Shown: piece by piece, positions 1-64,000 of the stretch
How positions within the stretch are numbered: the stretch's first letter is position 1
How the letters are laid out: each line of letters opens with the position of its first letter
From: Polycladomyces abyssicola
GTDB taxonomy: Bacteria; Bacillota; Bacilli; Thermoactinomycetales; JIR-001
DNA length: 64,000 nucleotides
Assembly (NCBI RefSeq): GCF_018326425.1
Contig: NZ_AP024601.1
Location: forward strand, 980,001-1,044,000
Direction: 5' to 3'
The notes under the pieces: generated by a model
Databases searched by the model: none
The model's input: only the letters and a program-made list of their open reading frames with translations
Told to the model about the DNA's origin: nothing
Made by a program: the position numbers and the translations under genes

Positions 1-1
1 G

Positions 2-715
2 CATCCAAGTGAAATTATGGATGAAATTGCAAGTCTTTGTCCTATTTATGAGGGGGTATCGTATGAACGTCTTGAGGGTTGGAACAGTTTAATATGGCCT
101 GTGCAAAAAGACGGTACGGATGAACCGCTTCTTTACACGGAGCGCTTTAACTTCCCAGACGGTAAAGCGCGACTTTCTCTCGCAGAATACGTTCCCCCAG
201 TCGAATTTCCGCGGGAATTTGATTTAACAGTGAACAACGGCCGACTCTTGGAACATTTCCATGAAGGAAATATGACCAACAAGTCTAAGGGAATTCAATA
301 CAAATTACCCGATGTGTTTGTGGAAGTTTCACCTGAGCTTGCACGGGAACGCGGTGTAAAAGACGGCTCATTAGTGCGTTTGGTTTCGCCTTATGGTGCG
401 ATTAAGCTTCGTGCGGTGGTGACCGATCGAGTAAAAGGGAAGGAACTGTATGTTCCAATGCACTCGGTAAGCCATGAAAATGCGATCAACGTCTTAACGG
501 GAAATGCTGTCGATGTTCGAACGCAAACACCTGCGTATAAGCAAATTAAGGTGCGTATGGAAGTCCTGGAAGTTGAAGGGGTTGTCCCGCTTCCGATGCA
601 CAATCCCCGCTACGCAAAACGTAACCCGCAACTGGGTGTACAAGTAGAGCGGAAATGGGCCCGAAAAGATTATGAGCCGATTGCAGACATTAATGTGGCA
701 GGGGGAAAAGAATAA
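2..715 (+). CDS. Formate dehydrogenase catalytic subunit, C-terminal part (5' end outside window)
   Basis: The frame is open from base 2, so the gene starts upstream of the window; about 237 C-terminal residues are visible. They match the C-terminal part of the large molybdopterin oxidoreductases of the YrhE/YjgC formate dehydrogenase type. The visible part includes the MopB dinucleotide-binding barrel, with NNGRLLEHFHEGNMTNKS and later PMHSVSHENAINVLTG, the conserved segment that contacts the pterin cofactor. The catalytic Cys/Sec region and Fe-S motifs lie outside the window. It oxidises formate in the cytoplasm. The TAA stop overlaps the next start by one base, and the following fdhD and moeA supply cofactor sulfuration and molybdenum insertion. 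Family assignment is firm; formate as substrate rests on the neighbours. Confidence 0.88.
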   Translation, partial: HPSEIMDEIASLCPIYEGVSYERLEGWNSLIWPVQKDGTDEPLLYTERFNFPDGKARLSLAEYVPPVEFPREFDLTVNNGRLLEHFHEGNMTNKSKGIQYKLPDVFVEVSPELARERGVKDGSLVRLVSPYGAIKLRAVVTDRVKGKELYVPMHSVSHENAINVLTGNAVDVRTQTPAYKQIKVRMEVLEVEGVVPLPMHNPRYAKRNPQLGVQVERKWARKDYEPIADINVAGGKE

Positions 716-1194
716 TGGCAAAACCAATAACCAATATTGCCAAATCTGCTCCAACCGAAGAAGAAAAAAGAGAGAAAACGCTCGAAACTGTCATTGAAGA
801 TATAGCGCAAAATGCGGATAGCATCCGGCAAACAATTAAACTGCTCCAAGAACTCCACGATAGTGGAATTCTTGGAGCCCTTAACGCTATTATCGAAGCG
901 AGAGAGGAGGTGGCCAAAATCCTGATGGGACAGATGGTGCGTCCTCCTGTTACAAATATGATTAACAATGCAATGGCGGTAGCCGGAGCGTTGACAGAGA
1001 TTGATCCGGATATGACAAAAAAGCTGATGGGAAGTGTAACGAAAGGTCTTCAAAAAGCAGAGGAGGGACTTCGTTCAAATGAAAAGGTTGGGCTTTTCGA
1101 ATTGATGAAAGCATTACGGGATCCTGACATAAACCGTGCAATAGGCTTTGGTCTTAACTTTTTGAAAGGAATCGGAGAAGGCTTGAAGGAGTAA
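715..1194 (+). CDS. DUF1641 protein, formate dehydrogenase partner (YrhD-like)
   Basis: A 159-residue protein whose ATG shares one base with the stop codon of the formate dehydrogenase gene, so the two are probably translationally coupled. It is mostly helical and acidic. The family signature lies in the middle and C-terminal half (SGILGALNAIIEAREEV and later GLFELMKALRDPDINRAIGF), as in B. subtilis YrhD and YjgD, which sit next to the same type of dehydrogenase. The biochemical role of DUF1641 proteins is not established; an accessory or electron-transfer subunit is the usual proposal. No signal peptide or membrane segment is seen. Confidence 0.85.
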   Translation: MAKPITNIAKSAPTEEEKREKTLETVIEDIAQNADSIRQTIKLLQELHDSGILGALNAIIEAREEVAKILMGQMVRPPVTNMINNAMAVAGALTEIDPDMTKKLMGSVTKGLQKAEEGLRSNEKVGLFELMKALRDPDINRAIGFGLNFLKGIGEGLKE

Positions 1195-1326
1195 GTAAAT
1201 CAAGTTCGCCATAACGGTGGATATGGTCATCTCTTTGTAAAGTCGATACCTATTGTGGTTGTCTGTCGTGATTCTCGTACGGATGATCAGCTAGATCATG
1301 CTGAGAGACGAGAGGGATGAAATGGT

Positions 1327-1686
1327 ATGAAAAAAATCGAACATCAATTTAGCATGTTGGTACGCGAAATACGTAAAGAATACGTCGGTAACGGTCCGAG
1401 AGAGATTACCACCCGTTTTGTAGGATCATGGGCCATTAGTGAAATGAAAGGGAATCTGACGAATGTAGAAAAATTTATGATCAGTTCGCGAGAAGGCAAG
1501 AGAATGGTGCATAAAGCGCGAACTGAATTAGTGAAGAAGATCTATAAAAATCCCGAGATCTTAGCGAAATTTGAGGAACTTGTAGGAGCAAAAATTTTGA
1601 GGATCTTTTCAGATATCAGTATCGAAGAAGATATCGCGATGACGATATTTGTTTTTGATAAGCCCCTTGATTCTAAAACGACATAA
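1327..1686 (+). CDS. DUF2294 family protein (YbcI-like)
   Basis: A 119-residue protein starting at ATG with GAGGG about ten bases upstream. The N-terminal helix with VREIRKEYVGNGPREITTRF and the central WAISEMKGNLTNVEKFM are typical of DUF2294, a small family often found beside formate dehydrogenase genes in Bacillales. Its function is unknown. It lies between the dehydrogenase pair and fdhD in the same direction, so a link with formate metabolism is likely but only inferred from position. The 132 bases before it contain an imperfect dyad (about 1272-1311) and no clear promoter. Confidence 0.75.
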   Translation: MKKIEHQFSMLVREIRKEYVGNGPREITTRFVGSWAISEMKGNLTNVEKFMISSREGKRMVHKARTELVKKIYKNPEILAKFEELVGAKILRIFSDISIEEDIAMTIFVFDKPLDSKTT

Positions 1687-1720
1687 CTAACGAACATTAC
1701 CAGGGAAGGTAGAGAGATTC

Positions 1721-2521
1721 GTGAACCGACCAGTATATATTTCACGCCAAGTATTACATTATGAAAATAATCGCATAAGTGAGGTAGATGATTGGATTGT
1801 TACGGAGTATCCCATTACTATCATGTTAGACCAACAAGAGTTCGCGACATTGGTTTGCACTCCGGAATATCTGGAAGATTTAGTAATCGGATTTTTGGCA
1901 TCAGAAGGTGTGATCAATAGTTACAAGGATATTAAAGACATCTTAATCGTGGATACAACCGGGCGTGCTTATGTAGATACCCATAATGTAAATAAATTTA
2001 ACCAAATGTTTCACTCTAAGAGATATGTGACCTCTTGTTGCGGAAAAAGCCGTCAAAGTTTTTATTTTTACAGTGATGCCCAAACAGCGAAAAAAATCGA
2101 TTCAACCGAATTTAAAATTTCGATTGAGGATTGTTTTCGATTGATGCAATTGTTGCAGCAGTCTTCAAAGATTTTTCAAAATACCGGTGGAGTTCATAAT
2201 GCTGCGCTTTGTGATAAAAACGGGATTGTGGTCTCAAGAATGGATATTGGACGACACAATGCCCTTGACAAAATATACGGCTATTGTTTGAAACACTCGA
2301 TTACGCTGGATGACAAAATTATGGTCTTTAGTGGTCGTATTTCTTCAGAAGTATTGCTGAAAGTGGCCAAGATTGGCTGTGGAATTGTTTTATCAAAATC
2401 AGCACCTACCGAGTTGGCATTGCAACTAGCGGAAGAACTTGGTATCACCACAGTTGGATTTATTCGCAATCAATCTTTAAATGTATATACCAAGCCGGAG
2501 CGAATAGATAATGTAATTTAA
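1721..2521 (+). CDS. fdhD: Formate dehydrogenase accessory sulfurtransferase FdhD
   Basis: A 266-residue protein starting at GTG with a GGGAAGGT Shine-Dalgarno. FdhD moves sulfur from a cysteine desulfurase to the molybdenum cofactor of formate dehydrogenase, which is needed for activity. The conserved cysteine pair is in TSCCGKSRQSFYF (around residue 105), the form common in Bacillales. The mid-protein NTGGVHNAALCD and DIGRHNALDKIYG motifs, and SGRISSEVLLKVAKIGC near the C-terminus, are diagnostic. Length is normal for the family. It is co-directional with the dehydrogenase genes upstream and moeA downstream. Confidence 0.95.
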   Translation: MNRPVYISRQVLHYENNRISEVDDWIVTEYPITIMLDQQEFATLVCTPEYLEDLVIGFLASEGVINSYKDIKDILIVDTTGRAYVDTHNVNKFNQMFHSKRYVTSCCGKSRQSFYFYSDAQTAKKIDSTEFKISIEDCFRLMQLLQQSSKIFQNTGGVHNAALCDKNGIVVSRMDIGRHNALDKIYGYCLKHSITLDDKIMVFSGRISSEVLLKVAKIGCGIVLSKSAPTELALQLAEELGITTVGFIRNQSLNVYTKPERIDNVI

Positions 2522-2651
2522 CATAGATAATTACATTGACTCCTGTCTGTCAGCAGGCTTGTAGATCATGAATAAGGCAGCAGAACCCAGAACTGCAAAA
2601 TAGGGCTCTGATGCCTTTTTCTAACAATACGTTAATGACGGAGGTTCGTCG

Positions 2652-3887
2652 ATGCGTTTTCATCGTGAAGTCATCAAAGTTGAAGAAGCAAGGAAACGGA
2701 TCCAGCAACATATCCAAATCGGAAAGACTGAAAGGATCTCCCTTGAACAAAGTATGGGGCGCTATTTGGCGGAAGATATTTATTCGAATCAGCCGCTTCC
2801 CCATTTTCGACGGTCGGGTATGGATGGGTATGCGATTCGCTCTATTGATACAACGGGGGCTACCAGAGAGAGTCCGGTTTGCTTCGAAGTGATTGAAACC
2901 ATCCCCTGTGGAAGTGTGCCCAGACAGACGATTCAGTTAGGGCAAGCGTCTAAAATCATGACAGGTGCAGTAGTCCCAGATGGAGCCGATGCTGTGGTGA
3001 TGATTGAAATGACCACATCGTTTGAAGCCGAGGGAAAAAATTGGATCACAGTGCCGCGTGAGATTAAACAGGGAACCAACATCACTCCAATTGGAGAAGA
3101 AGCGGCTGTAGGTGATCTTCTTCTGACAAAGGGGCGGCGAATCGGGGCTGGTGAAATGGCGATTTTAGCTACTTTTGGTCATGCAAGCGTAAAGGTATAC
3201 CGACAACCACATGTCGCCATTTTTGCAACGGGTTCTGAGCTATTGCCAATTGACTCCCCACCTGTTCTGGGAAAGATTCGCAATAGCAACAGTTATATGC
3301 TCGCTGGTCTGGTTACTCAGGCGGGTGGAATACCCTTCATCCTGAGCAACATACCTGACGATGTGGAGCGGGTGCAAACGGAGATTTTATCCGCTATGGA
3401 TGAGTATGACCTAGTAATAACAACGGGTGGTGTTTCTGTAGGCGATTACGACATTTTAGTCGATCTTTTCGCCGCGTGGGATGGAGAGATGTTGTTTAAT
3501 AAAGTGGCGATGCGCCCAGGAAGTCCAACCACAGTCGGTGTGCGGAAAGGTAAATTTTTGTTTGCTCTTTCAGGAAATCCAGGGGCATGTTTTGTCGGGT
3601 TCGAACTGTTTGTCCGCCCTGTTATACAGGGGATGCAAGGGAAATCAGGAGCGCTTCCTACTTTTACAGCTACCTTGACCGAAGACTTTAACAAACCATC
3701 TCCGTTTGAGCGTTTTGTACGAGGAGTACGTTCGATTAAAGACGGACAGGTGTTTGTAAAGCCAGCAGGTGTAGAAAAATCAAGCATTACTCTGACTATC
3801 AAGGACACGGATTGTCTGATCATTATTCCTCCTGGAGGAAGAGGGAAACGAGCAGGTGAACGTGTAGAAGTTATCTCGATTCAATGA
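2652..3887 (+). CDS. moeA: Molybdopterin molybdenumtransferase MoeA
   Basis: A 411-residue protein; ATG preceded by GGAGGTTCG. MoeA inserts molybdate into adenylylated molybdopterin. Family features in order: LEQSMGRYLAEDIYS and RRSGMDGYAIRS near the N-terminus, the substrate-binding loop IMTGAVVPDGADAVVMIE, ATFGHASVKVYRQPHVAI, then the MoCF domain with GKIRNSNSYML, TTGGVSVGDYD and ALSGNPGACFVGFELFVRP, and a C-terminal barrel. Length is normal. It is the last gene of the formate dehydrogenase group and is followed by a strong hairpin, which suggests the operon ends here. Confidence 0.96.
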   Translation: MRFHREVIKVEEARKRIQQHIQIGKTERISLEQSMGRYLAEDIYSNQPLPHFRRSGMDGYAIRSIDTTGATRESPVCFEVIETIPCGSVPRQTIQLGQASKIMTGAVVPDGADAVVMIEMTTSFEAEGKNWITVPREIKQGTNITPIGEEAAVGDLLLTKGRRIGAGEMAILATFGHASVKVYRQPHVAIFATGSELLPIDSPPVLGKIRNSNSYMLAGLVTQAGGIPFILSNIPDDVERVQTEILSAMDEYDLVITTGGVSVGDYDILVDLFAAWDGEMLFNKVAMRPGSPTTVGVRKGKFLFALSGNPGACFVGFELFVRPVIQGMQGKSGALPTFTATLTEDFNKPSPFERFVRGVRSIKDGQVFVKPAGVEKSSITLTIKDTDCLIIIPPGGRGKRAGERVEVISIQ

Positions 3888-3905
3888 GCCGAATGATAGG
3901 GCCAT

Positions 3906-4004
3906 GAGCCAAGTGAGATTGATGACAAACCTCTAGCTTTTCTAAAAAAGGGGCTGGAAGTTTGTCATCAATCCCGACCAGTATTGGCAAGCTGGCTCTT
4001 TTTT
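3906..4004 (+). terminator. Branched terminator-like structure after moeA
   Basis: A perfect 14-base inverted repeat (3917-3930 with 3960-3973) lies inside an outer six-base helix (GAGCCA 3906-3911 with TGGCTC 3993-3998) that runs directly into six T residues (3999-4004). This would act as a Rho-independent terminator for the formate dehydrogenase and moeA genes. The nested shape is more elaborate than a simple hairpin. From 4011 to 4330 I see no convincing gene; a short antisense frame there has no ribosome-binding site. Confidence 0.7.
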
Positions 4005-4330
4005 ACTGCATCCAGTTAATTTCAGGTGTTCTTGTCGGTGAACGAGTAACACCGCGAAGAGAGATGAACTAGGCATCTGGAACCTCAATGAACCACTTGA
4101 TGAATTGCCTTATGAATTTCGGCTATGTGTTGGTCATCGGTAACCCGATAAGTACGCTGGTAACTATGAAGCCAAAGAGTACGTGAAGAACGCCCAAAAA
4201 GCTGAATATAAGAGATGAAAAGAAACCAATCCAGGGAAACCTGAGCGGGTTTTCTATGTGTGACGTCTCGCAACACATCTTCAGGCTACAAATTCGCTAG
4301 TAGGTAAAGAGTCAGAAAAATATTTCTGAT

Positions 4331-4360
4331 TTGACAATTTTCATTCGTCCTGCCTACAAT
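4331..4360 (+). promoter_or_regulatory. SigA-type promoter for phhA
   Basis: TTGACA (4331-4336) and TACAAT (4355-4360) are separated by 18 bases, close to the vegetative consensus. Transcription would start near 4367, giving an untranslated leader of about 205 bases before the phenylalanine hydroxylase start. Confidence 0.75.
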
Positions 4361-4366
4361 TACTTT

Positions 4367-4556
4367 ATCACTTAAAAGCATACAAGCATTAAAGTGACTG
4401 TTCTTTCGTGGTTTAGTTATTCCCCGGGTTTCACCGGCAAGCAACTTCGGTGGGAAGCCACGAAACGAAGGCGAAAAAACAACCTTTCGGTAAACAGTGA
4501 TAGTGATCTCCTTCCCGATCCGATTAGACAAACCGAAAAAATCAACATAAACGGCC
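4367..4556 (+). promoter_or_regulatory. Long structured 5' leader of phhA, possible cis-regulatory RNA
   Basis: About 190 transcribed bases contain an outer eight-base helix (TTTCGTGG 4404-4411 with CCACGAAA 4458-4465) enclosing a second helix (4429-4436 with 4448-4455, including two G-T pairs). A further possible element is CCTTTCGG at 4483-4490. No T-box motif and no classical poly-T terminator were found. The fold does not match a riboswitch class that I recognise. Regulation by phenylalanine, tyrosine or a pterin would suit the downstream enzyme but is a guess. Confidence 0.45.
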
Positions 4557-4572
4557 AAGGAGAATGAAGGCC

Positions 4573-6312
4573 ATGAATCCAAAGATTGCATCCCGCGTTC
4601 CCAACCATCTGAAACCCTTCCTGTCCCGTCAACGGTATGAAAATTACACACCGGTGCAATATGCGGTCTGGCGTTACGTAATGAGGCAAAACTGGCATTT
4701 TTTCGAAGACCACGCACACGAAGCCTACAAAGAGGGGCTGCGGAAATCAGGGATTGTGATCGACCGGATTCCGCGTATCGAAGAAATGGATGAATGCCTC
4801 AAACCGTTTGGCTGGGGAGCCGTTCCCATCGACGGGTTGATTCCCGGAGTCGTCTTCTTTGATTTTCAGGCCCATGGTCTTCTTCCCATCGCCACGGACA
4901 TCCGCACGTTGGAACATATCGCATACACGCCGGCACCGGACATCATTCACGAAGCGGGTGGACACGCCCCCATCCTTTGCGATGAGAAATATGCCGAATA
5001 TGTCAAGACGTTCGGCCGAATCGGGGCAAAAGCCCTGTCAACCCGTGAAGAACACGAGGTGTTCCTGGCGACGAGACGGCTCTCCCAGCTGATGGAAGAT
5101 CCCGCTTCCACACCGGAGAAAATCCGGGTAGCCGAACGGGAGCTGGAAGAAAAAATGTCGTTGGCAACCGAGGTGTCTGAAGCCACCGAGATTTCACGGC
5201 TCTATTGGTGGACGGTGGAGTACGGCCTGATCGGTGATTTGGAGCAGCCCCGCATTTACGGTGCCGGTTTGCTCTCGTCCATCAAGGAAGGTCAGGAATG
5301 CCTAGATCCCTCTGTCAAAAAGATTCCGTTCGACCTTGACACTGTGATCCGCGCCGATTACGACGTGACCCGGCCCCAGCCCCAACTGTTCGTCTGCCGC
5401 GATTTTGACCAATTGATCGAAGCGGTGGAACGATATGCCGACCGGATGGCGTTTCGGACCGGCGGAACAGATGGGCTCAGGAAAGCCGTCCGCTCCGGGC
5501 AAACAGCCACGGCGGTGTACAGCTCCGGCCTACAGGTGAGCGGCGTGTTCGATCGCCTGCTTTCGGATGAACAAGGTAAAGCCATTTATCTGCACGCTGC
5601 CGGTCCCACAGCACTGGCCTTTGCTGGTGAGGAATTGCCCGGACACGGAAAGGATGTACACCGTGACGGATTCGGCTCGCCGATCGGCAAGTTGAAACAC
5701 CACTTCAAACCGCTTGAAGACTGGACACCAGAAGACTTTAACAAACACGGCATTGTGCCGGAGCACGAGGTTCACCTGGAATTTGAAAGCGGCGTGACCG
5801 TGCGCGGCATTCTCAAAAACGTGACATTCAAGAATGCTCGTCCGCTTCTTCTCCGCTTCGTCGGTTGTACGGTTTTGTTTCAAAACGAGCCGCTTTTCCT
5901 GCCTGAACAGGGCATTTACGACATGGCGGTGGGTGAACGAGTAGTGTCCGTTTTTGCCGGTGCGGCCGACCCGGAGCGCTTTTTTGCCGATGCTGCTCCC
6001 TTCTTTGAAGATAAACTGGTTTCCGCCCCTGGTTGGACGGAGCTGGACCGACTCTATCAATGGGTGCGGGACATGAGGGAACATAGAAAACCGTTCACAT
6101 CTGCACCGCAAATTCTGGAGGAACTGAACAGAATCGCGCCAGATGACTGGCTATTACGCTTGGAACTTCTGGAACTGGCGGCGGCCCACCCTGCTCCGGA
6201 GCTGATCCGTCTACGTCCGCGGCTGGAAGCGGAATTAAAGGAGCTAGAACAAAGCAAGCCGCAACTCCAAAGCCTGATCCGAAACGGACTCCGGCTGCTG
6301 GAATTGGATTGA
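4573..6312 (+). CDS. phhA: Phenylalanine 4-monooxygenase with large C-terminal extension
   Basis: The ATG at 4573 is chosen because AAGGAGA ends nine bases upstream; the ATG at 4564 would touch the ribosome-binding site. The product has 579 residues. The first roughly 290 form a pterin-dependent aromatic amino acid hydroxylase domain: PDIIHEAGGHAPIL supplies iron ligands His126 and His131, and WWTVEYGL supplies Glu216. It converts phenylalanine to tyrosine using a reduced pterin and oxygen. The remaining roughly 290 residues have no domain I can name, although Bacillus-type phenylalanine hydroxylases are known to be similarly long. The gene is monocistronic, with its own promoter and leader, and sits before an orphan trpB. 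Confidence 0.9.
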   Translation: MNPKIASRVPNHLKPFLSRQRYENYTPVQYAVWRYVMRQNWHFFEDHAHEAYKEGLRKSGIVIDRIPRIEEMDECLKPFGWGAVPIDGLIPGVVFFDFQAHGLLPIATDIRTLEHIAYTPAPDIIHEAGGHAPILCDEKYAEYVKTFGRIGAKALSTREEHEVFLATRRLSQLMEDPASTPEKIRVAERELEEKMSLATEVSEATEISRLYWWTVEYGLIGDLEQPRIYGAGLLSSIKEGQECLDPSVKKIPFDLDTVIRADYDVTRPQPQLFVCRDFDQLIEAVERYADRMAFRTGGTDGLRKAVRSGQTATAVYSSGLQVSGVFDRLLSDEQGKAIYLHAAGPTALAFAGEELPGHGKDVHRDGFGSPIGKLKHHFKPLEDWTPEDFNKHGIVPEHEVHLEFESGVTVRGILKNVTFKNARPLLLRFVGCTVLFQNEPLFLPEQGIYDMAVGERVVSVFAGAADPERFFADAAPFFEDKLVSAPGWTELDRLYQWVRDMREHRKPFTSAPQILEELNRIAPDDWLLRLELLELAAAHPAPELIRLRPRLEAELKELEQSKPQLQSLIRNGLRLLELD

Positions 6313-6571
6313 ACGGTTATACTTGAGGATTTGCTGTATTTTCACGGCAAACAAGGAAATTGAACAGGGCGGGACATCCAAAAACACCTCAATACCTGCT
6401 CCTGCATCAGAAGCAGACCTTCTTTCACACATGTGGATGGCGGCTATACTGATTCTGGTATCAATGTTCCAACCCTCGCCTAGCTAATCGGTCATCAGCC
6501 AAGGATAGGCAATGCACATGAGACGGTCCTATCCGAACATCAAAAGGGCCATTCCGAATCGTGCAAATTGG
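6313..6571. other. Intergenic region after phhA, no gene recognised
   Basis: About 260 bases between the phhA stop and the trpB promoter. Short frames exist on both strands but none has a ribosome-binding site or recognisable protein similarity. No clear poly-T terminator follows phhA. Confidence 0.5.
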
Positions 6572-6601
6572 TTGACAATCCTATTAAACAAGCGGTATAC
6601 T
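6572..6601 (+). promoter_or_regulatory. SigA-type promoter for trpB
   Basis: TTGACA (6572-6577) and TATACT (6596-6601) with an 18-base spacer. It lies 48 bases before the trpB start, so the leader is short and trpB is transcribed independently of phhA. Confidence 0.8.
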
Positions 6602-6649
6602 GCGGGGCATAATTACCTGTTTTTCCACGAAGGATGAGGAGGAATCGAG

Positions 6650-7813
6650 ATGAGCGGAGTCGAGATTGAAAAAGGGTATTTTGGCCAGTTTGGGGGAAGT
6701 TTTGTCTTTCCGGAGCTGCAAGAAGTACTTGACTACTTAGCGGAGCAGTTTGAAAGGTACAAAGACGATCCCGAGTTCAAACAGGAATACCTCTACTATT
6801 TACGGGAGTACGTTGGCCGGGAAAACCCCCTCACGTACGCGCGAAACCTGACGGAGTATTTAAACGGAGCCAAAATCTATCTGAAACGCGAAGATCTGAA
6901 TCACACAGGAGCGCATAAAATCAACAACGTCATCGGGCAAATCCTGCTTGCTAAGCGGATGGGGGCCAAGCGGGTTATCGCCGAGACTGGCGCCGGCCAA
7001 CACGGGGTGGCTACTGCAACCGCCTGTGCCATGTTCAATATGGACTGCACGATCTACATGGGCGCGGAAGACACGAGGAGACAGGCGTTGAACGTGTTTC
7101 GTATGGAACTCTTGGGCGCCAAGGTCGTACCTGTATCAAAAGGGCAGGGAAGACTGAAGGATGCGGTGGATGAAGCACTCGCCGATTTGGTCTCCAACTA
7201 CAAGAACACCTTCTACTTGCTAGGGTCCGCCGTAGGACCGCACCCTTTCCCGTCCATGGTAAAACACTTCCAGGCCGTCATCAGTGAGGAATCGAAGCGC
7301 CAGATTCTGGAGAAGGAGGGTAGGCTGCCCGACGCCGTGATCGCCTGCGTCGGCGGCGGAAGCAACGCCATCGGAGCGTTTACGCACTATTTGGAGGACG
7401 AAGAAGTACGGCTGATCGGTGTCGAGCCGGATCAGGCGGCCACTCTGACAGAGGGCGTGCCCGCCGTTATCCACGGATTCAAAAGTCTCGTGCTGTTGGA
7501 CGAACAGGGAAAACCTCGTCCAACGTACTCCATCGCCGCGGGATTGGATTATCCCGGCATCGGCCCGGAGCACAGCTACCTGAAGGAGACAGGACGCGCT
7601 GAATATTTTACCGTGACCAACGAAGAAGTGCTGGAGGCGTTCCAGCTGTTGGCCAAAACGGAAGGCATTTTGCCGGCCCTGGAGAGCGCTCACGCTATTG
7701 CCTACGCGATAAAACTGGCACCCACGATGAAGAAGGACCAGATCATCATCGTGAACCTCTCCGGAAGAGGGGACAAGGACGTGGAACAAGTGTTTCACAT
7801 GTTGAAAAAATAA
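6650..7813 (+). CDS. trpB: Tryptophan synthase beta chain, stand-alone copy
   Basis: A 387-residue PLP enzyme; ATG with GGAGGAATCGAG upstream. TrpB condenses indole and serine to tryptophan. The PLP lysine is Lys90 in HTGAHKINN, the catalytic glutamate is Glu112 in [11 protein letters not shown], the phosphate loop is [10 protein letters not shown], and the C-terminal NLSGRGDKD is typical. The usual GRPTPL segment near residue 70 reads GRENPL here. There is no trpA or other trp gene in the window; the gene has its own promoter. It could be a second TrpB working without the alpha subunit, or using another indole-like substrate. Confidence 0.92.
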
Positions 7814-7991
7814 GGCTCGTTGGGAGGAACTTAAACCAAGGATATGGAACAGGTCACTTAAATGCATACATTTCGGGGGGACATAGACAGATATATAACG
7901 GATCTCAGATTCCCATAGTCGGGCATCTTTATTGGAATTACGGCAAGTTTTAGATATAGCTTTGGGATATGTGAATGTGGTACCAAGCAAT

Positions 7992-8035
7992 GCCGCCAAT
8001 CCTCCCACAGTTTTAATGGTGGGAGGATTGGCGGC
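7992..8035. terminator. Perfect 17-base inverted repeat after trpB
   Basis: The arms 7992-8008 and 8019-8035 are exactly complementary, with a ten-base loop. It lies between the convergent trpB and dsbA-like genes and probably ends one or both transcripts, although only a short TATTTCT tract follows on the plus strand. The rest of 7814-8194 has no recognised gene. A frame running through the repeat stays open for about 50 codons up to a TGA near 8086 but lacks a start site. Confidence 0.6.
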
Positions 8036-8194
8036 TATTTCTGTAAGTACAAATGTAAACCTATGTAGTTTACAAAACGAAATGTGAGCAAACAGCATTA
8101 AGTTGGATTCCTAAAGTAAACAAAGGCATTCGCAAGGAATCCTAATTAAAGTCTTCCTTTGATCTTAATTTTACTCGTTTGGAAAGGTTCTCGA

Positions 8195-8821
8195 CTACAA
8201 TTTCTCATCCGAAACTTGAGTTTGTTGTTTTTGCAGTTCCTCGTTGATTACTTTTTCTAAGGTTTCTTGGCTGTACAATCCCTGCAAAACTCGTTCACCA
8301 ATGATAAAGGTAGGAACAGCTGTAATATGTGCTTCATGGTAGGCATGTTCCAGTGCTTTCTGATGGGCTTCCTTATATTTTCTCGTCTCAAGTGCCTTCT
8401 TAAATTCCTCTTTATTAAGACCAATTTCACCCGCAAGTTTCGTTAAAACATCAATGTCTCCAATGTCTTGCTCTTCTTGAAAGAATGCCGTGAAGATCCG
8501 ATGATTGTATTCATTTGCCTTTTTGTGTTCTTTGGCATATTGGTATCCCTCAAATGCTAAGTGTGTATACGGTTGTGGGGAAACTTTCGGTAAAGTGATT
8601 TTGACTCCCATACGTTCCGCTATTGGATAAACGGAACGAGCCCATACCGTTTGTAAATATTCCCCTTCCGGTTTCAATGTTGGAGTCGGATAAGGGCGAA
8701 GCTCAAACGGCATCCATTCGATTTCAACGTCTTTTTCTTTTGCAGCTGCTTCTAATGGACCTTCCGCTAAAAAACAAAACGGACATACATAATCAGAATA
8801 TACTCGGATTTTTAGCGTCAT
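8195..8821 (-). CDS. DsbA/FrnE-family thiol oxidoreductase
   Basis: Start set at the ATG at 8821, preceded by AGGGGAGG; a longer frame to 8872 lacks a ribosome-binding site. About 208 residues with a thioredoxin fold: VYSDYVCPFCFLAEGP carries the CPFC redox pair (Cys13, Cys16), an inserted helical domain follows, and ITAVPTFIIGERVLQG holds the cis-proline loop (VPTF). There is no signal peptide, so it is cytoplasmic, as in FrnE-type proteins that handle disulfides or isomerise thiol conjugates. An HxlR-type regulator lies upstream on the same strand, and such regulators often control redox enzymes. Confidence 0.9.
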   Translation of the reverse strand: MTLKIRVYSDYVCPFCFLAEGPLEAAAKEKDVEIEWMPFELRPYPTPTLKPEGEYLQTVWARSVYPIAERMGVKITLPKVSPQPYTHLAFEGYQYAKEHKKANEYNHRIFTAFFQEEQDIGDIDVLTKLAGEIGLNKEEFKKALETRKYKEAHQKALEHAYHEAHITAVPTFIIGERVLQGLYSQETLEKVINEELQKQQTQVSDEKL

Positions 8822-8956
8822 GCTGCATTCCTCCCCTACACTATTCATTGATCCGTACTGTTGTGACGGCACATTCCACGCCTAGCACAATAAGATGTTC
8901 GCTAAATGCCATAAGCGGACATCATAATTTAAGGTAAGGCATAAGCCTACAGTCTC

Positions 8957-8990
8957 ACCGGTTCCGAAGAACCGGTTTCATTTTTGGTCT
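8957..8990 (+). terminator. Hairpin with tetraloop and T-rich tail
   Basis: Eight-base arms ACCGGTTC (8957-8964) and GAACCGGT (8969-8976) around a CGAA loop, followed by TTCATTTTT on the plus strand. No plus-strand gene precedes it, so its client transcript is unclear. It lies just downstream of the minus-strand aldo/keto reductase remnant. Confidence 0.45.
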
Positions 8991-9147
8991 TATTCTCTCC
9001 AAGACTGCGGATGATCTTCACTGACCATATCGAGATCCGCGGCTTGGGCATTGGAGATGACCTGCTCCACATTTTTACACCCCGGAATCACGCAGGTTAC
9101 CGCCGGATGCTGGGTCAATTCTAAGCCCGATTTTTTTATGCATTTTT
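8990..9147 (-). pseudogene. Aldo/keto reductase C-terminal remnant
   Basis: The minus-strand frame ending at the TAA at 8990-8992 reads GLELTQHPAVTCVIPGCKN, then VEQVISNAQAADLD, a clear aldo/keto reductase C-terminus (the VIPG...NVEQV segment binds the NADP pyrophosphate). Only about 45 residues survive; upstream the frame meets a stop and no N-terminal part is found. It is a decayed gene between dsbA-like and hxlR-like genes on the same strand, suggesting an older redox-related cluster. The remaining intergenic DNA up to 9326 shows nothing else. Confidence 0.7.
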
Positions 9148-9326
9148 AGCTTCGTGCCAGTATGGTTGGGGTGGAAAGCGAGCTCGGACGTGGGAGGGCT
9201 TCAGCCCTCTCGCAAGTCCGACAACTTTCCGTATCTCTCAAGTACCATTTTCATTCCTTATTAAGCAGATGGTACAGATTACGGACCAGGATTTGGCAGG
9301 AGAATACAAAGTCTTCGTCAAGTTGT

Positions 9327-9671
9327 TTATTTTGTTATGGAGCTATCCATCTCTCTCATTCTCTTTTGATGCCGTCGTCCCCACTGGGACATTACATCTA
9401 GAACCTCCCTTATACTTTGACCATACTCAGTTAAAGAGTATTCTACTTTGGGAGGGACTTGGGTATAAACTTTACGATGAATGATGCCGTCTTTTTCTAA
9501 CTCCCGCAATTGCTGTGTCAACATTTTTTGTGTAATCTCGGGCATCTCACGTTTCAATTCTCCAAATCGCTTAACCCCTTCTGTCAGATGACAGAGGATC
9601 AAGGGTTTCCATTTTCCTCCAATCACCTTGAGTGTTGTTTCCACCGCACTTTTGAATTCCAGATCTCCCAT
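9327..9671 (-). CDS. HxlR-family winged-helix transcriptional regulator
   Basis: 114 residues. [24 protein letters not shown] and [21 protein letters not shown] are the recognition-helix region of HxlR/YodB/HypR regulators, with [12 protein letters not shown] in the wing. These proteins sense electrophiles or other small molecules and repress nearby genes, usually as dimers. The single cysteine in ILCHL is not at the N-terminal position used by YodB, so thiol sensing is uncertain. GGAGGAG lies about 12 bases before the ATG. A 12-base palindrome sits upstream (9721-9732). Confidence 0.9.
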
Positions 9672-9720
9672 GGTATCATTAACTCCTCCATCGTATATTT
9701 GAGGATACTTAGTTACAAAA

Positions 9721-9732
9721 AAGTACGTACTT
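9721..9732. promoter_or_regulatory. Palindromic operator candidate for the HxlR regulator
   Basis: AAGTACGTACTT is a perfect 12-base palindrome about 50 bases upstream of the hxlR-type start and about 140 bases before the divergent nitrilase gene. HxlR-type dimers bind such palindromes and often autoregulate. Binding is inferred only from position and symmetry. Confidence 0.4.
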
Positions 9733-9872
9733 GTTAATAAACACTATATACCTAATAATTACTGTATCATCCATTATAACTTGTTACTTTAACAGAAGAA
9801 AAGCATATCATTCAACGTTTTTGGCCATCCATAAAAGATGGGAATTAGGCATCCAACAAAAGGAGGAGCCAT

Positions 9873-10730
9873 ATGAAACTGAGAGTGTCAGCTGTCCAAT
9901 ATCATCTTCATACGATCCGATCATTTGAAGATTTCGCCAAGCAATCGGAGCATTATATTAAAACAGCTGAGGAATTTGGCGCCGAGTTTATATTATTTCC
10001 TGAGTTTTTTACGACTCAATTGATGTCGATAGGTGACAAACAAGGAAATGCCTTAACCATCAATCATTTACCCGATTTTACAGAGCAGTATCGGGATTTG
10101 TTTTCATCCTTGGCGAAGCAAACGAATATGCACATTATCGGAGGAACCCATGTTATCCGCAAAGGAGACGGGTTATATAACGTCGCTCATTTGTTCTATC
10201 CGGATGGGAGGATCGCGGAACAACCAAAGCTTCATATCACGCCAACGGAAGTAAAGGAATGGAAAATGACTCCTGGAGAAAACCTCCAGGTGTTCGAGAC
10301 CGAGAAGGGAACAATCGCCATATTAACCTGCTATGACATCGAATTTCCAGAAATCGTTCGAATGGCCAAAGCCAGGGGAGCCGATGTGATTTTCTGCCCT
10401 TCTTGTACCGATGATCGTCATGGATTCCATCGTGTCCGTTATTCCTGTCATGCGAGAGCGGTAGAAAACCAAGTCTATGTCGTAACCACGGGTACAGTAG
10501 GTTCTCTTCCCACGGTTGACTTTATGCGGGCGAATTTTGGACAAGCGGCGGTCATTACACCAAACGATATTCCGTTCCCTCCCCGGGGCATCTTGGCAGA
10601 AGGGGAAATCAATGATGATATGATTGTGACCGCTGATCTCGATTTGGAATTGTTATATCAGGTTCGTGAAAGTGGTTCGGTCACCACGTGGCGTGATCGG
10701 CGTACGGATCTCTATCCGGATTGGAAATAA
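9873..10730 (+). CDS. Carbon-nitrogen hydrolase (nitrilase superfamily)
   Basis: 285 residues; ATG preceded by AAAGGAGGAGCC. The Glu-Lys-Cys triad is visible: Glu in FILFPEFF, Lys in PKLHITPTEVKEW, Cys in ILTCYDIEFPE. Such enzymes hydrolyse amides or carbamoyl groups in the cytoplasm. It is followed after 33 bases by a GNAT acetyltransferase gene. In B. subtilis YhcX the two domains are joined in one protein, so these two products probably act together. The substrate is unknown; a polyamine-type amide would fit the following bpsA gene but is speculative. Confidence 0.9.
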   Translation: MKLRVSAVQYHLHTIRSFEDFAKQSEHYIKTAEEFGAEFILFPEFFTTQLMSIGDKQGNALTINHLPDFTEQYRDLFSSLAKQTNMHIIGGTHVIRKGDGLYNVAHLFYPDGRIAEQPKLHITPTEVKEWKMTPGENLQVFETEKGTIAILTCYDIEFPEIVRMAKARGADVIFCPSCTDDRHGFHRVRYSCHARAVENQVYVVTTGTVGSLPTVDFMRANFGQAAVITPNDIPFPPRGILAEGEINDDMIVTADLDLELLYQVRESGSVTTWRDRRTDLYPDWK

Positions 10731-10763
10731 GGAGGGACTTCGCTTCTACAAGGAGGGAGAAGG

Positions 10764-11441
10764 ATGTATCGAAAAGAGTTTTACGTATTTGACCAGGATC
10801 GTCCTGTCCCGGCGGTCATCCGAAACTATGAAGAAAAGGACTTTCCTGGTTTGATTCAAATTCAACAAGAAAGTTTTCCCCCCCCATTCCCGTCTGAGTT
10901 ATGGTGGAACACAGATCAGCTGAAAAACCATGTTACGCTATTTCCGGAGGGAGCCCTATGTATAGAGGTGAATGGTGAAATCGCGGGATCGATGACGGGG
11001 GTGATTGTGGACTTTGACCCCAACCATCCGGACCATACATGGGAAGAGATCACCGATAATGGGTATATTCGTAACCATAATCCAAACGGGAATACGCTCT
11101 ATGTCGTTGATATTTGCGTGCGCCCTTCCTATCGCCAATTAGGGTTGGGAAAATGGCTGATGTTCTCTATGTATGACGTCGTGGTTCACAAGGGGTTGGA
11201 ACGGTTGTTAGGCGGAGGGAGAATGCCTGGCTATCATAAAAAAGCGGATGAGATGACGGCGGAACAATACCTCGAGGCAGTAGTAAAAGGGGAATTGAAG
11301 GACCCTGTTATAACTTTCCTGCTTCGCTGTGGCCGTACCCCTGTGAAAGTGGTGGCGAACTATTTAGAGGATGAAGAATCGTGTAATTATGCAACACTGA
11401 TGGAATGGAAAAATCCTTTCTATGCATCAAAATCTACATAA
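10764..11441 (+). CDS. GNAT-family N-acetyltransferase
   Basis: 225 residues; ATG after AAGGAGGGAGAAGG. The acetyl-CoA site is visible in VVDICVRPSYRQLGLGKWLM, followed by a helix and GRMPGYHKKADEM. It resembles the acetyltransferase half of YhcX-type nitrilase fusions and lies directly behind the nitrilase gene, so the pair is probably one functional unit. The acceptor is not known. The C-terminal half (residues about 150-225) is longer than in minimal GNAT proteins. Confidence 0.85.
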   Translation: MYRKEFYVFDQDRPVPAVIRNYEEKDFPGLIQIQQESFPPPFPSELWWNTDQLKNHVTLFPEGALCIEVNGEIAGSMTGVIVDFDPNHPDHTWEEITDNGYIRNHNPNGNTLYVVDICVRPSYRQLGLGKWLMFSMYDVVVHKGLERLLGGGRMPGYHKKADEMTAEQYLEAVVKGELKDPVITFLLRCGRTPVKVVANYLEDEESCNYATLMEWKNPFYASKST

Positions 11442-11557
11442 GATCGTTTTATCACTGGATTTTTGAAGTACGCTAACGAGACTAGCGCGGGCGCAAAAAC
11501 GAAGGAAGCCGGGGTGAAATGCGTTTCTACTTTCTCAGAGCGAAAGGGGTGGTACCT

Positions 11558-12607
11558 ATGTCGGTAATCGGTACTGCTGCGGAAACCAGTCGGATTGACG
11601 CGTTTCTGCTCCGTGCACTCTACCTCGGTCCCAAATCCTACTGGGAGCTGATGCGGGCAGGCAAAGCCCAGACCCACCAGGTGCTGAAGGCCCTGCAATC
11701 GCTCCTGGAGAGCGATCTGGTGGCTTACGACGGTGACCGCTTCGTGATCACCGAGGCGGGGCGTCGGCAGGTGGAGGATCTGAGACTGGAACGGGTTGCC
11801 GAACAACGTTGTGAAACCTGCTCGGGACGCGGCATCGTTTTGCGGCCGCCTTTCGACCGTGTCCTTGCGGATTTCCAGGATATCGTGGCCATTCGGCCCA
11901 AGGCGACGCCCGAATTTGACCAGGGGTACGTGACGCCCGAGACCACCGTGAGACGGCTGGCCCTGATGGCCCAGCAGGGCGATCTGGCGGGTCGTGAAAT
12001 TCTGCTGCTGGGCGACGACGACCTCATGGGCATTGCGGCCGCGCTCTCGGGGCTGCCGCGACGCATCTGTGTCTTGGATGTGGATGAGCGCATCGTCGGT
12101 TTTATCCGCGACGTGGCGCAGGATCGTGGATGGGATCACGTCCACGCCGAAGTCTACGACGCGCGGGATAGGCTGCCGTCCCACCTCCGTGGACAGTTTG
12201 ATGTGTTCTTCACGGACCCCGTCGATACCGTCAAGGGCCTCCTGCTATTCCTGAGCCGCTGCACAGAGGGGCTGCGTGGGTCCGGTGCCGCGGGCTACTT
12301 TGGCCTCTCATACCTGGAGGCCTCTTGGCGGAAATGGCGGCAGATCCAGCGGGGCATTCTCGACATGGGCTTTGCCATCACTGACATGCTGGGCGCCTTC
12401 AACGACTACCTGTTGGAGGACGTTGTGGCCTTGGACTGGGCACGGGTGGCACCGGTGCCGGTCAAGGAGCCCGATATCCCCTTCTACGTCAGCACTGTCT
12501 ACCGCCTGGAGCTGGTTGAGGAGCCTCGACCCCTCTTCTTCGATCGGGAGGAGCTTGGGCAGGAGCTCTACTACGACGAAGAGTTCTGCGGCACTCTGCA
12601 AGAATAG
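11558..12607 (+). CDS. bpsA: Branched-chain polyamine synthase BpsA-like
   Basis: Start at the ATG at 11558 because AAAGGGGTGG lies just upstream; an ATG at 11519 would add 13 residues. About 349 residues. An N-terminal winged helix (LLRALYLGPKSYWELMRAG, QVLKALQSLLES) is followed by a CETC motif and the aminopropyltransferase fold with ILLLGDDDLMGIAAAL and DVFFTDPVDTVKG, the signatures of the DUF43/BpsA family. BpsA adds aminopropyl groups to spermidine, giving N4-bis(aminopropyl)spermidine in Thermus and thermophilic archaea. Base composition is visibly richer in G and C than the genes on either side, which hints at transfer. Confidence 0.88.
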   Translation: MSVIGTAAETSRIDAFLLRALYLGPKSYWELMRAGKAQTHQVLKALQSLLESDLVAYDGDRFVITEAGRRQVEDLRLERVAEQRCETCSGRGIVLRPPFDRVLADFQDIVAIRPKATPEFDQGYVTPETTVRRLALMAQQGDLAGREILLLGDDDLMGIAAALSGLPRRICVLDVDERIVGFIRDVAQDRGWDHVHAEVYDARDRLPSHLRGQFDVFFTDPVDTVKGLLLFLSRCTEGLRGSGAAGYFGLSYLEASWRKWRQIQRGILDMGFAITDMLGAFNDYLLEDVVALDWARVAPVPVKEPDIPFYVSTVYRLELVEEPRPLFFDREELGQELYYDEEFCGTLQE

Positions 12608-12631
12608 CCCTTAAAGGCTGTTGTGAGTTCC

Positions 12632-12682
12632 CAATTGATATAAAGTAGAGCAGGCACCAATAGGTGGCTGCTCAATTGATAT
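12632..12682. repeat. Hairpin flanked by 10-base direct repeats
   Basis: CAATTGATAT occurs at 12632-12641 and again at 12673-12682. Between them is a hairpin: GAGCAG/CTGCTC (12648-12653 with 12668-12673) and CACC/GGTG (12655-12658 with 12663-12666) around AATA. It may end the bpsA transcript, or be the footprint of a small mobile element with target-site duplication. Confidence 0.4.
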
Positions 12683-12900
12683 TTCTGTCTGGAAAAAAGT
12701 CCTCAAATAATGAGCAGCTGAAGCTATGAAGCAATTCCTGGGAGATTTGTTGGATGCTGCTGATTGGTGGGCCACTATCGTAATTTGGGGGGATCATCGT
12801 TGTTGATCCCATCGTACCATGCGATCCTATTCCAGTCATACCTTTCGACGTGAGCCATACAGAGACGGGAAAACGGGGCCGCGAAGACTTTGTCATCCAA
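12683..12900. other. Intergenic region, no gene recognised
   Basis: About 220 bases between the bpsA trailer and the small secreted-protein gene. Frames on both strands lack ribosome-binding sites and recognisable similarity. Confidence 0.4.
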
Positions 12901-12905
12901 ACTGA

Positions 12906-12930
12906 AGCCGGAAGTCTCAATCTCCCGGCT
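12906..12930 (-). terminator. Terminator of the small secreted-protein gene
   Basis: GCCGG (12907-12911) pairs with CCGGC (12925-12929), extended by further pairing toward the loop, directly after the stop codon of the minus-strand gene. The T-rich side (TTTTCTTATT) lies on the plus strand, so it may act in both directions. Confidence 0.5.
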
Positions 12931-12934
12931 TTTC

Positions 12935-13207
12935 TTATTCCGTTTTTGTTGCACGCACAATCTCCGCCTTGATCTCTTTGAAATTCCTTCCGGTAATGGT
13001 GTCATTCATTTTAAAATCCGTCTCGTGAGTGATCACCACTTGGGAAGATCCGAACTGTTTCTTCTCGATCATCGGTTGGCTGTTCGGTTTTTTCACCACG
13101 GCTCTGACATACCAGGGGGTAAAGGCCCAAGCGGATGGTGTCTGCAGGAGACCGAAAGCGATCAAAACGACGATGATTCCCGCACTTTTTCGTGTGAGAT
13201 GTTTCAT
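12935..13207 (-). CDS. Small secreted hypothetical protein
   Basis: From the ATG at 13207 the product is 90 residues: MKHLTRKSAGIIVVLIAFG is a signal peptide with a basic N-region, and cleavage is likely after PSAWA. The mature part of about 65 residues is basic (VRAVVKKPNSQPMIEKKQFG, later ITGRNFKEIKAEIVRATKTE) with no cysteine. The frame opens at 13231 and GGAGGAGGCC is placed so that TTG codons near 13219 could also serve as start. I do not recognise a family. It is divergent from the marR-type gene. Confidence 0.6.
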   Translation of the reverse strand: MKHLTRKSAGIIVVLIAFGLLQTPSAWAFTPWYVRAVVKKPNSQPMIEKKQFGSSQVVITHETDFKMNDTITGRNFKEIKAEIVRATKTE

Positions 13208-13489
13208 ATCATACAACAAGGCCTCCTCCATTCCAAATGCTCATATCTTTTCCATTTAAAATCAATATTATTAGAAAAATAAATAATTGTAAATATTAAA
13301 TAAAAAATTATCGTTCTTAATTTAATCCTCTCTGATACATAACAGCTGATTGATTTGGTTTTCTGTTTGTCACTCGGTCGGGTTTTTTTGTATACTTTTC
13401 ATAACCTGTTTTTCATAGAGAGGATGAACGTGCGAAGTTTCCGGTTACAATAAAGACGATGGATTGAGAATGATTGAAGGAGAAGAAGC
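13208..13489. other. AT-rich divergent regulatory region
   Basis: About 280 bases between the divergent secreted-protein and marR-type genes. The section 13255-13330 is strongly AT-rich. A TACAAT hexamer at 13446-13451 could be the minus-10 box of the marR gene, but its minus-35 partner is weak. No gene seen. Confidence 0.4.
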
Positions 13490-13933
13490 ATGCGGACTCA
13501 CTCACATTCACCGGAGTCGGTCAAGAAGATCGAGCGTTTGTTACGGGAGATCAGTACCATCGTCAAACAAAAGGGACGCGAAATATTGACGCGTTTTCCC
13601 ATCACCCCTCCGCAATTCACCGCATTGATTTATTTGATGGAGGAAGGGGATTTGACGATCGGTGAGCTGAGCCAGAAAATGTGCTTGGCTTGCAGTACTA
13701 TGACGGATCTGATTGACCGAATGGAGAAGAGCGGATACGTCTCCCGTGTCAGAGACGACAGGGACCGGCGGGTCGTCCGTATTCACATGACGGAACGGGG
13801 AGAAACCATCATCCGCGACGTGATGCAAGCTCGTCAGGAGTATTTGGCCGATATATTGGGGCACTTTTCCCCTGAGGAGGTCAAAGCCATCGGTCAGCAT
13901 CTGGAGTTGTTGTACGAGCGGATGAAAGATTAG
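13490..13933 (+). CDS. MarR-family transcriptional regulator (YsmB-like)
   Basis: 147 residues; ATG after GAAGGAGAAGAAGC. The winged helix is visible in TPPQFTALIYLMEEGDLTIG, LSQKMCLACSTMTDLIDRME, and the DDRDRRVVRIHMTERG wing. Order marR-racE-gerM-rph-ysnA-ysnB matches B. subtilis ysmB and its neighbours, so it is the YsmB counterpart. The cysteine pair in MCLACS in the recognition helix region is notable and could sense oxidants, but this is inference. Confidence 0.9.
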   Translation: MRTHSHSPESVKKIERLLREISTIVKQKGREILTRFPITPPQFTALIYLMEEGDLTIGELSQKMCLACSTMTDLIDRMEKSGYVSRVRDDRDRRVVRIHMTERGETIIRDVMQARQEYLADILGHFSPEEVKAIGQHLELLYERMKD

Positions 13934-13990
13934 GTGCATCCGAATCAATAAAGGATGGATCAACCACACTCTAGCATAAGCATCGAAGGA

Positions 13991-14021
13991 TTGACCGACA
14001 TAAGATATATCGATCGGTCAA
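13991..14021. promoter_or_regulatory. Dyad operator candidate between marR and racE
   Basis: TTGACCGA (13991-13998) and TCGGTCAA (14014-14021) form a perfect eight-base dyad with a 15-base AT-rich centre, about 70 bases before racE. It could be a repressor site for the preceding MarR protein or another regulator. It has no T-tract, so it is not a terminator. Confidence 0.4.
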
Positions 14022-14090
14022 GCAAAGAGAGCTGTAACCACGACAAAAAATGTCTAGCTAAGAGAAAAGTGGAGGAATGAGCTGACAACC

Positions 14091-14942
14091 ATGGACCAAT
14101 TGACATCCAGCAATCACGCTATCGGCATTTTGGATTCCGGTGTTGGCGGATTGACTGTGGTCAAGGAAGTCTTTCGCCAATTGCCACAGGAAACGGTCGT
14201 ATATTTTGGGGACACGCGCCGGTGTCCGTATGGACCGCGCTCAACGGAAGAAGTGCGGCAATTTACGTTGGAGATCGTCCACTTTTTGATGCGCTTCCCG
14301 TTGAAAGCCTTGGTCATTGCCTGCAATACGGCGACGGCAGCCGCGTTGGAGTTGATCCGTGAGCAAGTGGATATTCCCGTGCTCGGTGTCATCGAACCTG
14401 GGGCACGTGCGGCCATCAAGGCCTCGAAAAACGGACGGATCGGCGTGATCGGCACACAGGGAACGATTCAAAGTGCCGCATATGAGAAAACGCTCAAGCG
14501 GATTCATCCCGATTTGTATGTCGTCAGCCATGCTTGCCCTGCCTTGGTGCCGCTGGTGGAAAGCGGTGTGGGTCCGACAGAGCAGGCGTATCGGATTGTG
14601 GAAACGTCGCTGGCGCCCATGAAAGGGCAGGATGTGGACTCATTGATACTGGGTTGTACGCATTATCCATTGATTGCTGATTTGATCGGGAAAGTGATGG
14701 GCGAACAGGTGACCCTGATCAGTTCCGCGGAAGAGACCGCCCGAGAGCTGAGTGTGGTCCTCAATCACAAACGACTGCTGGCGGAAAGTAAACAGCCAGC
14801 CGGCCAGTTCACACATCAGTTTTTCACCAGCGGGGAGCCGGAAGGGTTCCGCCGGATTGCCGAACGCTGGTTGGGTATGCCCATCAAAGTAGAACAAGCC
14901 GAGCTGGAGCCGGTTGTCACTACTGGTGTGCCCGGGGTTTGA
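14091..14942 (+). CDS. racE: Glutamate racemase
   Basis: 283 residues. It interconverts L- and D-glutamate for peptidoglycan. IGILDSGVGGLTVVKEV and YFGDTRRCPYGPRS lead the first domain; the two catalytic cysteines lie in ACNTATAAALE and ILGCTHYPLI. GTGGAGGAATGAGCTGACAACC lies before the ATG. Length is slightly longer than the B. subtilis enzyme. It sits in the conserved racE-gerM-rph block. Confidence 0.95.
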   Translation: MDQLTSSNHAIGILDSGVGGLTVVKEVFRQLPQETVVYFGDTRRCPYGPRSTEEVRQFTLEIVHFLMRFPLKALVIACNTATAAALELIREQVDIPVLGVIEPGARAAIKASKNGRIGVIGTQGTIQSAAYEKTLKRIHPDLYVVSHACPALVPLVESGVGPTEQAYRIVETSLAPMKGQDVDSLILGCTHYPLIADLIGKVMGEQVTLISSAEETARELSVVLNHKRLLAESKQPAGQFTHQFFTSGEPEGFRRIAERWLGMPIKVEQAELEPVVTTGVPGV

Positions 14943-15023
14943 TGCAGTTTTGACATTCGCGGTGATAAGTTCCCTCCAGGGCTCGTATACATGTAATGGA
15001 ACTTTGTCCGAGGAGGGAATGAG

Positions 15024-16067
15024 ATGCGAAGAAGTACCGTGTATGTCGGTATGGTGTTGCTCCTCATCTCGTTATTGCTGTCCGGTTGCTTGTACGGTCC
15101 AAATGAGAAAACCTCACGTGTCATTGATCCGCCGCCGGCAGATCTGCAACCGAAGGATCAAGGAATGGCGGAGGGCACGGCCAAAGCGGTTTCGGCCAAA
15201 AAGCAGGGCGGGGTGGAGTTGTATCTTTTGACGGATTTGGGGTATGTGGTTCCCTACACATTGTCCATTCCGAAGGAAAAAGGCATTGCCAAGGAGGCGC
15301 TCAGCTACCTGGTGAAGGACGGGGCGGGGAAAGGGATATTGCCCAAAGGGTTCAGCGGCATCCTGCCGAAGGGAACCCAAGTGAAGGGTGTCAATATCCA
15401 GGATGGGACAGCCACGGTCGACTTTTCCAAGGAGTTCTTGTCGTATGATCCCAAGATGGAAAATCAGATTCTGAGTGCGGTGACCTGGACCTTAACGGGG
15501 TTTGATTCCGTCAAACAGGTGAACATCTGGGTGAACGGACACCCGCTGGAAACGATGCCCAAAGGCAAAACCCCGGCACAGGGACTGACACGGGCACAAG
15601 GGATCAATGTGGAAATGGCCGAAGGTGTCGATGTCAGCCAAAGCATGCCGGTTACACTATACTTCCTGGGACAGACGCCGGATAACATGGTGTATTATGT
15701 GCCGGTGACACGCATGATTAACAGGGCGGACAATGTCGCCCAAGCAACATTGGCGGAATTGGTGAAAGGACCACAAAACGGTTCCCGTCTGAGCAGTGCA
15801 CTGACAGAAACGACGCAAGTCCACGCCGCAACCGTAAAAGGGGATACGGTGATGGCCGATTTTGGTAAGGAATTGTTGCAGTACAGTGACCAAAAATCCG
15901 CTTCCAAAGACGCCATTCAGACCATCGTCCTCTCTTTGACGGAAAACACCGGCGCAAAAAAGGTGAAAATCACCGTCGACGGGAAGGCGAGCGGCACGAT
16001 CGAAACCGGTCAATCCTTGGAGAAACCGGTGATGCGTCCCGAAGTCGTCAACCCTGGCAAATTCTGA
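15024..16067 (+). CDS. gerM: GerM-domain sporulation/germination lipoprotein
   Basis: 347 residues; ATG after GAGGAGGGAATGAG. The N-terminus has a lipoprotein signal ending in LLSGC (Cys22). Two GerMN domains follow: one around residues 65-175 with VDFSKEFLSYDPKMENQIL, the second around 205-320 with NMVYYVPVTRMINR and MADFGKELLQYSD. In B. subtilis GerM is needed for sporulation and germination and interacts with SpoIIIA-complex partners in the forespore envelope. Position before rph supports orthology. Confidence 0.93.
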   Translation: MRRSTVYVGMVLLLISLLLSGCLYGPNEKTSRVIDPPPADLQPKDQGMAEGTAKAVSAKKQGGVELYLLTDLGYVVPYTLSIPKEKGIAKEALSYLVKDGAGKGILPKGFSGILPKGTQVKGVNIQDGTATVDFSKEFLSYDPKMENQILSAVTWTLTGFDSVKQVNIWVNGHPLETMPKGKTPAQGLTRAQGINVEMAEGVDVSQSMPVTLYFLGQTPDNMVYYVPVTRMINRADNVAQATLAELVKGPQNGSRLSSALTETTQVHAATVKGDTVMADFGKELLQYSDQKSASKDAIQTIVLSLTENTGAKKVKITVDGKASGTIETGQSLEKPVMRPEVVNPGKF

Positions 16068-16078
16068 TCCTTCTGAAC

Positions 16079-16104
16079 AAGAGGTGGAAGACTGCCTCTT
16101 TTTC
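16079..16104 (+). terminator. Terminator after gerM
   Basis: AAGAGG (16079-16084) pairs with CCTCTT (16095-16100) and the stem runs into a T-rich tract. The stem is short, so termination may be partial before rph. Confidence 0.55.
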
Positions 16105-16147
16105 TTTTGCGATTTCAATTTGGACTTCTGGTGGAACCAATCGGTTA

Positions 16148-16156
16148 TGCTATAAT
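16148..16156 (+). promoter_or_regulatory. Extended minus-10 promoter before rph
   Basis: TGCTATAAT (16148-16156) is an extended minus-10 element. A minus-35 box at good spacing is not clear. It overlaps an ATG at 16155 in the rph frame, which argues that translation starts downstream. Confidence 0.5.
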
Positions 16157-16187
16157 GGATGAGGATTTGAAGATGGAGGGGAAGCGA

Positions 16188-16949
16188 TTGCGAGTAGACG
16201 GACGAGCGTTTAATGAGATGCGAAAAGTGGAGATGGTGCTGGATTACATAAAAACGGCCGAGGGCTCCGTCTACATCAGTGTCGGTGACACGCGCGTCAT
16301 TTGCACCGCGACGGTGGAAGATAAGGTGCCCCCCTTTATGCGCGGAACGGGGAAAGGTTGGGTAACGGCGGAATACGCCATGTTGCCGAGAGCCACACAG
16401 ACGCGCACCATTCGTGAATCCAGCAAAGGAAAAGTGGGCGGACGCACGATGGAAATCCAACGCTTAATCGGTCGCGCGCTTCGCTCAGTAGTGGATTTGG
16501 AACAATTGGGTGAGCGGACGCTCTGGATGGACTGCGATGTGATCCAGGCGGACGGAGGAACCCGTACCGCCTCCATCACGGGTGCCTTTGTGGCCATGGT
16601 GGATGCTTTGTACAAAATGGTGAAGGCGGGAACGCTTCCCCGTTTGCCGGTGAAGGATTTTCTGGCCGCCACCAGTGTGGGGATCGTAGGTACCCAACCC
16701 TGTTTGGACTTGTGTTACGAAGAGGATTCATCGGCACATGTAGACATGAATGTCGTCATGACCGGTTCGGGCAAATATGTCGAGGTCCAGGGGACAGGCG
16801 AGGAAGCCCCGTTCACCCCGGAAGAATTGCACAGTCTGTTGGATTTGGCCAAGCTGGGTACCCAACAGCTGATTGCCTATCAGCGTGAAGTGCTGGGAGA
16901 AGCGGCTGCGCTGATCGGAGGGAACGCTGTTGAAAACACAACGGACTGA
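16188..16949 (+). CDS. rph: Ribonuclease PH
   Basis: The TTG at 16188 is chosen as start: GGAGGGG (16175-16181) is six bases upstream and the protein then begins LRVDGRAF (Met at the first position), the normal RNase PH N-terminus. 253 residues. It trims the 3' ends of tRNA precursors by phosphorolysis. Motifs: [62 protein letters not shown] and [15 protein letters not shown]. The 3' end overlaps rdgB by 20 bases. Upstream in-frame ATGs coincide with the promoter. Confidence 0.95.
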
Positions 16950-17559
16950 GTGGCGGTGGCCAGATGTGGTGCTGGCCACCCGCAACAGACACAAAACGGA
17001 AGAATTTGATGCCGTGTTGCGGCGGGAGCTGGGGCTGCCGGTGGTGGATCTCACACAAGTGGCTGGCGTTCCCGACGTACTGGAAGACGGCGATACATTT
17101 GAGGCCAATGCGATCAAAAAGGCGGAAACGGCGATGCGCGCATTGAATCGCCCTGTGATTGCCGATGATTCCGGATTGGTGGTACCAGCGCTGAATGGTG
17201 CCCCCGGTGTCTATTCAGCCCGGTATGCCGGTCCCGATGCAACCGACGAGGATAACAACCGCAAGCTGTTGGCTGAACTGAGCCGCAAGCCTGATAAAAG
17301 CCGTGATGCGATGTTTGTTTGCGTGATTGCGTTGGCCGTGCCGGGTGAAGAGACGCGGGTGGTTCGCGGAGAATGTCACGGTCGCATTGTGGACCAGCCG
17401 CGAGGGGCATACGGATTTGGATATGATCCGCTGTTTTTCGTACCGGAAGAAGGGAAAACAATGGCGGAACTGCCTCCCGAACGAAAAAACGAGATCAGTC
17501 ACCGTGCACGGGCGATCGAAAAGTTACTGGAGCTGTTCCGTTCGCAGTTCGCTTTGTGA
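16930..17559 (+). CDS. rdgB: Non-canonical purine NTP pyrophosphatase (RdgB/HAM1, YsnA)
   Basis: 209 residues from a TTG start with GGAGG eight bases upstream, overlapping rph by 20 bases. It hydrolyses dITP, ITP and XTP to monophosphates to clean the nucleotide pool. [14 protein letters not shown] is the N-terminal nucleotide-binding motif, [22 protein letters not shown] is the central motif, and [20 protein letters not shown] is the C-terminal signature. The rph-ysnA overlap is conserved in Bacillales. Confidence 0.94.
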
Positions 17560-17787
17560 AGATGGAGCGGTCGGCCTTCCAAGAGTTTCTGGTGATTCCC
17601 TAAGAGGACAATGTTTACCTGGCGATCAACAGACCTAAGCCCGAACGAGCCTTGGTCGGGAAAGCGATGCGTTGGATCAGCGAATGAAATCGGAGCAAAA
17701 GCCGATAGGCGCTATTCAGGAAAGGCTATTCAGCCTGCATGTTCCCCATCTCCATCCTGATGAGCACCAGAATGGGAGGGGTCAGCG

Positions 17788-18294
17788 ATACGTGTTCTCA
17801 TTGTGAGCGATTCGCATGGAAAAGCGAATTTGCTGAAAAAGATCGTACAAAAGGTGAAGGCGGATCATGTGATTCACTGCGGCGACTTTTGCACCTCTAT
17901 CGATCAGTTGCCGGATGTGTCCATGACAGTGGTACAGGGAAACTGCGATTGGGAAGATGCCCCCAAGGAATCGGTGTGGGAAGCTGGTAGGCTTCGCTTT
18001 TATGTGACCCACGGCCACCGGTATCAGGTAAAAACATCGCTGTTGCCCATTCGTTATCGAGTGGAGGAAGTAGATGCCCACGTCGCCTGTTTCGGGCACT
18101 CTCACTTTCCCGTATGTGAGCAGGCAAACGGCCGGTTGTTCATCAATCCGGGCAGTATTGCCTATCCGAGGGGGGTTCGCGTACCATCCTATGCCGTTCT
18201 GCAGACGGACAGCACCGGAACGGTGCATGTCAAATATTATACGCCCGACGGAAAAGTCATCGCGGAGCGGGGCGGATCGTTTGTCTTGTTCTGA
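17788..18294 (+). CDS. ysnB: Metallophosphoesterase YsnB, apparent ATA start
   Basis: The MJ0936/YfcE-type phosphoesterase motifs are clear: VSDSHGK, CGDFC, VQGNCDWE, VTHGHRY and GHSHFP coordinate two metals. The frame has no ATG, GTG or TTG between the upstream stop (17761) and the GTG at 17803, which would remove the first beta strand. A strong GGGAGGGG lies six bases before an ATA at 17788, from which the product reads IRVLIVSDSHG, the normal N-terminus. I therefore place the start at ATA, a very rare initiator. If ATA is not used, GTG 17803 is the only alternative. The 17560-17787 gap holds no other gene. Confidence 0.85.
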   Translation: MRVLIVSDSHGKANLLKKIVQKVKADHVIHCGDFCTSIDQLPDVSMTVVQGNCDWEDAPKESVWEAGRLRFYVTHGHRYQVKTSLLPIRYRVEEVDAHVACFGHSHFPVCEQANGRLFINPGSIAYPRGVRVPSYAVLQTDSTGTVHVKYYTPDGKVIAERGGSFVLF

Positions 18295-18353
18295 ATGTAT
18301 GCCAACCGCGGGAGAACGGGGAGTCGAAATCGGTTCCCCATCATCTCCCCACC

Positions 18354-18381
18354 TTGACAAGTGAAAGGATCATGGTATAAT
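18354..18381 (+). promoter_or_regulatory. SigA-type promoter for tRNA-Arg
   Basis: TTGACA (18354-18359) and TATAAT (18376-18381), both consensus, with a 16-base spacer, 35 bases before the tRNA. Confidence 0.85.
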
Positions 18382-18416
18382 AATTACGCTGATTTTTCAT
18401 TTCACCGATGATCCGT

Positions 18417-18493
18417 GTCCCAGTAGCTCAGCTGGATAGAGCATCGGCCTTCTAAGCCGCTGGTCGGGGGTTCGAATCCCTCCTGGGACGCCA
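18417..18493 (+). tRNA. tRNA-Arg (anticodon TCT)
   Basis: A full cloverleaf can be drawn: acceptor GTCCCAG/CTGGGAC, D arm GCTC/GAGC, anticodon loop CTTCTAA with TCT, T loop TTCGAAT, and an encoded CCA. The closing pair of the anticodon stem is a T-C mismatch. It decodes AGA. Confidence 0.97.
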
Positions 18494-18519
18494 TCCAATT
18501 TGTTGGTTAGCGGGTAACA

Positions 18520-18584
18520 GGAGCCGGCCACTCGGCTCCCGACGAATCCCGTTTTTACGATACCAAACCCCGAGTGGGGTTTTT
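18520..18584 (+). terminator. Two hairpins ending the tRNA transcript
   Basis: GGAGCCG/CGGCTCC (18520-18526 with 18533-18539) is followed by AAACCCC/GGGGTTT (18565-18571 with 18576-18582) around GAGT, merging into five T residues. The second is a standard Rho-independent terminator. Confidence 0.8.
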
Positions 18585-18620
18585 CTGTTATGTGCGGGTT
18601 TTCGAGCCTTGTCGGCTGTG

Positions 18621-18648
18621 TTGCAAACAAAGGTCCATATGTTATAAT
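18621..18648 (+). promoter_or_regulatory. Promoter for tig
   Basis: TTGCAA (18621-18626) and TATAAT (18643-18648), 16-base spacer, 78 bases before the trigger factor start. No CtsR or CIRCE repeat is visible near it. Confidence 0.65.
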
Positions 18649-18725
18649 GAAGTGGTTGTAATTACGGTCATTCGGTGGGATGGAATCTCATCTGTGTCAA
18701 TAGATTCGTCAGGAGGGAAGAACCG

Positions 18726-20018
18726 ATGAAGGCAAGCTGGGAAAAAACGGAGAAAAACCAGGGCGTGCTCACCGTTGAAGTGGACGCCGACAAAGTAAAC
18801 GAAGCACTGGATCAAGCGTTTAAAAAAGTCGTGAAAAAAGTTTCCGTGCCCGGGTTCCGTAAAGGCAAAGTGCCGCGCCCGATCTTTGAAAAGCGTTTTG
18901 GTGTGGAAGCATTGTATCAAGATGCACTGGATATCCTCCTGCCGGAAGCGTATCAAGCGGCCGTTAAGGAAACGGGAATCGAGCCGGTGGATCGTCCGGA
19001 GATCGATATCGAGCAAATGGAAAAAGGCAAGGAACTGATCTTCAAGGCGACGGTCACCGTGAAGCCCGAAGTGAAACTGGGCGAGTACAAAGGTTTGGAA
19101 GTGCCGGCCAAAGATTTCTCCGTTAAGCCGGAAGATGTGGAAGAAGAACTGAAAAAGATGCAACAACGGCAAGGCCAGCTGGAAGTGGTCGAAGATGGTG
19201 CAGTAGAAAAAGGCGACCGCGTCATCATCGATTTCGAAGGGTTTATCGACGGCAAGCCGTTTGAAGGTGGCAAAGCGGAACAATACAACCTGGAAGTGGG
19301 TTCTGGTCAATTCATTCCGGGCTTTGAAGACCAACTGATCGGCCTGAAACCGGGAGAAGAAAAAGAAATCAACGTGACCTTCCCGGAAGACTACCATGCC
19401 GAAGAACTGGCCGGTAAAGAAGCCGTCTTCAAGGTGAAACTGCATGAAATTAAACGGTTGCGCCTGCCTGAGCTGGATGATGAGTTCGCTCAGGACGTGA
19501 GCGAATTTGATACACTGGAAGAATTGAAAGCGGACATCGAGAATAAACTCAAAGAAAAGGCCAAAAATGACGAAGAAAATTACCGTCGCAACAAATTGGT
19601 GGAACTGGCCGCGGCCAATGCTGAAATCGACCTACCTCCGGTGATGATCGAACATGAGATCGACCACATGTTGCGCCATTTTGATCAACAACTGCGTTAC
19701 CAAGGTATGAACCTGGATCTGTACAAACAGTTCACCGGTCAGGATGATGCCGCGTTGCGTGAGCAGTTCAAGGAAGATGCCGAGAAAAAAGTGCGGGCCA
19801 ACCTGGTGTTGGAAGCTATCGCCAAGGCGGAAAACGTGCAGGTAACGGATGAAGAAGTAGAGGAAGAACTGAAAAAGCTGGCAGAACAATACAATCGTGA
19901 ATTGGATGAGATCAAACGCCTCTTTGAACAACAAGGAGGATTGGATCAGATCAAGGAAGAATTAGTCATTCGAAAAACAATCGACCTACTTGTATCCAAC
20001 AGCAAAAATGCGGCATAA
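18726..20018 (+). CDS. tig: Trigger factor
   Basis: Start at ATG 18726 with AGGAGGG eight bases upstream; 430 residues. This ribosome-bound chaperone and peptidyl-prolyl isomerase meets nascent chains. The N-terminal ribosome-binding domain has the [10 protein letters not shown] signature, the FKBP-like domain lies around residues 160-245 ([20 protein letters not shown]), and the helical C-terminal domain follows. Order tig-clpP-clpX-lonB-lon differs from B. subtilis only by the inserted clpP. Confidence 0.97.
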
Positions 20019-20037
20019 TGAAAATAGAGCAGGTAAA

Positions 20038-20070
20038 ACAAGGCACGTTTCCCACACGTGCCTTGTTTTT
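20038..20070 (+). terminator. Terminator after tig
   Basis: ACAAGGCACG (20038-20047) pairs exactly with CGTGCCTTGT (20057-20066), followed by a T tract. It separates tig from clpP. Confidence 0.85.
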
Positions 20071-20105
20071 AAAACTGCTACTGCTTTAAAAAAGGGGTGG
20101 ATTGC

Positions 20106-20702
20106 GTGACCTTGATCCCAATGGTCGTCGAGCAAACCAGTCGGGGCGAACGGGCGTATGATATTTATTCCCGCCTGTTGAAGGACCGGATCGTATTCCT
20201 CGGCAGCCCGATCGACGACCATGTCGCCAATCTGGTGGTTTCTCAATTGTTGTTTTTGGATGCGGAAGATCCTGAGAAGGATATCCACCTGTACATAAAC
20301 TCTCCCGGCGGGTCCATCACCGCAGGGATGGCGATTTACGACACGATGCAGTTCATCAAAGCGGATGTGTCGACTATCTGTATCGGCTTGGCTGCCAGTA
20401 TGGGTTCGTTCCTGCTAGCGGCCGGAGCCAAAGGAAAGCGGTATGCATTGCCCAACAGCGAGGTCATGATCCACCAACCGCTCGGCGGCGTGCGCGGCCA
20501 GGCAACGGATATCAAAATCCATGCCGATTGGATTTTGCGTACGCGGGAGAAGGTAAACAGGATCTTGGCGGAGCGTACCGGGCAACCGCTGGAGAAAATC
20601 GAGCGCGACACGGATCGCGACTTCTTCATGGGTGCTCAAGAAGCGGTCGAATACGGCCTGATCGATAAAGTGATCACCCAGCCCAACCATCGAAAGGGGT
20701 GA
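20106..20702 (+). CDS. clpP: ATP-dependent Clp protease proteolytic subunit
   Basis: Start set at GTG 20106, five bases after AAAGGGGTGG; a GTG at 20097 lies inside that site. 198 residues. The serine triad is Ser98 (GLAASMGSF), His123 (MIHQPLGG) and Asp172 (DTDRDFF), all at the usual positions. It forms the tetradecameric proteolytic barrel that works with ClpX, encoded seven bases downstream. The short propeptide [19 protein letters not shown] is normal. Pairing with clpX is common in many bacteria but not in B. subtilis, where clpP is elsewhere. Confidence 0.97.
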
Positions 20703-20709
20703 GCAGGGG

Positions 20710-21972
20710 ATGTTCAAATTCAATGAAGAAAAAGGACAGCTCAAATGCTCCTTCTGCGGTAAATCGCAGGATCAGGTGCGCAAGCTGGTCGCCGGACCGG
20801 GAGTGTACATCTGCGACGAGTGCATTGAGCTGTGCAATGAAATCGTTGAGGAAGAACTCGGCGGCGAAGAGGAAATCGATCTGAAAAACCTGCCTAAACC
20901 GCAAGAGATCCGCGCCATCCTCGACCAGTACGTGATCGGTCAGGATCATGCCAAAAAGGCGCTTTCCGTTGCGGTTTACAATCACTATAAACGGATCAAT
21001 TCCTCCCACAAATCGGATGATGTGGAGCTTCAAAAAAGCAACATCATCATGTTGGGGCCCACCGGAAGCGGGAAAACACTGTTAGCGCAAACACTGGCAA
21101 GAATCCTGAACGTTCCTTTCGCGATCGCTGATGCGACCTCGCTGACGGAAGCGGGGTACGTCGGGGAAGACGTGGAAAACATCTTGCTCAAGCTGATCCA
21201 GGCGGCGGATTACGATGTAGAGAAAGCCGAGCGAGGCATCATCTATATCGATGAAATCGATAAAGTGGCTCGCAAATCGGAAAACCCGTCGATCACGCGG
21301 GATGTCTCCGGTGAAGGAGTGCAGCAGGCCCTGCTCAAAATCCTGGAGGGAACAGTGGCAAGCGTTCCACCGCAAGGCGGCCGGAAGCATCCTCATCAGG
21401 AGTTCATCCAAATCGATACCAGCAACATTTTGTTCATCTGCGGCGGTGCCTTTGACGGCCTGGAGCAGATCATCAAACGCCGGATCGGTAAAAAGGTGAT
21501 CGGATTCGGTGCCGATAAGCACTCCGTCGATATGAAACCAGGTGAATACCTCAAAATGGTTCTGCCGGAAGACCTGCTGAAATTCGGCTTAATCCCCGAA
21601 TTTGTGGGTCGGTTGCCGGTGATCACCACATTGGAACCGCTGGATGAGGAGGCGTTGGTACGGATTTTGACCGAGCCGAAAAATGCGCTGGTCAAACAGT
21701 ACCAAAAATTGCTCGAAATGGACAACGTGGAATTGCATTTCGAGCCGGACGCCCTCCGAGCCATCGCCAAAGAAGCGATCAAACGGAACACCGGCGCACG
21801 GGGGCTCAGGGCGATCATCGAGTCCATCATGCTCGATGTCATGTTTGATCTGCCGTCCCGTGACGATGTGGTCAAATGCGTCGTAACGAAAGAAACGGTA
21901 CTCAACAAAGTGGGACCGAAGTTGACGACGCGGGAAGGTCGCGTGATTGAGAAAAAAGAAGAAAGCGCATGA
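20710..21972 (+). CDS. clpX: Clp protease ATP-binding subunit ClpX
   Basis: 420 residues. The N-terminal zinc-binding domain has CSFCGK and CDECIELC, the Walker A is GPTGSGKT, the pore and Walker B region contain [11 protein letters not shown] and [13 protein letters not shown], and the sensor-2 GARGLR motif is near the C-terminus. It unfolds substrates and feeds them to ClpP. It follows clpP after seven bases and is ended by a strong terminator. Confidence 0.98.
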
Positions 21973-22006
21973 CGTATCAATAAAAACAATATTTCACGGT
22001 TTGGTT

Positions 22007-22030
22007 ACACCTGCGGCAGCAGGTGTTTTT
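22007..22030 (+). terminator. Terminator after clpX
   Basis: ACACCTGC (22007-22014) and GCAGGTGT (22019-22026) around GGCA, running into five T residues. Confidence 0.85.
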
Positions 22031-22123
22031 ATTTATGATAGAATAAGGTGGAGTTTGCTTGAGGATTCAAGCATGAAATCAACATTTTTAACAGAAATCA
22101 ACAGGAAGTGGAGTGTATGCCGC

Positions 22124-23248
22124 ATGGAAGTAAAGACAGTACAAAAGGAGGAATATTTGTCTTTTATTGAAAATCATCCTTTGGCGAACTTCATGCAATA
22201 TCCCTCGTGGGCCGAAGTGAAGAAGGATTGGCAACACGACTTGCTCGGATGGTTTGAAGAGGACGGGAAAATGGTCGGATGCGCGTTGGTGTTGTATCGA
22301 AAAATGCCGGCACTTAATAAATTCCTTGCATACATACCGCGTGGTCCCTTGATTGATTGGAATGCGAAAAATATAAAGGACTGGTTTTTTCCGTTATTTG
22401 ATCATCTCAAAGTGCGGAACGTCTTCACCGTCAAAATGGATCCACCGGTAGTCCGCGCCAAATGGCATGCGCGAACAATCCAATCCTACATCCGAGATAT
22501 TCGCACTCATGGGCTAAAGGGCAAAACCCTGACCGATCTGGGGCCGGATTGGCAAGATCCCGCGGCCGACTATGTGCAGCAGGTATTAACGGAGATGGGT
22601 TGGAAAAAGAAAAGTCCGGAAGAGGGCTTTTCCACAGTGCAACCTCAGTTTGAATACCGCCTGAACTTGAAAGACAGGACACTGGACGAGGTTTGGAAAG
22701 GGTTTCGACGATCCTGGCGGCAAAACATCCGCAAAGCCGAAAAGGAACAAGTGGTGGTCACGGTGGGTGAGGAACAGGATCTGGATGCTTACTACGACCT
22801 GTTGAAAGCCACGGCGGAACGCAAGCAGTTCGGTGTGCGAAATTATGCCTATTTCCAACAGATGTTCCGCGCATTGAAACAGGATGATGCGGACCGGATC
22901 CGGTTGTATCTCGCCATTTGGAATGATCGGTTGTTGTCGGCTGCATTGATGCTGCATACGGCAGGTCATGTCTGGGTACTCTACGGTGCTTCCCACCACG
23001 AAAATCGAGACAAGATGCCCAACTATGCCCTGCATTGGCGGATGATCCAAGATGCTCACCGAATGGGGGCACACACGTACGATTTCCGCGGAATCAGTCC
23101 GTCACTGGATGCCGAATCTCCGTTGTTTGGATTGTTAAACTTCGAATTGGGGTTCCGCGGCGAAGCTTGCCAACTGATCGGCGAATGGGATTATCCGTTG
23201 CAACCGATGCTGTATTGGGCGTTTGACATGTACATGAGGAAACGGTGA
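22124..23248 (+). CDS. FemAB-type peptidoglycan aminoacyltransferase
   Basis: The ATG at 22124 is preferred (GGAG ten bases upstream); the frame is open from 21947 without a good site. About 374 residues. The two GNAT-like subdomains typical of FemX/FemA proteins are visible: NFMQYPSWAEVKKDW and YIPRGPLIDW early, then SWRQNIRKAEKEQVVV, LYGASHHENRDKMPNYALHW and FELGFRGEACQLIGEWDYP. Such enzymes transfer amino acids from aminoacyl-tRNA to lipid II. The residue added cannot be told from sequence. No long coiled coil is evident. Confidence 0.88.
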   Translation: MEVKTVQKEEYLSFIENHPLANFMQYPSWAEVKKDWQHDLLGWFEEDGKMVGCALVLYRKMPALNKFLAYIPRGPLIDWNAKNIKDWFFPLFDHLKVRNVFTVKMDPPVVRAKWHARTIQSYIRDIRTHGLKGKTLTDLGPDWQDPAADYVQQVLTEMGWKKKSPEEGFSTVQPQFEYRLNLKDRTLDEVWKGFRRSWRQNIRKAEKEQVVVTVGEEQDLDAYYDLLKATAERKQFGVRNYAYFQQMFRALKQDDADRIRLYLAIWNDRLLSAALMLHTAGHVWVLYGASHHENRDKMPNYALHWRMIQDAHRMGAHTYDFRGISPSLDAESPLFGLLNFELGFRGEACQLIGEWDYPLQPMLYWAFDMYMRKR

Positions 23249-23537
23249 GATGCCCGATCTAGCATCAATTCGAAAAAGGCAGGAACCCTTTCCCCGATCG
23301 TGACTTCATCAAGCGCGGGAACAAGTCAGGGGTAGGGCTCCTAAAATCATGGTTTTTATGGATTTCTTGCAAGGCGCAAGGTGAAGTGAGCCGGGAAAGG
23401 GAAGCTAGAGAAGGTGCTCTTTCTCCGATGCAGGTGTTCGGGTTATGGTTATCCCCACCGTTTTGCGGCCATACTATGAACGACCCACGGGGTGCGAGGC
23501 GCCCTTGGACGGATGAGGTTGCAACGGGGGGATCAGG
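23249..23537. other. Intergenic region before lonB
   Basis: About 290 bases with no recognised gene. Short inverted repeats occur but no clear terminator. In B. subtilis lonB is transcribed by the forespore sigma factor SigF; I could not pick out a convincing SigF promoter here. Confidence 0.4.
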
Positions 23538-25262
23538 TTGAACTGGACTGTCTTATTGATGATCTTGCAAGTGTTTTTTTCGGTTGTAATTGGGGTTTAC
23601 TTTTGGAACCTGCTTCGGAATCAGCAGACGAGTCGGTCTGCGGTGGATCGCGAATCCCGTAAAGAAGTGGAAAAGCTGAACAGGATGCGAACGGTCTCCT
23701 TAACCGAACCACTGGCAGAGAAGACAAGACCGGCGCGATTTGAGGATATCGTGGGGCAATCGGAGGGATTGCGCGCGCTTCAGGCGGCACTTTGCGGTCC
23801 CAATCCCCAACACGTGATCATTTACGGGCCGCCTGGTGTAGGGAAGACCGCAGCCGCGCGCGTGGTCATGGAGGTGGCCAAGCAGAATCCGCTGTCCCCG
23901 TTTACATCCGATTCCAAATTTGTAGAGATGGATGCGACGACTGCCCGATTTGACGAGCGCGGGATTGCCGATCCCATTATCGGTTCCGTACACGATCCCA
24001 TTTATCAAGGTGCGGGTCCGATGGGAATGGCGGGCATCCCCCAACCCAAACCGGGTGCGGTAACCAAGGCACATGGCGGCATTTTGTTTATCGATGAAAT
24101 TGGGGAATTACATCCCGTACAGATGAACAAATTGCTCAAGGTGCTAGAAGACCGCAAGGTGTTTTTGGAAAGCGCCTATTATAATTCCGAGGATCCTCAA
24201 ACGCCCGGTTACATTCACGACATTTTCCAAAACGGGTTGCCTGCAGACTTTCGATTGGTCGGGGCTACCACGCGAACGCCGGAAGAATTGCCGCCGGCGC
24301 TCCGCTCCCGTTGCATGGAAATCTTTTTTCGACCACTGTTGCCGGGCGAAGTGGGAACCATCGCCAGACAGGCGTTGGAACGCATTTCATTCGATTATGA
24401 ACCGGAAGCGATTCGGGTGATCCAAAAATATGCCACCAATGGCCGGGAAGCGGTCAATATGGTTCAGACCGCGGTTGGATTGGCGATGACGGATCAACGG
24501 GCAAAAGTATGGACTTCCGATGTGGAATGGGTAGCGCACAACAGTCAGCTCGTACCCCGTCCCGAATTGAAAGTGCCACCGTCACCGCAGATTGGACTGG
24601 TCAACGGGTTGGCGGTGTACGGCCCCAACATGGGTACGTTGTTGGAAGTCGAAGTGACAGCCATTCCCGCTGACGAAAAAGGCCAAGGAACCTTGCGCAT
24701 CACCGGCGTGGTGGACGAGGAAGAGATGGGTAACACCGCAAGGCGGTTGCGGCGCAAAAGCATGGCGCACGGTTCGGTGGAGAACGTGTTGACCGTGTTG
24801 CGCAAGACAGATGTCAACCCTTACGACTATCATCTGCACATCAACTTTCCCGGTGGGATTCCACTGGATGGGCCTTCGGCAGGGGTTACGATGGCCACGG
24901 CAATTTATTCGGCGATCAAAAAGATCCCGGTCGACAATCGCCTGGCGATGACAGGTGAACTCAGCATTCACGGCCGCGTGAAACCCGTCGGCGGTGTCGT
25001 GGCCAAGGTGGAGGCGGCGAGGCAGGCGGGGGCGTCAAGGGTGTTGATTCCGGCCGACAACATGCAGGCCCTGTTTCGGGAAATGAAGGGCGTCGAAGTC
25101 ATCCCGGTGGAGCGCCTTGATGAAGTGTTGACCCATGCATTGAAAATGTCCGAACCGAAAGAGGACCCGTCGGTTTCAGGTACTCGTCTGTTTTCCCCAT
25201 CCCCGGCTCCGCTAATGTCCTCCCCGTTGAAACCGGAGGGTGAAAGTCGGGGGAATGTGTGA
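23538..25262 (+). CDS. lonB: Membrane-anchored Lon-like protease LonB
   Basis: 574 residues from a TTG start after GGGGGATCAGG. An N-terminal membrane segment (VLLMILQVFFSVVIGVYFWN) replaces the Lon substrate domain. Then come an AAA+ domain with Walker A GPPGVGKT (about residue 97) and Walker B ILFIDEIGEL, and a Lon protease domain with catalytic Ser447 in DGPSAGV and Lys490 in VGGVVAKV. In B. subtilis LonB is made in the forespore. Adjacent to lon, as there. The serine- and proline-rich tail of about 40 residues is low complexity. Confidence 0.96.
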   Translation: MNWTVLLMILQVFFSVVIGVYFWNLLRNQQTSRSAVDRESRKEVEKLNRMRTVSLTEPLAEKTRPARFEDIVGQSEGLRALQAALCGPNPQHVIIYGPPGVGKTAAARVVMEVAKQNPLSPFTSDSKFVEMDATTARFDERGIADPIIGSVHDPIYQGAGPMGMAGIPQPKPGAVTKAHGGILFIDEIGELHPVQMNKLLKVLEDRKVFLESAYYNSEDPQTPGYIHDIFQNGLPADFRLVGATTRTPEELPPALRSRCMEIFFRPLLPGEVGTIARQALERISFDYEPEAIRVIQKYATNGREAVNMVQTAVGLAMTDQRAKVWTSDVEWVAHNSQLVPRPELKVPPSPQIGLVNGLAVYGPNMGTLLEVEVTAIPADEKGQGTLRITGVVDEEEMGNTARRLRRKSMAHGSVENVLTVLRKTDVNPYDYHLHINFPGGIPLDGPSAGVTMATAIYSAIKKIPVDNRLAMTGELSIHGRVKPVGGVVAKVEAARQAGASRVLIPADNMQALFREMKGVEVIPVERLDEVLTHALKMSEPKEDPSVSGTRLFSPSPAPLMSSPLKPEGESRGNV

Positions 25263-25280
25263 TAAGATGCGTGTAAGGAG

Positions 25281-25317
25281 GGGGCGAACATTCGGTTCAC
25301 ACGAATTCGCCCCTTTT
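25281..25317 (+). terminator. Terminator after lonB
   Basis: GGGGCGAA (25281-25288) pairs with TTCGCCCC (25306-25313), with inner TTCG/CGAA pairing, followed by TTTT. Confidence 0.8.
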
Positions 25318-25444
25318 CACATCAAGCGCTTCTCATCCCTTTCCTGTCATGGACATAAGTAGGTGAATAAGATAAAATCGAACAAAGCTCGACTACCGTT
25401 ACTCCTGCAAGTGTCATCACAGCAGTGGAGGTGCTCAAACGCCC

Positions 25445-27781
25445 GTGAAAGAGGAGCAGCGCATATTGCCGTTGTTACCGTTGCGCGGATTGATCGTCTA
25501 TCCGAGCATGGTGCTTCATTTGGATGTTGGCCGGGAACGCTCAGTCAAGGCGTTGGAACAAGCAATGGTCGACGAGAACCTGATTGTGTTGTCAACCCAA
25601 CGTGAAGTTCATATAGAGGAACCTTCCCCGGACGACATTTATCGGATGGGGACGATCGCCCGCGTTCGTCAGATGCTGAAATTACCCAACGGCACGATTC
25701 GTGTGTTGGTGGAGGGTTTGCATCGGGCGACCATCGACGAATTTCTCGATGAACAAACATATTACCGGGTTCGTGTGACCCAACTGGCGCCGCAAGTGAA
25801 AGACGATCTGCAATTGGAAGCGCTGATGCGCTCCGTATTAGACTATTTTGAGCAATACTTACGTTTATCCAAAAAGGTTTCGCCGGAGACGTATTCGGCG
25901 GTGGCGGACATTGACGATCCCGGTCGGCTCGCCGACATCATCGCGTCCCATCTGCCGTTGAAGATCGCTGACAAGCAAAAGATCTTGGAGACGATTGACG
26001 TTCATAAGCGACTGGAAACGCTTCTTGAAATGCTCAATGATGAGCGGGAAGTGCTGGAGCTGGAGCGAAAGATCAGCCAGCGTGTCAAGAAGCAGATGGA
26101 GAAAACACAAAAAGAGTATTACCTGCGTGAACAGATGAAGGCGATCCAACGGGAGCTGGGAGAAAAAGAAGGCCGTGTCGGCGAAGTGGAGGAGCTGCGG
26201 GAACAACTGTCCAAACTGGATGCGCCCGATTATGTGGTGGAAAAAGTGGAGAAAGAGATTGAACGGCTGGAAAAAATCCCGACCACCTCAGCGGAAGGGG
26301 GCGTCATCCGTACGTATGTGGAATGGTTGCTCCAGCTTCCTTGGCGTAAGGAAACAAAGGATGACCTCGACCTGAAAAAAGCGGAAAAAATTTTGGATGA
26401 GGATCATTATGGTTTGGAAAAAGCCAAAGAGCGGGTACTGGAGTATCTGGCCGTCCAAAAAATGGTGAATAAGCTCAAAGGTCCCATCCTGTGCTTGGTG
26501 GGCCCGCCAGGGGTAGGGAAAACCTCATTGGCCCGTTCCATTGCCCGCGCTCTTAACCGGAAGTTTGTACGAGTCTCCTTGGGCGGTGTACGGGATGAGG
26601 CGGAAATCCGCGGTCACCGGCGTACGTATGTCGGCGCGTTGCCCGGGCGGATCATTCAGGGGATGAAAACGGCAGGCACGATCAATCCGGTCTTTTTGCT
26701 GGATGAGATCGATAAAATGTCGGCCGATTTTCGCGGTGATCCGGCAGCAGCGTTGTTGGAAGTGTTGGACCCGGAACAAAACGCCACGTTCAGCGATCAT
26801 TACATCGAAATTCCCTATGATTTGTCCAAAGTGATGTTCATCACCACGGCCAACAATCTGTATGGGATTCCGCGTCCGTTGTTGGACCGGATGGAGGTTT
26901 TGAACATTTCCGGTTATACCGAGCTGGAAAAGGAACAGATCGCCAAAGGATACCTGATCCCCAAACAGATGAAAGAGCACGGTTTGGCCAAGGATCAGTT
27001 GCAAATTCACAAAGACGCGATTTTGAAAGTGATCCGTCACTACACCCGGGAGGCGGGTGTACGCAATCTGGAGCGCACGATCGGCACCTTGTGCCGCAAA
27101 GCGGCGAAACTGCTGGTTACCGGTGAGAAGAAAAAAGTGGTGATCACCCCGAGAAACTTGGAGCAGTTCTTGGGGCCGGTCAAGTTTCGGTATGGAAGAG
27201 CCGAAGAAACGGATCAAGTCGGAGCGGCCACCGGTCTGGCGTGGACCGAAACGGGCGGCGACACGTTGACCATTGAGGTGACGGTACTGCCCGGTAAGGG
27301 AAAACTGACGTTGACCGGCAAATTGGGCGATGTGATGAAGGAATCGGCTCAGGCCGCATTCAGCTATATCCGCTCCCGGGCTGAGGAGTTCCACATCGAT
27401 CCGGAATTTCATGAGAAAAACGATATTCACATTCACGTGCCGGAAGGGGCGATCCCCAAGGACGGACCATCAGCCGGGATCACCATGGCCACAGCACTTG
27501 TATCGGCGCTGACCGGTATCCCGATTTCCCGTCACGTGGCGATGACGGGCGAGATTACGCTGCGCGGTCGCGTGTTGCCGATCGGCGGCCTGAAGGAGAA
27601 AGCGCTCAGCGCACACCGTGCCGGCATTCGGCATGTCCTGATACCCAAAGATAACGAGAAAGATTTGGAAGATGTGCCCGAGAGCGTCCGCCGTGATTTA
27701 ACGTTTACGTTGGTGGAGCACATGGATGAAGTGTTGCCTCGGGCGTTGGTGAGGGATCCGCGTGAACGTAAAACAAGCTGA
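25445..27781 (+). CDS. lon: ATP-dependent protease Lon
   Basis: 778 residues from a GTG start with GGAGG about 12 bases upstream. The N-terminal domain ([19 protein letters not shown]) and central coiled coil are followed by AAA+ with GPPGVGKTS and [10 protein letters not shown]. The serine-lysine protease domain holds Ser676 ([10 protein letters not shown]) and Lys719 (GGLKEKALS). It degrades damaged and regulatory proteins in the cytoplasm. The 3' end overlaps engB by 20 bases, which couples their translation. Confidence 0.98.
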
Positions 27782-28352
27782 ATTTGTTATCAGTGCGTTA
27801 AAACCGTCGCAATATCCTGAGGACGCCCTGCCGGAGATTGCTCTGGCCGGGCGTTCCAATGTGGGGAAGTCGTCGCTGATCAACCGAATGGTCCATCGCA
27901 AAAATCTGGCCCGGACAAGTTCCAAACCGGGGAAAACACAGACGATCAACTTCTATAGAGTGAATGGTCAACTGTATTTTGCCGATATGCCGGGTTACGG
28001 TTTCGCTCGCGTTTCCAAGGAAACCAAAGCTGCCTGGGCCCGCATGATTGAAGGTTATCTGCTGAATCGACGGGAGCTGAAAGGGGTCATTCAAGTGGTG
28101 GATGTACGCCATCCGCCCACCCGGGACGACCGGATGATGTATGATTGGTTGAAACATTACGGCATCCCGGTGATTGTCGTCGCCACCAAAGCGGATAAGA
28201 TCCCCCGCGGCAAATGGCCGAAGCATGTGAAGCAAGTACGGGAAGGCCTTCAGATCGGTGCGGATGACCCGCTCATCCTGTTTTCCGCCGAAACTGGTCA
28301 GGGCAAGGACGAGCTGTGGAGCACGATTGCGGCGCTTGTATCGGAACGTTGA
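27762..28352 (+). CDS. engB: Ribosome-biogenesis GTPase EngB/YsxC
   Basis: 196 residues from a GTG start inside the end of lon. G motifs: [12 protein letters not shown] (G1), KTQTINF (G2), [11 protein letters not shown] (G3) and VATKADKI (G4). EngB is an essential factor for 50S subunit assembly. The lon-ysxC order is conserved in Bacillales. In B. subtilis hemA follows closely; here about 9 kb of other genes intervenes. Confidence 0.96.
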
Positions 28353-28465
28353 TCAGGCGCCGCCCCTTTTCCGCGTGAACCATTTATTTTATGATGGAAT
28401 AGGCTACAAACGAGAAACCTGTTGTGTGATGCGACAAGCGTGCATAGAGAAAGGTTGGGAGAGGA

Positions 28466-29575
28466 TTGGGTAAGAAACTTCGCGTAGCAGTATTGTTTGG
28501 GGGGAAATCCGGAGAACACGAGGTCTCGATTCAATCGGCCGCCTCCGTTTTGAAAGCGATCGATCGAAATCGTTTTGACGTCATCCCGATTGCCATCGAC
28601 AAGTCAGGGGAATGGCGCATCGGGCAGAAAGCGCTACCGTACCTGGAGGGAACAGGGGAACCGGCATTGTTGGAGAGCCTGAAAACCGGTCTGCCAGTTG
28701 TTTCCGTCCAGGGAGAGGGAATGGTACCGGCGTTGGATTGGGATGCGGTGGATGTGGTGTTTCCCGTGCTGCATGGCACGTATGGAGAGGACGGCACCAT
28801 TCAGGGCTTTTTTGAATTGGCCAATATTCCTTATGTGGGAGCCGGTGTTCTCGCTTCGGCCGTGGGCATGGACAAGGTGATGATGAAAAAAATCTTCGCC
28901 CATGAAGGGTTGCCGCAGGGAAGGTTTTCGTTTGTTCTCCGTTCCCGGTTGGAACGGGAAATGGATCAAGTGATCGAGGAAATAGAAGCTGCTTTTGATT
29001 ATCCCGTTTTTCTCAAACCAGCTAACCTTGGCTCCAGTGTGGGCATTTCCAAGGCCACAAACCGGGAAGAACTGATAAAGGGATTGCGTTTGGCTGCGCA
29101 GTACGACCGCAAAGTCGTGGTGGAAGAGTTTATTCCGGCTCGGGAAGTGGAAGTGGCGGTGTTGGGGAATGACGATCCGCAAGCGTCCGTGCCGGGGGAA
29201 ATTGTCTCTTCCAACGACTTTTACGATTACCGCGCCAAATACATCGACGGCAAATCGGAGATGCGTATTCCGGCTGAATTGCCCGCGGAAACTGCCGAAG
29301 AGATCCGGCGATTGGCTGTGAAAGCTTACCGGGCGATCGATTGCAGCGGTTTGGCCCGTGTTGACTTTTTTGTCCGCAAGGACAACGGTCAGGTACTGAT
29401 CAACGAGATCAACACATTGCCCGGGTTTACGCAATACAGTATGTACCCCAAGCTGTGGGAACACAGCGGTTTGTCCTATACAGACCTGATCACCAAGCTG
29501 ATCGAGCTGGCGATGGAACGTCATCGGGAGAAGGAACGGACGGTCACCACACTGAAATTGGATGAACCGAAGTAA
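28466..29575 (+). CDS. ddl: D-alanine--D-alanine ligase
   Basis: 369 residues from a TTG start with GGGAGAGGA just upstream. ATP-grasp enzyme making the D-Ala-D-Ala dipeptide for peptidoglycan. VLFGGKSGEHEVSIQSA, PVLHGTYGEDGTIQGFFE, FLKPANLGSSVGISKA and VLINEINTLPGFTQYSMYPKL are all diagnostic. Length is normal. It has no neighbour with an obvious shared function and ends at a strong terminator. Confidence 0.97.
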   Translation: MGKKLRVAVLFGGKSGEHEVSIQSAASVLKAIDRNRFDVIPIAIDKSGEWRIGQKALPYLEGTGEPALLESLKTGLPVVSVQGEGMVPALDWDAVDVVFPVLHGTYGEDGTIQGFFELANIPYVGAGVLASAVGMDKVMMKKIFAHEGLPQGRFSFVLRSRLEREMDQVIEEIEAAFDYPVFLKPANLGSSVGISKATNREELIKGLRLAAQYDRKVVVEEFIPAREVEVAVLGNDDPQASVPGEIVSSNDFYDYRAKYIDGKSEMRIPAELPAETAEEIRRLAVKAYRAIDCSGLARVDFFVRKDNGQVLINEINTLPGFTQYSMYPKLWEHSGLSYTDLITKLIELAMERHREKERTVTTLKLDEPK

Positions 29576-29583
29576 AACGACAG

Positions 29584-29611
29584 AAGGCGGTTCCATGCGA
29601 ACCGCCTTTTT
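29584..29611. terminator. Bidirectional terminator between ddl and the membrane-protein gene
   Basis: AAGGCGGTTC (29584-29593) and GAACCGCCTT (29599-29608) are exact complements around CATGC, with T residues on the plus side. The minus-strand gene ends right at it. Confidence 0.88.
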
Positions 29612-30096
29612 CATTTTCGCATCACAATCAGGACGAAACCGAGCAAAACGATCAAAGCCGGCCAATAGGTGTGCAAGGTGTCGGAGATGCCTGCTAGCCC
29701 TTCCACTTCTTTGATTTTGGGCCATGCGAACAAACCGACAGCGATCAGAAGCGCGCCGATGATGCCGTTTTGTCGTTCCTTGAAGACCAATGCCCGAACC
29801 AAAAAGGCTGCGCCGACGTTCCAGAGGATCATGCTCCAATGCTTCGGCCATGCGGGGATGTACAAAGGCGCCCACAACTGTAGTCCCACACCGGTCAGCA
29901 TCGCCGCCCACAACGTCATGCTGCGGTTGCGACGGGTGATAGCCGCCAGCAGGAGAATCAGCCCTGCGGCCAACAGTCCGAACTCCCAGTGCCACAATCG
30001 ATCGGTATATGGCCAGTCGGTTTTGACCATCAACAACCCAACGCCGATGATGATCAATCCCAGGCCCGTCCATTTGGACCGCATATCTCGGAACAC
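29611..30096 (-). CDS. Small polytopic membrane protein (LiaI/LiaF-like or DUF5668-like)
   Basis: About 161 residues with five or six hydrophobic stretches (LGLIIIGVGLLMV, FGLLAAGLILLLAA, MILWNVGAAFLVRALVF, GALLIAVGLFAWP, YWPALIVLLGFVLIVM). The repeated GLxLLxxG pattern resembles the transmembrane part of LiaI/LiaF-type proteins, which act in cell-envelope stress sensing. The start is uncertain: GTG at 30096 is very close to GCGAGGTGA, ATG at 30084 is the alternative. The function is not established. Confidence 0.7.
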   Translation of the reverse strand: MFRDMRSKWTGLGLIIIGVGLLMVKTDWPYTDRLWHWEFGLLAAGLILLLAAITRRNRSMTLWAAMLTGVGLQLWAPLYIPAWPKHWSMILWNVGAAFLVRALVFKERQNGIIGALLIAVGLFAWPKIKEVEGLAGISDTLHTYWPALIVLLGFVLIVMRK

Positions 30097-30117
30097 TCAC
30101 CTCGCTGATGAAATTCC

Positions 30118-30147
30118 TGTATAATCGAACTACGGACAGCCAAACAA
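30118..30147 (-). promoter_or_regulatory. Promoter for the minus-strand membrane-protein gene
   Basis: On the minus strand TTGTTT (30147-30142) and TTATAC (30124-30119) are separated by about 17 bases, 22 bases before the coding start. Confidence 0.5.
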
Positions 30148-30193
30148 GGTGAAACAATCACAATGTCGCAAGGGGTATCTTGACGCTGAACCG

Positions 30194-31117
30194 TCAGGAG
30201 ACCTTGCTTTTTTGAGACGACCAACGGATTTTTTTCCACCAAGCGACGTCGATTTCGGCCAGAATCATACCCAGGAAGATCAACAGACAGCCCGCTTGTG
30301 CCGTGGCGTTCAAAGTGACGCCTTTGAACCAGTAGTCGCCCAGTGCGGCAAAAACCGGTTCCATCGCAAAGATGAGGGCCACCCGGTTGGGCGTAGTGTA
30401 TTTTTGAAAATGGGTTTGTGCCCAGAAAGCCAATGCCGTGCAGAATAAAGCGGTCACGATCAAAGCGGTTGCCACGTCGGGATTCAGATAGACATCTGCG
30501 CGGAAAATCGCGGCGGGATTCTCCCAGATCGCGGAGGAGATCAGGCTAAAGAGCGCCACTGTTCCAATCTGTGCCGTCACGATCATGGAAGCATCCCCGT
30601 CCGGCGCATATTTTCCCGTATATACAATCTGGAGAGCGAACGCAATCGCGCACAAAAAAGCGAGTACATCTCCGATGTTAATCGCGGAAAAATCCACAAA
30701 AGCGAGCAGGTACAAACCGAGAACGGAACAGAAGACACCGGCGACAGCCGTGGGTTTGGGTTTGATTCGCAAGATGAAAAAGGACATCACGGGAACCAGC
30801 GTAACGGACAAGCCGGTCAGGAATCCGGACTTACCCGATGTGGTGTACAGGAGGCTCCAGGTTTGCAATGCGAACCCGAGATACAGCCAGCCACCCAGCA
30901 GCAAACCGAGATATCCGGCACGGAGGGCGCTTTCCTGCGATCGGTTGCGGGACGTGAAAGCTAAGGGAAGTAACAGCAAAAAAGCCAACCCGAAACGGAC
31001 GGCCAAAAAAGAAAACGGAGGCAAAAAAGCGATGGCGTTTTGCACCAACACGAATGTGATTCCCCATATAAACGCGATTCCCAACAAGGTACCTTCTGCA
31101 ATCCAGTGTTTGGACAT
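30194..31117 (-). CDS. EamA/DMT-family metabolite exporter
   Basis: Start at ATG 31117, since GGAGGGGCGTGG precedes it; the frame opens further upstream. About 307 residues with ten predicted membrane helices in two EamA repeats (WIAEGTLLGIAFIWGITFV and NIGDVLAFLCAIAFALQIVY). Drug/metabolite-type transporters export amino acids or other small molecules; the substrate cannot be read from sequence. The last codons overlap a hairpin at about 30160-30200. Confidence 0.9.
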   Translation of the reverse strand: MSKHWIAEGTLLGIAFIWGITFVLVQNAIAFLPPFSFLAVRFGLAFLLLLPLAFTSRNRSQESALRAGYLGLLLGGWLYLGFALQTWSLLYTTSGKSGFLTGLSVTLVPVMSFFILRIKPKPTAVAGVFCSVLGLYLLAFVDFSAINIGDVLAFLCAIAFALQIVYTGKYAPDGDASMIVTAQIGTVALFSLISSAIWENPAAIFRADVYLNPDVATALIVTALFCTALAFWAQTHFQKYTTPNRVALIFAMEPVFAALGDYWFKGVTLNATAQAGCLLIFLGMILAEIDVAWWKKIRWSSQKSKVS

Positions 31118-31219
31118 CCACGCCCCTCCTTCGAACAAAGTTTGATCCCATCTTATCACATTTACGGGAAAATGGGTGAGATTTGCGAAAATAGTCGCTT
31201 TCGTTGAAAATAATGATGA

Positions 31220-33151
31220 ATGGTTGAGGGGAAAATGGTGCGCCAGACGCCGCGAAGCTCACATGAAGGGAGGGAAAGGCGGGAAGTGATAAGAAACTGG
31301 AAAAAAGCATGGGAAAGGGTATTGATGACCGCTGTCATCACGACGGGTTGGGGATGGATGATGCACGATTTGTTTCACCCCGTTACTTTTGTGACAGGTT
31401 GGTCCGTGCTTGTGTTGCTCGGGATTTACCTGTTCGTTGTGGAGTATCATCCCCATCCGGCAGGCGGGGGGAAAGTGACCCTCCATTTTCCGCTTTTATA
31501 TGCGTTGAGCTCCTGGTTCTCACCCCCCATCGCCGGATTGATCTTCGTCGATGTCGTATTGGTCGTCACTTGGTTGAAGCGTCAGTCGTTTTCCCGATCA
31601 CTCTTTCGAACCGGATACACGTTGATCGGCCTGTTTGCCGCCGGTGAAGCGGATCATGCGGTTCGTCCGTGGTTAAGCGGTTTGGCGCCGTTGTCCCAGT
31701 TGATGTTCGGTCTGATCACTTTTTTATTGGTGTATGAGTTGGTAAGCAAAGGGATTCGAGACGGCGTCGAACAGTTGATACCCGCCTCCCGCCGCGGCAG
31801 AACCTGGTGGGGGAGTTGGCCCTTGGAGCCCGGTTTGCTGTTGCTTTCCTTCCTGTACAGCACCGTGGCCATCGTGTTTGAAGTACCGCGGCAACCGTAC
31901 GGTTTCTTGGGAATCGCCTTTTTCTTCGCACCGTTGGTCGGTTTCGCCGTTCTGTTGAATATCATTGCCCGCCTCAAACGGCAACAGCAAAAGATGGAGC
32001 TGCTATTCGTCATCGCAACACGGATCAATCAAACACTCGACTTGCGCAAAGTCATGAAAGAAACATTGATTCCGTTGTCCAAAGTGATCGATTATACATA
32101 CGGTGTCGTGTACTTGTTGCGCGACGGACAATTATACCCGGAAGTATTTGCAGGAGATGAAACATTGAAGGTAAGGTACAGGCCATTGCCGCTCAACCGC
32201 GGATTGAGCGGATGGGTCGCCTCCCATGCGAAACCCGCCTGTATCCATGATGTTCGCAAGGATCCACGTTGCAAGGGAACGCCGACGGACGCGGAAGGGG
32301 TCAAATCCCTCTTGTCGGTACCGTTGGAAGTCAATGGGGAAGTGATGGGCGTCATCACCCTGGGAAAAACGGAAACCTACGGATTTCGCGATATGGATTT
32401 GCGTTTTCTCACTGTATTGGCCAGTCAAGCGGTGGTGGCGATGCGTACCGCCAAACTGATGGAAGAGCGGGAACGCCGCGTGGTGGCGGAGGAAAGAAAC
32501 CGTTTGGCACGCGAAATCCACGACGGCATCGGACAATCACTTGCCGGTGTCTTGATGAAAGTGGAATCTGCGGCCCGGGTGTTTGACACCCATCCGGAGC
32601 GGGTGCGTCAGTGGCTGGAAGAAGCGCAGGTGAAGCTGAGGGAAGGATTGAAGGAGGTTCGCCACTCGATCACGGCGCTCAGGCCGTCACCCGCCGCTCG
32701 GTTGGGATTGCTGCCTGCGTTGCGGCAACGCGTGGAAGCGCATCAACGCGAGACGGGTCAATGGTCAGTGTTTCAGATCAAAGGACGACCGTATCCGCTG
32801 TTGCAGGAGTGGGAGGAAACCATTTATCAGGTGTGCCATGAGGCCCTTAACAATGTGGCCAAACATGCACAAGCCACCAAGGTGCGCGTGCAATTGCGGT
32901 TCTCATCGGAATATGTTCGCTTGATCGTGCAGGATGACGGGGTTGGGTTCAGTTTGGGCAAAGCGATATCTAAAGCGGAGGCCCACAAGCGGTACGGCAT
33001 TGTCGGTATGAACGAGCGTGCGCAAAAACTGGAAGCGGCATTACAGTTTTTGAGTAAACCGAACAAGGGAACGCGCGTGATTTTAACGATTCCGACGGAG
33101 AAAAACGAGGAGGAGTCCGTTCATGTCTATTCGGGTTTTACTGGTGGATGA
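31220..33151 (+). CDS. Membrane GAF sensor histidine kinase (NarL/DegS type)
   Basis: 643 residues if ATG 31220 is used; a GTG at 31286 behind GGAGGGAAAGGCGGG is a good alternative. Residues about 35-260 hold six or seven membrane segments, 275-420 a GAF domain (LLFVIATRINQTLDLRKVM...SLLSVPLEVNGEVMGVITLG), then HisKA_3 with His434 in LAREIHDGIGQSL and HATPase_c with HEALNNVAKHAQAT and DDGVGFS. It should phosphorylate the response regulator whose gene overlaps its 3' end by 29 bases. The input signal is unknown. Confidence 0.92.
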   Translation: MVEGKMVRQTPRSSHEGRERREVIRNWKKAWERVLMTAVITTGWGWMMHDLFHPVTFVTGWSVLVLLGIYLFVVEYHPHPAGGGKVTLHFPLLYALSSWFSPPIAGLIFVDVVLVVTWLKRQSFSRSLFRTGYTLIGLFAAGEADHAVRPWLSGLAPLSQLMFGLITFLLVYELVSKGIRDGVEQLIPASRRGRTWWGSWPLEPGLLLLSFLYSTVAIVFEVPRQPYGFLGIAFFFAPLVGFAVLLNIIARLKRQQQKMELLFVIATRINQTLDLRKVMKETLIPLSKVIDYTYGVVYLLRDGQLYPEVFAGDETLKVRYRPLPLNRGLSGWVASHAKPACIHDVRKDPRCKGTPTDAEGVKSLLSVPLEVNGEVMGVITLGKTETYGFRDMDLRFLTVLASQAVVAMRTAKLMEERERRVVAEERNRLAREIHDGIGQSLAGVLMKVESAARVFDTHPERVRQWLEEAQVKLREGLKEVRHSITALRPSPAARLGLLPALRQRVEAHQRETGQWSVFQIKGRPYPLLQEWEETIYQVCHEALNNVAKHAQATKVRVQLRFSSEYVRLIVQDDGVGFSLGKAISKAEAHKRYGIVGMNERAQKLEAALQFLSKPNKGTRVILTIPTEKNEEESVHVYSGFTGG

Positions 33152-33773
33152 TCATGCCGTTTTGCGCGACGGCTTGTCCAATATTATCAGTCTGGAAGAC
33201 GACATGGAAGTGGTGGGAGAGGCCAAGAGCGGCATGGAAGCGTTGCAGTTGGTGGAGGAAGTTCACCCGGACGTGATTCTGATGGATATCAATATGCCGG
33301 GAATGAACGGGGTGGAAGCGATTCGCCGCATTCATGCCCAGCATCCCGGGATTGCCATCCTTGTATTGACCATGTATGACCGGGACGAGTATCTTTATGA
33401 ATCGATCCGTGCCGGTGCCACGGGCTATCTGCTCAAAGATGCGCCATCGGGGGATGTGATCGCGGCGATCCGCTCAGCGTCCCGGGGCGAGTCGACACTC
33501 CACCCGGTGATGGCACGCAAACTGTTGGACAATTTGACCGGAGAAAAAAGAGGGGAGCGGGGCAGCTCCGACGAGAATCTCACTCCGCGGGAATTGGACG
33601 TGCTGCAGTTGATGGTCAAAGGGCACAGCAACAAAGAGATAGCGGAACAGTTGTTCATCAGTGACAAAACGGTGAAGATCCATGTCAGCAACATCCTGAA
33701 AAAGCTGGGGGTCAAAAGCCGTTCCCAAGCGATTATTTATGCGATCCAGCACGAGTTGGTGGTGTTGGAATAG
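33123..33773 (+). CDS. NarL-family response regulator
   Basis: 216 residues; ATG with GGAGGAGT upstream, inside the end of the kinase gene. Receiver domain with LLVDDHAVLRDGL, phospho-acceptor Asp55 in VILMDINMPG, and KDAPSGDV. The LuxR-type helix-turn-helix is LTPRELDVLQLMVKGHSNKE plus IAEQLFISDKTVKIHVSNIL. Cognate partner of the overlapping kinase. Targets are not evident; the adjacent genes are candidates. Confidence 0.95.
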   Translation: MSIRVLLVDDHAVLRDGLSNIISLEDDMEVVGEAKSGMEALQLVEEVHPDVILMDINMPGMNGVEAIRRIHAQHPGIAILVLTMYDRDEYLYESIRAGATGYLLKDAPSGDVIAAIRSASRGESTLHPVMARKLLDNLTGEKRGERGSSDENLTPRELDVLQLMVKGHSNKEIAEQLFISDKTVKIHVSNILKKLGVKSRSQAIIYAIQHELVVLE

Positions 33774-33823
33774 AAAAACGATTTGCTAGAAAACAGAAAA
33801 AACGGATGGAGATCCCGAAGCAA

Positions 33824-33850
33824 GGGCCCACCTACGGGCCCATTGTTTCT
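33824..33850 (+). terminator. Terminator after the two-component genes
   Basis: GGGCCC at 33824-33829 pairs with GGGCCC at 33836-33841 around ACCTAC, followed by ATTGTTTCTTTTC. The rest of the 33774-34069 gap has no recognised gene. Confidence 0.6.
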
Positions 33851-34069
33851 TTTCTTCACTTGTAGAGCGCTTTTCCCAGCTCACTTAACCGGTTTTAACG
33901 AACCCGCTCCTTGGTATATTCCCATACGTGGCGGTTAATCGTTTTCACATGGTTCTTCCATGAAAGAATCCATTCCACACCCCCATTTAGAGAACATGAA
34001 GGAAGGATTTATCCTTTGTGTAATCGAAAATGCTTGATTAGCTCTCAATACAAGGAGGTGGAAATAAAA

Positions 34070-34441
34070 ATGAAACCCCGTTGTTATCTTGTAGTAGCAA
34101 ACGCTCCTGAACACTTGAAGTTAAGAGAAGCGAATGCTGTATTTAATGAATATATCGGAGACAAAAAAAGGGGGCATTGTGTATATCACGATCATTTTGT
34201 GGACCGTCCCGGTGGAGTTGCATTTTTTGCAATCGAGAACGAAGAGCAAAAGGAGCATCTTGAACATGATTTGAATGGATGGAAACTGGAGATCCATCCA
34301 CTCATTGAGTCCAGGTCCGCAGCTGGTTTTGTATATCAGCTGGACTATACCAGTACCAATTATGCGGGTATTTCATTGGATAAACTCATTAACCGGATCA
34401 AAGAAGCCGAAAAGGCAGGTATTGATCCTTTAGGCGCGTAG
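34070..34441 (+). CDS. Conserved hypothetical protein of 123 residues
   Basis: ATG 34070 follows AAGGAGGTGG by eight bases, one of the best ribosome-binding sites in the window, so expression is likely high. The protein starts MKPRCYLVVANAPEHLKLRE and has HCVYHDHFVDRPGGVAFFAI in the middle, then LEHDLNGWKLEIHPLIESRS. The alternating beta/alpha pattern with a histidine pair suggests a small ferredoxin-like (dimeric alpha-beta barrel, YCII-like) fold. I do not recognise the family and assign no function. It stands alone with its own terminator. Base usage is more AT-rich than the neighbours. Confidence 0.8.
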   Translation: MKPRCYLVVANAPEHLKLREANAVFNEYIGDKKRGHCVYHDHFVDRPGGVAFFAIENEEQKEHLEHDLNGWKLEIHPLIESRSAAGFVYQLDYTSTNYAGISLDKLINRIKEAEKAGIDPLGA

Positions 34442-34485
34442 TTGTGTTTTCTTAATTTGAGGTAAAAAAATCGCGATTGCTAGAC

Positions 34486-34509
34486 CACCCTGGGAGGGTG
34501 TTTTTTTTT
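34486..34509 (+). terminator. Terminator after the conserved hypothetical gene
   Basis: CACCCT (34486-34491) and AGGGTG (34495-34500) with loop GGG, then nine T residues. Confidence 0.85.
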
Positions 34510-34517
34510 GCGACCCT

Positions 34518-35354
34518 CTATGTCAGATGGCGGTGTCGGAGCAGCCGATGTTCCAACCAAGCCACCAGTTGGTACATGACCGTGGCCAACACGGCCACAA
34601 TCAACAGGCTCATCATGACCAGTGTCAGATTGAACACCTGAAATCCGTAAATGATCAGATAGCCGAGCCCGGCCTTGGAAACGAGGAACTCCCCGACGAT
34701 GACGCCCACCCAGGCGAGTCCGACATTCACTTTCAGTGCGGCGATCATGTCAGGGATGCAGGCCGGGAAAATGATCTTGACGAACAATTGGCGCCGGGTG
34801 GCACCGAAGGATCGGGCCAGTTTGCATGCGTCGGGATCGACGTTTTGGAAGCTGGAGTGGATGACGAGCGCGGTGATGATCACCGTGATGGCCACGCCCA
34901 TCGCCAAAACCGAACCGAATCCCGCTCCCATTGAGACGATAAAGAGCGGGCCGAGCGCCACTTTGGGCATACTGTTGATCACAACGAGATAAGGGTCCAA
35001 GACGCGGGAGAGAAAAGGGGAAGACCAGATCAGTGTGGCCAGTGCGATCCCCGAGACAGTGCCGATCGAGAAGCCAATGACCGTCTCGGTTGCAGTGGTG
35101 ACGACATGATGAATCAAATCACCGGATCGGAGCAACTGGAGAAGCTGTTCTCCTATGCGGGATGGACTGCTGAACAAAAACGGGTCGATCCATCCCCTGT
35201 CAGCACTAATCTGCCATCCGCCAAAAAACAAGAGCAGCAGGGCGAGGCGGCAACCCCACACGCTCCACTGTCGCAGGCGCAGGCGGCGAAGATAGCGCAT
35301 GTGGGCGGGAGAACGTCCTCTCTTATCCGATTGCGCAGGTATCCATGATTTCAT
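34518..35354 (-). CDS. ABC transporter permease (nitrate/sulfonate/taurine type)
   Basis: Start at ATG 35354, which shares one base with the ATPase stop (TGATG). About 278 residues with six membrane helices; the cytoplasmic loop motif for ATPase contact is in FGATRRQLFVKIIFPACIPD. Homologous to SsuC/TauC/ThiX permeases. It forms an importer with the next two upstream genes. The exact substrate is not visible from the permease. Confidence 0.92.
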   Translation of the reverse strand: MKSWIPAQSDKRGRSPAHMRYLRRLRLRQWSVWGCRLALLLLFFGGWQISADRGWIDPFLFSSPSRIGEQLLQLLRSGDLIHHVVTTATETVIGFSIGTVSGIALATLIWSSPFLSRVLDPYLVVINSMPKVALGPLFIVSMGAGFGSVLAMGVAITVIITALVIHSSFQNVDPDACKLARSFGATRRQLFVKIIFPACIPDMIAALKVNVGLAWVGVIVGEFLVSKAGLGYLIIYGFQVFNLTLVMMSLLIVAVLATVMYQLVAWLEHRLLRHRHLT

Positions 35355-36121
35355 CAGTGTTCCATCTCCCTCCACAGTTCGTTGAACAATGTGCGGAACA
35401 TCGGGTGACTGCGGGCTTCCAGCGGTGAGGCTGCCCGCACTTCCGCGGGTAAGGTCAGCGTTCTGCGGATCTGGCTGGGCCGGCCGCCCATCACCAACAC
35501 CCGATCGGAAACGGCCAAGGCTTCCTCCAGGTCATGCGTGACAAGCACAGAAGTTTTTTCCTGTTCGCGCAATACGGTTACCATCAGTTCCTCCAAGTTC
35601 AATTTGTGTTGATAATCCAGAGAGGAGAACGGTTCGTCCAACAAGAGGATATCGGGGTCAACAGCCAGTGTGCGAACCAGTGCCGCCCGCTGGCGCATGC
35701 CGCCGGAAAGTTGAGAGGGATAATGATGCATTACATTCCCCAGCCCCAATTCGTGAAGCAGGTCAAGCGCCCGACCAACCGTGCGGTCGGACCGAAGACC
35801 GCGCAATTCCAATCCCAACAGCACATTGGCTTTGATCGTTCGCCATTCGAGGAGGCAGTCTTGTTGCAGCATGTATCCGACGCGGGGAGACGGGGAATGC
35901 AGGGCTTCACCGAAAATTCGCACCGTACCGGCAGTGGCGGGGATCAACCCCGCCATCAGCGACAATATCGTACTTTTTCCGCATCCGCTGGGTCCGACCA
36001 GCGTCAGGAATTCACCCGGCTTGACCGTCAGATCGACGGGACCCACGGCGTGAATCTCTTCTGTTTTGGTCATATAGGTTTTGACCACCTGTTCCAGCGC
36101 GATAGCATGGGAAGATCGCAT
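35354..36121 (-). CDS. ABC transporter ATPase (nitrate/sulfonate/taurine type)
   Basis: ATG 36121 is chosen because GGGGGAAT lies eight bases before; ATG 36157 is nearly on top of its own site. About 255 residues. Walker A GPSGCGKST, Q-loop LQQDCLLEWRT, signature LSGGMRQRAALVR, Walker B ILLLDEPFSSLD, and H-loop VTHDLEEAL are complete. It energises the importer encoded with the flanking genes. Confidence 0.94.
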   Translation of the reverse strand: MRSSHAIALEQVVKTYMTKTEEIHAVGPVDLTVKPGEFLTLVGPSGCGKSTILSLMAGLIPATAGTVRIFGEALHSPSPRVGYMLQQDCLLEWRTIKANVLLGLELRGLRSDRTVGRALDLLHELGLGNVMHHYPSQLSGGMRQRAALVRTLAVDPDILLLDEPFSSLDYQHKLNLEELMVTVLREQEKTSVLVTHDLEEALAVSDRVLVMGGRPSQIRRTLTLPAEVRAASPLEARSHPMFRTLFNELWREMEH

Positions 36122-36181
36122 ATCGGCATTCCCCCAAACACGGGTACGGCGCACCATCTCCCCGGGGAAAGGGAGGACGGT

Positions 36182-37180
36182 TTACCGCATCGCTTTTTTA
36201 GCCAACTCCATTTTGACGATGGTGTCATAGGGAACATTGCCGGGCAGTTCACCGGATTGACGCATGATGTCGATCATATGACCGTATTCTTGTCGGTCGA
36301 TGATCGGGTCGGCGGCCCATGACTGTTGTTCCTTATATCGTTGCAACACTTTTTCCAAGACGGCACGGTTGGTGTCGGGAAATTCCGGGGCAATCACATC
36401 GGCTATTTCCTGCACGGAATGCGATTGGACCCATTGTTGGCCTTGATACACGGCACGAATGAAACGGAGCAAGGTCTCGGGATCTTGTTCAAGCTTGGAT
36501 TGACCGGTGATGTAGACGGTATAGGGAAGGCGACCACTGTCTTTCCCGAATGACGCGACCACTTTCCCTTTTCCCTCCTGTTCCAGTTTGGAGGCGACGG
36601 GCTCAAACAACTGGACGTAGTCCCCTGTCCCGGCAGCAAAGGCGTTACCGAGATTTTTGTAGTCCACGTTTTGAATGATCTTCACATCTTCATGGGGTTT
36701 CAAGCCATGGCGGCGTTGCACGTACTCACTCACCATCTCAGGCATGCCACCTTTGCGTTGGCCCAACAGCTTTTTGCCTCGCAGGTCGCTCCATTGAAAC
36801 GGTCCGGTTTGATTGCGGGCAACGAGAAAACTGCCGTCCGTCTGCGTCAACTGGGCGATGCCGACCACCGGGCGGGCAGCACCGCGCGCGGTGACGTAGA
36901 CGGCGGCTTCCGCTCCGACCAACACAATATCGGCGTCACCCGACAAGAGGGCGGTCATCGTTTTGTCACCGCCGAAGCCGTTGGTCACCTCTACCGTCAA
37001 ACCCTGCTCCTTGAAAAAGCCTTTGCGGATCGCCACATACTGTGGAGCGTAAAACATGGAGTGCGTCACTTCAACCAATCGAACGGTCCGGGAATGGGAA
37101 GAGGATGGAGAACAGGCAGTCACAACCATCAGCCAACAGGTGAGGACGGCGAATCCGATCATCCACCGAAATGTCCGCAT
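36182..37180 (-). CDS. ABC transporter substrate-binding lipoprotein (SsuA/NMT1-like)
   Basis: ATG 37180 is preferred (AAAGGAT eight bases upstream); the frame opens at 37189. A lipoprotein signal ends in VVTAC, then a serine-rich linker. The fold follows NMT1/SsuA proteins: VTHSMFYAPQYVAIRKGFFK, GGDKTMTALLSGDADIVLVG and LRGKKLLGQRKGGMPEMV. It delivers a small solute to the permease. Sulfonates, nitrate, or thiamine-precursor pyrimidines are all possible; no biosynthetic neighbour decides this. Confidence 0.9.
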   Translation of the reverse strand: MRTFRWMIGFAVLTCWLMVVTACSPSSSHSRTVRLVEVTHSMFYAPQYVAIRKGFFKEQGLTVEVTNGFGGDKTMTALLSGDADIVLVGAEAAVYVTARGAARPVVGIAQLTQTDGSFLVARNQTGPFQWSDLRGKKLLGQRKGGMPEMVSEYVQRRHGLKPHEDVKIIQNVDYKNLGNAFAAGTGDYVQLFEPVASKLEQEGKGKVVASFGKDSGRLPYTVYITGQSKLEQDPETLLRFIRAVYQGQQWVQSHSVQEIADVIAPEFPDTNRAVLEKVLQRYKEQQSWAADPIIDRQEYGHMIDIMRQSGELPGNVPYDTIVKMELAKKAMR

Positions 37181-37248
37181 GTCGGTCATCCTTTCTCGAA
37201 ATTCTGGGCTGATGTATCGTATGCCTGGGCTTCAAATTCTGTTCACAT

Positions 37249-37283
37249 TGGCTTCCTGCGGCAGGAATAGCCTATGATATAAT
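37249..37283 (+). promoter_or_regulatory. Probable promoter for the hem operon
   Basis: TTGGCT (37249-37254) with TATGAT (37273-37278) at an 18-base spacing, and TATAAT at 37278-37283 as an alternative minus-10. The two candidates overlap, so the exact start is unsure; the leader would be about 110 bases. Confidence 0.5.
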
Positions 37284-37398
37284 AAGGAAAGACTGAAAGA
37301 GAAAAAGAGTGTCCATCAACAGGGAAGCGACTGATTTCCGCAATCTACCCGGTGAGCAGGCACTCGGGAACGGATGACCTGGAATCGGGGTGGGGTCC

Positions 37399-38778
37399 AT
37401 GCACATTTTAGTGGTCGGATTCAATCACAAGACGGCTCCTGTATCGTTGCGGGAGCGTTTGGCTTTCTCCGAAAACGAATGGGGAAAAGCTGTGACGACA
37501 TTGCGCCATACCAAGAGCGTTTTGGAGAGCGTTATCATCAGCACCTGTAACCGGATGGAGCTTTACGTCATTTGCGATCAACTGCATACGGGTGAATACT
37601 ACGCCAAAACGTTTTTGGAAGAGTGGTTCTCCGTACCCAAATCGGAGTTCATAGATCATCTGTATATCAAACAAAACGAAGAAGCGGTCCGTCATCTGTT
37701 TACGGTGGTATGCGGGCTGGATTCGATGGTGATCGGGGAGACGCAAATCCTGGGACAAGTGCGCGATGCATTCTTGAAAGCGCAGGAACATCAAACCACC
37801 GGCACGATGTTCAACACCCTGTTTCGCCAGGCAATTACGCTCGGCAAACGGGCGCATGCCGAGACTGAGCTGGGGCAAAATGCCGTTTCCGTCAGCTATG
37901 CCGCGGTGGAGCTGGGGAAAAAGCTGTTCCCCACATTCTCCGGCAAAACGGTACTCTTGATCGGTGCGGGCGAAACAGGAAAGTTGACAGCCAAACACTT
38001 CCAAGCCAACGGAGCAGATCGGATGATCGTGCTCAACCGCACATGGGAAAAAGCGCGGGAAGTCGCAGCACACTTCGGTGCCGAAGCGCGACCGTTGACG
38101 CAATTGCATCAGAGCTTGCGGGAAGCGGACATCGTTGTCAGCTCCACGGGAGCGTCCGGCGCGATCATCACCCGGGAAATGATCAAGCGGGTGTTGCCTG
38201 AACGAAGTGCGCCGCTGTTTCTGATCGATATCGCCGTACCGCGCGATATTGAGCCGAACGTTCATGAATTAGACAATGTGTATCTGTACGATATTGACGA
38301 CTTGCAGGAGATCGTGTCGGCCAACCTGCAGCTGCGCGAGCAGGAAGCGGAAAAGGTGCGCCACATGATCGAGGAAGAAGTGCGCGCTTTCCGGGATTGG
38401 GTGCAGACGCTCGGCGTTGTTCCGCTGATCACGGCATTGCGTGAGAAAGCATTGGCCATACAGGAAGAAACGATGAAAAGCATTGAGCGCAAATTGCCGG
38501 ATCTGACTGAGCGGGAGTTGCGTGTGATCCGCAAGCACACCAAAAGCATTGTCAATCAGTTGCTGCGTGACCCGATCATGCGCGCCAAAGAATTGGCCGC
38601 CAGCCCCGACCGTGATGAGGCGTTGGAGATGTTTGCCCACATCTTTGCGCTGGAAGAAAGCCTGAAGAAAAAACAGGCGGAAGAACAGAAACAAGCGCAT
38701 GCGCCTTCGTTGGAAAACGTCGCCGCACCGCTTCGTCATCCGGCTTTAGCCGGCGGCAAAGTGACGTTCCGCTCGTGA
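37399..38778 (+). CDS. hemA: Glutamyl-tRNA reductase
   Basis: ATG 37399 gives MHILVVGFNHKTAP, the standard N-terminus; GGGGTGGGG lies just upstream. About 459 residues. It reduces glutamyl-tRNA to glutamate-1-semialdehyde, the first committed step. The catalytic cysteine is in ISTCNRMELYV, the tRNA-linked part contains DSMVIGETQILGQV, the NADPH domain has LIGAGETGKLTAKH, and the helical dimerisation domain follows. First gene of a seven-gene tetrapyrrole cluster. Confidence 0.97.
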   Translation: MHILVVGFNHKTAPVSLRERLAFSENEWGKAVTTLRHTKSVLESVIISTCNRMELYVICDQLHTGEYYAKTFLEEWFSVPKSEFIDHLYIKQNEEAVRHLFTVVCGLDSMVIGETQILGQVRDAFLKAQEHQTTGTMFNTLFRQAITLGKRAHAETELGQNAVSVSYAAVELGKKLFPTFSGKTVLLIGAGETGKLTAKHFQANGADRMIVLNRTWEKAREVAAHFGAEARPLTQLHQSLREADIVVSSTGASGAIITREMIKRVLPERSAPLFLIDIAVPRDIEPNVHELDNVYLYDIDDLQEIVSANLQLREQEAEKVRHMIEEEVRAFRDWVQTLGVVPLITALREKALAIQEETMKSIERKLPDLTERELRVIRKHTKSIVNQLLRDPIMRAKELAASPDRDEALEMFAHIFALEESLKKKQAEEQKQAHAPSLENVAAPLRHPALAGGKVTFRS

Positions 38779-38796
38779 ACGAAAGGGGTGGCCGCC

Positions 38797-39612
38797 GTGT
38801 TCGCTGAGCGTTGGGTGTATGATCTGATTATTTATCTTTATGCATTAGGGCTTCTTTTTGCCTTTGCGGATTTACTGCACAAGAACCGGCGGGCCAATCG
38901 GCTGGCCCTTTCCTTGTTCATCGCGGTCTGGATGATTCAAACGGTGTTTATTGCCTTTCGGCTTTTTGAACTGTTTCCGCTGTTGACACCGTTTGATTCT
39001 TTGTTTTTCTACTCGTGGGCCATTGTGGCGCTCACCATGTTGATCAACTGGTTGTATCGTATGGATTTGGTCGTGTTTTCCGCGAATTTGGTGGGGTTTG
39101 CCGTACTGGCCATCAATTTTTTCGTCGCCCGTGACACGTCACGCCATTTGTCCCGACTGCTTCTGTCGGAATTGGTGTTCGTCCATGTCACGATGGCGTT
39201 TTTGGCCTATGCGGCTTTTTCTTTGTCTGCCGTATTCGCGGTCTTATATCTGATCGGAGATCATTTACTGAAACAGAAGAAATGGAACCGGCTGTTGCGT
39301 TTGTTACCCAGTTTGGAACATTTGCAACGGCTGTCTTACGGTTTTTCCCTGATCGGGATGCCGTTATTGCTCTCGTCGATTATTTTGGGTGTGATTTGGG
39401 CGTATCAGACGAATATCAGCGGATTTTGGTATGATCCTAAAATTATCGGCTCCCTGATCGTGTTGTTGTTGTACGCGATACAGTTGTACCAGAAGGCGAA
39501 ACAAAGATGGCATGGGCGGCGGCTGGCGTGGTGGAGTGCCGTGTCGTTCTTGGCGATGTTGCTCAATTATTGGATATCGGTTACGGGACTTTCATTCCAT
39601 CGGTGGATGTAA
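38797..39612 (+). CDS. hemX: HemX-type cytochrome c assembly-like membrane protein
   Basis: Start set at GTG 38797 behind AAAGGGGTGG. About 271 residues with eight membrane segments; AFLAYAAFSLSAVFAVLYL and conserved histidines (HVTMAFLAY, SFHRWM) resemble CcmC/CcsA-like proteins. In B. subtilis HemX lowers the HemA level and lies in the same place. Its C-terminus is followed 14 bases later by the sirC-type gene. Confidence 0.92.
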   Translation: MFAERWVYDLIIYLYALGLLFAFADLLHKNRRANRLALSLFIAVWMIQTVFIAFRLFELFPLLTPFDSLFFYSWAIVALTMLINWLYRMDLVVFSANLVGFAVLAINFFVARDTSRHLSRLLLSELVFVHVTMAFLAYAAFSLSAVFAVLYLIGDHLLKQKKWNRLLRLLPSLEHLQRLSYGFSLIGMPLLLSSIILGVIWAYQTNISGFWYDPKIIGSLIVLLLYAIQLYQKAKQRWHGRRLAWWSAVSFLAMLLNYWISVTGLSFHRWM

Positions 39613-39626
39613 GGGAGACGAATGAA

Positions 39627-40280
39627 ATGAAACGGTTTTATCCGATGATGGTGGATTTGACCGGTCGGCGTTGCCTCGTGGTGGGCGGTGGATCGGTGGC
39701 GGAACGAAAAACGGCCTCACTGTTGGAAGGGGGCGCCGACGTGATCGTGGTCAGTCCGGATGTGACCCCTGGTCTGCAAGTGTGGGCGGAGCAGGGAGAG
39801 ATTACATACTACGCCCGTCCCTATCGCAAAGGAGATGTGGCGGGATGTACCCTGGTGATTGCCGCCACGGATCAGGAGGCGGTCAACCGGGCTGTGTATG
39901 AGGAGGCACAGGCATGCGGGGCTTGGATCAATGTGGTGGATCGCCCCGATCTGTGCAACTTTACCGTTCCTTCCACCCTTCGTCGGGGGCATCTGCAAAT
40001 CGCCGTATCCACGGGAGGGGCCAGCCCTACGCTGGCAAAAAAAATCCGCCAAGAGTTGGAAGAAACGTACGGACCCGAATACGCGGTCTACCTGAATGTG
40101 CTCAAAGAGATGCGTCAACGGATTCAGGATGCCGTCGCCGATGCGGCTGTCCGTCATCAATTGATGGCCTGCCTCGTGGATGAGGAATGGATTGCACTGT
40201 GCAAAACCGATCCCGAGGAGGCGCGACGTCGTATGGAGAGTTGGGTCGAACAGGCGGCCACGGCGGAAATCAGCGGGTGA
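39627..40280 (+). CDS. sirC: Precorrin-2 dehydrogenase (SirC/YlnF-like)
   Basis: Start at ATG 39627 with AAGGGAGACG upstream; 217 residues. MVDLTGRRCLVVGGGSVAER is the NAD-binding motif and NVVDRPDLCNFTVPSTLRRG with STGGASPTLAKKIRQELE are family signatures. It oxidises precorrin-2 to sirohydrochlorin. Some homologues also chelate iron; the short length suggests dehydrogenase only. It stands between hemX and hemC, not with the sulfate-assimilation genes as in B. subtilis. Confidence 0.92.
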   Translation: MKRFYPMMVDLTGRRCLVVGGGSVAERKTASLLEGGADVIVVSPDVTPGLQVWAEQGEITYYARPYRKGDVAGCTLVIAATDQEAVNRAVYEEAQACGAWINVVDRPDLCNFTVPSTLRRGHLQIAVSTGGASPTLAKKIRQELEETYGPEYAVYLNVLKEMRQRIQDAVADAAVRHQLMACLVDEEWIALCKTDPEEARRRMESWVEQAATAEISG

Positions 40281-40318
40281 TCCGCTCGGATCGGGCAGTG
40301 AGGAGGACACAGACGATC

Positions 40319-41245
40319 ATGCGAACGGTAGTGGTGGGAACCAGGAAAAGCGCTTTGGCGCTGACCCAGACCGGTTGGGTGATGGACCGGCTTCGGGAAG
40401 CGAATTCCCGCTGGGAACTGCGTCAGGAAAAAATCGTGACCAAAGGAGATCGCATTTTGGATGTCACCTTGTCGAAAATCGGAGGCAAGGGGCTATTCGT
40501 CAAGGAGATCGAACAAGCGCTGTTGGACGGAAGGATCGATATCGCCGTCCACAGCATGAAGGATATGCCCGGTGAAATACCGGACGGTTTGGTGATCGGC
40601 GCTGTGACGCGGCGGGAAGACCCACGCGATTGTCTGATCACCCGCAGTGGGCAATCATTGGAGGAATTGCCGTCCGGTGCGCGGATCGGAACCAGCAGTT
40701 TGCGCAGGCAAGCGCAAATATTGGCGTATCGGCCAGATGTTACGGTGGAACCGGTGCGCGGCAATCTGGACACCCGCCTGCGCAAAATGCAGGAAGGGCA
40801 GTTTGACGGCATTCTTCTGGCGGTGGCGGGTTTGTCCCGGATGGGCTGGCAAGATCGTGTGACGCAAGCGCTTTCGACGGATATCATGGTGCCGGCCGTG
40901 GGGCAAGGGGCATTGGCCATCCAATGTCGTGCAGATGATACTGAAGTGTTGGAAGGATTGAAGAAGATCAACGATCCAGAGACCGAACGGGCCGTTCGAG
41001 CGGAACGGGCGTTTTTGCATGCGTTTGAAGGCGGGTGTCATCTGCCGGTCGGCGCGTACGCCGAGGAAACGGGCGGATTGATTCGGCTGATCGGCATGGT
41101 GGCGCATCCGGACGGCCAGAAGGTGTTACGCGGCACTGTAGAAGGCACGGAACCGGAGCAAGTCGGACGTACATTGGCACAGCAGTTGCTGGAAAAGGGA
41201 GCGGGAGAATTGTTGTCGGCTTTACGAGAGGGGATGAGCAGATGA
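40319..41245 (+). CDS. hemC: Porphobilinogen deaminase
   Basis: ATG 40319 with AGGAGG 12 bases upstream gives MRTVVVGTRKSALALTQTGW. 308 residues. It polymerises four porphobilinogens into hydroxymethylbilane. GGKGLFVKEIEQALLDGRID and AVHSMKDMP are signatures, and the dipyrromethane cofactor cysteine is in FEGGCHLPVGA. It overlaps the next gene by four bases (ATGA). Confidence 0.96.
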   Translation: MRTVVVGTRKSALALTQTGWVMDRLREANSRWELRQEKIVTKGDRILDVTLSKIGGKGLFVKEIEQALLDGRIDIAVHSMKDMPGEIPDGLVIGAVTRREDPRDCLITRSGQSLEELPSGARIGTSSLRRQAQILAYRPDVTVEPVRGNLDTRLRKMQEGQFDGILLAVAGLSRMGWQDRVTQALSTDIMVPAVGQGALAIQCRADDTEVLEGLKKINDPETERAVRAERAFLHAFEGGCHLPVGAYAEETGGLIRLIGMVAHPDGQKVLRGTVEGTEPEQVGRTLAQQLLEKGAGELLSALREGMSR

Positions 41246-42792
41246 ACGCAGGCACCGTCTACTTGGTGGGAGCAGGTCCCGGCGATCCTGGGCTGATCAC
41301 GGTCAAAGGGAAGGAAGCGATCGAAAAATCCGATGTGATCGTGTATGACCGGTTGGCCAGCCCCCGATTGCTGAAATATGCCAAACCGGATGCCGAGCGG
41401 ATTTACGTGGGGAAAATGCCGGACCGGCACACCTTGACGCAGGAAGAGATCAACCAACTGCTGGTGGAGAAAGCGAAAGAAGGCAAAACGGTCACCCGGC
41501 TGAAAGGGGGAGATCCGTTCGTTTTCGGTCGGGGCGGCGAAGAGGCGGAGACGTTGGCGGAGCACGGCATCCCGTTTGAGGTGGTGCCGGGGATCACTTC
41601 GGCCATCGCCGTCCCTGCCTACGCCGGGATTCCGGTAACGCACAGGGACATCAACCCTTCCTTCACCATCGTGACCGGTCATGAACGGCCGGAAAAAACG
41701 GAATCCACCATCCGTTGGGACAAATTGGCCACTGCTTCGGAAACGTTGATTTTCCTGATGGGCGTGGGTAATTTGCCGTTTATCCGAGATCAGTTGATCC
41801 GGCACGGCCGTTCGGAAAACACCCCTGTCGCCCTGATCCGTTGGGGCACGCGCGTGGAACAGGAAGTGCTGACGGGGACGTTGGGGGACATTGTGGAAAA
41901 GGTGCGGGAAGCCAATTTCCGACCGCCTGCCATTATCATTGTGGGTGAAGTGGTCCGGTTGCGTGACAAGCTGAAATGGTTTGAGAACAAGCCGTTGTTC
42001 GGCCGTCGCGTGCTGGTGACACGGGCCCGCAGTCAAAGCAGTTCGTTGGTGGAGAAAATTGAGGCATTGGGCGGAGAAGCGGTTGAGTTTCCGGTGATTC
42101 ACCTCACGCCTCCCAAAAGGCAGGACTTGCTGGATCAAGCGTTGAACCGGCTTGGGTTGTATGATTGGGTGGTATTCACGAGTGTCAACGGTGTCAAGTA
42201 TTTCTTTCGCCGTTTGCGCGAGCTGAAGCTAGACATCCGATCGATGTCCCGGGCCAAGATAGCGGCGATCGGTCCGAAAACAGCAGAAGTCCTGGAAGAG
42301 AAAGGTCTTCGGGTTGAGGTGCTGCCCGACAAATTCCAGGCTGAGGCGTTGGTGGAACACTTGAAACCGTTGGTTCGTGCCGGGGAACGCATTCTGCTTC
42401 CTCGCGCCGACATCGCCCGCAAAGTGTTGGCTGTCGAGCTGGAGAAACTGGGGTGCCAAGTGGAGGAAGTAGACGCTTACGACACGGTTGTCGGCAACGA
42501 AAATGCGGAAGAAGTGGCCAACATGTTGGAAAACGGCGCCATTCACGTCATCACGTTTACCAGTTCGTCCACGGTCCGCAATTTCGTTGACGCCATTCGT
42601 TCCGTGCGGGAAAACTGGCTGTCCCTGATCCAAGGGACGCAAATCGCGTGCATCGGACCGATCACTGCCCAAACAGCGGAAGAACTCGGACTGACACCGG
42701 ATGTGGTGGCGGAGCGCTTTACCATTGACGGGTTGATTGAGGCCATTGCCCAACATCCGCCGAAAGTGCTGACGAAGGGGGAGTTACGATGA
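41242..42792 (+). CDS. cobA-hemD: Uroporphyrinogen-III methyltransferase / uroporphyrinogen-III synthase fusion
   Basis: 516 residues. Residues 1-247 are a SAM-dependent uroporphyrinogen-III C-methyltransferase: [36 protein letters not shown] and [20 protein letters not shown]. Residues about 252-516 are uroporphyrinogen-III synthase ([57 protein letters not shown]). The fusion closes the ring to uroporphyrinogen III and methylates it to precorrin-2. It overlaps hemB by four bases. Such fusions are known in several Firmicutes. Confidence 0.95.
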
Positions 42793-43772
42793 AACCGTTC
42801 GCGCGGCATCGCCGGTTGAGAAGGAATGAAGCCATCCGAAGCATGGTGCGGGAACACCATGTGCAGGTGACGGATTTGATCTATCCGTTGTTCGTCGTAG
42901 AAGGAAACGGTGTAAAAGAAGAGATCCCGTCCATGCCGGGAGTCTATCATTTCTCTCTGGACCGGCTGGATGAAGAGATTGAAGAAGTGGTGGACCTCGG
43001 CATCCCGTCCGTCCTGATCTTCGGCGTGCCAGACGAAAAGGACGCCTGCGGCAGCTCCGCCTATGACGAAAACGGCATCGTCCAGCGGGCCATCCGTCGG
43101 ATCAAAGAGCGGCATCCTAGGCTGTATGTCATCGCGGACACATGCTTGTGCCAGTACACCGACCACGGCCACTGCGGCGTGGTGGAAGACGGGGAGATCG
43201 TCAACGACGCATCATTGGAGCTGCTGGTGAAAACCGCTGTCTCCCAAGCACGTGCGGGTGCGGACATGATCGCGCCTTCCAACATGATGGACGGTTTTGT
43301 CGCTGCCATCCGCCAAGGGCTGGACGAAGCGGGGTTCACCCACATTCCGATCATGTCGTATGCGGTGAAGTATGCCTCCGCCTTCTACGGTCCGTTCCGC
43401 GATGCAGCTCACTCAGCACCCCAGTTCGGAGATCGCCGCACGTACCAGATGGACCCGGCCAACGCACGGGAAGCGCTGCGGGAAGCGGCTTCCGATGTGG
43501 AACAGGGAGCCGATCTTCTCATGGTGAAACCGGGCATGGCGTATCTGGACATTCTGTACCGGTTGAAAGAGCGGTTTGATCTGCCGGTGGCGGTGTACAA
43601 CGTCAGTGCCGAGTATGCGATGGTGAAAGCGGCTGCGCAAAACGGGTGGATCGACGAACAGCGTATCGTGATGGAACTGATGACCGCGATGAAACGGGCC
43701 GGCGCCGACCTGATTCTGACGTATCACGCCAAAGACGTAGCCCGGTGGCTGCGAGGAGGGATGAACGGATGA
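42789..43772 (+). CDS. hemB: Delta-aminolevulinic acid dehydratase (porphobilinogen synthase)
   Basis: 327 residues. It condenses two aminolevulinates to porphobilinogen. The zinc site is in [14 protein letters not shown]. The Schiff-base lysines are in [19 protein letters not shown] and [13 protein letters not shown]. The start and stop codons overlap both neighbours by four bases (ATGA), so translation is coupled. In B. subtilis hemL follows directly; here the Lrp-like gene does. Confidence 0.97.
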
Positions 43773-44821
43773 CCGCGCAAACGTTGGACCGATTGGATCA
43801 GGAAATCCTGAATTTGTTGCAGGAAGGCATTGAGTTGGTGGAACGCCCCTTCCTGGCGATCGCCGAGAAAGTGGGAACGACTGAAGAAGATGTCATGGAA
43901 AGAGTGCGCCGGTTGAAAGGGGACATCGTGAGGCAGATCTCGGCCATTTTTGATACGCGCACACTCGGATACCAATCCAGCTTGGTGGCGGCCAAAATTC
44001 CGGAAGAGCGGTTGGACGAGGCGGCGCAGATCATCAATGATCACCCCGGCGTCTCCCACAATTACAAGCGTAATCATGATTACAACCTGTGGTTTACGAT
44101 CGCCGTGCCCCCGAACAGCCGTCTTGGCTTGGAAAAAACGGTGGATCTCTTGGGTGAGATGGCCAAAGTGGACGTGATCCGGTTGATGCCCACGCTGCGA
44201 TTGTTCAAGATCGGCGTTCAACTGGACATGACCGGCAAAGAAGATCAGACCAAGGCAAAGGCGAAACCGGCTTACGGGGAAGAAGACCGGAAACAGGCGG
44301 CCAAAACCGTCACCGACTTCGACATTGCCGTCATTCGTGAACTACAGAAGGACTTGCCGATCGAGCCCCGGCCGTTTGACCGTTGGGCCCAAAACATCGG
44401 CATCAGCACGGAGGAACTCCTTCAGGCCGGTCGCGACCTGCAAGCCCGGAAACAGATGCGCCGGTTTGCAGCCGTGCTTCATCACCGCAAAGCCGGCTTT
44501 CGTTTCAACGGGATGGGCGTGTGGGCCGTACCGGAAGATCGGGTGGATGAGGTCGGACCGAAAATGGCTTCCTTCAAGGCGGTCAGCCACTGCTATTTGC
44601 GTCCGACGTACCCGGATTGGCCGTACAGCATCTTTACGATGGTACACGGCCGGACGATGGAGGAGTGCGAATCGATTCTGCAGGCGATCGAGGATGAAAC
44701 GGGGATTACCGAGCGAGCCGTCTTGTACTCCACCAAAGAATACAAAAAGACTCGTGTTTCCTATTTCACTCCGGAAGCGGATGAGTGGGAGGAAAAAGTG
44801 ATTCGCCGCTTCGGATTGTGA
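43769..44821 (+). CDS. Fused AhbA/AhbB-type siroheme decarboxylase (Lrp/AsnC-like)
   Basis: Start at ATG 43769, overlapping hemB by four bases; 350 residues. It is built from two Lrp/AsnC-like halves. The first (about 1-160) has an N-terminal winged helix and [19 protein letters not shown]. The second (about 185-345) has [20 protein letters not shown] and [20 protein letters not shown]. These are the hallmarks of NirD/L/G/H and AhbA/AhbB proteins, which remove two acetate carboxyls from siroheme. In most organisms these are separate subunits. A DNA-binding role cannot be excluded, but the pathway context favours the enzyme. Confidence 0.85.
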
Positions 44822-44870
44822 GTGAGATCGTGTATGAACTTTGCCCGCATTCACGCCTCTGAAGATCATA

Positions 44871-44904
44871 ACCCCTGCCGTTCCATCGGTGGGGGTGTTT
44901 TGTT
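44871..44904 (+). terminator. Terminator of the hem operon
   Basis: ACCCCTGCCG (44871-44880) pairs along ten positions with CGGTGGGGGT (44887-44896), with two G-T pairs, followed by a T-rich tail (TTTTGTTTT nearby). The remaining bases up to 45026 show no gene. Confidence 0.8.
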
Positions 44905-45026
44905 TTACAGAAAAAGTCTCCTGAAAAGCCCACGGCGCCTATAGGAAGTACCCTTGGGGTATTTCAATCGTGAAAAGGTGGGATTACTCGTTGCCTTCTG
45001 AAGAGGGCGCTTAAAAGCAACATTTT

Positions 45027-45742
45027 TTGTTTTTCATTCCGAAAGGATTTATCTCCGGCATTCTCACGTTGGCCGCCTGCACCGTGGGGACCCTGTTCAT
45101 CACCGCGGGTCTCGGGGGAAGCAAGGGGAAACCGGCGGACTATCCGCTTCCCCAGGCTCTGGCCAAGGTGTACGGGGAGGGGACGCTCTTCCCCACCCTG
45201 GTGGCGGTCATCGGTCTGGCGGGTCTCATCGCCAGTCTTCACGGCTTTATCATCGGGTACTCCCGCCAAACCTTTGCCTTGTCCCGGGCCGGTTATCTCC
45301 CTTCGTTTCTTTCCCGGCTCAACCGTTGGAAGATTCCCCACTGGGCCTGATCGTCCCGGGATCTCTCGGGGTAACGTGCGCCGCCTCGGCGGATTTCGCC
45401 AACGCCCTGATCATTCTGTCCGTCTTTGGCGCGGTTCTCATGTACTGCCTGTCCATGGTATCGCTGTTCATTCTCCGAAGGAAAGAGCCGGATCTGGAAC
45501 GGCCTTTCAAGGTCTTCTATCCCTGGGTGCCGGGAGTGGCGCTGATTCTCGGTCTGCTCGCTCTCTACAGCGTCATCAAGTACAGCGTGACCACGTCCCT
45601 GCCGTTCCTCGGTTTCCAACTTCCTTTAAGCTACGTCATCTTCGGTGTTTTCGGCTTGGGTATCTTGTACTATGCGGTGCGGGGGAGCGCACGCATCCGC
45701 CCCATCTCCGAGGAATTCGGGGCGATGCAAGTCTTGGAATAA
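45027..45742 (+). pseudogene. Ethanolamine/amino-acid permease remnant, truncated and frameshifted
   Basis: Two frames join into one APC-family permease. The first (45027-45350) reads PKGFISGILTLAACTVGTLF and RQTFALSRAGYLPSFLSRL and ends NRWKIPHWA-stop; the second continues with LIVPGSLGVTCAASADFANA to FGAMQVLE. A single missing C in the run near 45346 (CACTGGGCC then TGATC) explains the shift. The N-terminal half of the usual roughly 450 residues is missing. The sequence resembles the ethanolamine permease group. The gene is not functional as read. Confidence 0.8.
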
Positions 45743-45913
45743 AAAGGGGACACGTCGGACAGTGCCTAGAAAAGCAGCGAAAGCTATGCAAGTGCTGCAG
45801 ATTGGATTTGGCGACAGAAGAGTCTAGCTGTCGATAATGGGCAGTAGGTCTTCCTATTTGGTATTAATCGAGCTGTTGGTCAGTACAGACTCCGAGCTAA
45901 TTTTGACCCCCGC

Positions 45914-46981
45914 TTAATGGCGGAGGAAGGCGGCATAAAGAAGGGGATTGAGATAGGTCCTTTGAAACATTTTTTTGTCACCGGCTAATGGGAAAATGAT
46001 GCGTAAATCACGGAAATTCACTTCAATCAACCAGGGGCGGCCCTTTTGATCGACTCCGACGTCTAACCCGGCATCAGCGAATGCGGGCCAAGTTTTCTCC
46101 AACTCTTGACAGGTCGCTATGGAGAGGTGGGAAATCCGATGGAGGATAGCTTGGATTCGTTGCTTAGGGAAGCAACGGTTGAGCACGGTCCAGGCCCTCA
46201 TCGCTTTCCCGTTTTGGGCTATGTTCGTCATATGGCTTTGTTTCCGAGCCACTTTGGCCGCAATCCCGCTGATTTCCCATCTTCCGAAGCGCCCTTTCTG
46301 CACAGAAACCCGAAAATCAAAAGGTGCCCCGTTGAAACGGGCCAGCGGAATACCCTGCTGAACCAGATAGTAGCGTCGTTGTTTGAGGGTTCCCAGGTAT
46401 CGGGCCAATCCGGAGGTGGACATCCGGGTTCTCTTGCCTATATATGGATGAACCAGGAAGGATCCTTTCCCCATGTTTTCGATCCTGATGATGTTCTGAC
46501 CCAATGAGCCGATAACGGGCTTGATAAAAACCACCGGGTACTTATCGATCCACGCGACCGCTTTCGTGGTTTCCGTCAACGGGATCATGGCTGGCAGATG
46601 GGTCCGAACCGTTGGATTTCGAGACAGCAATCGATGAATGAACACTTTTTCGCGTCGGATCGGTGGGTTGAACAACCGCTTCCCCATTATCTGCGACAGA
46701 CGGGTCAACTTCGGCGAATACCCCAGCACACGGCTGTGCACGACAGGGGGAAGGGGACGGTGAACAGGAATATAACTCCGGGAAGTCGGATGCCAGACAT
46801 ACCCTCTGATCCGGCGGTTCGTCAGGTCAAGACCCCTGAGGTCAAAAAGGACGGGCTGCAACCCTAGCCGCTTCCCAAACTGAAAATAGAGTTTCGCCTG
46901 TTCACGCGTGGCAAAACCGGCGCGAATGCGGTGTAATAGTTGGGACGACAACAAAATTCCCACGTTGTTTGAACAGTTCAT
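45914..46981 (-). CDS. YheC/YheD-like ATP-grasp protein, spore coat-associated
   Basis: 355 residues. Start ATG 46981 with GGAGAGAGGG upstream. The C-terminal two thirds are ATP-grasp-like: VVFIKPVIGSLGQNIIRIEN, DFRVSVQKGRFGRWEISG, AGLDVGVDQKGRPWLIEVNF. The N-terminal part (GILLSSQLLHRIRAGF, DLRGLDLTNRRIRGYVW) matches the YheC/YheD family found in spore coats. The substrate is not known; ligation of an amino acid or peptide is implied by the fold. It is divergent from a cotSA-like gene. Confidence 0.85.
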   Translation of the reverse strand: MNCSNNVGILLSSQLLHRIRAGFATREQAKLYFQFGKRLGLQPVLFDLRGLDLTNRRIRGYVWHPTSRSYIPVHRPLPPVVHSRVLGYSPKLTRLSQIMGKRLFNPPIRREKVFIHRLLSRNPTVRTHLPAMIPLTETTKAVAWIDKYPVVFIKPVIGSLGQNIIRIENMGKGSFLVHPYIGKRTRMSTSGLARYLGTLKQRRYYLVQQGIPLARFNGAPFDFRVSVQKGRFGRWEISGIAAKVARKQSHMTNIAQNGKAMRAWTVLNRCFPKQRIQAILHRISHLSIATCQELEKTWPAFADAGLDVGVDQKGRPWLIEVNFRDLRIIFPLAGDKKMFQRTYLNPLLYAAFLRH

Positions 46982-47101
46982 TCCAGTACCCTCTCTCCAT
47001 CAAACCAATTGATACTCAATTATATTACCAGGGAGGGAGGATGCCTGGACTTCCGTCCAAAAAAGGAGAATGGCCGTTAAATTGGGATATTCGCCGGTGT
47101 G

Positions 47102-47129
47102 AACAACCGATTTGTCGCCACATAGAATA
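47102..47129 (+). promoter_or_regulatory. SigK-type (late mother-cell) promoter candidate
   Basis: AACA (47102-47105) and CATAGAATA (47121-47129) separated by 15 bases fit the SigK pattern (AC then CATANNNTA). It lies 31 bases before the glycosyltransferase start and supports expression during spore coat assembly. It is a pattern match only. Confidence 0.5.
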
Positions 47130-47160
47130 AAGGAAATTCCCAGGGGGAGGAGACGACGAT

Positions 47161-48324
47161 ATGCGGATCGCTTTCATCAGTCCGGGAAGTTTCCCCGTCC
47201 CGGTTCATTATGGGGGCGGTTCAGTGGAAACGGCGATCACGAATATTGCTGGCAGACTGCCTGCACACTGGAACGTAACGGTACTGGGCAAACGTTTTCC
47301 CGGGTTGAAAGACAAGGAGACAAGGAATCGCGTCACGTACATCCGGATGGAAAACACCTCGCAAAGAAGTTATCTTCATTCCTGCATTCGGTATCTGAAA
47401 AAGTTTCCCCATGATATCGTCCAGGTGGAGAACCGGCCTTCGTTCGTCCCTCTTCTCAAAAAGCGGTTGCCTTGCCCCATATTGCTCTGTATGCATTCCC
47501 TGTTGTTTTTGCGTCCTTTCGCGTTGGGAGGTCGGAACCCACAAGACTGTCTGAATAGCGCCGATCACATCCTGACCAACAGCCATTATCTCCGGTCCCT
47601 CCTCTTGTCCCGTTACAGGACGTCCACCCCCGTCCGCGCTGTGCACCTGGGGGTGGACACAGGAGATTATAGATCCCGTTGGAGCCAGAAGGGAAAACGC
47701 ATTCGCTACCGCCTCCGTTCCCGCTTCGGTTTAACGGGTCGGACCGTGGTTCTGTTCGCGGGCCGGTTGATTCCGATCAAGGGCGTCCACCTGTTGCTAG
47801 AATCCATGATCCAAGTGGTAAAAAAGAATCCGCGGATTCTCTGCATGGTGGTCGGCGGGAGCCGATATGGTTCAAACAGGGAAACGCGGTATGTGAGGAA
47901 ATTGAAACAGATGGCGCGGTCGATCCACCCGCATGTCCGGTTTGCCGGAACCATCCATCCGACGAAGATGCCCCAGTATTACGCATTGGCGGACCTGGTG
48001 GTCACTCCCTCAATCGGACCGGAAGCTTTGGGATTGGTGAATTTGGAAGCGATGGCTTCGGGCCAGCCCGTCATCTCCACCGCCATCGGCGGCATTCGGG
48101 AAACGGTAAAAACAGGAGTGAACGGCATTCTGATCAAACCCTCTCGTTTGAAACAGGAGTTAACCGCCGCCATCCTGCATCTTTCGGAGAACCCAGCTTT
48201 GAGTGAGCGGCTGGGAAGAAATGGTCGTCTTTTCGCTGAACGCTGTTTTTCATGGGATCATACCGCTCGTCAGTACGCCAGAATCTATTACCAAATCCAT
48301 TCTCCAAACAAAGGACGCACTTAA
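47161..48324 (+). CDS. GT4 glycosyltransferase, CotSA-like
   Basis: 387 residues; ATG after GGGGGAGGAGACGACG. Family 4 fold: N-terminal GSFPVPVHYGGGSVETAITN, central GRTVVLFAGRLIPIKGVHLL, and donor-site GPEALGLVNLEAMASGQPVI (EX7E motif). It resembles B. subtilis CotSA, a spore coat glycosyltransferase. The SigK-like promoter and divergent yheC/D-like gene agree with a spore role. Sugar donor and acceptor are unknown. Confidence 0.88.
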   Translation: MRIAFISPGSFPVPVHYGGGSVETAITNIAGRLPAHWNVTVLGKRFPGLKDKETRNRVTYIRMENTSQRSYLHSCIRYLKKFPHDIVQVENRPSFVPLLKKRLPCPILLCMHSLLFLRPFALGGRNPQDCLNSADHILTNSHYLRSLLLSRYRTSTPVRAVHLGVDTGDYRSRWSQKGKRIRYRLRSRFGLTGRTVVLFAGRLIPIKGVHLLLESMIQVVKKNPRILCMVVGGSRYGSNRETRYVRKLKQMARSIHPHVRFAGTIHPTKMPQYYALADLVVTPSIGPEALGLVNLEAMASGQPVISTAIGGIRETVKTGVNGILIKPSRLKQELTAAILHLSENPALSERLGRNGRLFAERCFSWDHTARQYARIYYQIHSPNKGRT

Positions 48325-48531
48325 AAAGGATTCCTTGTGGTCCCCGATCGGGGGGACATCGCGACCGTAGAGGAGTTGGCCGGCCACGATACATGTGCCC
48401 AAACGGTACAACAAATCCTCTGCTAGAGAGCTGGAACAGTCGTTTGGATAAAGGTGGACATAAGCATATGTTTCGAAGAACACGGGCTACTCACTTCACT
48501 AACCCCTTATTAAGTGTGCTTTTTATTGGGG

Positions 48532-49230
48532 TTATCCATGTAGCCTAATAATTTGGAATGCTTCAGCATAATCACTGTAAATCGACTGTCCCCTGAACTT
48601 CGCTTTGGTCAGTATAGACTCTGGATTGATGGGATGTCGCTTGGTTCCCAATTGAGTTTTATATACATTTAATGCGTCTGCTTTTTTTTCTGCTTCCACT
48701 GAACTCATCGGGATGTACAGATGAGGTTGGAAACAAATCTCTCCGTCCGTTTCATAAACAATAACCGACCCGTTCCAATAATAGGGGCGGGTTGCCGTTA
48801 AGGCAGCTTGATGAAGCGCGGTATGATCCTGATGTTTTGTTTTGCTGGGGATATAAATGACAGTGGGATGAAAGTATTTGATTTCTTGCTCTATCTTTGA
48901 TGCCAATTCAACTCTAGGAATCACATCCAACCGACTGTGATACTGTTCTGCTTCATAATCGGTATATAAAAAGCAGTAATCCTTAATCCCCAATATGGCA
49001 TGTGATTGGTTCAATTCTTTTAAACGGACATTGCCATTATAAATTACATATTTATTTGTTTCTGTATCATATTTTTGGCTTTTTCCTTTAACGAACGATG
49101 CAATAACGATCCGGACGATACTGTTATTCTTTAAATATTTTTGAATCACCCCCCCACATCCGATGATTTCATCATCTGCATGAGGGGCTAAAATAAGCAC
49201 CCTTTGTTTGGTGTATTGGATTGCCCCCAT
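48532..49230 (-). CDS. PIG-L family deacetylase
   Basis: 232 residues. Zinc motif APHADDEIIGCGG near the N-terminus and PSKTKHQDHTALHQAA in the middle are typical of PIG-L/LmbE enzymes, which deacetylate N-acetyl sugars or glycoconjugates such as the BshB substrate. ATG 49230 is preceded by AGAGAGGGTGAAAAG. It lies within the glycosyltransferase cluster, so an N-acetyl sugar in a surface glycan is a likely target. Codon usage is more AT-rich than the 47 kb gene. A weak AACCCC/GGGGTT pair follows. Confidence 0.88.
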   Translation of the reverse strand: MGAIQYTKQRVLILAPHADDEIIGCGGVIQKYLKNNSIVRIVIASFVKGKSQKYDTETNKYVIYNGNVRLKELNQSHAILGIKDYCFLYTDYEAEQYHSRLDVIPRVELASKIEQEIKYFHPTVIYIPSKTKHQDHTALHQAALTATRPYYWNGSVIVYETDGEICFQPHLYIPMSSVEAEKKADALNVYKTQLGTKRHPINPESILTKAKFRGQSIYSDYAEAFQIIRLHG

Positions 49231-49407
49231 CTTTTCACCCTCTCTTTTCTCTTTTAATACAATAATTTATTGCGAATACGAGGGTATGGTGTGTTAGAAA
49301 TGCCCTGGTTTTATAAACCAAATTAATTGTAGTCAACTTTGGTCCAATCACCAATCGGATATTTTTTCTATTATGTACTATGAGCCAAATCCAGGGGGAG
49401 ATTGCAA

Positions 49408-50487
49408 ATGCCAAAACCGATAACGGTCCTCCTGACGGGAGTCGGTTCCCCAGGCGCTCCAGGAGTGATTAAATCTCTACGGGCAGTCAAGGAATATGAT
49501 TTTCGTATCATCGGGATCGATATGAATCCCCATGCGGCCGGCCAGGTCATGGTTGACAAATTTATCATCGGTCCCGAGGCCGCGGAACCAGACTTTGTCC
49601 CAAGACTTATACGTTTATGTTCAGCTGAGAACGTGGATGTCATTCTCCCTTTGGTATCCAAGGAGTTACCCCGATTTGCAAAGTGTCTCCACCGTTTCAA
49701 GAAGATTGGGACCGTGGTTTCCGTTTCCGAATACAATCGTTTGATGCAAGTGATGAATAAAGGAACCTTAATCCACACCCTGAAGAAGAAAGGGATTCCT
49801 ACTCCCCGATCTGTGATTGTCAATACAGTGAAAGGATTACGCAAAGCACTGCATGATTTGGGATACCCCGATCACCCGGTATGCTTTAAACCAACGGTTT
49901 CCGATGGCAGCAGGGGATTTCGCATTCTAGATACGCAAAAAAACCGTTTGGATCCGCTCTTCAATGAAAAGCCCAATTCCGCGTATATCAGTGATCACGA
50001 ACTCTTTCGTATTTTGAGTGATTGCTCGGTGATTCCGGAAACGATTGTTATGGAATATCTTCCCCATGAAGAATACAGTATCGATCTATTGGCCAGAGAC
50101 GGGGAAGTCATCGTTGCGATTCCAAGGTTGAGGGAAGCCATCGTCAACGGGATTTCCGTCAAAAGTACGATCGTGAAAGAAGATGATGTGATTGCTTATG
50201 CTTCGCGCATTGTCAGAGAACTTCGTTTGCACGGGAATATCGGCGTACAAATATGTAGGGATAAAGACGCACAACCTAAAATTATCGAAATCAATCCCCG
50301 GATACAAGGAACCATTGTACATTGCACAGCGGCCGGCGTAAACTTGCCTTATTTGGCAGTAAAGTTGGCAAAAGGGATTCCTATTCATTCCTCAGAGTTG
50401 TCTGTTCGATGGGGAACCAGGATGACAAGGTATTGGGAGGAAGTCTTTTGGAGTGAAGAGGGTCTGCCGATCCAACCGGGAATCTGA
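49408..50487 (+). CDS. ATP-grasp ligase (carbamoyl-phosphate-synthase-like)
   Basis: ATG 49408 is seven bases after AGGGGGAG; a TTG at 49402 is less likely. About 359 residues. An N-terminal Rossmann-like part (TVLLTGVGSPGAPGVIKSLR) is followed by an ATP-grasp domain with CFKPTVSDGSRGFRI, VMEYLPHEEYSIDLLARDG and KIIEINPRIQGTIVH. Similar proteins occur in surface polysaccharide and spore clusters and join an amino acid or acid to a glycan precursor. The substrate is unknown. Confidence 0.88.
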   Translation: MPKPITVLLTGVGSPGAPGVIKSLRAVKEYDFRIIGIDMNPHAAGQVMVDKFIIGPEAAEPDFVPRLIRLCSAENVDVILPLVSKELPRFAKCLHRFKKIGTVVSVSEYNRLMQVMNKGTLIHTLKKKGIPTPRSVIVNTVKGLRKALHDLGYPDHPVCFKPTVSDGSRGFRILDTQKNRLDPLFNEKPNSAYISDHELFRILSDCSVIPETIVMEYLPHEEYSIDLLARDGEVIVAIPRLREAIVNGISVKSTIVKEDDVIAYASRIVRELRLHGNIGVQICRDKDAQPKIIEINPRIQGTIVHCTAAGVNLPYLAVKLAKGIPIHSSELSVRWGTRMTRYWEEVFWSEEGLPIQPGI

Positions 50488-50688
50488 ACCTGTCGGGCGG
50501 GGAATCTAATTCATACACCATCCCTTCCCGATACGCAAGCTCCCTGTCGGCAACTATCCAGCAGCATACTGCGAGCAATCCGAACCGACAGATTCAATCC
50601 GATAGTACCCTGATATACTACCATTCTATAAAAAAGGAACGGAATACTGAGGGCGTGAAGCCATTAACTAACGAAGGAGTTAAATAAA

Positions 50689-51405
50689 ATGGAAGGTGTT
50701 TCGGTGATCACTTGTACGATGAGGTCCAATCAAGTACACAATATTTTCAGGAACTTCGTCAGTCAAATGTTTAGAAAAAAAGAGCTGATCATTATCTTAA
50801 ATCGAAAAAACATGAGCCTTCCCCAATGGCTGCAGGTAGCCAAAAAATTTAAGAATGTTCGTGTTTATAAAATTCCTGGGGATACATTGGGAGCATGTCT
50901 CAATTTCGGAATCACAAAAGCAAGGTATTCTTTCATCGCGAAATTTGATGATGATGATTACTATGCCCCCAAATATTTATCTCAAGCAGTACATGCTTTA
51001 AAAACAACTAACGCTTCAATGGTGGGGAAAGGGGCAACTGTTACCTATTTCGAAAATATAAAAACACTCGCTATCCGAAAACCCCATCATGAAAGCAAAT
51101 TTTTGAATGAGATTCAAATGCCCGGACCTCATTTAGGCGGGGGTACCATGGTATTCAAAAAAAATGTGTATCCTTATGTTAAGTTTCCAAATCGAACTCT
51201 ATGTGAGGATATCATATTTCAACAAAGACTTCGTATGAAAGGATATAAGATCTATTCAACGGACAGATATTATTACGTTTCCATCAGGCGAAAAAATAAA
51301 CACACCCACACATGGAAAGGAACGGATGAGAAAGTGTTAAGAGAGTGTAAAATCATTGCACGCACTCAGGATTACAAATCGTACGCAAAAAAGGAGTTAA
51401 TGTAG
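50689..51405 (+). CDS. Family 2-type glycosyltransferase, first copy
   Basis: 238 residues; ATG after GAAGGAGTTAAATAAA. GT-A fold with VSVITCTMRSNQ at the N-terminus, the metal site FIAKFDDDDYYAPKYLSQAV, and HLGGGTMVFKKNVYP plus LCEDIIFQQRLRMKGYKIY. It transfers a sugar from a nucleotide donor to an unknown acceptor. The next gene is a decayed tandem copy starting one base after the stop. It is more AT-rich than the surrounding chromosome. Confidence 0.88.
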   Translation: MEGVSVITCTMRSNQVHNIFRNFVSQMFRKKELIIILNRKNMSLPQWLQVAKKFKNVRVYKIPGDTLGACLNFGITKARYSFIAKFDDDDYYAPKYLSQAVHALKTTNASMVGKGATVTYFENIKTLAIRKPHHESKFLNEIQMPGPHLGGGTMVFKKNVYPYVKFPNRTLCEDIIFQQRLRMKGYKIYSTDRYYYVSIRRKNKHTHTWKGTDEKVLRECKIIARTQDYKSYAKKELM

Positions 51406-52083
51406 ATGGAAGGCGTTTCGGTGATCACCTGTACGATAAGACCCAATCAAATACACAATGTTTTCGGGAACTTTGCCAGACAAATGTTCAAGAAAAAAGA
51501 GCTGATCATTATCTTAAATCGAAAAAACATGAACCTCCGTAGATGGTTGCAGATGGCGAAAAAATTTAAGAATGTTTATGTTTATCAAATGCCAGGGGGC
51601 CCTCTGGGAGTATGTCTTAATTTCGGGATCAGAAAAGCCAGGTATTCCTTCATCGTAAAATTTGATGATGATGATTACTATGCCCCCAAATATTTAACTC
51701 AGGCGGTGCATGCTTTAAAAACCACAGGCGCTTCATTGGTAGGGAAAGACGCACATACCACCTATTTTGAAGGAAAAAAGCTGATCGCCATTTAGACCCC
51801 ATAATCAAAACCGGTATACAAATCATGTAGGCGGGGGTACGTTTGTATTTAAAAAAATGTGTTTCCTCATGTACAGTTTCCAGCGCGAACGCTAGGTGAG
51901 GACATCATATTTCAACAAAGGCTACTAAGGAAAGGATATAAGATTTATTCAACGGATCGATATCACTATGTTTCGATCAGGCGAAAAGACAAACGGAAAC
52001 ATACTTGGAAATAAAAGGATGGAATAGGGCTAAGATATTGCAAAATCATTGCTCGAAGCGAGAATTACAGATTGTACGTTTAA
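51406..52083 (+). pseudogene. Second, decayed copy of the family 2 glycosyltransferase
   Basis: The frame 51406-51795 repeats the preceding gene nearly word for word (VSVITCTIRPNQIHNVF, FDDDDYYAPKYLTQAVHALK) but ends at a TAG after KLIAI. Beyond it, out of frame, the DNA still matches the first copy: GGCGGGGGTACG at 51831, AGGACATCATATTTCAACAA at 51899 and ATATAAGATTTATTCAACGG near 51937. Several indels have destroyed the C-terminal half. It is a recent tandem duplication now decaying. A truncated 129-residue protein could still be made. Confidence 0.88.
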
Positions 52084-52115
52084 GATCAAGGAAATCCATA
52101 AGGAGGTGTTAAGGA

Positions 52116-52583
52116 TTGGTATCGGTTTTATTCGTATGTTTGGGTAACATCTGCCGCTCCCCGATGGCCGAGGCAGTCCTACGCCACAAGCTCCGTCAGC
52201 AGGGTCTGGAGGAGAAGGTTCACGTTGACTCCGCCGGTACCGGGGATTGGCATGTGGGGGCTCCCCCTCATCACGGGACACGCGCCATACTGGCCCGGCA
52301 AGGGATCTCCTACGAAGGAATCAAGGCCCGGCAGGTCAAAAATGAAGACCTGACCCGGTTCGACTACATCGTAGTGATGGAAGATAGAAACCTGGCTTTC
52401 ATCGAGCAGATGGTCGGGACTACGGACAATAGGTTCTGCCGGCTGACCGATTTCATCGGCGATCCCAACTATACCAAAGTGCCGGACCCCTACTTTACCG
52501 GCGACTTCGAAGAAACCTATCGATTGGTAGAGGCCGGCTGTGAAGGCCTCATCCGGACCATCCGGGCACGGGAAGAGATTTGA
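52116..52583 (+). CDS. Low-molecular-weight protein tyrosine phosphatase
   Basis: 155 residues from TTG with AAGGAGGTG ten bases upstream. Catalytic loop VCLGNICRSPMAEAV (CX5R) and the general acid in VPDPYFTGDFEET. B. subtilis YfkJ/YwlE are of this family, and YwlE acts on phosphoarginine. A substrate cannot be assigned. Its higher GC contrasts with the glycosyltransferase copies just upstream. The position beside a glycan cluster could mean control of a tyrosine kinase, but none is in the window. Confidence 0.92.
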   Translation: MVSVLFVCLGNICRSPMAEAVLRHKLRQQGLEEKVHVDSAGTGDWHVGAPPHHGTRAILARQGISYEGIKARQVKNEDLTRFDYIVVMEDRNLAFIEQMVGTTDNRFCRLTDFIGDPNYTKVPDPYFTGDFEETYRLVEAGCEGLIRTIRAREEI

Positions 52584-52606
52584 TGCGGAAGGTCGGGCTC
52601 TAGGGC

Positions 52607-53221
52607 GTGTCTGGTAAAAATCCCCCCTTTAGTACCCTCAGGACGATGGGAGCGGCTCGCAAATGGACACGGCGCGGGGTCCTCACTGACTACCTCCTCC
52701 AACATGGGGCGCTCCCGGCCTACAAGGCGGCGGACGACTATCTTACCCAGGCGGAGGAGCGGCTCACCCAGCGCTTAAACCGGCTGTTTGAGGGGGTGCA
52801 GAACCGGCTCATATCCAAACTTCGCGATCTCGGGTATATTCCTGCGGATCCGGATCGCCGGCAGGAGTTCCTCCCCGAGTTTTTGGGCCACTTGTACGAT
52901 GACCCCCCGGAGGAAGTCACACGGGCAGCCCTGGAGCACGCGGAAGCCGGTCGGCTGCTGACCTTCCAGGAGCTGACCGCTTTTGGGTTTACCTTTTCTT
53001 ACAGCACTTTTGATCCATGGATCCGGGCGAGACTGGCCGAGAAGTTTTATCAGTTTTCCCAGGAGACTGCACGGCGGATCGTGGGAGACGTCGCGAAAAA
53101 CCTGGCGGAATCCTACGAGATGGGGATCGGGATCAAAGAGGCAGCCGTTCGTCTCCGGGAGGTGATCGACGAGACCCGGGAATACCGGCTCCGGCGCATC
53201 GCCCGAACGGAGGTGCAATAA
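52607..53221 (+). pseudogene. Phage head morphogenesis protein remnant (SPP1 gp7 / Mu F type)
   Basis: The frame begins right after a stop, has no ribosome-binding site, and codes for about 204 residues. Its C-terminal helix region GIGIKEAAVRLREVIDETRE followed by RRIARTEVQ is the classical start of the minor head protein domain, in which RTE is followed by more than 100 further residues; here it stops at once. The N-terminal part has YLTQAEERLTQRLNRLFEGV. No other phage gene is nearby. It is a scar of a former prophage. Confidence 0.65.
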
Positions 53222-53273
53222 CGTTTGTAAATAACCACTCCGTCTCCATCGATTCGTGGTGGAGGAAACTGCG

Positions 53274-53296
53274 GGAGCCTTCAGTGGCTCCTTTTT
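53274..53296 (+). terminator. Terminator downstream of the phage remnant
   Basis: GGAGCC (53274-53279) and GGCTCC (53286-53291) around TTCAGT, followed by five T residues. Confidence 0.75.
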
Positions 53297-53363
53297 GTTT
53301 ATGGCAGCCAAACGATGATTTTGTCAGGATAATTTTGGAAGAAAATTTGATGAAAGACGCCCT

Positions 53364-53395
53364 CGAACGGGGATCTGATCTCCGTTTGGGGTTTT
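53364..53395 (+). terminator. Second hairpin after the phage remnant
   Basis: CGAACGGGGA (53364-53373) pairs with TCTCCGTTTG (53379-53388) including G-T pairs, then GGGGTTTTC. It may be a phage-derived terminator. Confidence 0.55.
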
Positions 53396-53480
53396 CTTAA
53401 AAGACCGTTTGGCGGATAATACCAGTATTCTTCTATGAAATCTATCAAAGGGGAATCATCAGCCACACGGCTAAAAAAAG

Positions 53481-53513
53481 CCCGGTACCCTGTCGTTAAG
53501 GGTTCCGGGTTTT
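53481..53513. terminator. Terminator shared by the converging units
   Basis: CCCGGTACCCT (53481-53491) pairs with AGGGTTCCGGG (53499-53509) apart from one central T-T mismatch, then TTTT. It lies 16 bases beyond the stop of the SRPBCC gene on the opposite strand. Confidence 0.65.
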
Positions 53514-53528
53514 GTATATTGGTTTCTT

Positions 53529-53975
53529 CTAACTGAGTGTCTCAGCAAGAACGTCAAGCATCTTGATCCAGCCGGCTTCGGCGCGGCTTGCGAAGTCTGC
53601 CCAGTTCGGGTGCAATTCGTGGGTCAAGGTGAGCTCGCACCCCTTCTCCAGCGGAATGATGTCGATGATTACTCGGCTGTTATCCCCCACGTCAGCCACC
53701 CCCCAGGTAAACACGAGGCGGCGAGGCCGATCGATTTCAAGATACTCCCCTACGTGGTCAATTTCCTGTCCTTGTCGGCGCACAACGAAAGAGAATGAGC
53801 CTCCCGCTCGCGGATCGAGAGAGATTCGTACGACTTCTTCTTCACGTTCAGGATGAGCATGGCCGAACATCCATTTGCCGATCATTTCAGGATCCAGCCA
53901 AGCATCGAAAACTTGCTCCGGCGATGCGCTAAAGCGACGGGTGACACGTACTTTGGCATTTGACTCAAAATTCAT
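53529..53975 (-). CDS. SRPBCC (AHSA1-like) domain protein
   Basis: Start at ATG 53975 with AAAGGATGATCCC upstream; a longer frame to 54026 overlaps the regulator. About 148 residues: VTRRFSASPEQVFDAWLDPE begins the START-like hydrophobic-cavity fold, RRLVFTWGVADVG is the central strand, and the end is AEAGWIKMLDVLAETL. Such proteins bind hydrophobic ligands and are commonly paired with an ArsR regulator, as here, four bases downstream of it. The ligand is unknown. Confidence 0.9.
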   Translation of the reverse strand: MNFESNAKVRVTRRFSASPEQVFDAWLDPEMIGKWMFGHAHPEREEEVVRISLDPRAGGSFSFVVRRQGQEIDHVGEYLEIDRPRRLVFTWGVADVGDNSRVIIDIIPLEKGCELTLTHELHPNWADFASRAEAGWIKMLDVLAETLS

Positions 53976-53979
53976 GGGA

Positions 53980-54336
53980 TCATCCTTTCTTTTCGCGAGG
54001 CCCTGCGTCTGTTGAATGTTTTTCAAGTTTGTCCTCCCTGTTTAGATGTTTTTCAAGGGCATCCAGATTGTCGGACCAGAATCGTCGGTACGGCTCAAGC
54101 CAGTTATCGATTTCTGCTAGTGGTTCGGCGCGTAAATGGTACACGCGTTTTTGTCCTTTTTGGCGAACCTCAACCAAACCGGCTTCGCGAAGGACCCGAA
54201 GATGTTTAGAGATTCCAGGTTGACTAAGTTGGGTCTCTTTGACAAGTTCTCCCACAGAACGTTCACGTTCTCTTAGAAGATCAAGTATTCGTCGACGATT
54301 GGGTTCGGCCATTACTTCAAAGATTGAACTCTTCAT
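53980..54336 (-). CDS. ArsR-family regulator
   Basis: 118 residues. EPNRRRILDLLRERERSVGE, QLSQPGISKHLRVLREAGLV and the basic wing VRQKGQKRVYHLRAEPL make an ArsR-type winged helix. The C-terminal tail is charged. No CXC metal-binding pair is present, so it is not a classical metal sensor. It is the first gene of a two-gene unit with an SRPBCC protein. The promoter contains a palindrome suited to autorepression. Confidence 0.92.
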   Translation of the reverse strand: MKSSIFEVMAEPNRRRILDLLRERERSVGELVKETQLSQPGISKHLRVLREAGLVEVRQKGQKRVYHLRAEPLAEIDNWLEPYRRFWSDNLDALEKHLNREDKLEKHSTDAGPREKKG

Positions 54337-54343
54337 GATTTTT

Positions 54344-54372
54344 ATATTACCGGTAAGTTATATAACTGTCAA
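54344..54372 (-). promoter_or_regulatory. Promoter with embedded operator for arsR-SRPBCC
   Basis: On the minus strand TTGACA (54372-54367) and TAATAT (54349-54344) have a 17-base spacer. AGTTATATAACT (54356-54367), a perfect 12-base palindrome, lies in the spacer and touches the minus-35 box. A bound ArsR dimer would block polymerase there. Confidence 0.65.
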
Positions 54373-54469
54373 GTTATAAATATGTGCAAGGTGAAAGTCT
54401 GGACTGAAGTCGCCATCATTCCCTTACCTTACCGTTAAGGTTGTGCACAGGACTAAAATTTATCCCGAT

Positions 54470-54510
54470 TTAACTTCCGATACCATACCATTATCGGAAG
54501 CTAAACTTTT
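54470..54510 (+). terminator. Orphan hairpin in the leader of the M23 gene
   Basis: TTAACTTCCGATA (54470-54482) pairs with TATCGGAAGCTAA (54492-54504) with one mismatch, then ACTTTTT. No plus-strand gene ends here. A second, GC-rich hairpin (54557-54592) follows before the GTG at 54646. It may be an attenuator or the end of a small RNA. Otherwise 54373-54645 shows no gene. Confidence 0.5.
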
Positions 54511-54645
54511 TCATAGAGTAGGAGAATCAATTTCCAAAAAAGGGGTTTGAGCACGGTGTGGGGCGGGTAGAAACATCACGTTCCCCCCCACAAATCCCTT
54601 TATATGGATTTGGTGGGAAAATTAATTTTAGTATGAGGTGATGTT

Positions 54646-55098
54646 GTGAAACATTGGATCACATCCCTGATGGTGACCGCGGCTTTGTTGGTCGGTGCGG
54701 GTGGTTCGCACGTCTGGGCAGCGAAATCTTTCTCACAGCCTGTATCCGGTTCGTATATTACGCAGAAATATGGGAAACAGCACCGGGCGATCGACTATCA
54801 GCGATACAAGCATGACAAAGGTTTCGTTGGCAGCATCGGGGACGGGAAAGTGATCAAAGTGAAAAGAGATGCGAAGTGCGCCTACGGATGGCATGTGATG
54901 GTGGATCATGGGGATGGTTACGTGAGTGTTTATTCCCATCTCAGCGGAATCAGTGTATTACAGGGTCAAAAAGTAAAAAAGGGAAAGAAAATCGGCAATA
55001 TGGGCAAGACCGGAAGAGTGCACGCAAAATATCCGATTCTTCATTTGGAAGTGATCAAAGACGGGAAAAAGATCAATCCATCGAGTGTCATGAAGTAA
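54646..55098 (+). CDS. Secreted M23-like peptidase domain protein, possibly inactive
   Basis: 150 residues from GTG with GAGGTG five bases upstream. A signal peptide (MKHWITSLMVTAALLVGAGG, cleavage likely after VWA) precedes an M23/LytM-like barrel. Zinc ligands His46 and Asp50 (QHRAIDY) and His133 are present, and His98 is in VYSHLSG. The usual HLH motif reads ILH (131-133), so one catalytic histidine is replaced by isoleucine. This argues for weak or no hydrolysis, perhaps glycan binding or an activator role. No SPOIVFB-type partner is nearby. Confidence 0.82.
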   Translation: MKHWITSLMVTAALLVGAGGSHVWAAKSFSQPVSGSYITQKYGKQHRAIDYQRYKHDKGFVGSIGDGKVIKVKRDAKCAYGWHVMVDHGDGYVSVYSHLSGISVLQGQKVKKGKKIGNMGKTGRVHAKYPILHLEVIKDGKKINPSSVMK

Positions 55099-55184
55099 CC
55101 ATGCACGATGGGCTTGTGGCAAGAGGGGGGTAGCATCCCCTGTGGTTTGTCGAGAGATCTTGGGAATTGAATTGTGATCTTGTC

Positions 55185-55244
55185 GGCTCTGAGTCTCCGG
55201 CTCCGGCATCAACAGTGGAGTGGAACTCAGAGCCCTTCTTTTTT
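55185..55244 (+). terminator. Terminator after the M23 gene
   Basis: GGCTCTGAGT (55185-55194) pairs exactly with ACTCAGAGCC (55225-55234) with a further CTCC/GGAG helix inside, followed by CTTCTTTTTT. The rest of 55099-55404 holds no gene; a TACAAT at 55377-55382 is a possible minus-10 for hemL. Confidence 0.8.
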
Positions 55245-55404
55245 AAAGGTAAGATCTCCTCAATCAAGTTGTGAACTTTCCACAGCCGTAAGATTCAGGT
55301 GTGCTGAACAAAAAATCATCCACCAAACAGACAAAAACCCCCTTCCTTCCCTCGTGTGTTGTGCCGGGATTTGCGGTACAATACCGTGTGAGAGGTGATG
55401 TGGC

Positions 55405-56694
55405 TTGCATAAGGGATTTCAGCGGTCGATTGCCTATTATGATCAAGCGGTAAAAGTGATTCCCGGCGGGGTGAACAGCCCGGTTCGCGCGTTCAAATCT
55501 GTGGAGATGAACCCGGTGGTGCTGGAGCGTGGCGAAGGAAGTCGGGTATGGGATGTGGACGGGAACGAATACATCGATTATATCTGTTCGTGGGGACCGC
55601 TCATCCTGGGTCATTCCCACCCGTCCGTGGTGGAGGCGGTCAAGGTCGCTGCGGAAAAAGGGACAAGCTTCGGTGCGTTGACGGAGATAGAGGTGAAAAT
55701 GGCCCAATTGGTGGCGGAGATCGTACCGTCCGTGGAAGTGGTCAGGATGGTTAACTCCGGTACCGAAGCGACGATGAGCGCGTTGCGGTTGGCCCGTGCG
55801 TATACACGCAGGAACAAAATCGTGAAATTTGAGGGAAGTTATCATGGTCACTCTGACAGCTTGCTGATTAAAGCGGGTTCCGGTGTGGCGACGCTGGGGT
55901 TGCCGGACAGTCCAGGTGTGCCGGAGAACACGGCGCAGCACACATTAACGGTCCCTTACAACGATTTAGACAGCGCCCGCGTCGCCTTCCAGAAGTTCGG
56001 CCACGATATCGCCGCGGTGATTGTGGAACCGGTGGCGGGGAACATGGGTGTCGTGCCGCCCGAACCGGGCTTTTTGGAAGGATTGCGCCGGTTGACCTCG
56101 CATTACGGTGCGCTGTTGATTTTCGACGAAGTCATGACAGGCTTCCGGGTCGATTATCACTGTGCGCAAGGCAAGTACGGAGTGATGCCTGATCTGACCA
56201 CTCTGGGGAAAGTGATCGGTGGCGGTTTGCCCGTCGGGGCATACGGCGGCCGGCGTGAAATCATGGAGATGGTGGCTCCGACCGGTCCCGTGTATCAAGC
56301 GGGAACGCTCTCCGGCAACCCGTTAGCCATGGCCGCCGGCTACGCCACATTACAGGAGCTGGGCAAGCCTGGCGTTTATGAGCAATTGGAAGCCAAAGCG
56401 GCCCGGTTGGAGGAAGGATTCCGGCAAAATGCGGAAGAAGCGGGTATTCCTTACCATATTAACCGGGTGGGTTCCATGGTCTGTCTGTTCTTCACGGGAG
56501 AAAAAGTAGTCAGCTACACCCAGGCCAAACAATCCGACACCAAGCGCTTTGCCCGATATTTCCGACTGATGCTGGAACAGGGCATCCTGTTACCGCCGTC
56601 GCAGTTTGAGGGTATGTTCGTCTCCACTGCGCACAGTGACGAAGATATCGAACGAACGATCGAAGCCAACCGGAATGCGTTGAAACAACTGTGA
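55405..56694 (+). CDS. hemL: Glutamate-1-semialdehyde 2,1-aminomutase
   Basis: 429 residues from a TTG start with GAGAGGTGATG upstream. PLP enzyme that converts glutamate-1-semialdehyde to 5-aminolevulinate. Signatures: [45 protein letters not shown] and the lysine in [18 protein letters not shown]. It is 10.6 kb from hemB, with its own promoter region, whereas in B. subtilis it closes the hem operon. spoVID and ysxE follow as in B. subtilis, with a patatin gene inserted. Confidence 0.97.
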
Positions 56695-56768
56695 TAACAT
56701 CAACGAGCATGAGCCGTCTACCGTTGATGAATCATCAAAAGGGCTTCACGACATCTGGAAACAATCTC

Positions 56769-56803
56769 GCCAAGCGTGACAAAAACGCTTGGCTTTTTTA
56801 TTT
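56769..56803 (+). terminator. Terminator after hemL
   Basis: GCCAAGCGT (56769-56777) and ACGCTTGGC (56785-56793), followed by TTTTTTATTTTT. Confidence 0.85.
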
Positions 56804-56920
56804 TTATGTGATCAACCCTTTGTACTGAGACTTGGTAATAAGAGCTGGCAACAAGAATGAACGATTTATCGATAGCGAATAATGTATAGAGCAAACTGAA
56901 ACAGAAAGGCAACGGCGGCT

Positions 56921-57823
56921 ATGACAAAAGTTGGAATCGCATTAGGTGGTGGCGGTGTGGCTGGTTGTGCACACATTGGTGCTTTGTGTGCTTTGGAAGA
57001 AGCGGGAATCCAAATTGACTGTCTTGCGGGCTCCAGTGCAGGTGCTATCATTGCCGCCTTGTACGCATACGGGTATTCCGCAAAAGAATTGATGGAAATG
57101 GTACCCAACATCACGAAACGATACCTGGATTACGATTACCATGCTTTCCTTACCAAACTCATTAAGCGTAATTTCAAAATACAGGGGGTGATCAAAGGAA
57201 AAAGATTTCACGATCTGATCGCCAATTTGACCCAATATGCCCATATCGCTGAACTGAATTTCCCCTTGGCATTGTTATCAACAGACTTGAAACAAGCACG
57301 GCAAGTCATGTTTATCTCACAGCCGTTAGCCAATCCGTGCAGTGAATTGGATGTGATAACCGATATTCAACTGGCAAAAGCTGTACAAGCAAGCATCTCG
57401 ATACCCGTTCTCTTCAAACCCGTCATGCATAAAGGAAGGGTATTAGTAGACGGAGGGGTTATGGACAATTGCCCAATCTCTGCAGTTCGGGCGTTGGGTG
57501 CGGATAAGGTGATTGCTGTAGATCTGGTTTTTGCTGATCCTCTTGATTCGATCGATTCCTTGTTTTCGATCTTGTCAAGAGTTGTCAGTATCAATCTGGC
57601 GATCCAAGCAAAGTACACCACGAGGCAAGCCGACATCGTCTTACATCCTGAAGTTGGTTCGGTTGGACTGTTAGATTTTTCGAAGCTCACCACATGTATC
57701 GAGGCTGGCTATGAATATACTCAAAAACGTATGAGAGAAATCAAAGGTGCCCTTACGATGACAGATGGGAATCACCCCACCGCACGAACACCTATCAAGC
57801 ACGTATATAACCTTGAAAAATAG
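56921..57823 (+). CDS. Patatin-like phospholipase
   Basis: 300 residues. Oxyanion-hole ALGGGGVAGCAHIGAL, nucleophile in LAGSSAGAIIA (GXSXG) and the catalytic aspartate in RVLVDGGVMDN form the patatin Ser-Asp dyad. No signal peptide. It probably hydrolyses acyl chains of lipids at the inner membrane face. AGAAAGGCAACGGCGGCT lies before the ATG, a weak site. It sits between hemL and spoVID, where B. subtilis has no gene. YqhO and YlbK of B. subtilis are of the same family. Confidence 0.92.
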   Translation: MTKVGIALGGGGVAGCAHIGALCALEEAGIQIDCLAGSSAGAIIAALYAYGYSAKELMEMVPNITKRYLDYDYHAFLTKLIKRNFKIQGVIKGKRFHDLIANLTQYAHIAELNFPLALLSTDLKQARQVMFISQPLANPCSELDVITDIQLAKAVQASISIPVLFKPVMHKGRVLVDGGVMDNCPISAVRALGADKVIAVDLVFADPLDSIDSLFSILSRVVSINLAIQAKYTTRQADIVLHPEVGSVGLLDFSKLTTCIEAGYEYTQKRMREIKGALTMTDGNHPTARTPIKHVYNLEK

Positions 57824-58056
57824 CTGATAAAAAAGCGGCTTCCAAACTCTCTTCCAATCATAAGTCGTGCTTTTCCGTCCCGAATGGAGTACATATCCTC
57901 CTGTGCCGAATGATTTTCCGATCATCCCCGTTCGCGATCTCCAACCACTGCCGTATGCTCATACAGCGCTCTTTACAAGATGTCTTCATTTTCGTTCATG
58001 GGCCTTTGTTTTCAATAGACGAGGAAAACCCCGGCTGTTCCTCCAGTCTTCGACCC

Positions 58057-58087
58057 GGTTATATCCACTGCCTGGTCGCATATAGAT
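58057..58087 (+). promoter_or_regulatory. SigE-like promoter candidate for spoVID
   Basis: GGTTATATC (58057-58065) and CATATAGAT (58079-58087), about 13 bases apart, weakly match the SigE pattern (ATATT then CATACAAT-like). spoVID is SigE-dependent in B. subtilis. The match is only partial. From 57824 to 58056 I see no gene. Confidence 0.3.
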
Positions 58088-58187
58088 ACAGTACCGTCGA
58101 AAATCTGTGGTTTCGCCCGGAAAAGATCACTTGCGCCGTTGGTCGCGGCGGTTTCGGGCAGGATCTGCCTATGTAAGGAGGGAGAGT

Positions 58188-59558
58188 ATGGCGGACGGTC
58201 AATACAGTCAACTGAGATTTGACATCTTGGAGAAAGTTCGGCTCCATCCTCAACAACCTGGGATCGGTAATTTGCTGGAACTAGATTTGATTCCCGACGT
58301 GGAGATCGAAAACCAAGGATCCCACTTGAAAATCCATGGATATCTCCGTTTGAACGGTCGTTACAGGGGAGACGACTGGATGGTGTCTGAAGGGGAACAA
58401 GAGGTGGAGCAAACGGAATTGTCCGGGGAAACTGAACAGGAACAAGCGGAGGGAGAGGGGGAGGAGACGGAGGAACTGGCGTACGTCATCCCTGTCGAGA
58501 TCACATTACCTTCCAATCGCGCCGCACTGGACCATATCTCCGCCGAGGTGGAATCGTTCGATTATCACGTGTTGTCACCGTTTGAACTGCAAATCGAAGC
58601 GGTACTGGCGATTGACGGCTTTATTCCCGAACCGTCAAACGAAGAGCAGACGGAGGAAGAAACATCTGAAGACAGTCCCGAATTCTCGGGCTATACCCCT
58701 TCTTCTTCGGAGGAGGTGGAGGAATCGTATGAAACGTACTCCTCCCAACCGCCGACGTATCAGTTTGAACATATGGCTCACCCCCATGATGCACGACCGG
58801 CTTATCGTGATCCGGACAGCCAATACGGTTGGGGAACCCGTTCACAGAAAGATGCATCGATTCAATCCATCAGTGAATCGGAAGAAGAGACGGATACACC
58901 TCACGCGTCTGACGGGGAAGAACGAGAACCGGAATGGGACGCGGACGATCCCACGGCCAAACTGCAACCTTACGAGCCGGAGGATGTCGCGGAGAATCAG
59001 GAGGAGAATGAATCGGAAGGCGAGGAACCGGCAGTCGACAAGCGGGAAATGAAAATCGGTTTCCTACGCCAAAAAGAGCAACACCCGTCATCCTTCCGAT
59101 TTCAAGATCGCCTGTTGGGAAAACCGGAACATCCACCGACAGGGCCGACGGAACCCCCTCCCGATTTTGCTCCCGATACAGGATGGGAAACAAATCAGGA
59201 AGAACCGCAATGGCCAAAAAGTGTCCAGTTGTTCAAAGACCAAGAGGAAGAGCAATCAACGGAATCTGCTGATGAACTGGAAACACATGAAGAGGAAACA
59301 AGCGAAGAGGCGGAACCAAATCAGGAAAAATCCGCGACGCAGTTGGAATGGGCCAAATGGTTGATCGGTGAAGAGGAAGAGCAATTTGTCAAAATCAAAA
59401 TGGTGATTGCACAAAAAGAAGACTCGATCGACTCCATTGCCGAAAAGTACAATGTGTTGGCCAGCCAGTTGATCCGTTTGAATCAATTGGAGGAGGGGGA
59501 ATTGAAAGAGGGTCAAATCATCCACATTCCGCAAAAAATTCGCTTGAACGAGTCGTGA
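58188..59558 (+). CDS. spoVID: Stage VI sporulation protein D
   Basis: ATG 58188 follows AAGGAGGG; 456 residues. An N-terminal domain (LRFDILEKVRLHPQQPGIGN...VIPVEITLPSNRA) is followed by a long, very acidic low-complexity middle (about residues 150-400, rich in Glu, Ser, Pro) and a C-terminal LysM domain (KEDSIDSIAEKYNVLASQLI). In B. subtilis SpoVID guides coat encasement of the forespore and interacts with SpoIVA and SafA. Order hemL-spoVID-ysxE-valS supports it. The acidic linker differs in length from homologues, as expected. Confidence 0.93.
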   Translation: MADGQYSQLRFDILEKVRLHPQQPGIGNLLELDLIPDVEIENQGSHLKIHGYLRLNGRYRGDDWMVSEGEQEVEQTELSGETEQEQAEGEGEETEELAYVIPVEITLPSNRAALDHISAEVESFDYHVLSPFELQIEAVLAIDGFIPEPSNEEQTEEETSEDSPEFSGYTPSSSEEVEESYETYSSQPPTYQFEHMAHPHDARPAYRDPDSQYGWGTRSQKDASIQSISESEEETDTPHASDGEEREPEWDADDPTAKLQPYEPEDVAENQEENESEGEEPAVDKREMKIGFLRQKEQHPSSFRFQDRLLGKPEHPPTGPTEPPPDFAPDTGWETNQEEPQWPKSVQLFKDQEEEQSTESADELETHEEETSEEAEPNQEKSATQLEWAKWLIGEEEEQFVKIKMVIAQKEDSIDSIAEKYNVLASQLIRLNQLEEGELKEGQIIHIPQKIRLNES

Positions 59559-59582
59559 ACGATCAAAAGAGATAATGGAGCT

Positions 59583-59616
59583 ACTGCCGTTCTTTTGCGG
59601 CAGTGGCTGATTTTAT
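59583..59616 (+). terminator. Hairpin between spoVID and ysxE
   Basis: ACTGCCG (59583-59589) and CGGCAGT (59598-59604), followed by GGCTGATTTTATTT. The T tract is interrupted, so read-through to ysxE is likely. Confidence 0.5.
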
Positions 59617-59637
59617 TTGGAAAAGGGGGGGAGGCGT

Positions 59638-60699
59638 GTGCCCATTCAATTGCCTGAAGAACGAGCCGTGTTGGAACAAGTGTTTGAACGGTACGGATGG
59701 ATTCCCCTGCAAGTGCGCCCCGTCAGTGGGGTGTTACGCATCCAGACGGCGGATGGTACATTTGCATTAAAAAAATCGTCTTGTTCTGCTGAACAGCTTG
59801 CTTGGTTGCACAAAGTGATGGAGGCTGTTCAATCCAAAGGCCAGGAGATATTTCTGCCATGGTTGAAGACATCCGATGGGGAAGCTTTCGTCCAGTCAGA
59901 AGACGCGGTTTGGTACGCCACTCCGTGGGTGGAAAGTGACGCTGGCCTGCGGGAAACGATCCCCATCGAGGAATTGCCGACCATGTTGGCACACGTTCAC
60001 CACTCGGCGTTCCCGGTTGTTGGGAAACAATCGGATCGGAAGCAGAGCATCAATGCCGAACGCTTGCAGGTATGGGAGGACAAGTTGGGGAAATTGGCCG
60101 AATACCGTGAAGTACTGGAGAGCCGAACGTTTCGTTCCCCATTTGATCATGCTTTTGCGAATGATGCGGAATATGTGGAACAGGCGCTTCGTTTTGCGGT
60201 GAAAGGGATGGAAAAATTCATACAGTCGGATAAGGGGATCGCACCGCGATATACTTTGTGTCACAGTCGGATCCATCCCAGCAACCTGTTGAAAAAAGAC
60301 GACGGATGGGTGTGGATTGACTGGGACCATGCGGCAGTCGACAGTCCAGTTCGCGATCTGGGGGCGTTTTTCCGTCGGTTTTCCCGGCAATTGGATCACG
60401 AGAAAGAGCCGCAATTCTACCTCGCCCGTTATGAAGAGGGATGGAAGCTGAGCGGCAAGGAAAAAAAACTGCTGGCCCTCTATTTGGCATATCCCGAGCG
60501 GCCACTTCGATTGCTTACCCGCTATTATGAGATGCCGGATCGGATTGAGGAGACGATCGCGATTCGTCGCTGGGAAGAGGAGATTGGCCATCTCAGATGG
60601 TTGCAGTCGCTGATCCGTACGCTTTGGCTGGGTAATAAGGGGAATGGGAGCAAAACGCGAAAGACCGAGGCTGTCCGCATTCGATCCCAAAAAAGATAA
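59638..60699 (+). CDS. ysxE: YsxE/CotS-family spore coat kinase-like protein
   Basis: GTG 59638 is chosen, seven bases after AAGGGGGG; TTG 59617 is possible. About 353 residues with an aminoglycoside-phosphotransferase-like fold: LCHSRIHPSNLLKKDD is the catalytic loop region (Asp replaced by Arg-Ile around the usual HGD), and WIDWDHAAVDSPVRDLG holds the metal-binding Asp. In the CotS/YsxE/YutH family kinase activity is unproved. Located after spoVID as in B. subtilis. The basic C-terminus (GNGSKTRKTEAVRIRSQKR) is unusual. Confidence 0.9.
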   Translation: MPIQLPEERAVLEQVFERYGWIPLQVRPVSGVLRIQTADGTFALKKSSCSAEQLAWLHKVMEAVQSKGQEIFLPWLKTSDGEAFVQSEDAVWYATPWVESDAGLRETIPIEELPTMLAHVHHSAFPVVGKQSDRKQSINAERLQVWEDKLGKLAEYREVLESRTFRSPFDHAFANDAEYVEQALRFAVKGMEKFIQSDKGIAPRYTLCHSRIHPSNLLKKDDGWVWIDWDHAAVDSPVRDLGAFFRRFSRQLDHEKEPQFYLARYEEGWKLSGKEKKLLALYLAYPERPLRLLTRYYEMPDRIEETIAIRRWEEEIGHLRWLQSLIRTLWLGNKGNGSKTRKTEAVRIRSQKR

Positions 60700-60725
60700 T
60701 ACAGTATGATCAGTAAGCAGTCTCT

Positions 60726-60758
60726 ACGGGTACAATCGTACCCGTATTTCATTTTTTA
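60726..60758 (+). terminator. Terminator after ysxE
   Basis: ACGGGTAC (60726-60733) and GTACCCGT (60738-60745) around AATC, followed by ATTTCATTTTTT. Confidence 0.8.
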
Positions 60759-60801
60759 TCAAACTACAATCATCAGGATTGTACGTTTTCCTGTTTTCCT
60801 C

Positions 60802-60900
60802 TCATCGCCGATGACTCCGTCGCAGCCATTTTTGCAAACACATCTCGCATGCTTTGATGGGCAACGCCAATGCCAGTATCCATAGACTCGCGCGAAACAT
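60802..60900 (-). CDS. Possible 32-residue membrane miniprotein
   Basis: On the minus strand ATG (60900) opens a frame reading MFRASLWILALALPIKACEM and then CLQKWLRRSHRR before TGA. A hydrophobic helix followed by a basic tail would suit a small membrane protein, and two cysteines are present. Only a weak AGGGA lies upstream. It may be chance. The rest of 60759-61111 shows no gene. Confidence 0.3.
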   Translation of the reverse strand: MFRASLWILALALPIKACEMCLQKWLRRSHRR

Positions 60901-61111
60901 GGAGTTCCCTGCTTTCATATTGGCATAGATCAATATATTTTCCTTGCGGTAAAAAAGTTTCCTTCAGTCAAATTATATGCAGAAATTGTCCCCGTGTGTG
61001 GGCATTTCTTTTTTCGCCCGTTTTTGTATTCATGGCTGGACAATACGAGCGGAAAAGAACAAAATATAAGAGAGAAATTCGTCGTCAGGGAAACCAAAGG
61101 GGGTTTTCGGA

Positions 61112-61273
61112 TTGAGTGTGGTCAAGTCGATGGTCAAAAGTGCCTATCGCGGGGTATTGTTTATCCTCTTTCTCAGTGTGATGTTGTTGTGTACGGTGTT
61201 GTTGTTGGCGTTTCTCGCCAATCCTAGTCTGATGATGGAAAGTGTCGAGCGGGCGTTTGGCATGGTTCGGTAA
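61112..61273 (+). CDS. Small single-span membrane protein
   Basis: 53 residues from TTG 61112, eight bases after AAAGGGGG. The sequence has a basic N-terminus (VVKSMVKSAYRG), one long membrane helix (VLFILFLSVMLLCTVLLLAF) and a short amphipathic end (LMMESVERAFGMVR). It ends at TAA and is followed by a strong terminator, supporting a real gene. I do not recognise the family. It lies between ysxE and valS. Confidence 0.6.
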   Translation: MSVVKSMVKSAYRGVLFILFLSVMLLCTVLLLAFLANPSLMMESVERAFGMVR

Positions 61274-61311
61274 TGTCGCTTTTGGACTTGTCTTTTTTAT
61301 TGATTCATTCT

Positions 61312-61343
61312 AAATCCCCGGACACTTACGTGTTCGGGGATTT
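61312..61343 (+). terminator. Terminator after the small membrane-protein gene
   Basis: AAATCCCCGGACAC (61312-61325) pairs with GTGTTCGGGGATTT (61330-61343), one G-T pair, loop TTAC. It lies just before the valS promoter. No T tract longer than TTTAT follows. Confidence 0.65.
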
Positions 61344-61351
61344 ATGTGGAT

Positions 61352-61381
61352 TTGACGTGTCCGTCCCGGGCATTGTAGAAT
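61352..61381 (+). promoter_or_regulatory. Promoter for valS
   Basis: TTGACG (61352-61357) and TAGAAT (61376-61381) with an 18-base spacer. Transcription should start near 61388, at the beginning of the T-box leader. Confidence 0.7.
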
Positions 61382-61387
61382 AAGATG

Positions 61388-61690
61388 ACGAGAGAGAGTC
61401 ATACTGCAGAAGACGACTTACAACTGATACCAAGCGGCGATGACAGGGAAGAGTAGTCGGTTGTTCGCCTTCAAGAGAGGGAAACCCTAAGGCTGGAAGG
61501 TTTCCCAAGGCGGAGCCGGTGAACGTCCCCCTGGAGCTGTTCGGCTGAACCCGACCGGCAGTAAGCCGAACCGTTTTCCCACGATACGGGAGCTGAGGGC
61601 GTCCGTTCTCAAAGACGGGCGAACAAAGGTGGTACCGCGGAAACAACTCCTTCCGTCCTTTGCGATGGAAGGAGTTATTTTGTTTTGGAA
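61388..61690 (+). promoter_or_regulatory. T-box riboswitch (valine specific) for valS
   Basis: The T-box sequence AAAGGTGGTACCGCG (61625-61639) pairs with the uncharged tRNA 3' end. Stem I has AGAGAGG and a specifier loop GAACGTCCCC with GTC (61525-61527) for valine. The terminator is AACTCCTTCC (61645-61654) and GGAAGGAGTT (61667-61676), followed by ATTTTGTTTTGG. Low charged tRNA-Val lets the antiterminator form and valS be transcribed. Confidence 0.95.
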
Positions 61691-61708
61691 AGTAAGGAGG
61701 GTTAGAGC

Positions 61709-64000
61709 ATGGCCGATCAACCAAAAGCATCATTGCCGCCGACCTATGATCCCAAGGCGGCGGAGGAAAAGTGGTACGATTATTGGTTGGAGGGCGGCTT
61801 TTTCCGCGCGGATGCCGATTCGGACAAACAGCCGTTTACCATCGTGATTCCCCCGCCCAACGTAACGGGGAATTTGCACATCGGGCACGCGCTCAACAAT
61901 ACGCTGCAGGACGTATTGATTCGCTTCAAACGCATGCAGGGCTATGACGCACTGTGGTTGCCCGGCATGGACCACGCGGGGATCGCCACCCAGGCCAGGG
62001 TGGAAGCGATGCTCCGGGAAGAAGGCATCAGCCGTCACGATCTGGGCAGGGAGAAATTCCTGGAGAAAGTGTGGGAATGGAAGCATCATTATGCGCAGAT
62101 CATCCGCGATCAATGGCGGAAGATGGGGCTGTCGCTGGACTACTCGCGTGAGCGTTTCACCTTGGATGAAGGGTTGTCCCGTGCGGTGCGGGAAGTTTTT
62201 GTGCGTTTGTATGAAAAAGGGTTGATCTATCGCGGCAAATACATCATCAACTGGGACCCGGTCGCGCGCACCGCGCTCTCGGATATCGAAGTGATCCATA
62301 AAGAAGTGAAGGGTGCGCTTTATCACATGCGGTACCCGCTCAAAGACGGTACGGGATATATTCAAGTGGCCACGACGCGTCCGGAGACGATGCTGGGTGA
62401 TACGGCCGTGGCGGTTCACCCGGAAGATGAACGTTACCAGCACCTGATCGGAAAAACCGTGATCCTGCCCATCATTGGCCGGGAAATCCCGATCATCGCC
62501 GATGAATACGTGGATCCGTCGTTCGGCTCCGGTGCAGTGAAAATCACACCGGCACACGATCCCAACGATTTCGAGATCGGGCAGCGTCACAACCTGCCGC
62601 AGGTGTTGGTGATGGACGAGACAGGCAAGATGAACGAAAACGCGGGACCCTATCAAGGGTTGGACCGGTTCGAGTGCCGGAAGCGCATCGTTCAGGATTT
62701 GCAGGAGCAGGGCGTACTCGTTCATATCGAAGAACACGTGCATTCCGTCGGGCACAGCGAACGTTCCGGCGCGGTGGTGGAACCGTATCTGTCCACGCAA
62801 TGGTTTGTGCGGATGAAACCGCTCGCCGAACGGGCCATCGAACAAACCCGATCGGGTCAAGGGGTCCGGTTCGTGCCGGAGCGGTTTGAAAAGATTTATC
62901 TACACTGGATCGAAAATGTGCGCGACTGGTGCATTTCGCGGCAATTGTGGTGGGGTCACCGCATCCCGGCTTGGTATTGCGGTGACTGCGGTGAAATGAC
63001 CGTGGCGCGCGAAGAGCCGGAAACCTGTCCAAAATGCGGCAGCCGGAATCTGGAGCAGGACCCGGACGTATTGGATACCTGGTTCAGTTCAGGGCTGTGG
63101 CCGTTCTCCACATTGGGGTGGCCGGATGAGACCGAAGACTTGAAGCGCTATTTCCCGACGGATGTATTGGTCACCGGGTATGACATCATCTACTTCTGGG
63201 TGGCCCGCATGATCTTTACCGCGTTGGAATTTACGGGACAAAAACCGTTCCGCGACGTGTTGATCACTGGTCTGGTGCGGGATGCCGAAGGGCGCAAAAT
63301 GTCCAAGTCACTCGGGAACGGCGTCGATCCGATGGAAGTGATCGACAAGTATGGTGCCGATGCGATGCGGTTTATGCTGGCCACCGGATGTACGCCTGGC
63401 AACGACCAACGCTTCCGTTGGGAGCGCGTGGAATCGGCGCGGAACTTTGCCAACAAGATCTGGAACGCGTCCCGGTTTGCTCTGATGCATCTGGATGGCG
63501 TTTCGGCAGAAGAATTGAAGCTGACCGGCCCGTTCTCCACGGCGGATCGCTGGATTTTGCACCGGCTGAATGAAACCATTGAAGAAGCGACCCGCCTGTT
63601 GGAACGTTATGAGTTTGGCGAAGTGGGGCGTGTCCTTTACAATTTTATCTGGGACGAGTTGTGCGACTGGTATATCGAGTTTGCCAAACTCCCGCTGTAC
63701 GGAGAAGACGAACAAGCCAAACGGGTAACACGCTCCGTGCTGGCGTATGTGCTGGATCAATCGTTGCGCCTGCTGCATCCGTTTATGCCGTTTGTGACGG
63801 AGGAGATCTGGCAGCACCTGCCGACGGCTGGCCGGAGTATCACGGTGGCCGAGTGGCCGAAACCGTCTGCGGAGTGGGAAGCGCCAGAAGCGGTGCGGGA
63901 TATGAAGGTGCTGATCGAGATCATCCGTTCGGTGCGCAACATCCGGGCGGAGATGGAAGTGCCGGTCAAACAGCAAGTGGAACTCCTGATTCGCGCCGAC
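61709..64000 (+). CDS. valS: Valyl-tRNA synthetase (3' end outside window)
   Basis: ATG 61709 with AAGGAGGG upstream; open to the window end, about 764 residues of the expected 880. Class I synthetase: [20 protein letters not shown] (HIGH), editing domain with [20 protein letters not shown], a zinc-binding-like CGDCGEMT...[19 protein letters not shown], and [17 protein letters not shown] (KMSKS). It charges tRNA-Val and is controlled by the preceding T-box. The C-terminal coiled-coil domain lies outside the window. Confidence 0.97.

Follow-up and report, generated by a model that had tools for sequence, protein, structure and literature searches.

A 6.8-kb island (45803-52606, no overall strand) in the 64-kb stretch of Polycladomyces abyssicola DNA analysed here (the window) holds seven genes side by side, of which six are intact. 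A YheC/D-type ATP-grasp ligase on the minus strand (45914-46981; PF14398, 222.9 bits, cut-off 26.8) is followed by a GT4 glycosyltransferase (47161-48324, plus; PF00534, 123.8 bits), a minus-strand PIG-L family N-deacetylase (48532-49230; PF02585, 73.0 bits, cut-off 28.2), a second ATP-grasp ligase of the PylC/carbamoyl-phosphate-synthase-like type (49402-50487, plus, perhaps starting at the ATG at 49408), an intact GT2 glycosyltransferase (50689-51405, plus; PF00535, 41.1 bits), a decayed second GT2 copy (51406 to ~52080, plus) and a low-molecular-weight phosphotyrosine-phosphatase-family (LMW-PTP) protein (52116-52583, plus; PF01451, 138.8 bits, cut-off 23.2). Pfam matches and open reading frames recovered all six genes named in an earlier note on this DNA, but the unit reaches further than proposed there, to ~52606, and includes the phosphatase gene, which had been omitted. 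Each gene start carries a Shine-Dalgarno-like sequence (judged by eye), and G+C varies among the genes from 0.37 to 0.57. Because gene orientation alternates, the island is not one operon. Outside it lie an amino-acid permease fragment with a broken frame (45027-45742, plus; PF13520, 27.3 bits against a cut-off of 27, on 45326-45742) and a truncated open reading frame (52607-53221, plus; 0 Pfam families), a remnant that we take to resemble the end of a phage MuF head gene.

The outer ends of the island are those of the DNA common to Melghirimyces profundicolus (90.2% identity over 45803-52585, blastn) and Marinithermofilum abyssi (92.1% over 45923-50560 and 89.3% over 50655-52606, blastn), where its genomic context differs from that in the window. 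Sister species G001 and G002 lack it, their alignments ending at 44908 and resuming at 53319 and 53213, respectively. Intact island genes had a dS of 0.13-0.35, compared with 2.4 for hemL. The dN/dS of 0.11-0.32 across the six intact genes, with the GT2 value coming from one comparison only, indicates purifying selection on all six. Because the island is 89-92% identical in other contexts, has low dS relative to hemL and is absent from two sister species, these comparisons indicate its horizontal transfer between spore-forming bacteria, as one block. The proposal that the genes belong together is borne out by this sharing with two other genera. More widely, PIG-L, ATP-grasp and GT2 occur together in 9 of 77 GT2 loci, the set recurring at ~40-67% identity and in rearranged order in Bacillaceae and Paenibacillus; YheC/D and GT4 also lie within 10 kb of it in Bacillus dakarensis (L064) and Paenibacillus ginsengarvi (L077). 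The synteny search suggested in the earlier note thus revealed co-occurrence in relatives, the lack of which had been named there as counter-evidence.

The island comprises two modules: the YheC/D ATP-grasp with GT4, and PIG-L with the second ATP-grasp and the phosphatase (plus the tandem GT2). YheC/D belongs to PF14398 and keeps the conserved residues K154, D307, E320 and N322, of which the catalytic ExN pair (E320 and N322) is invariant across ten sequences (alignment A7). Its structure model (pLDDT 90.9) best matched the folds of RimK (Z 22.9), ArgX/LysX, glutathione synthetase and TTLL6. Of 30 GT4 loci, 18 have YheC/D and GT4 in one open frame, 7 have them adjacent and 5 show neither arrangement; the single frame points to a sugar-linked YheC/D substrate. 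The Bacillus YheC and YheD proteins fall in the same family, for which the island's protein scores well above the cut-off, but the latter, unlike them, is paired with GT4 and in relatives shares a frame with it. The best NCBIfam matches of GT4 itself were generic and far under their cut-offs.

In the second module, PIG-L retains the PHxDDE zinc motif and a downstream HQDH (HxxH) motif, with H17, D19, D20, H133 and H136 invariant in 12 sequences (A2), and its nearest solved sequence is diacetylchitobiose deacetylase (E 7.8e-5). A divergent intergenic region (49231-49401) without a SigK/SigE-type match separates it from the second ATP-grasp (alignment A1), which matched PF02655, PF15632 (115 bits, cut-off 29.1) and PF21360 (45.9 bits, cut-off 27). 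The closest folds to this protein were 2pn1 (Z 28.6), PylC (4ffr; Z 24.7 over 285 residues at 3.2 Å) and biotin carboxylase (Z 24.2). Fold and N-terminal domain make it PylC-like, with biotin carboxylase tied; at ranks this close, the fold does not reveal the substrate. LMW-PTPs act mostly on proteins; the one in the island keeps its CxxxxxRS and DP loop, with C8, R14, S15, D124 and P125 invariant in six sequences (A3).

Across 13 orthologous ATP-grasp loci (the window, L062-L065, L069, L077, L079, L081, L082, L190, L202 and L203), PIG-L lay within 6 kb of the ATP-grasp in all 13, and an LMW-PTP or PHP phosphatase was found in 12, LMW-PTP accounting for 6, the window included. PIG-L also accompanied the ATP-grasp in all three distant Bacillota loci. 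A phosphatase gene directly 3' of the ATP-grasp, with a 6-base gap or overlapping ends, encodes an LMW-PTP in G129, a PHP in Paenibacillus and Halobaculum and an HAD in Haloarcula; in the window, M. abyssi, M. profundicolus, B. dakarensis and N. terrae, LMW-PTP lies within the cluster yet not immediately after the ATP-grasp. The run of PIG-L, ATP-grasp and PHP holds together in the haloarchaeon Halobaculum as well. Haloarchaeal counts cover four ATP-grasp loci, with five other plasmid matches set aside: L141 carries PIG-L, L139 a polysaccharide deacetylase and an HAD, and L140 and L142 no annotated deacetylase or LMW-PTP/PHP/HAD-type phosphatase within 6 kb of the ATP-grasp.

The intact GT2 has D87-D89, E173 and D174 invariant in 15 sequences (A8). 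Its tandem copy is interrupted by in-frame stops at codons 130, 133, 149 and 203 of 225 and is open over 226 amino acids in M. abyssi. GT2 was present in 12 of the 13 orthologous loci and in 6 of 7 found via the ATP-grasp itself (window excluded), while G129 carries the core without a linked GT2.

The island genes probably serve to assemble a sugar on the surface of the cell or spore and to decorate it with an amide group. Our main reading, to which we give a probability of about 0.5, is that they encode a pathway, transferred horizontally as a unit, for assembling a surface glycan and decorating it with amides, its product going to the spore surface in endospore formers. The reactions, their order and their substrates that we infer are as follows. 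GT2 (with its tandem copy where intact) and GT4 would transfer the sugars; among these would be an N-acetylated amino sugar, from which PIG-L would strip the acetyl group. The PylC-like ATP-grasp would make the amide by one of two routes: coupling an amino acid or other acid to the exposed amine, or linking a small (perhaps phosphorylated) amine to the carboxylate of a sugar. The cluster phosphatase (LMW-PTP here, PHP or HAD elsewhere) may take a phosphate off the amide product or a precursor. YheC/D, resembling a RimK-type amino acid ligase, and GT4 would act as a second glycosyltransferase/amide-ligase pair, often as one protein. In endospore formers, expression of at least GT4 in the mother cell, under SigK, would most likely direct the product to the spore surface.

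By analogy, this logic of de-N-acetylation, ATP-dependent amide formation and dephosphorylation is best read as resembling that of the C. jejuni capsule amidoligase. The HS:2 set Cj1434/Cj1435/Cj1437/Cj1438, as described, likewise places two GT2 domains, an ATP-grasp amide ligase using serinol-P or ethanolamine-P and the phosphatase acting after it, Cj1435, in one surface-glycan cluster (PMC11800379). That ligase is fused to a glycosyltransferase and is TupA-like, whereas the island's is PylC/ATPgrasp_Ter-like; the C. jejuni system is a Gram-negative capsule, and the set as described has no counterpart of the island's PIG-L, GT4 or YheC/D ATP-grasp (PMC11800379). No TupA-named model was among the Pfam matches of either island ATP-grasp at E 0.01; both matched other ATP-grasp families. 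We found no description of the gene combination in the literature searched. More tentatively, and at rather less than even odds, PIG-L, the PylC-like ATP-grasp and an exchangeable phosphatase (LMW-PTP, PHP or HAD) may constitute an undescribed glycan-amidation cassette of Bacillota and some haloarchaea, which in endospore formers would be joined to YheC/D-GT4 and tandem GT2 and be carried from one genus to another as an island for a spore-surface glycan.

A product on the spore surface is plausible. The SigK-like promoter reported previously is present before GT4 as the motif AAC-N16-CATANNNTA (47102-47129, plus), the one match in the window against 0.24 expected, and it precedes GT4 in all three copies, being exact in M. 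abyssi and having a 17-base spacer in M. profundicolus. In genome G012, YheC/D, GT4 and a CotS-family kinase stand in a row beside a 71% GT4 homologue, before which the motif is degraded, with one -10 change and AGC for AAC. GT2 was found in 24 of 249 sampled genomes of the class, all 24 SpoIVA-positive; by genus, 13 of 13 GT2-positive compared with 90 of 104 were SpoIVA-positive, a difference that was not significant (p 0.13). For the spore-surface glycan cluster proposed in the earlier note, the gene set, linkage and enzyme types suit a sugar or amino-acyl glycan, but the spore-coat location fares less well: of the six gene starts scanned in the window, all but that of GT4 had no SigK/SigE-type match, none of the 77 GT2 loci held a CotS-type kinase (phmmer, two queries, E 1e-8), no kinase family matched any of the seven island genes (Pfam), and core relatives turn up in polysaccharide-type clusters elsewhere in Bacillota and in haloarchaea, which make no spores. 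One of the 77 loci contains a collagen-like open reading frame. Separately, a YsxE/CotS-family gene lies outside the island at 59617-60699, adjoining a spoVID-like gene.

The same enzymatic logic might instead serve a vegetative capsule or exopolysaccharide, a reading that we consider doubtful but the strongest of the alternatives. A distant ATP-grasp/PIG-L pair adjoins a Wzz gene (L210; for further sugar genes of L210 and L211 the assignment draws on first residues only), archaeal ATP-grasp relatives sit among polysaccharide genes, most island gene starts lack the sporulation motif, and GT2 relatives outside spore formers occur on plasmid-collection records of Citrobacter freundii (35%) and Nonomuraea (31%). 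However, no polymerase, flippase or export gene was recognised within the island, and both the motif ahead of GT4 in three copies and the confinement of GT2 to SpoIVA-positive genomes among the 249 of the class favour the spore surface. Among spore systems, the cotS/ytaA-cotSA-ytcC-ytcAB-ytdA coat cluster also has GT4-type glycosyltransferases in a spore former; cotS/ytaA is under SigK control there, and the island has a SigK motif. The island contains no CotS-family kinase or nucleotide-sugar enzyme, and its ATP-grasps, PIG-L, phosphatase and GT2 are absent from the cluster as tabulated (PMC2860764). The B. subtilis sps legionaminic acid pathway includes a GT2 (SpsA) among its spore-surface glycan genes (PMC7439481), and a GT2 is likewise present in the island; the pathway's sugar-synthesis enzymes were absent from family scans of the island.

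A bacillithiol- or mycothiol-like small molecule, for which GT4 would make a GlcNAc conjugate, PIG-L deacetylate it and the ATP-dependent ligase add an amino acid, is improbable. MshA/B/C and BshA/B/C run from a GT4 through a PIG-L deacetylase to an amino acid ligase, an order that the island's enzymes match, and lincosamide synthesis offers a precedent for an amino sugar-amino acid amide bond made with mycothiol-related enzymes (PMC4351081). The top NCBIfam matches were indeed MshA for GT4 (116.5 bits) and BshB1 for PIG-L (38.5 bits), but these fall far below the curated cut-offs (462.5 and 182.5), as do BshA (77.5 against 273.7) and BshB2 (36.4 against 195.25). Moreover, the island's ligase is an ATP-grasp, GT2 rather than GT4 is the commoner partner of PIG-L/ATP-grasp in relatives, GT2 and the phosphatase are additional, and neither the phosphatase nor the YheC/D partner would be accounted for. 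Less probable still, the ATP-grasps might add amino acids or peptides to coat proteins in a RimK/TTLL-like manner, with the glycosyltransferases acting separately: the nearest folds to the YheC/D model (RimK, LysX/ArgX and, lower, TTLL6) act on proteins or carrier proteins, and B. subtilis YheD belongs to the base layer of the coat and interacts with SpoIVA (PMC3533761). The frame shared by YheC/D and GT4 and the constant presence of PIG-L beside the second ATP-grasp both argue against this. That the genes are unrelated passengers, brought together at a site prone to recombination and sharing no pathway, as the permease fragment, the truncated open reading frame, the uneven G+C and the dead GT2 copy could suggest, is highly improbable, being largely refuted already because the gene set recurs, rearranged, in other families, and purifying selection also speaks against it.

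To our knowledge, few enzymes of spore-surface polysaccharides are understood. These polysaccharides influence adhesion and hydrophilicity (PMC11708026). The island offers named genes, a natural gain/loss comparison between sister species with and without it, and a chemical prediction, namely amide-linked groups on de-N-acetylated sugars. Sugar decoration of this kind is possibly undescribed, and is testable because the set partly recurs in bacteria and a salt-loving archaeon. As a haloarchaeon shares the recurring PIG-L/ATP-grasp/phosphatase link, working out a single reaction would aid the annotation of further orphan polysaccharide clusters. For PF14398, which has 24 matches in this genome, 22 of them above the cut-off, the pairing of YheC/D with GT4 also supplies a context clue.

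All the genes that the earlier note had named for a probable spore-surface glycan cluster were found in the sequence, at coordinates equal or close to those it gave: a YheC/D ATP-grasp gene (45914-46981, minus strand), a GT4 glycosyltransferase gene (47161-48324, plus), a PIG-L deacetylase gene (48532-49230, minus), a second ATP-grasp gene (49402-50487, plus), a GT2 gene (50689-51405, plus) and, next after it on the same strand, a GT2 copy that has decayed, its frame interrupted by four stops. Missing from its list was a gene of the low-molecular-weight phosphotyrosine phosphatase (LMW-PTP) family at 52116-52583, which begins 35 bases past the decayed copy. Since strands alternate, the island would be read as several transcripts. 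In alignments, the residues invariant among relatives were retained in the window's two ATP-grasps, PIG-L, intact GT2 and phosphatase. GT2 arrangement varied between genomes: in Melghirimyces profundicolus the first copy is frame-broken and the second open (L063:9553-10071), the opposite of the window; both copies are open in Marinithermofilum abyssi; and in Bacillus dakarensis two GT2 domains lie within a single 488 aa ORF (L064:10001-11467), with a protein-kinase-domain gene (L064:11754-12509; PF00069, 141.4 bits) between that cluster's GT2 genes. The Neobacillus terrae module contains, between GT2 and phosphatase, a transposase-like ORF (L065:11649-12575; HTH_38, rve) that we take to be IS30-like.

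Judged from sequence comparison, the island is a horizontally transferred, working block, given its high DNA identity to copies in differing contexts, its absence from sister species, its low dS relative to hemL and its dN/dS values. Window positions 45803-52585 matched M. profundicolus (L063) at 90.2% DNA identity, and 45923-50560 and 50655-52606 matched Marinithermofilum abyssi (L062) at 92.1% and 89.3%; we set the island's ends where these matches stop. Comparison with the two 20 kb loci (E 1e-5) gave no further match in the window except for 42 bases at the left end and cross-matches between the two GT2 copies. The island is flanked by type II secretion/ComG-like genes and an aldo-keto reductase gene in M. 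abyssi, and by four YheC/D genes and a fatty acid desaturase gene in M. profundicolus. G001 and G002, which belong to the same genus as the window (hemL protein 98% identical), are colinear with it over 34.5-44.9 kb (92-93% DNA identity) and resume at 77-89% from 53319 and 53213. At this aligned locus the DNA comparison showed the island to be missing from both, and whole-genome searches of these sister species for the ATP-grasp (E 1e-40) and for GT2 (E 1e-10) found neither. At the island's position, both sister loci carry a gene with a lipoprotein-like start, as judged by eye (L185:4089-5990 and L186:15787-17099), whose final bases match the window near 53206, a likely junction. Among the three genomes with the island, intact genes had a dS of 0.13-0.35, against a hemL dS of 2.4, near saturation, in a single control comparison of the window with M. 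profundicolus (L147). Their dN/dS was 0.11-0.32, the GT2 value coming from one comparison.

Phage or plasmid carriage was rejected. A search of viral contigs with the ATP-grasp, a single-protein query reaching close relatives only, gave none confirmed. On plasmids, the ATP-grasp matched nine haloarchaeal and Lawsonia records at 27-42% identity, and GT2 matched three records (Paenibacillus, Citrobacter and Nonomuraea).

PIG-L, the second ATP-grasp and a phosphatase, with or without GT2 (module B), recurred together in relatives. The best 77 of 437 GT2 relatives in GTDB genomes were retained as loci, all labelled as Bacillota save one as Pseudomonas; nine of these 77 contained the ATP-grasp, and all nine also had PIG-L. 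Searches using the ATP-grasp as query, which avoid GT2 bias, matched 4/249 genomes of the class including the window's, adding G129, and 4/381 genomes in another set, adding G548 and G293 (the remaining two, L081 and L082, were already counted). In the resulting 13 distinct loci, PIG-L lay within 6 kb of the ATP-grasp in 13/13, a phosphatase was present in 12 (LMW-PTP in six and PHP in six, that of L203 frame-broken; none in L082) and GT2 in 12, G129 being without a linked GT2. Among the ATP-grasp-found loci besides the window's (G009, G017, G129, G293, G543, G548 and G565), GT2 was linked in 6/7.

A phylum scan (4/398 genomes including the window's) yielded three distant ATP-grasps, one of them partial and adjoining a run of N (L210); PIG-L was close by in all three, PHP adjoined the one in L212 without a break, and the one in L211 was preceded by an ornithine/diaminopimelate-decarboxylase-type gene. 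We also examined four haloarchaeal loci from the nine plasmid records. Halobaculum has an overlapping run of PIG-L, ATP-grasp and PHP, and Haloarcula has a polysaccharide deacetylase, a glycosyltransferase, the ATP-grasp and a HAD protein; two Haloferax loci had no annotated deacetylase or LMW-PTP/PHP/HAD-type phosphatase within 6 kb of the ATP-grasp. DUF354 proteins recur next to or near the distant ATP-grasps (haloarchaeal L139, L140 and L142, and L212). That one ATP-grasp family adjoins three unrelated phosphatase types hints at a phosphorylated small molecule as the substrate and not at protein signalling. In the window, the phosphatase lies at the cluster end, not immediately 3' of the ATP-grasp.

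For the second ATP-grasp, the model had a pLDDT of 79 and was weak at 159-180, at 190-194 and over most of the final 16 residues. Its best fold match was 2pn1 (Z 28.6), an uncharacterised structure; PylC came next (24.7), in effect level with biotin carboxylases (24.2). The PylC-like N-domain also exceeded its profile cut-off. For PIG-L, the nearest solved sequence was a diacetylchitobiose deacetylase (E 7.8e-5). A bacillithiol-like pathway was rejected, its family scores falling far below cut-offs. A report on the Campylobacter jejuni HS:2 capsule (PMC11800379) describes an ATP-grasp that amidates glucuronic acid using serinol-P or ethanolamine-P, after which the phosphatase Cj1435 takes off the phosphate and the amidated sugar can be extended by two GT2 domains. 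The island holds the same roles (ATP-grasp, phosphatase and GT2), but its enzymes come from other families and it adds a deacetylase. Because of these matching roles and the added deacetylase, we propose four steps: an N-acetyl sugar would be transferred; de-N-acetylation would free an amine for acylation, instead of or besides HS:2-type amidation; an amide would form, at the cost of ATP, between a carboxylate and an amine; and the product would be dephosphorylated.

For the YheC/D and GT4 genes (module A), a search with GT4 (E 1e-40) matched 31/61 genomes. Across 30 loci including the window's, out of 37 GT4 matches, YheC/D shared one open frame with GT4 in 18 (counting the frame-broken L013), was adjacent in seven and was not found within 1.5 kb in five. 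The fused form occurs in the sister species (L187 and L188; 748 aa). In G012, a GT4 homologue (71%) is divergent to YheC/D (66%), after which come a further GT4 and a CotS-family kinase at 147.3 bits, below its 172.7 cut-off. The YheC/D model (pLDDT 90.9) matched amide ligases best: first RimK (Z 22.9, 273 residues, 3.0 Å), then LysX/ArgX and glutathione synthetase. At about Z 19 came TTLL6, tied with synapsin and inositol-phosphate kinases. Given this frame sharing or adjacency and these folds, a single substrate would most likely receive from the pair both a sugar and, through an amide bond, an amino acid. YheC/D lay near the core in 5/9 GT2 loci with it versus 5/68 others (P = 0.0013, or 0.005 once the near-identical L062 and L063 were merged; loci ascertained via GT2, relatedness uncorrected). 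The window's 3.2 Mb genome has 24 matches to the YheC/D family, 22 above cut-off, mostly clustered near 813-818, 1496-1507, 1636-1645 and 1865-1874 kb and including four short or broken fragments.

The island's individual parts are known families. In titles and abstract openings of the open-licence literature, we found no PIG-L with an ATP-grasp in a spore or polysaccharide cluster; searches of that literature likewise returned neither the island, its gene combination nor a PIG-L/ATP-grasp/phosphatase link, and no YheC/D-GT4 fusion, though the fusion was not sought by name. We file the island as a variant among surface-glycan decoration clusters, in a combination not found described in the open-licence literature.

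Provided that the glycan reading holds, we put the odds that the product is located at the spore slightly above even (about 55%). In favour of the spore, the SigK-like promoter proposed before GT4 is present as a motif, AAC-N16-CATANNNTA, the sole match in the window (0.24 expected), ending 31 bases 5' of the GT4 start. It is kept in both other island copies (the spacer is 17 bases long in L063) and degraded in G012. Scanning 52 upstream regions for SigK/SigE-type motifs gave exact SigK matches before GT4 in all three copies and before PIG-L in L203, four SigK and four SigE one-mismatch matches elsewhere and none in the remainder; the other five window gene starts scanned had no match of either type. 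With a 17-base spacer, AAC-N17-CATANNNTA, the window has a single exact match (37215-37243, minus strand; 0.21 expected); its end lies 25 bases short of an SsuA-like substrate-binding gene (36182-37189), which belongs to a run of ABC transporter genes.

Also in favour, GT2 (E 1e-25) occurred in 24/249 class genomes, and all 24 had SpoIVA, as did 177 of the 249 (P = 1.7e-4); counted by genus, this restriction to spore formers was not significant (13/13 versus 90/104 SpoIVA-positive, P = 0.13). GT2 relatives on the Citrobacter and Nonomuraea records, core relatives in non-sporing archaea and the five window gene starts that had no motif match count against a spore location. Among the best 77 of 437 GT2 loci, association with CotS kinases (0/77; phmmer, two queries, E 1e-8) and with collagen-like proteins (1/77; at least 12 unbroken GXX) was rejected, which likewise counts against the spore. 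Downstream of hemL, the window carries spoVID-like and ysxE-like genes (58107-60699), both under curated cut-offs (136 versus 169.85 and 134.4 versus 263.55 bits), in what we take to be the Bacillus subtilis gene order of hemL, then spoVID and ysxE.
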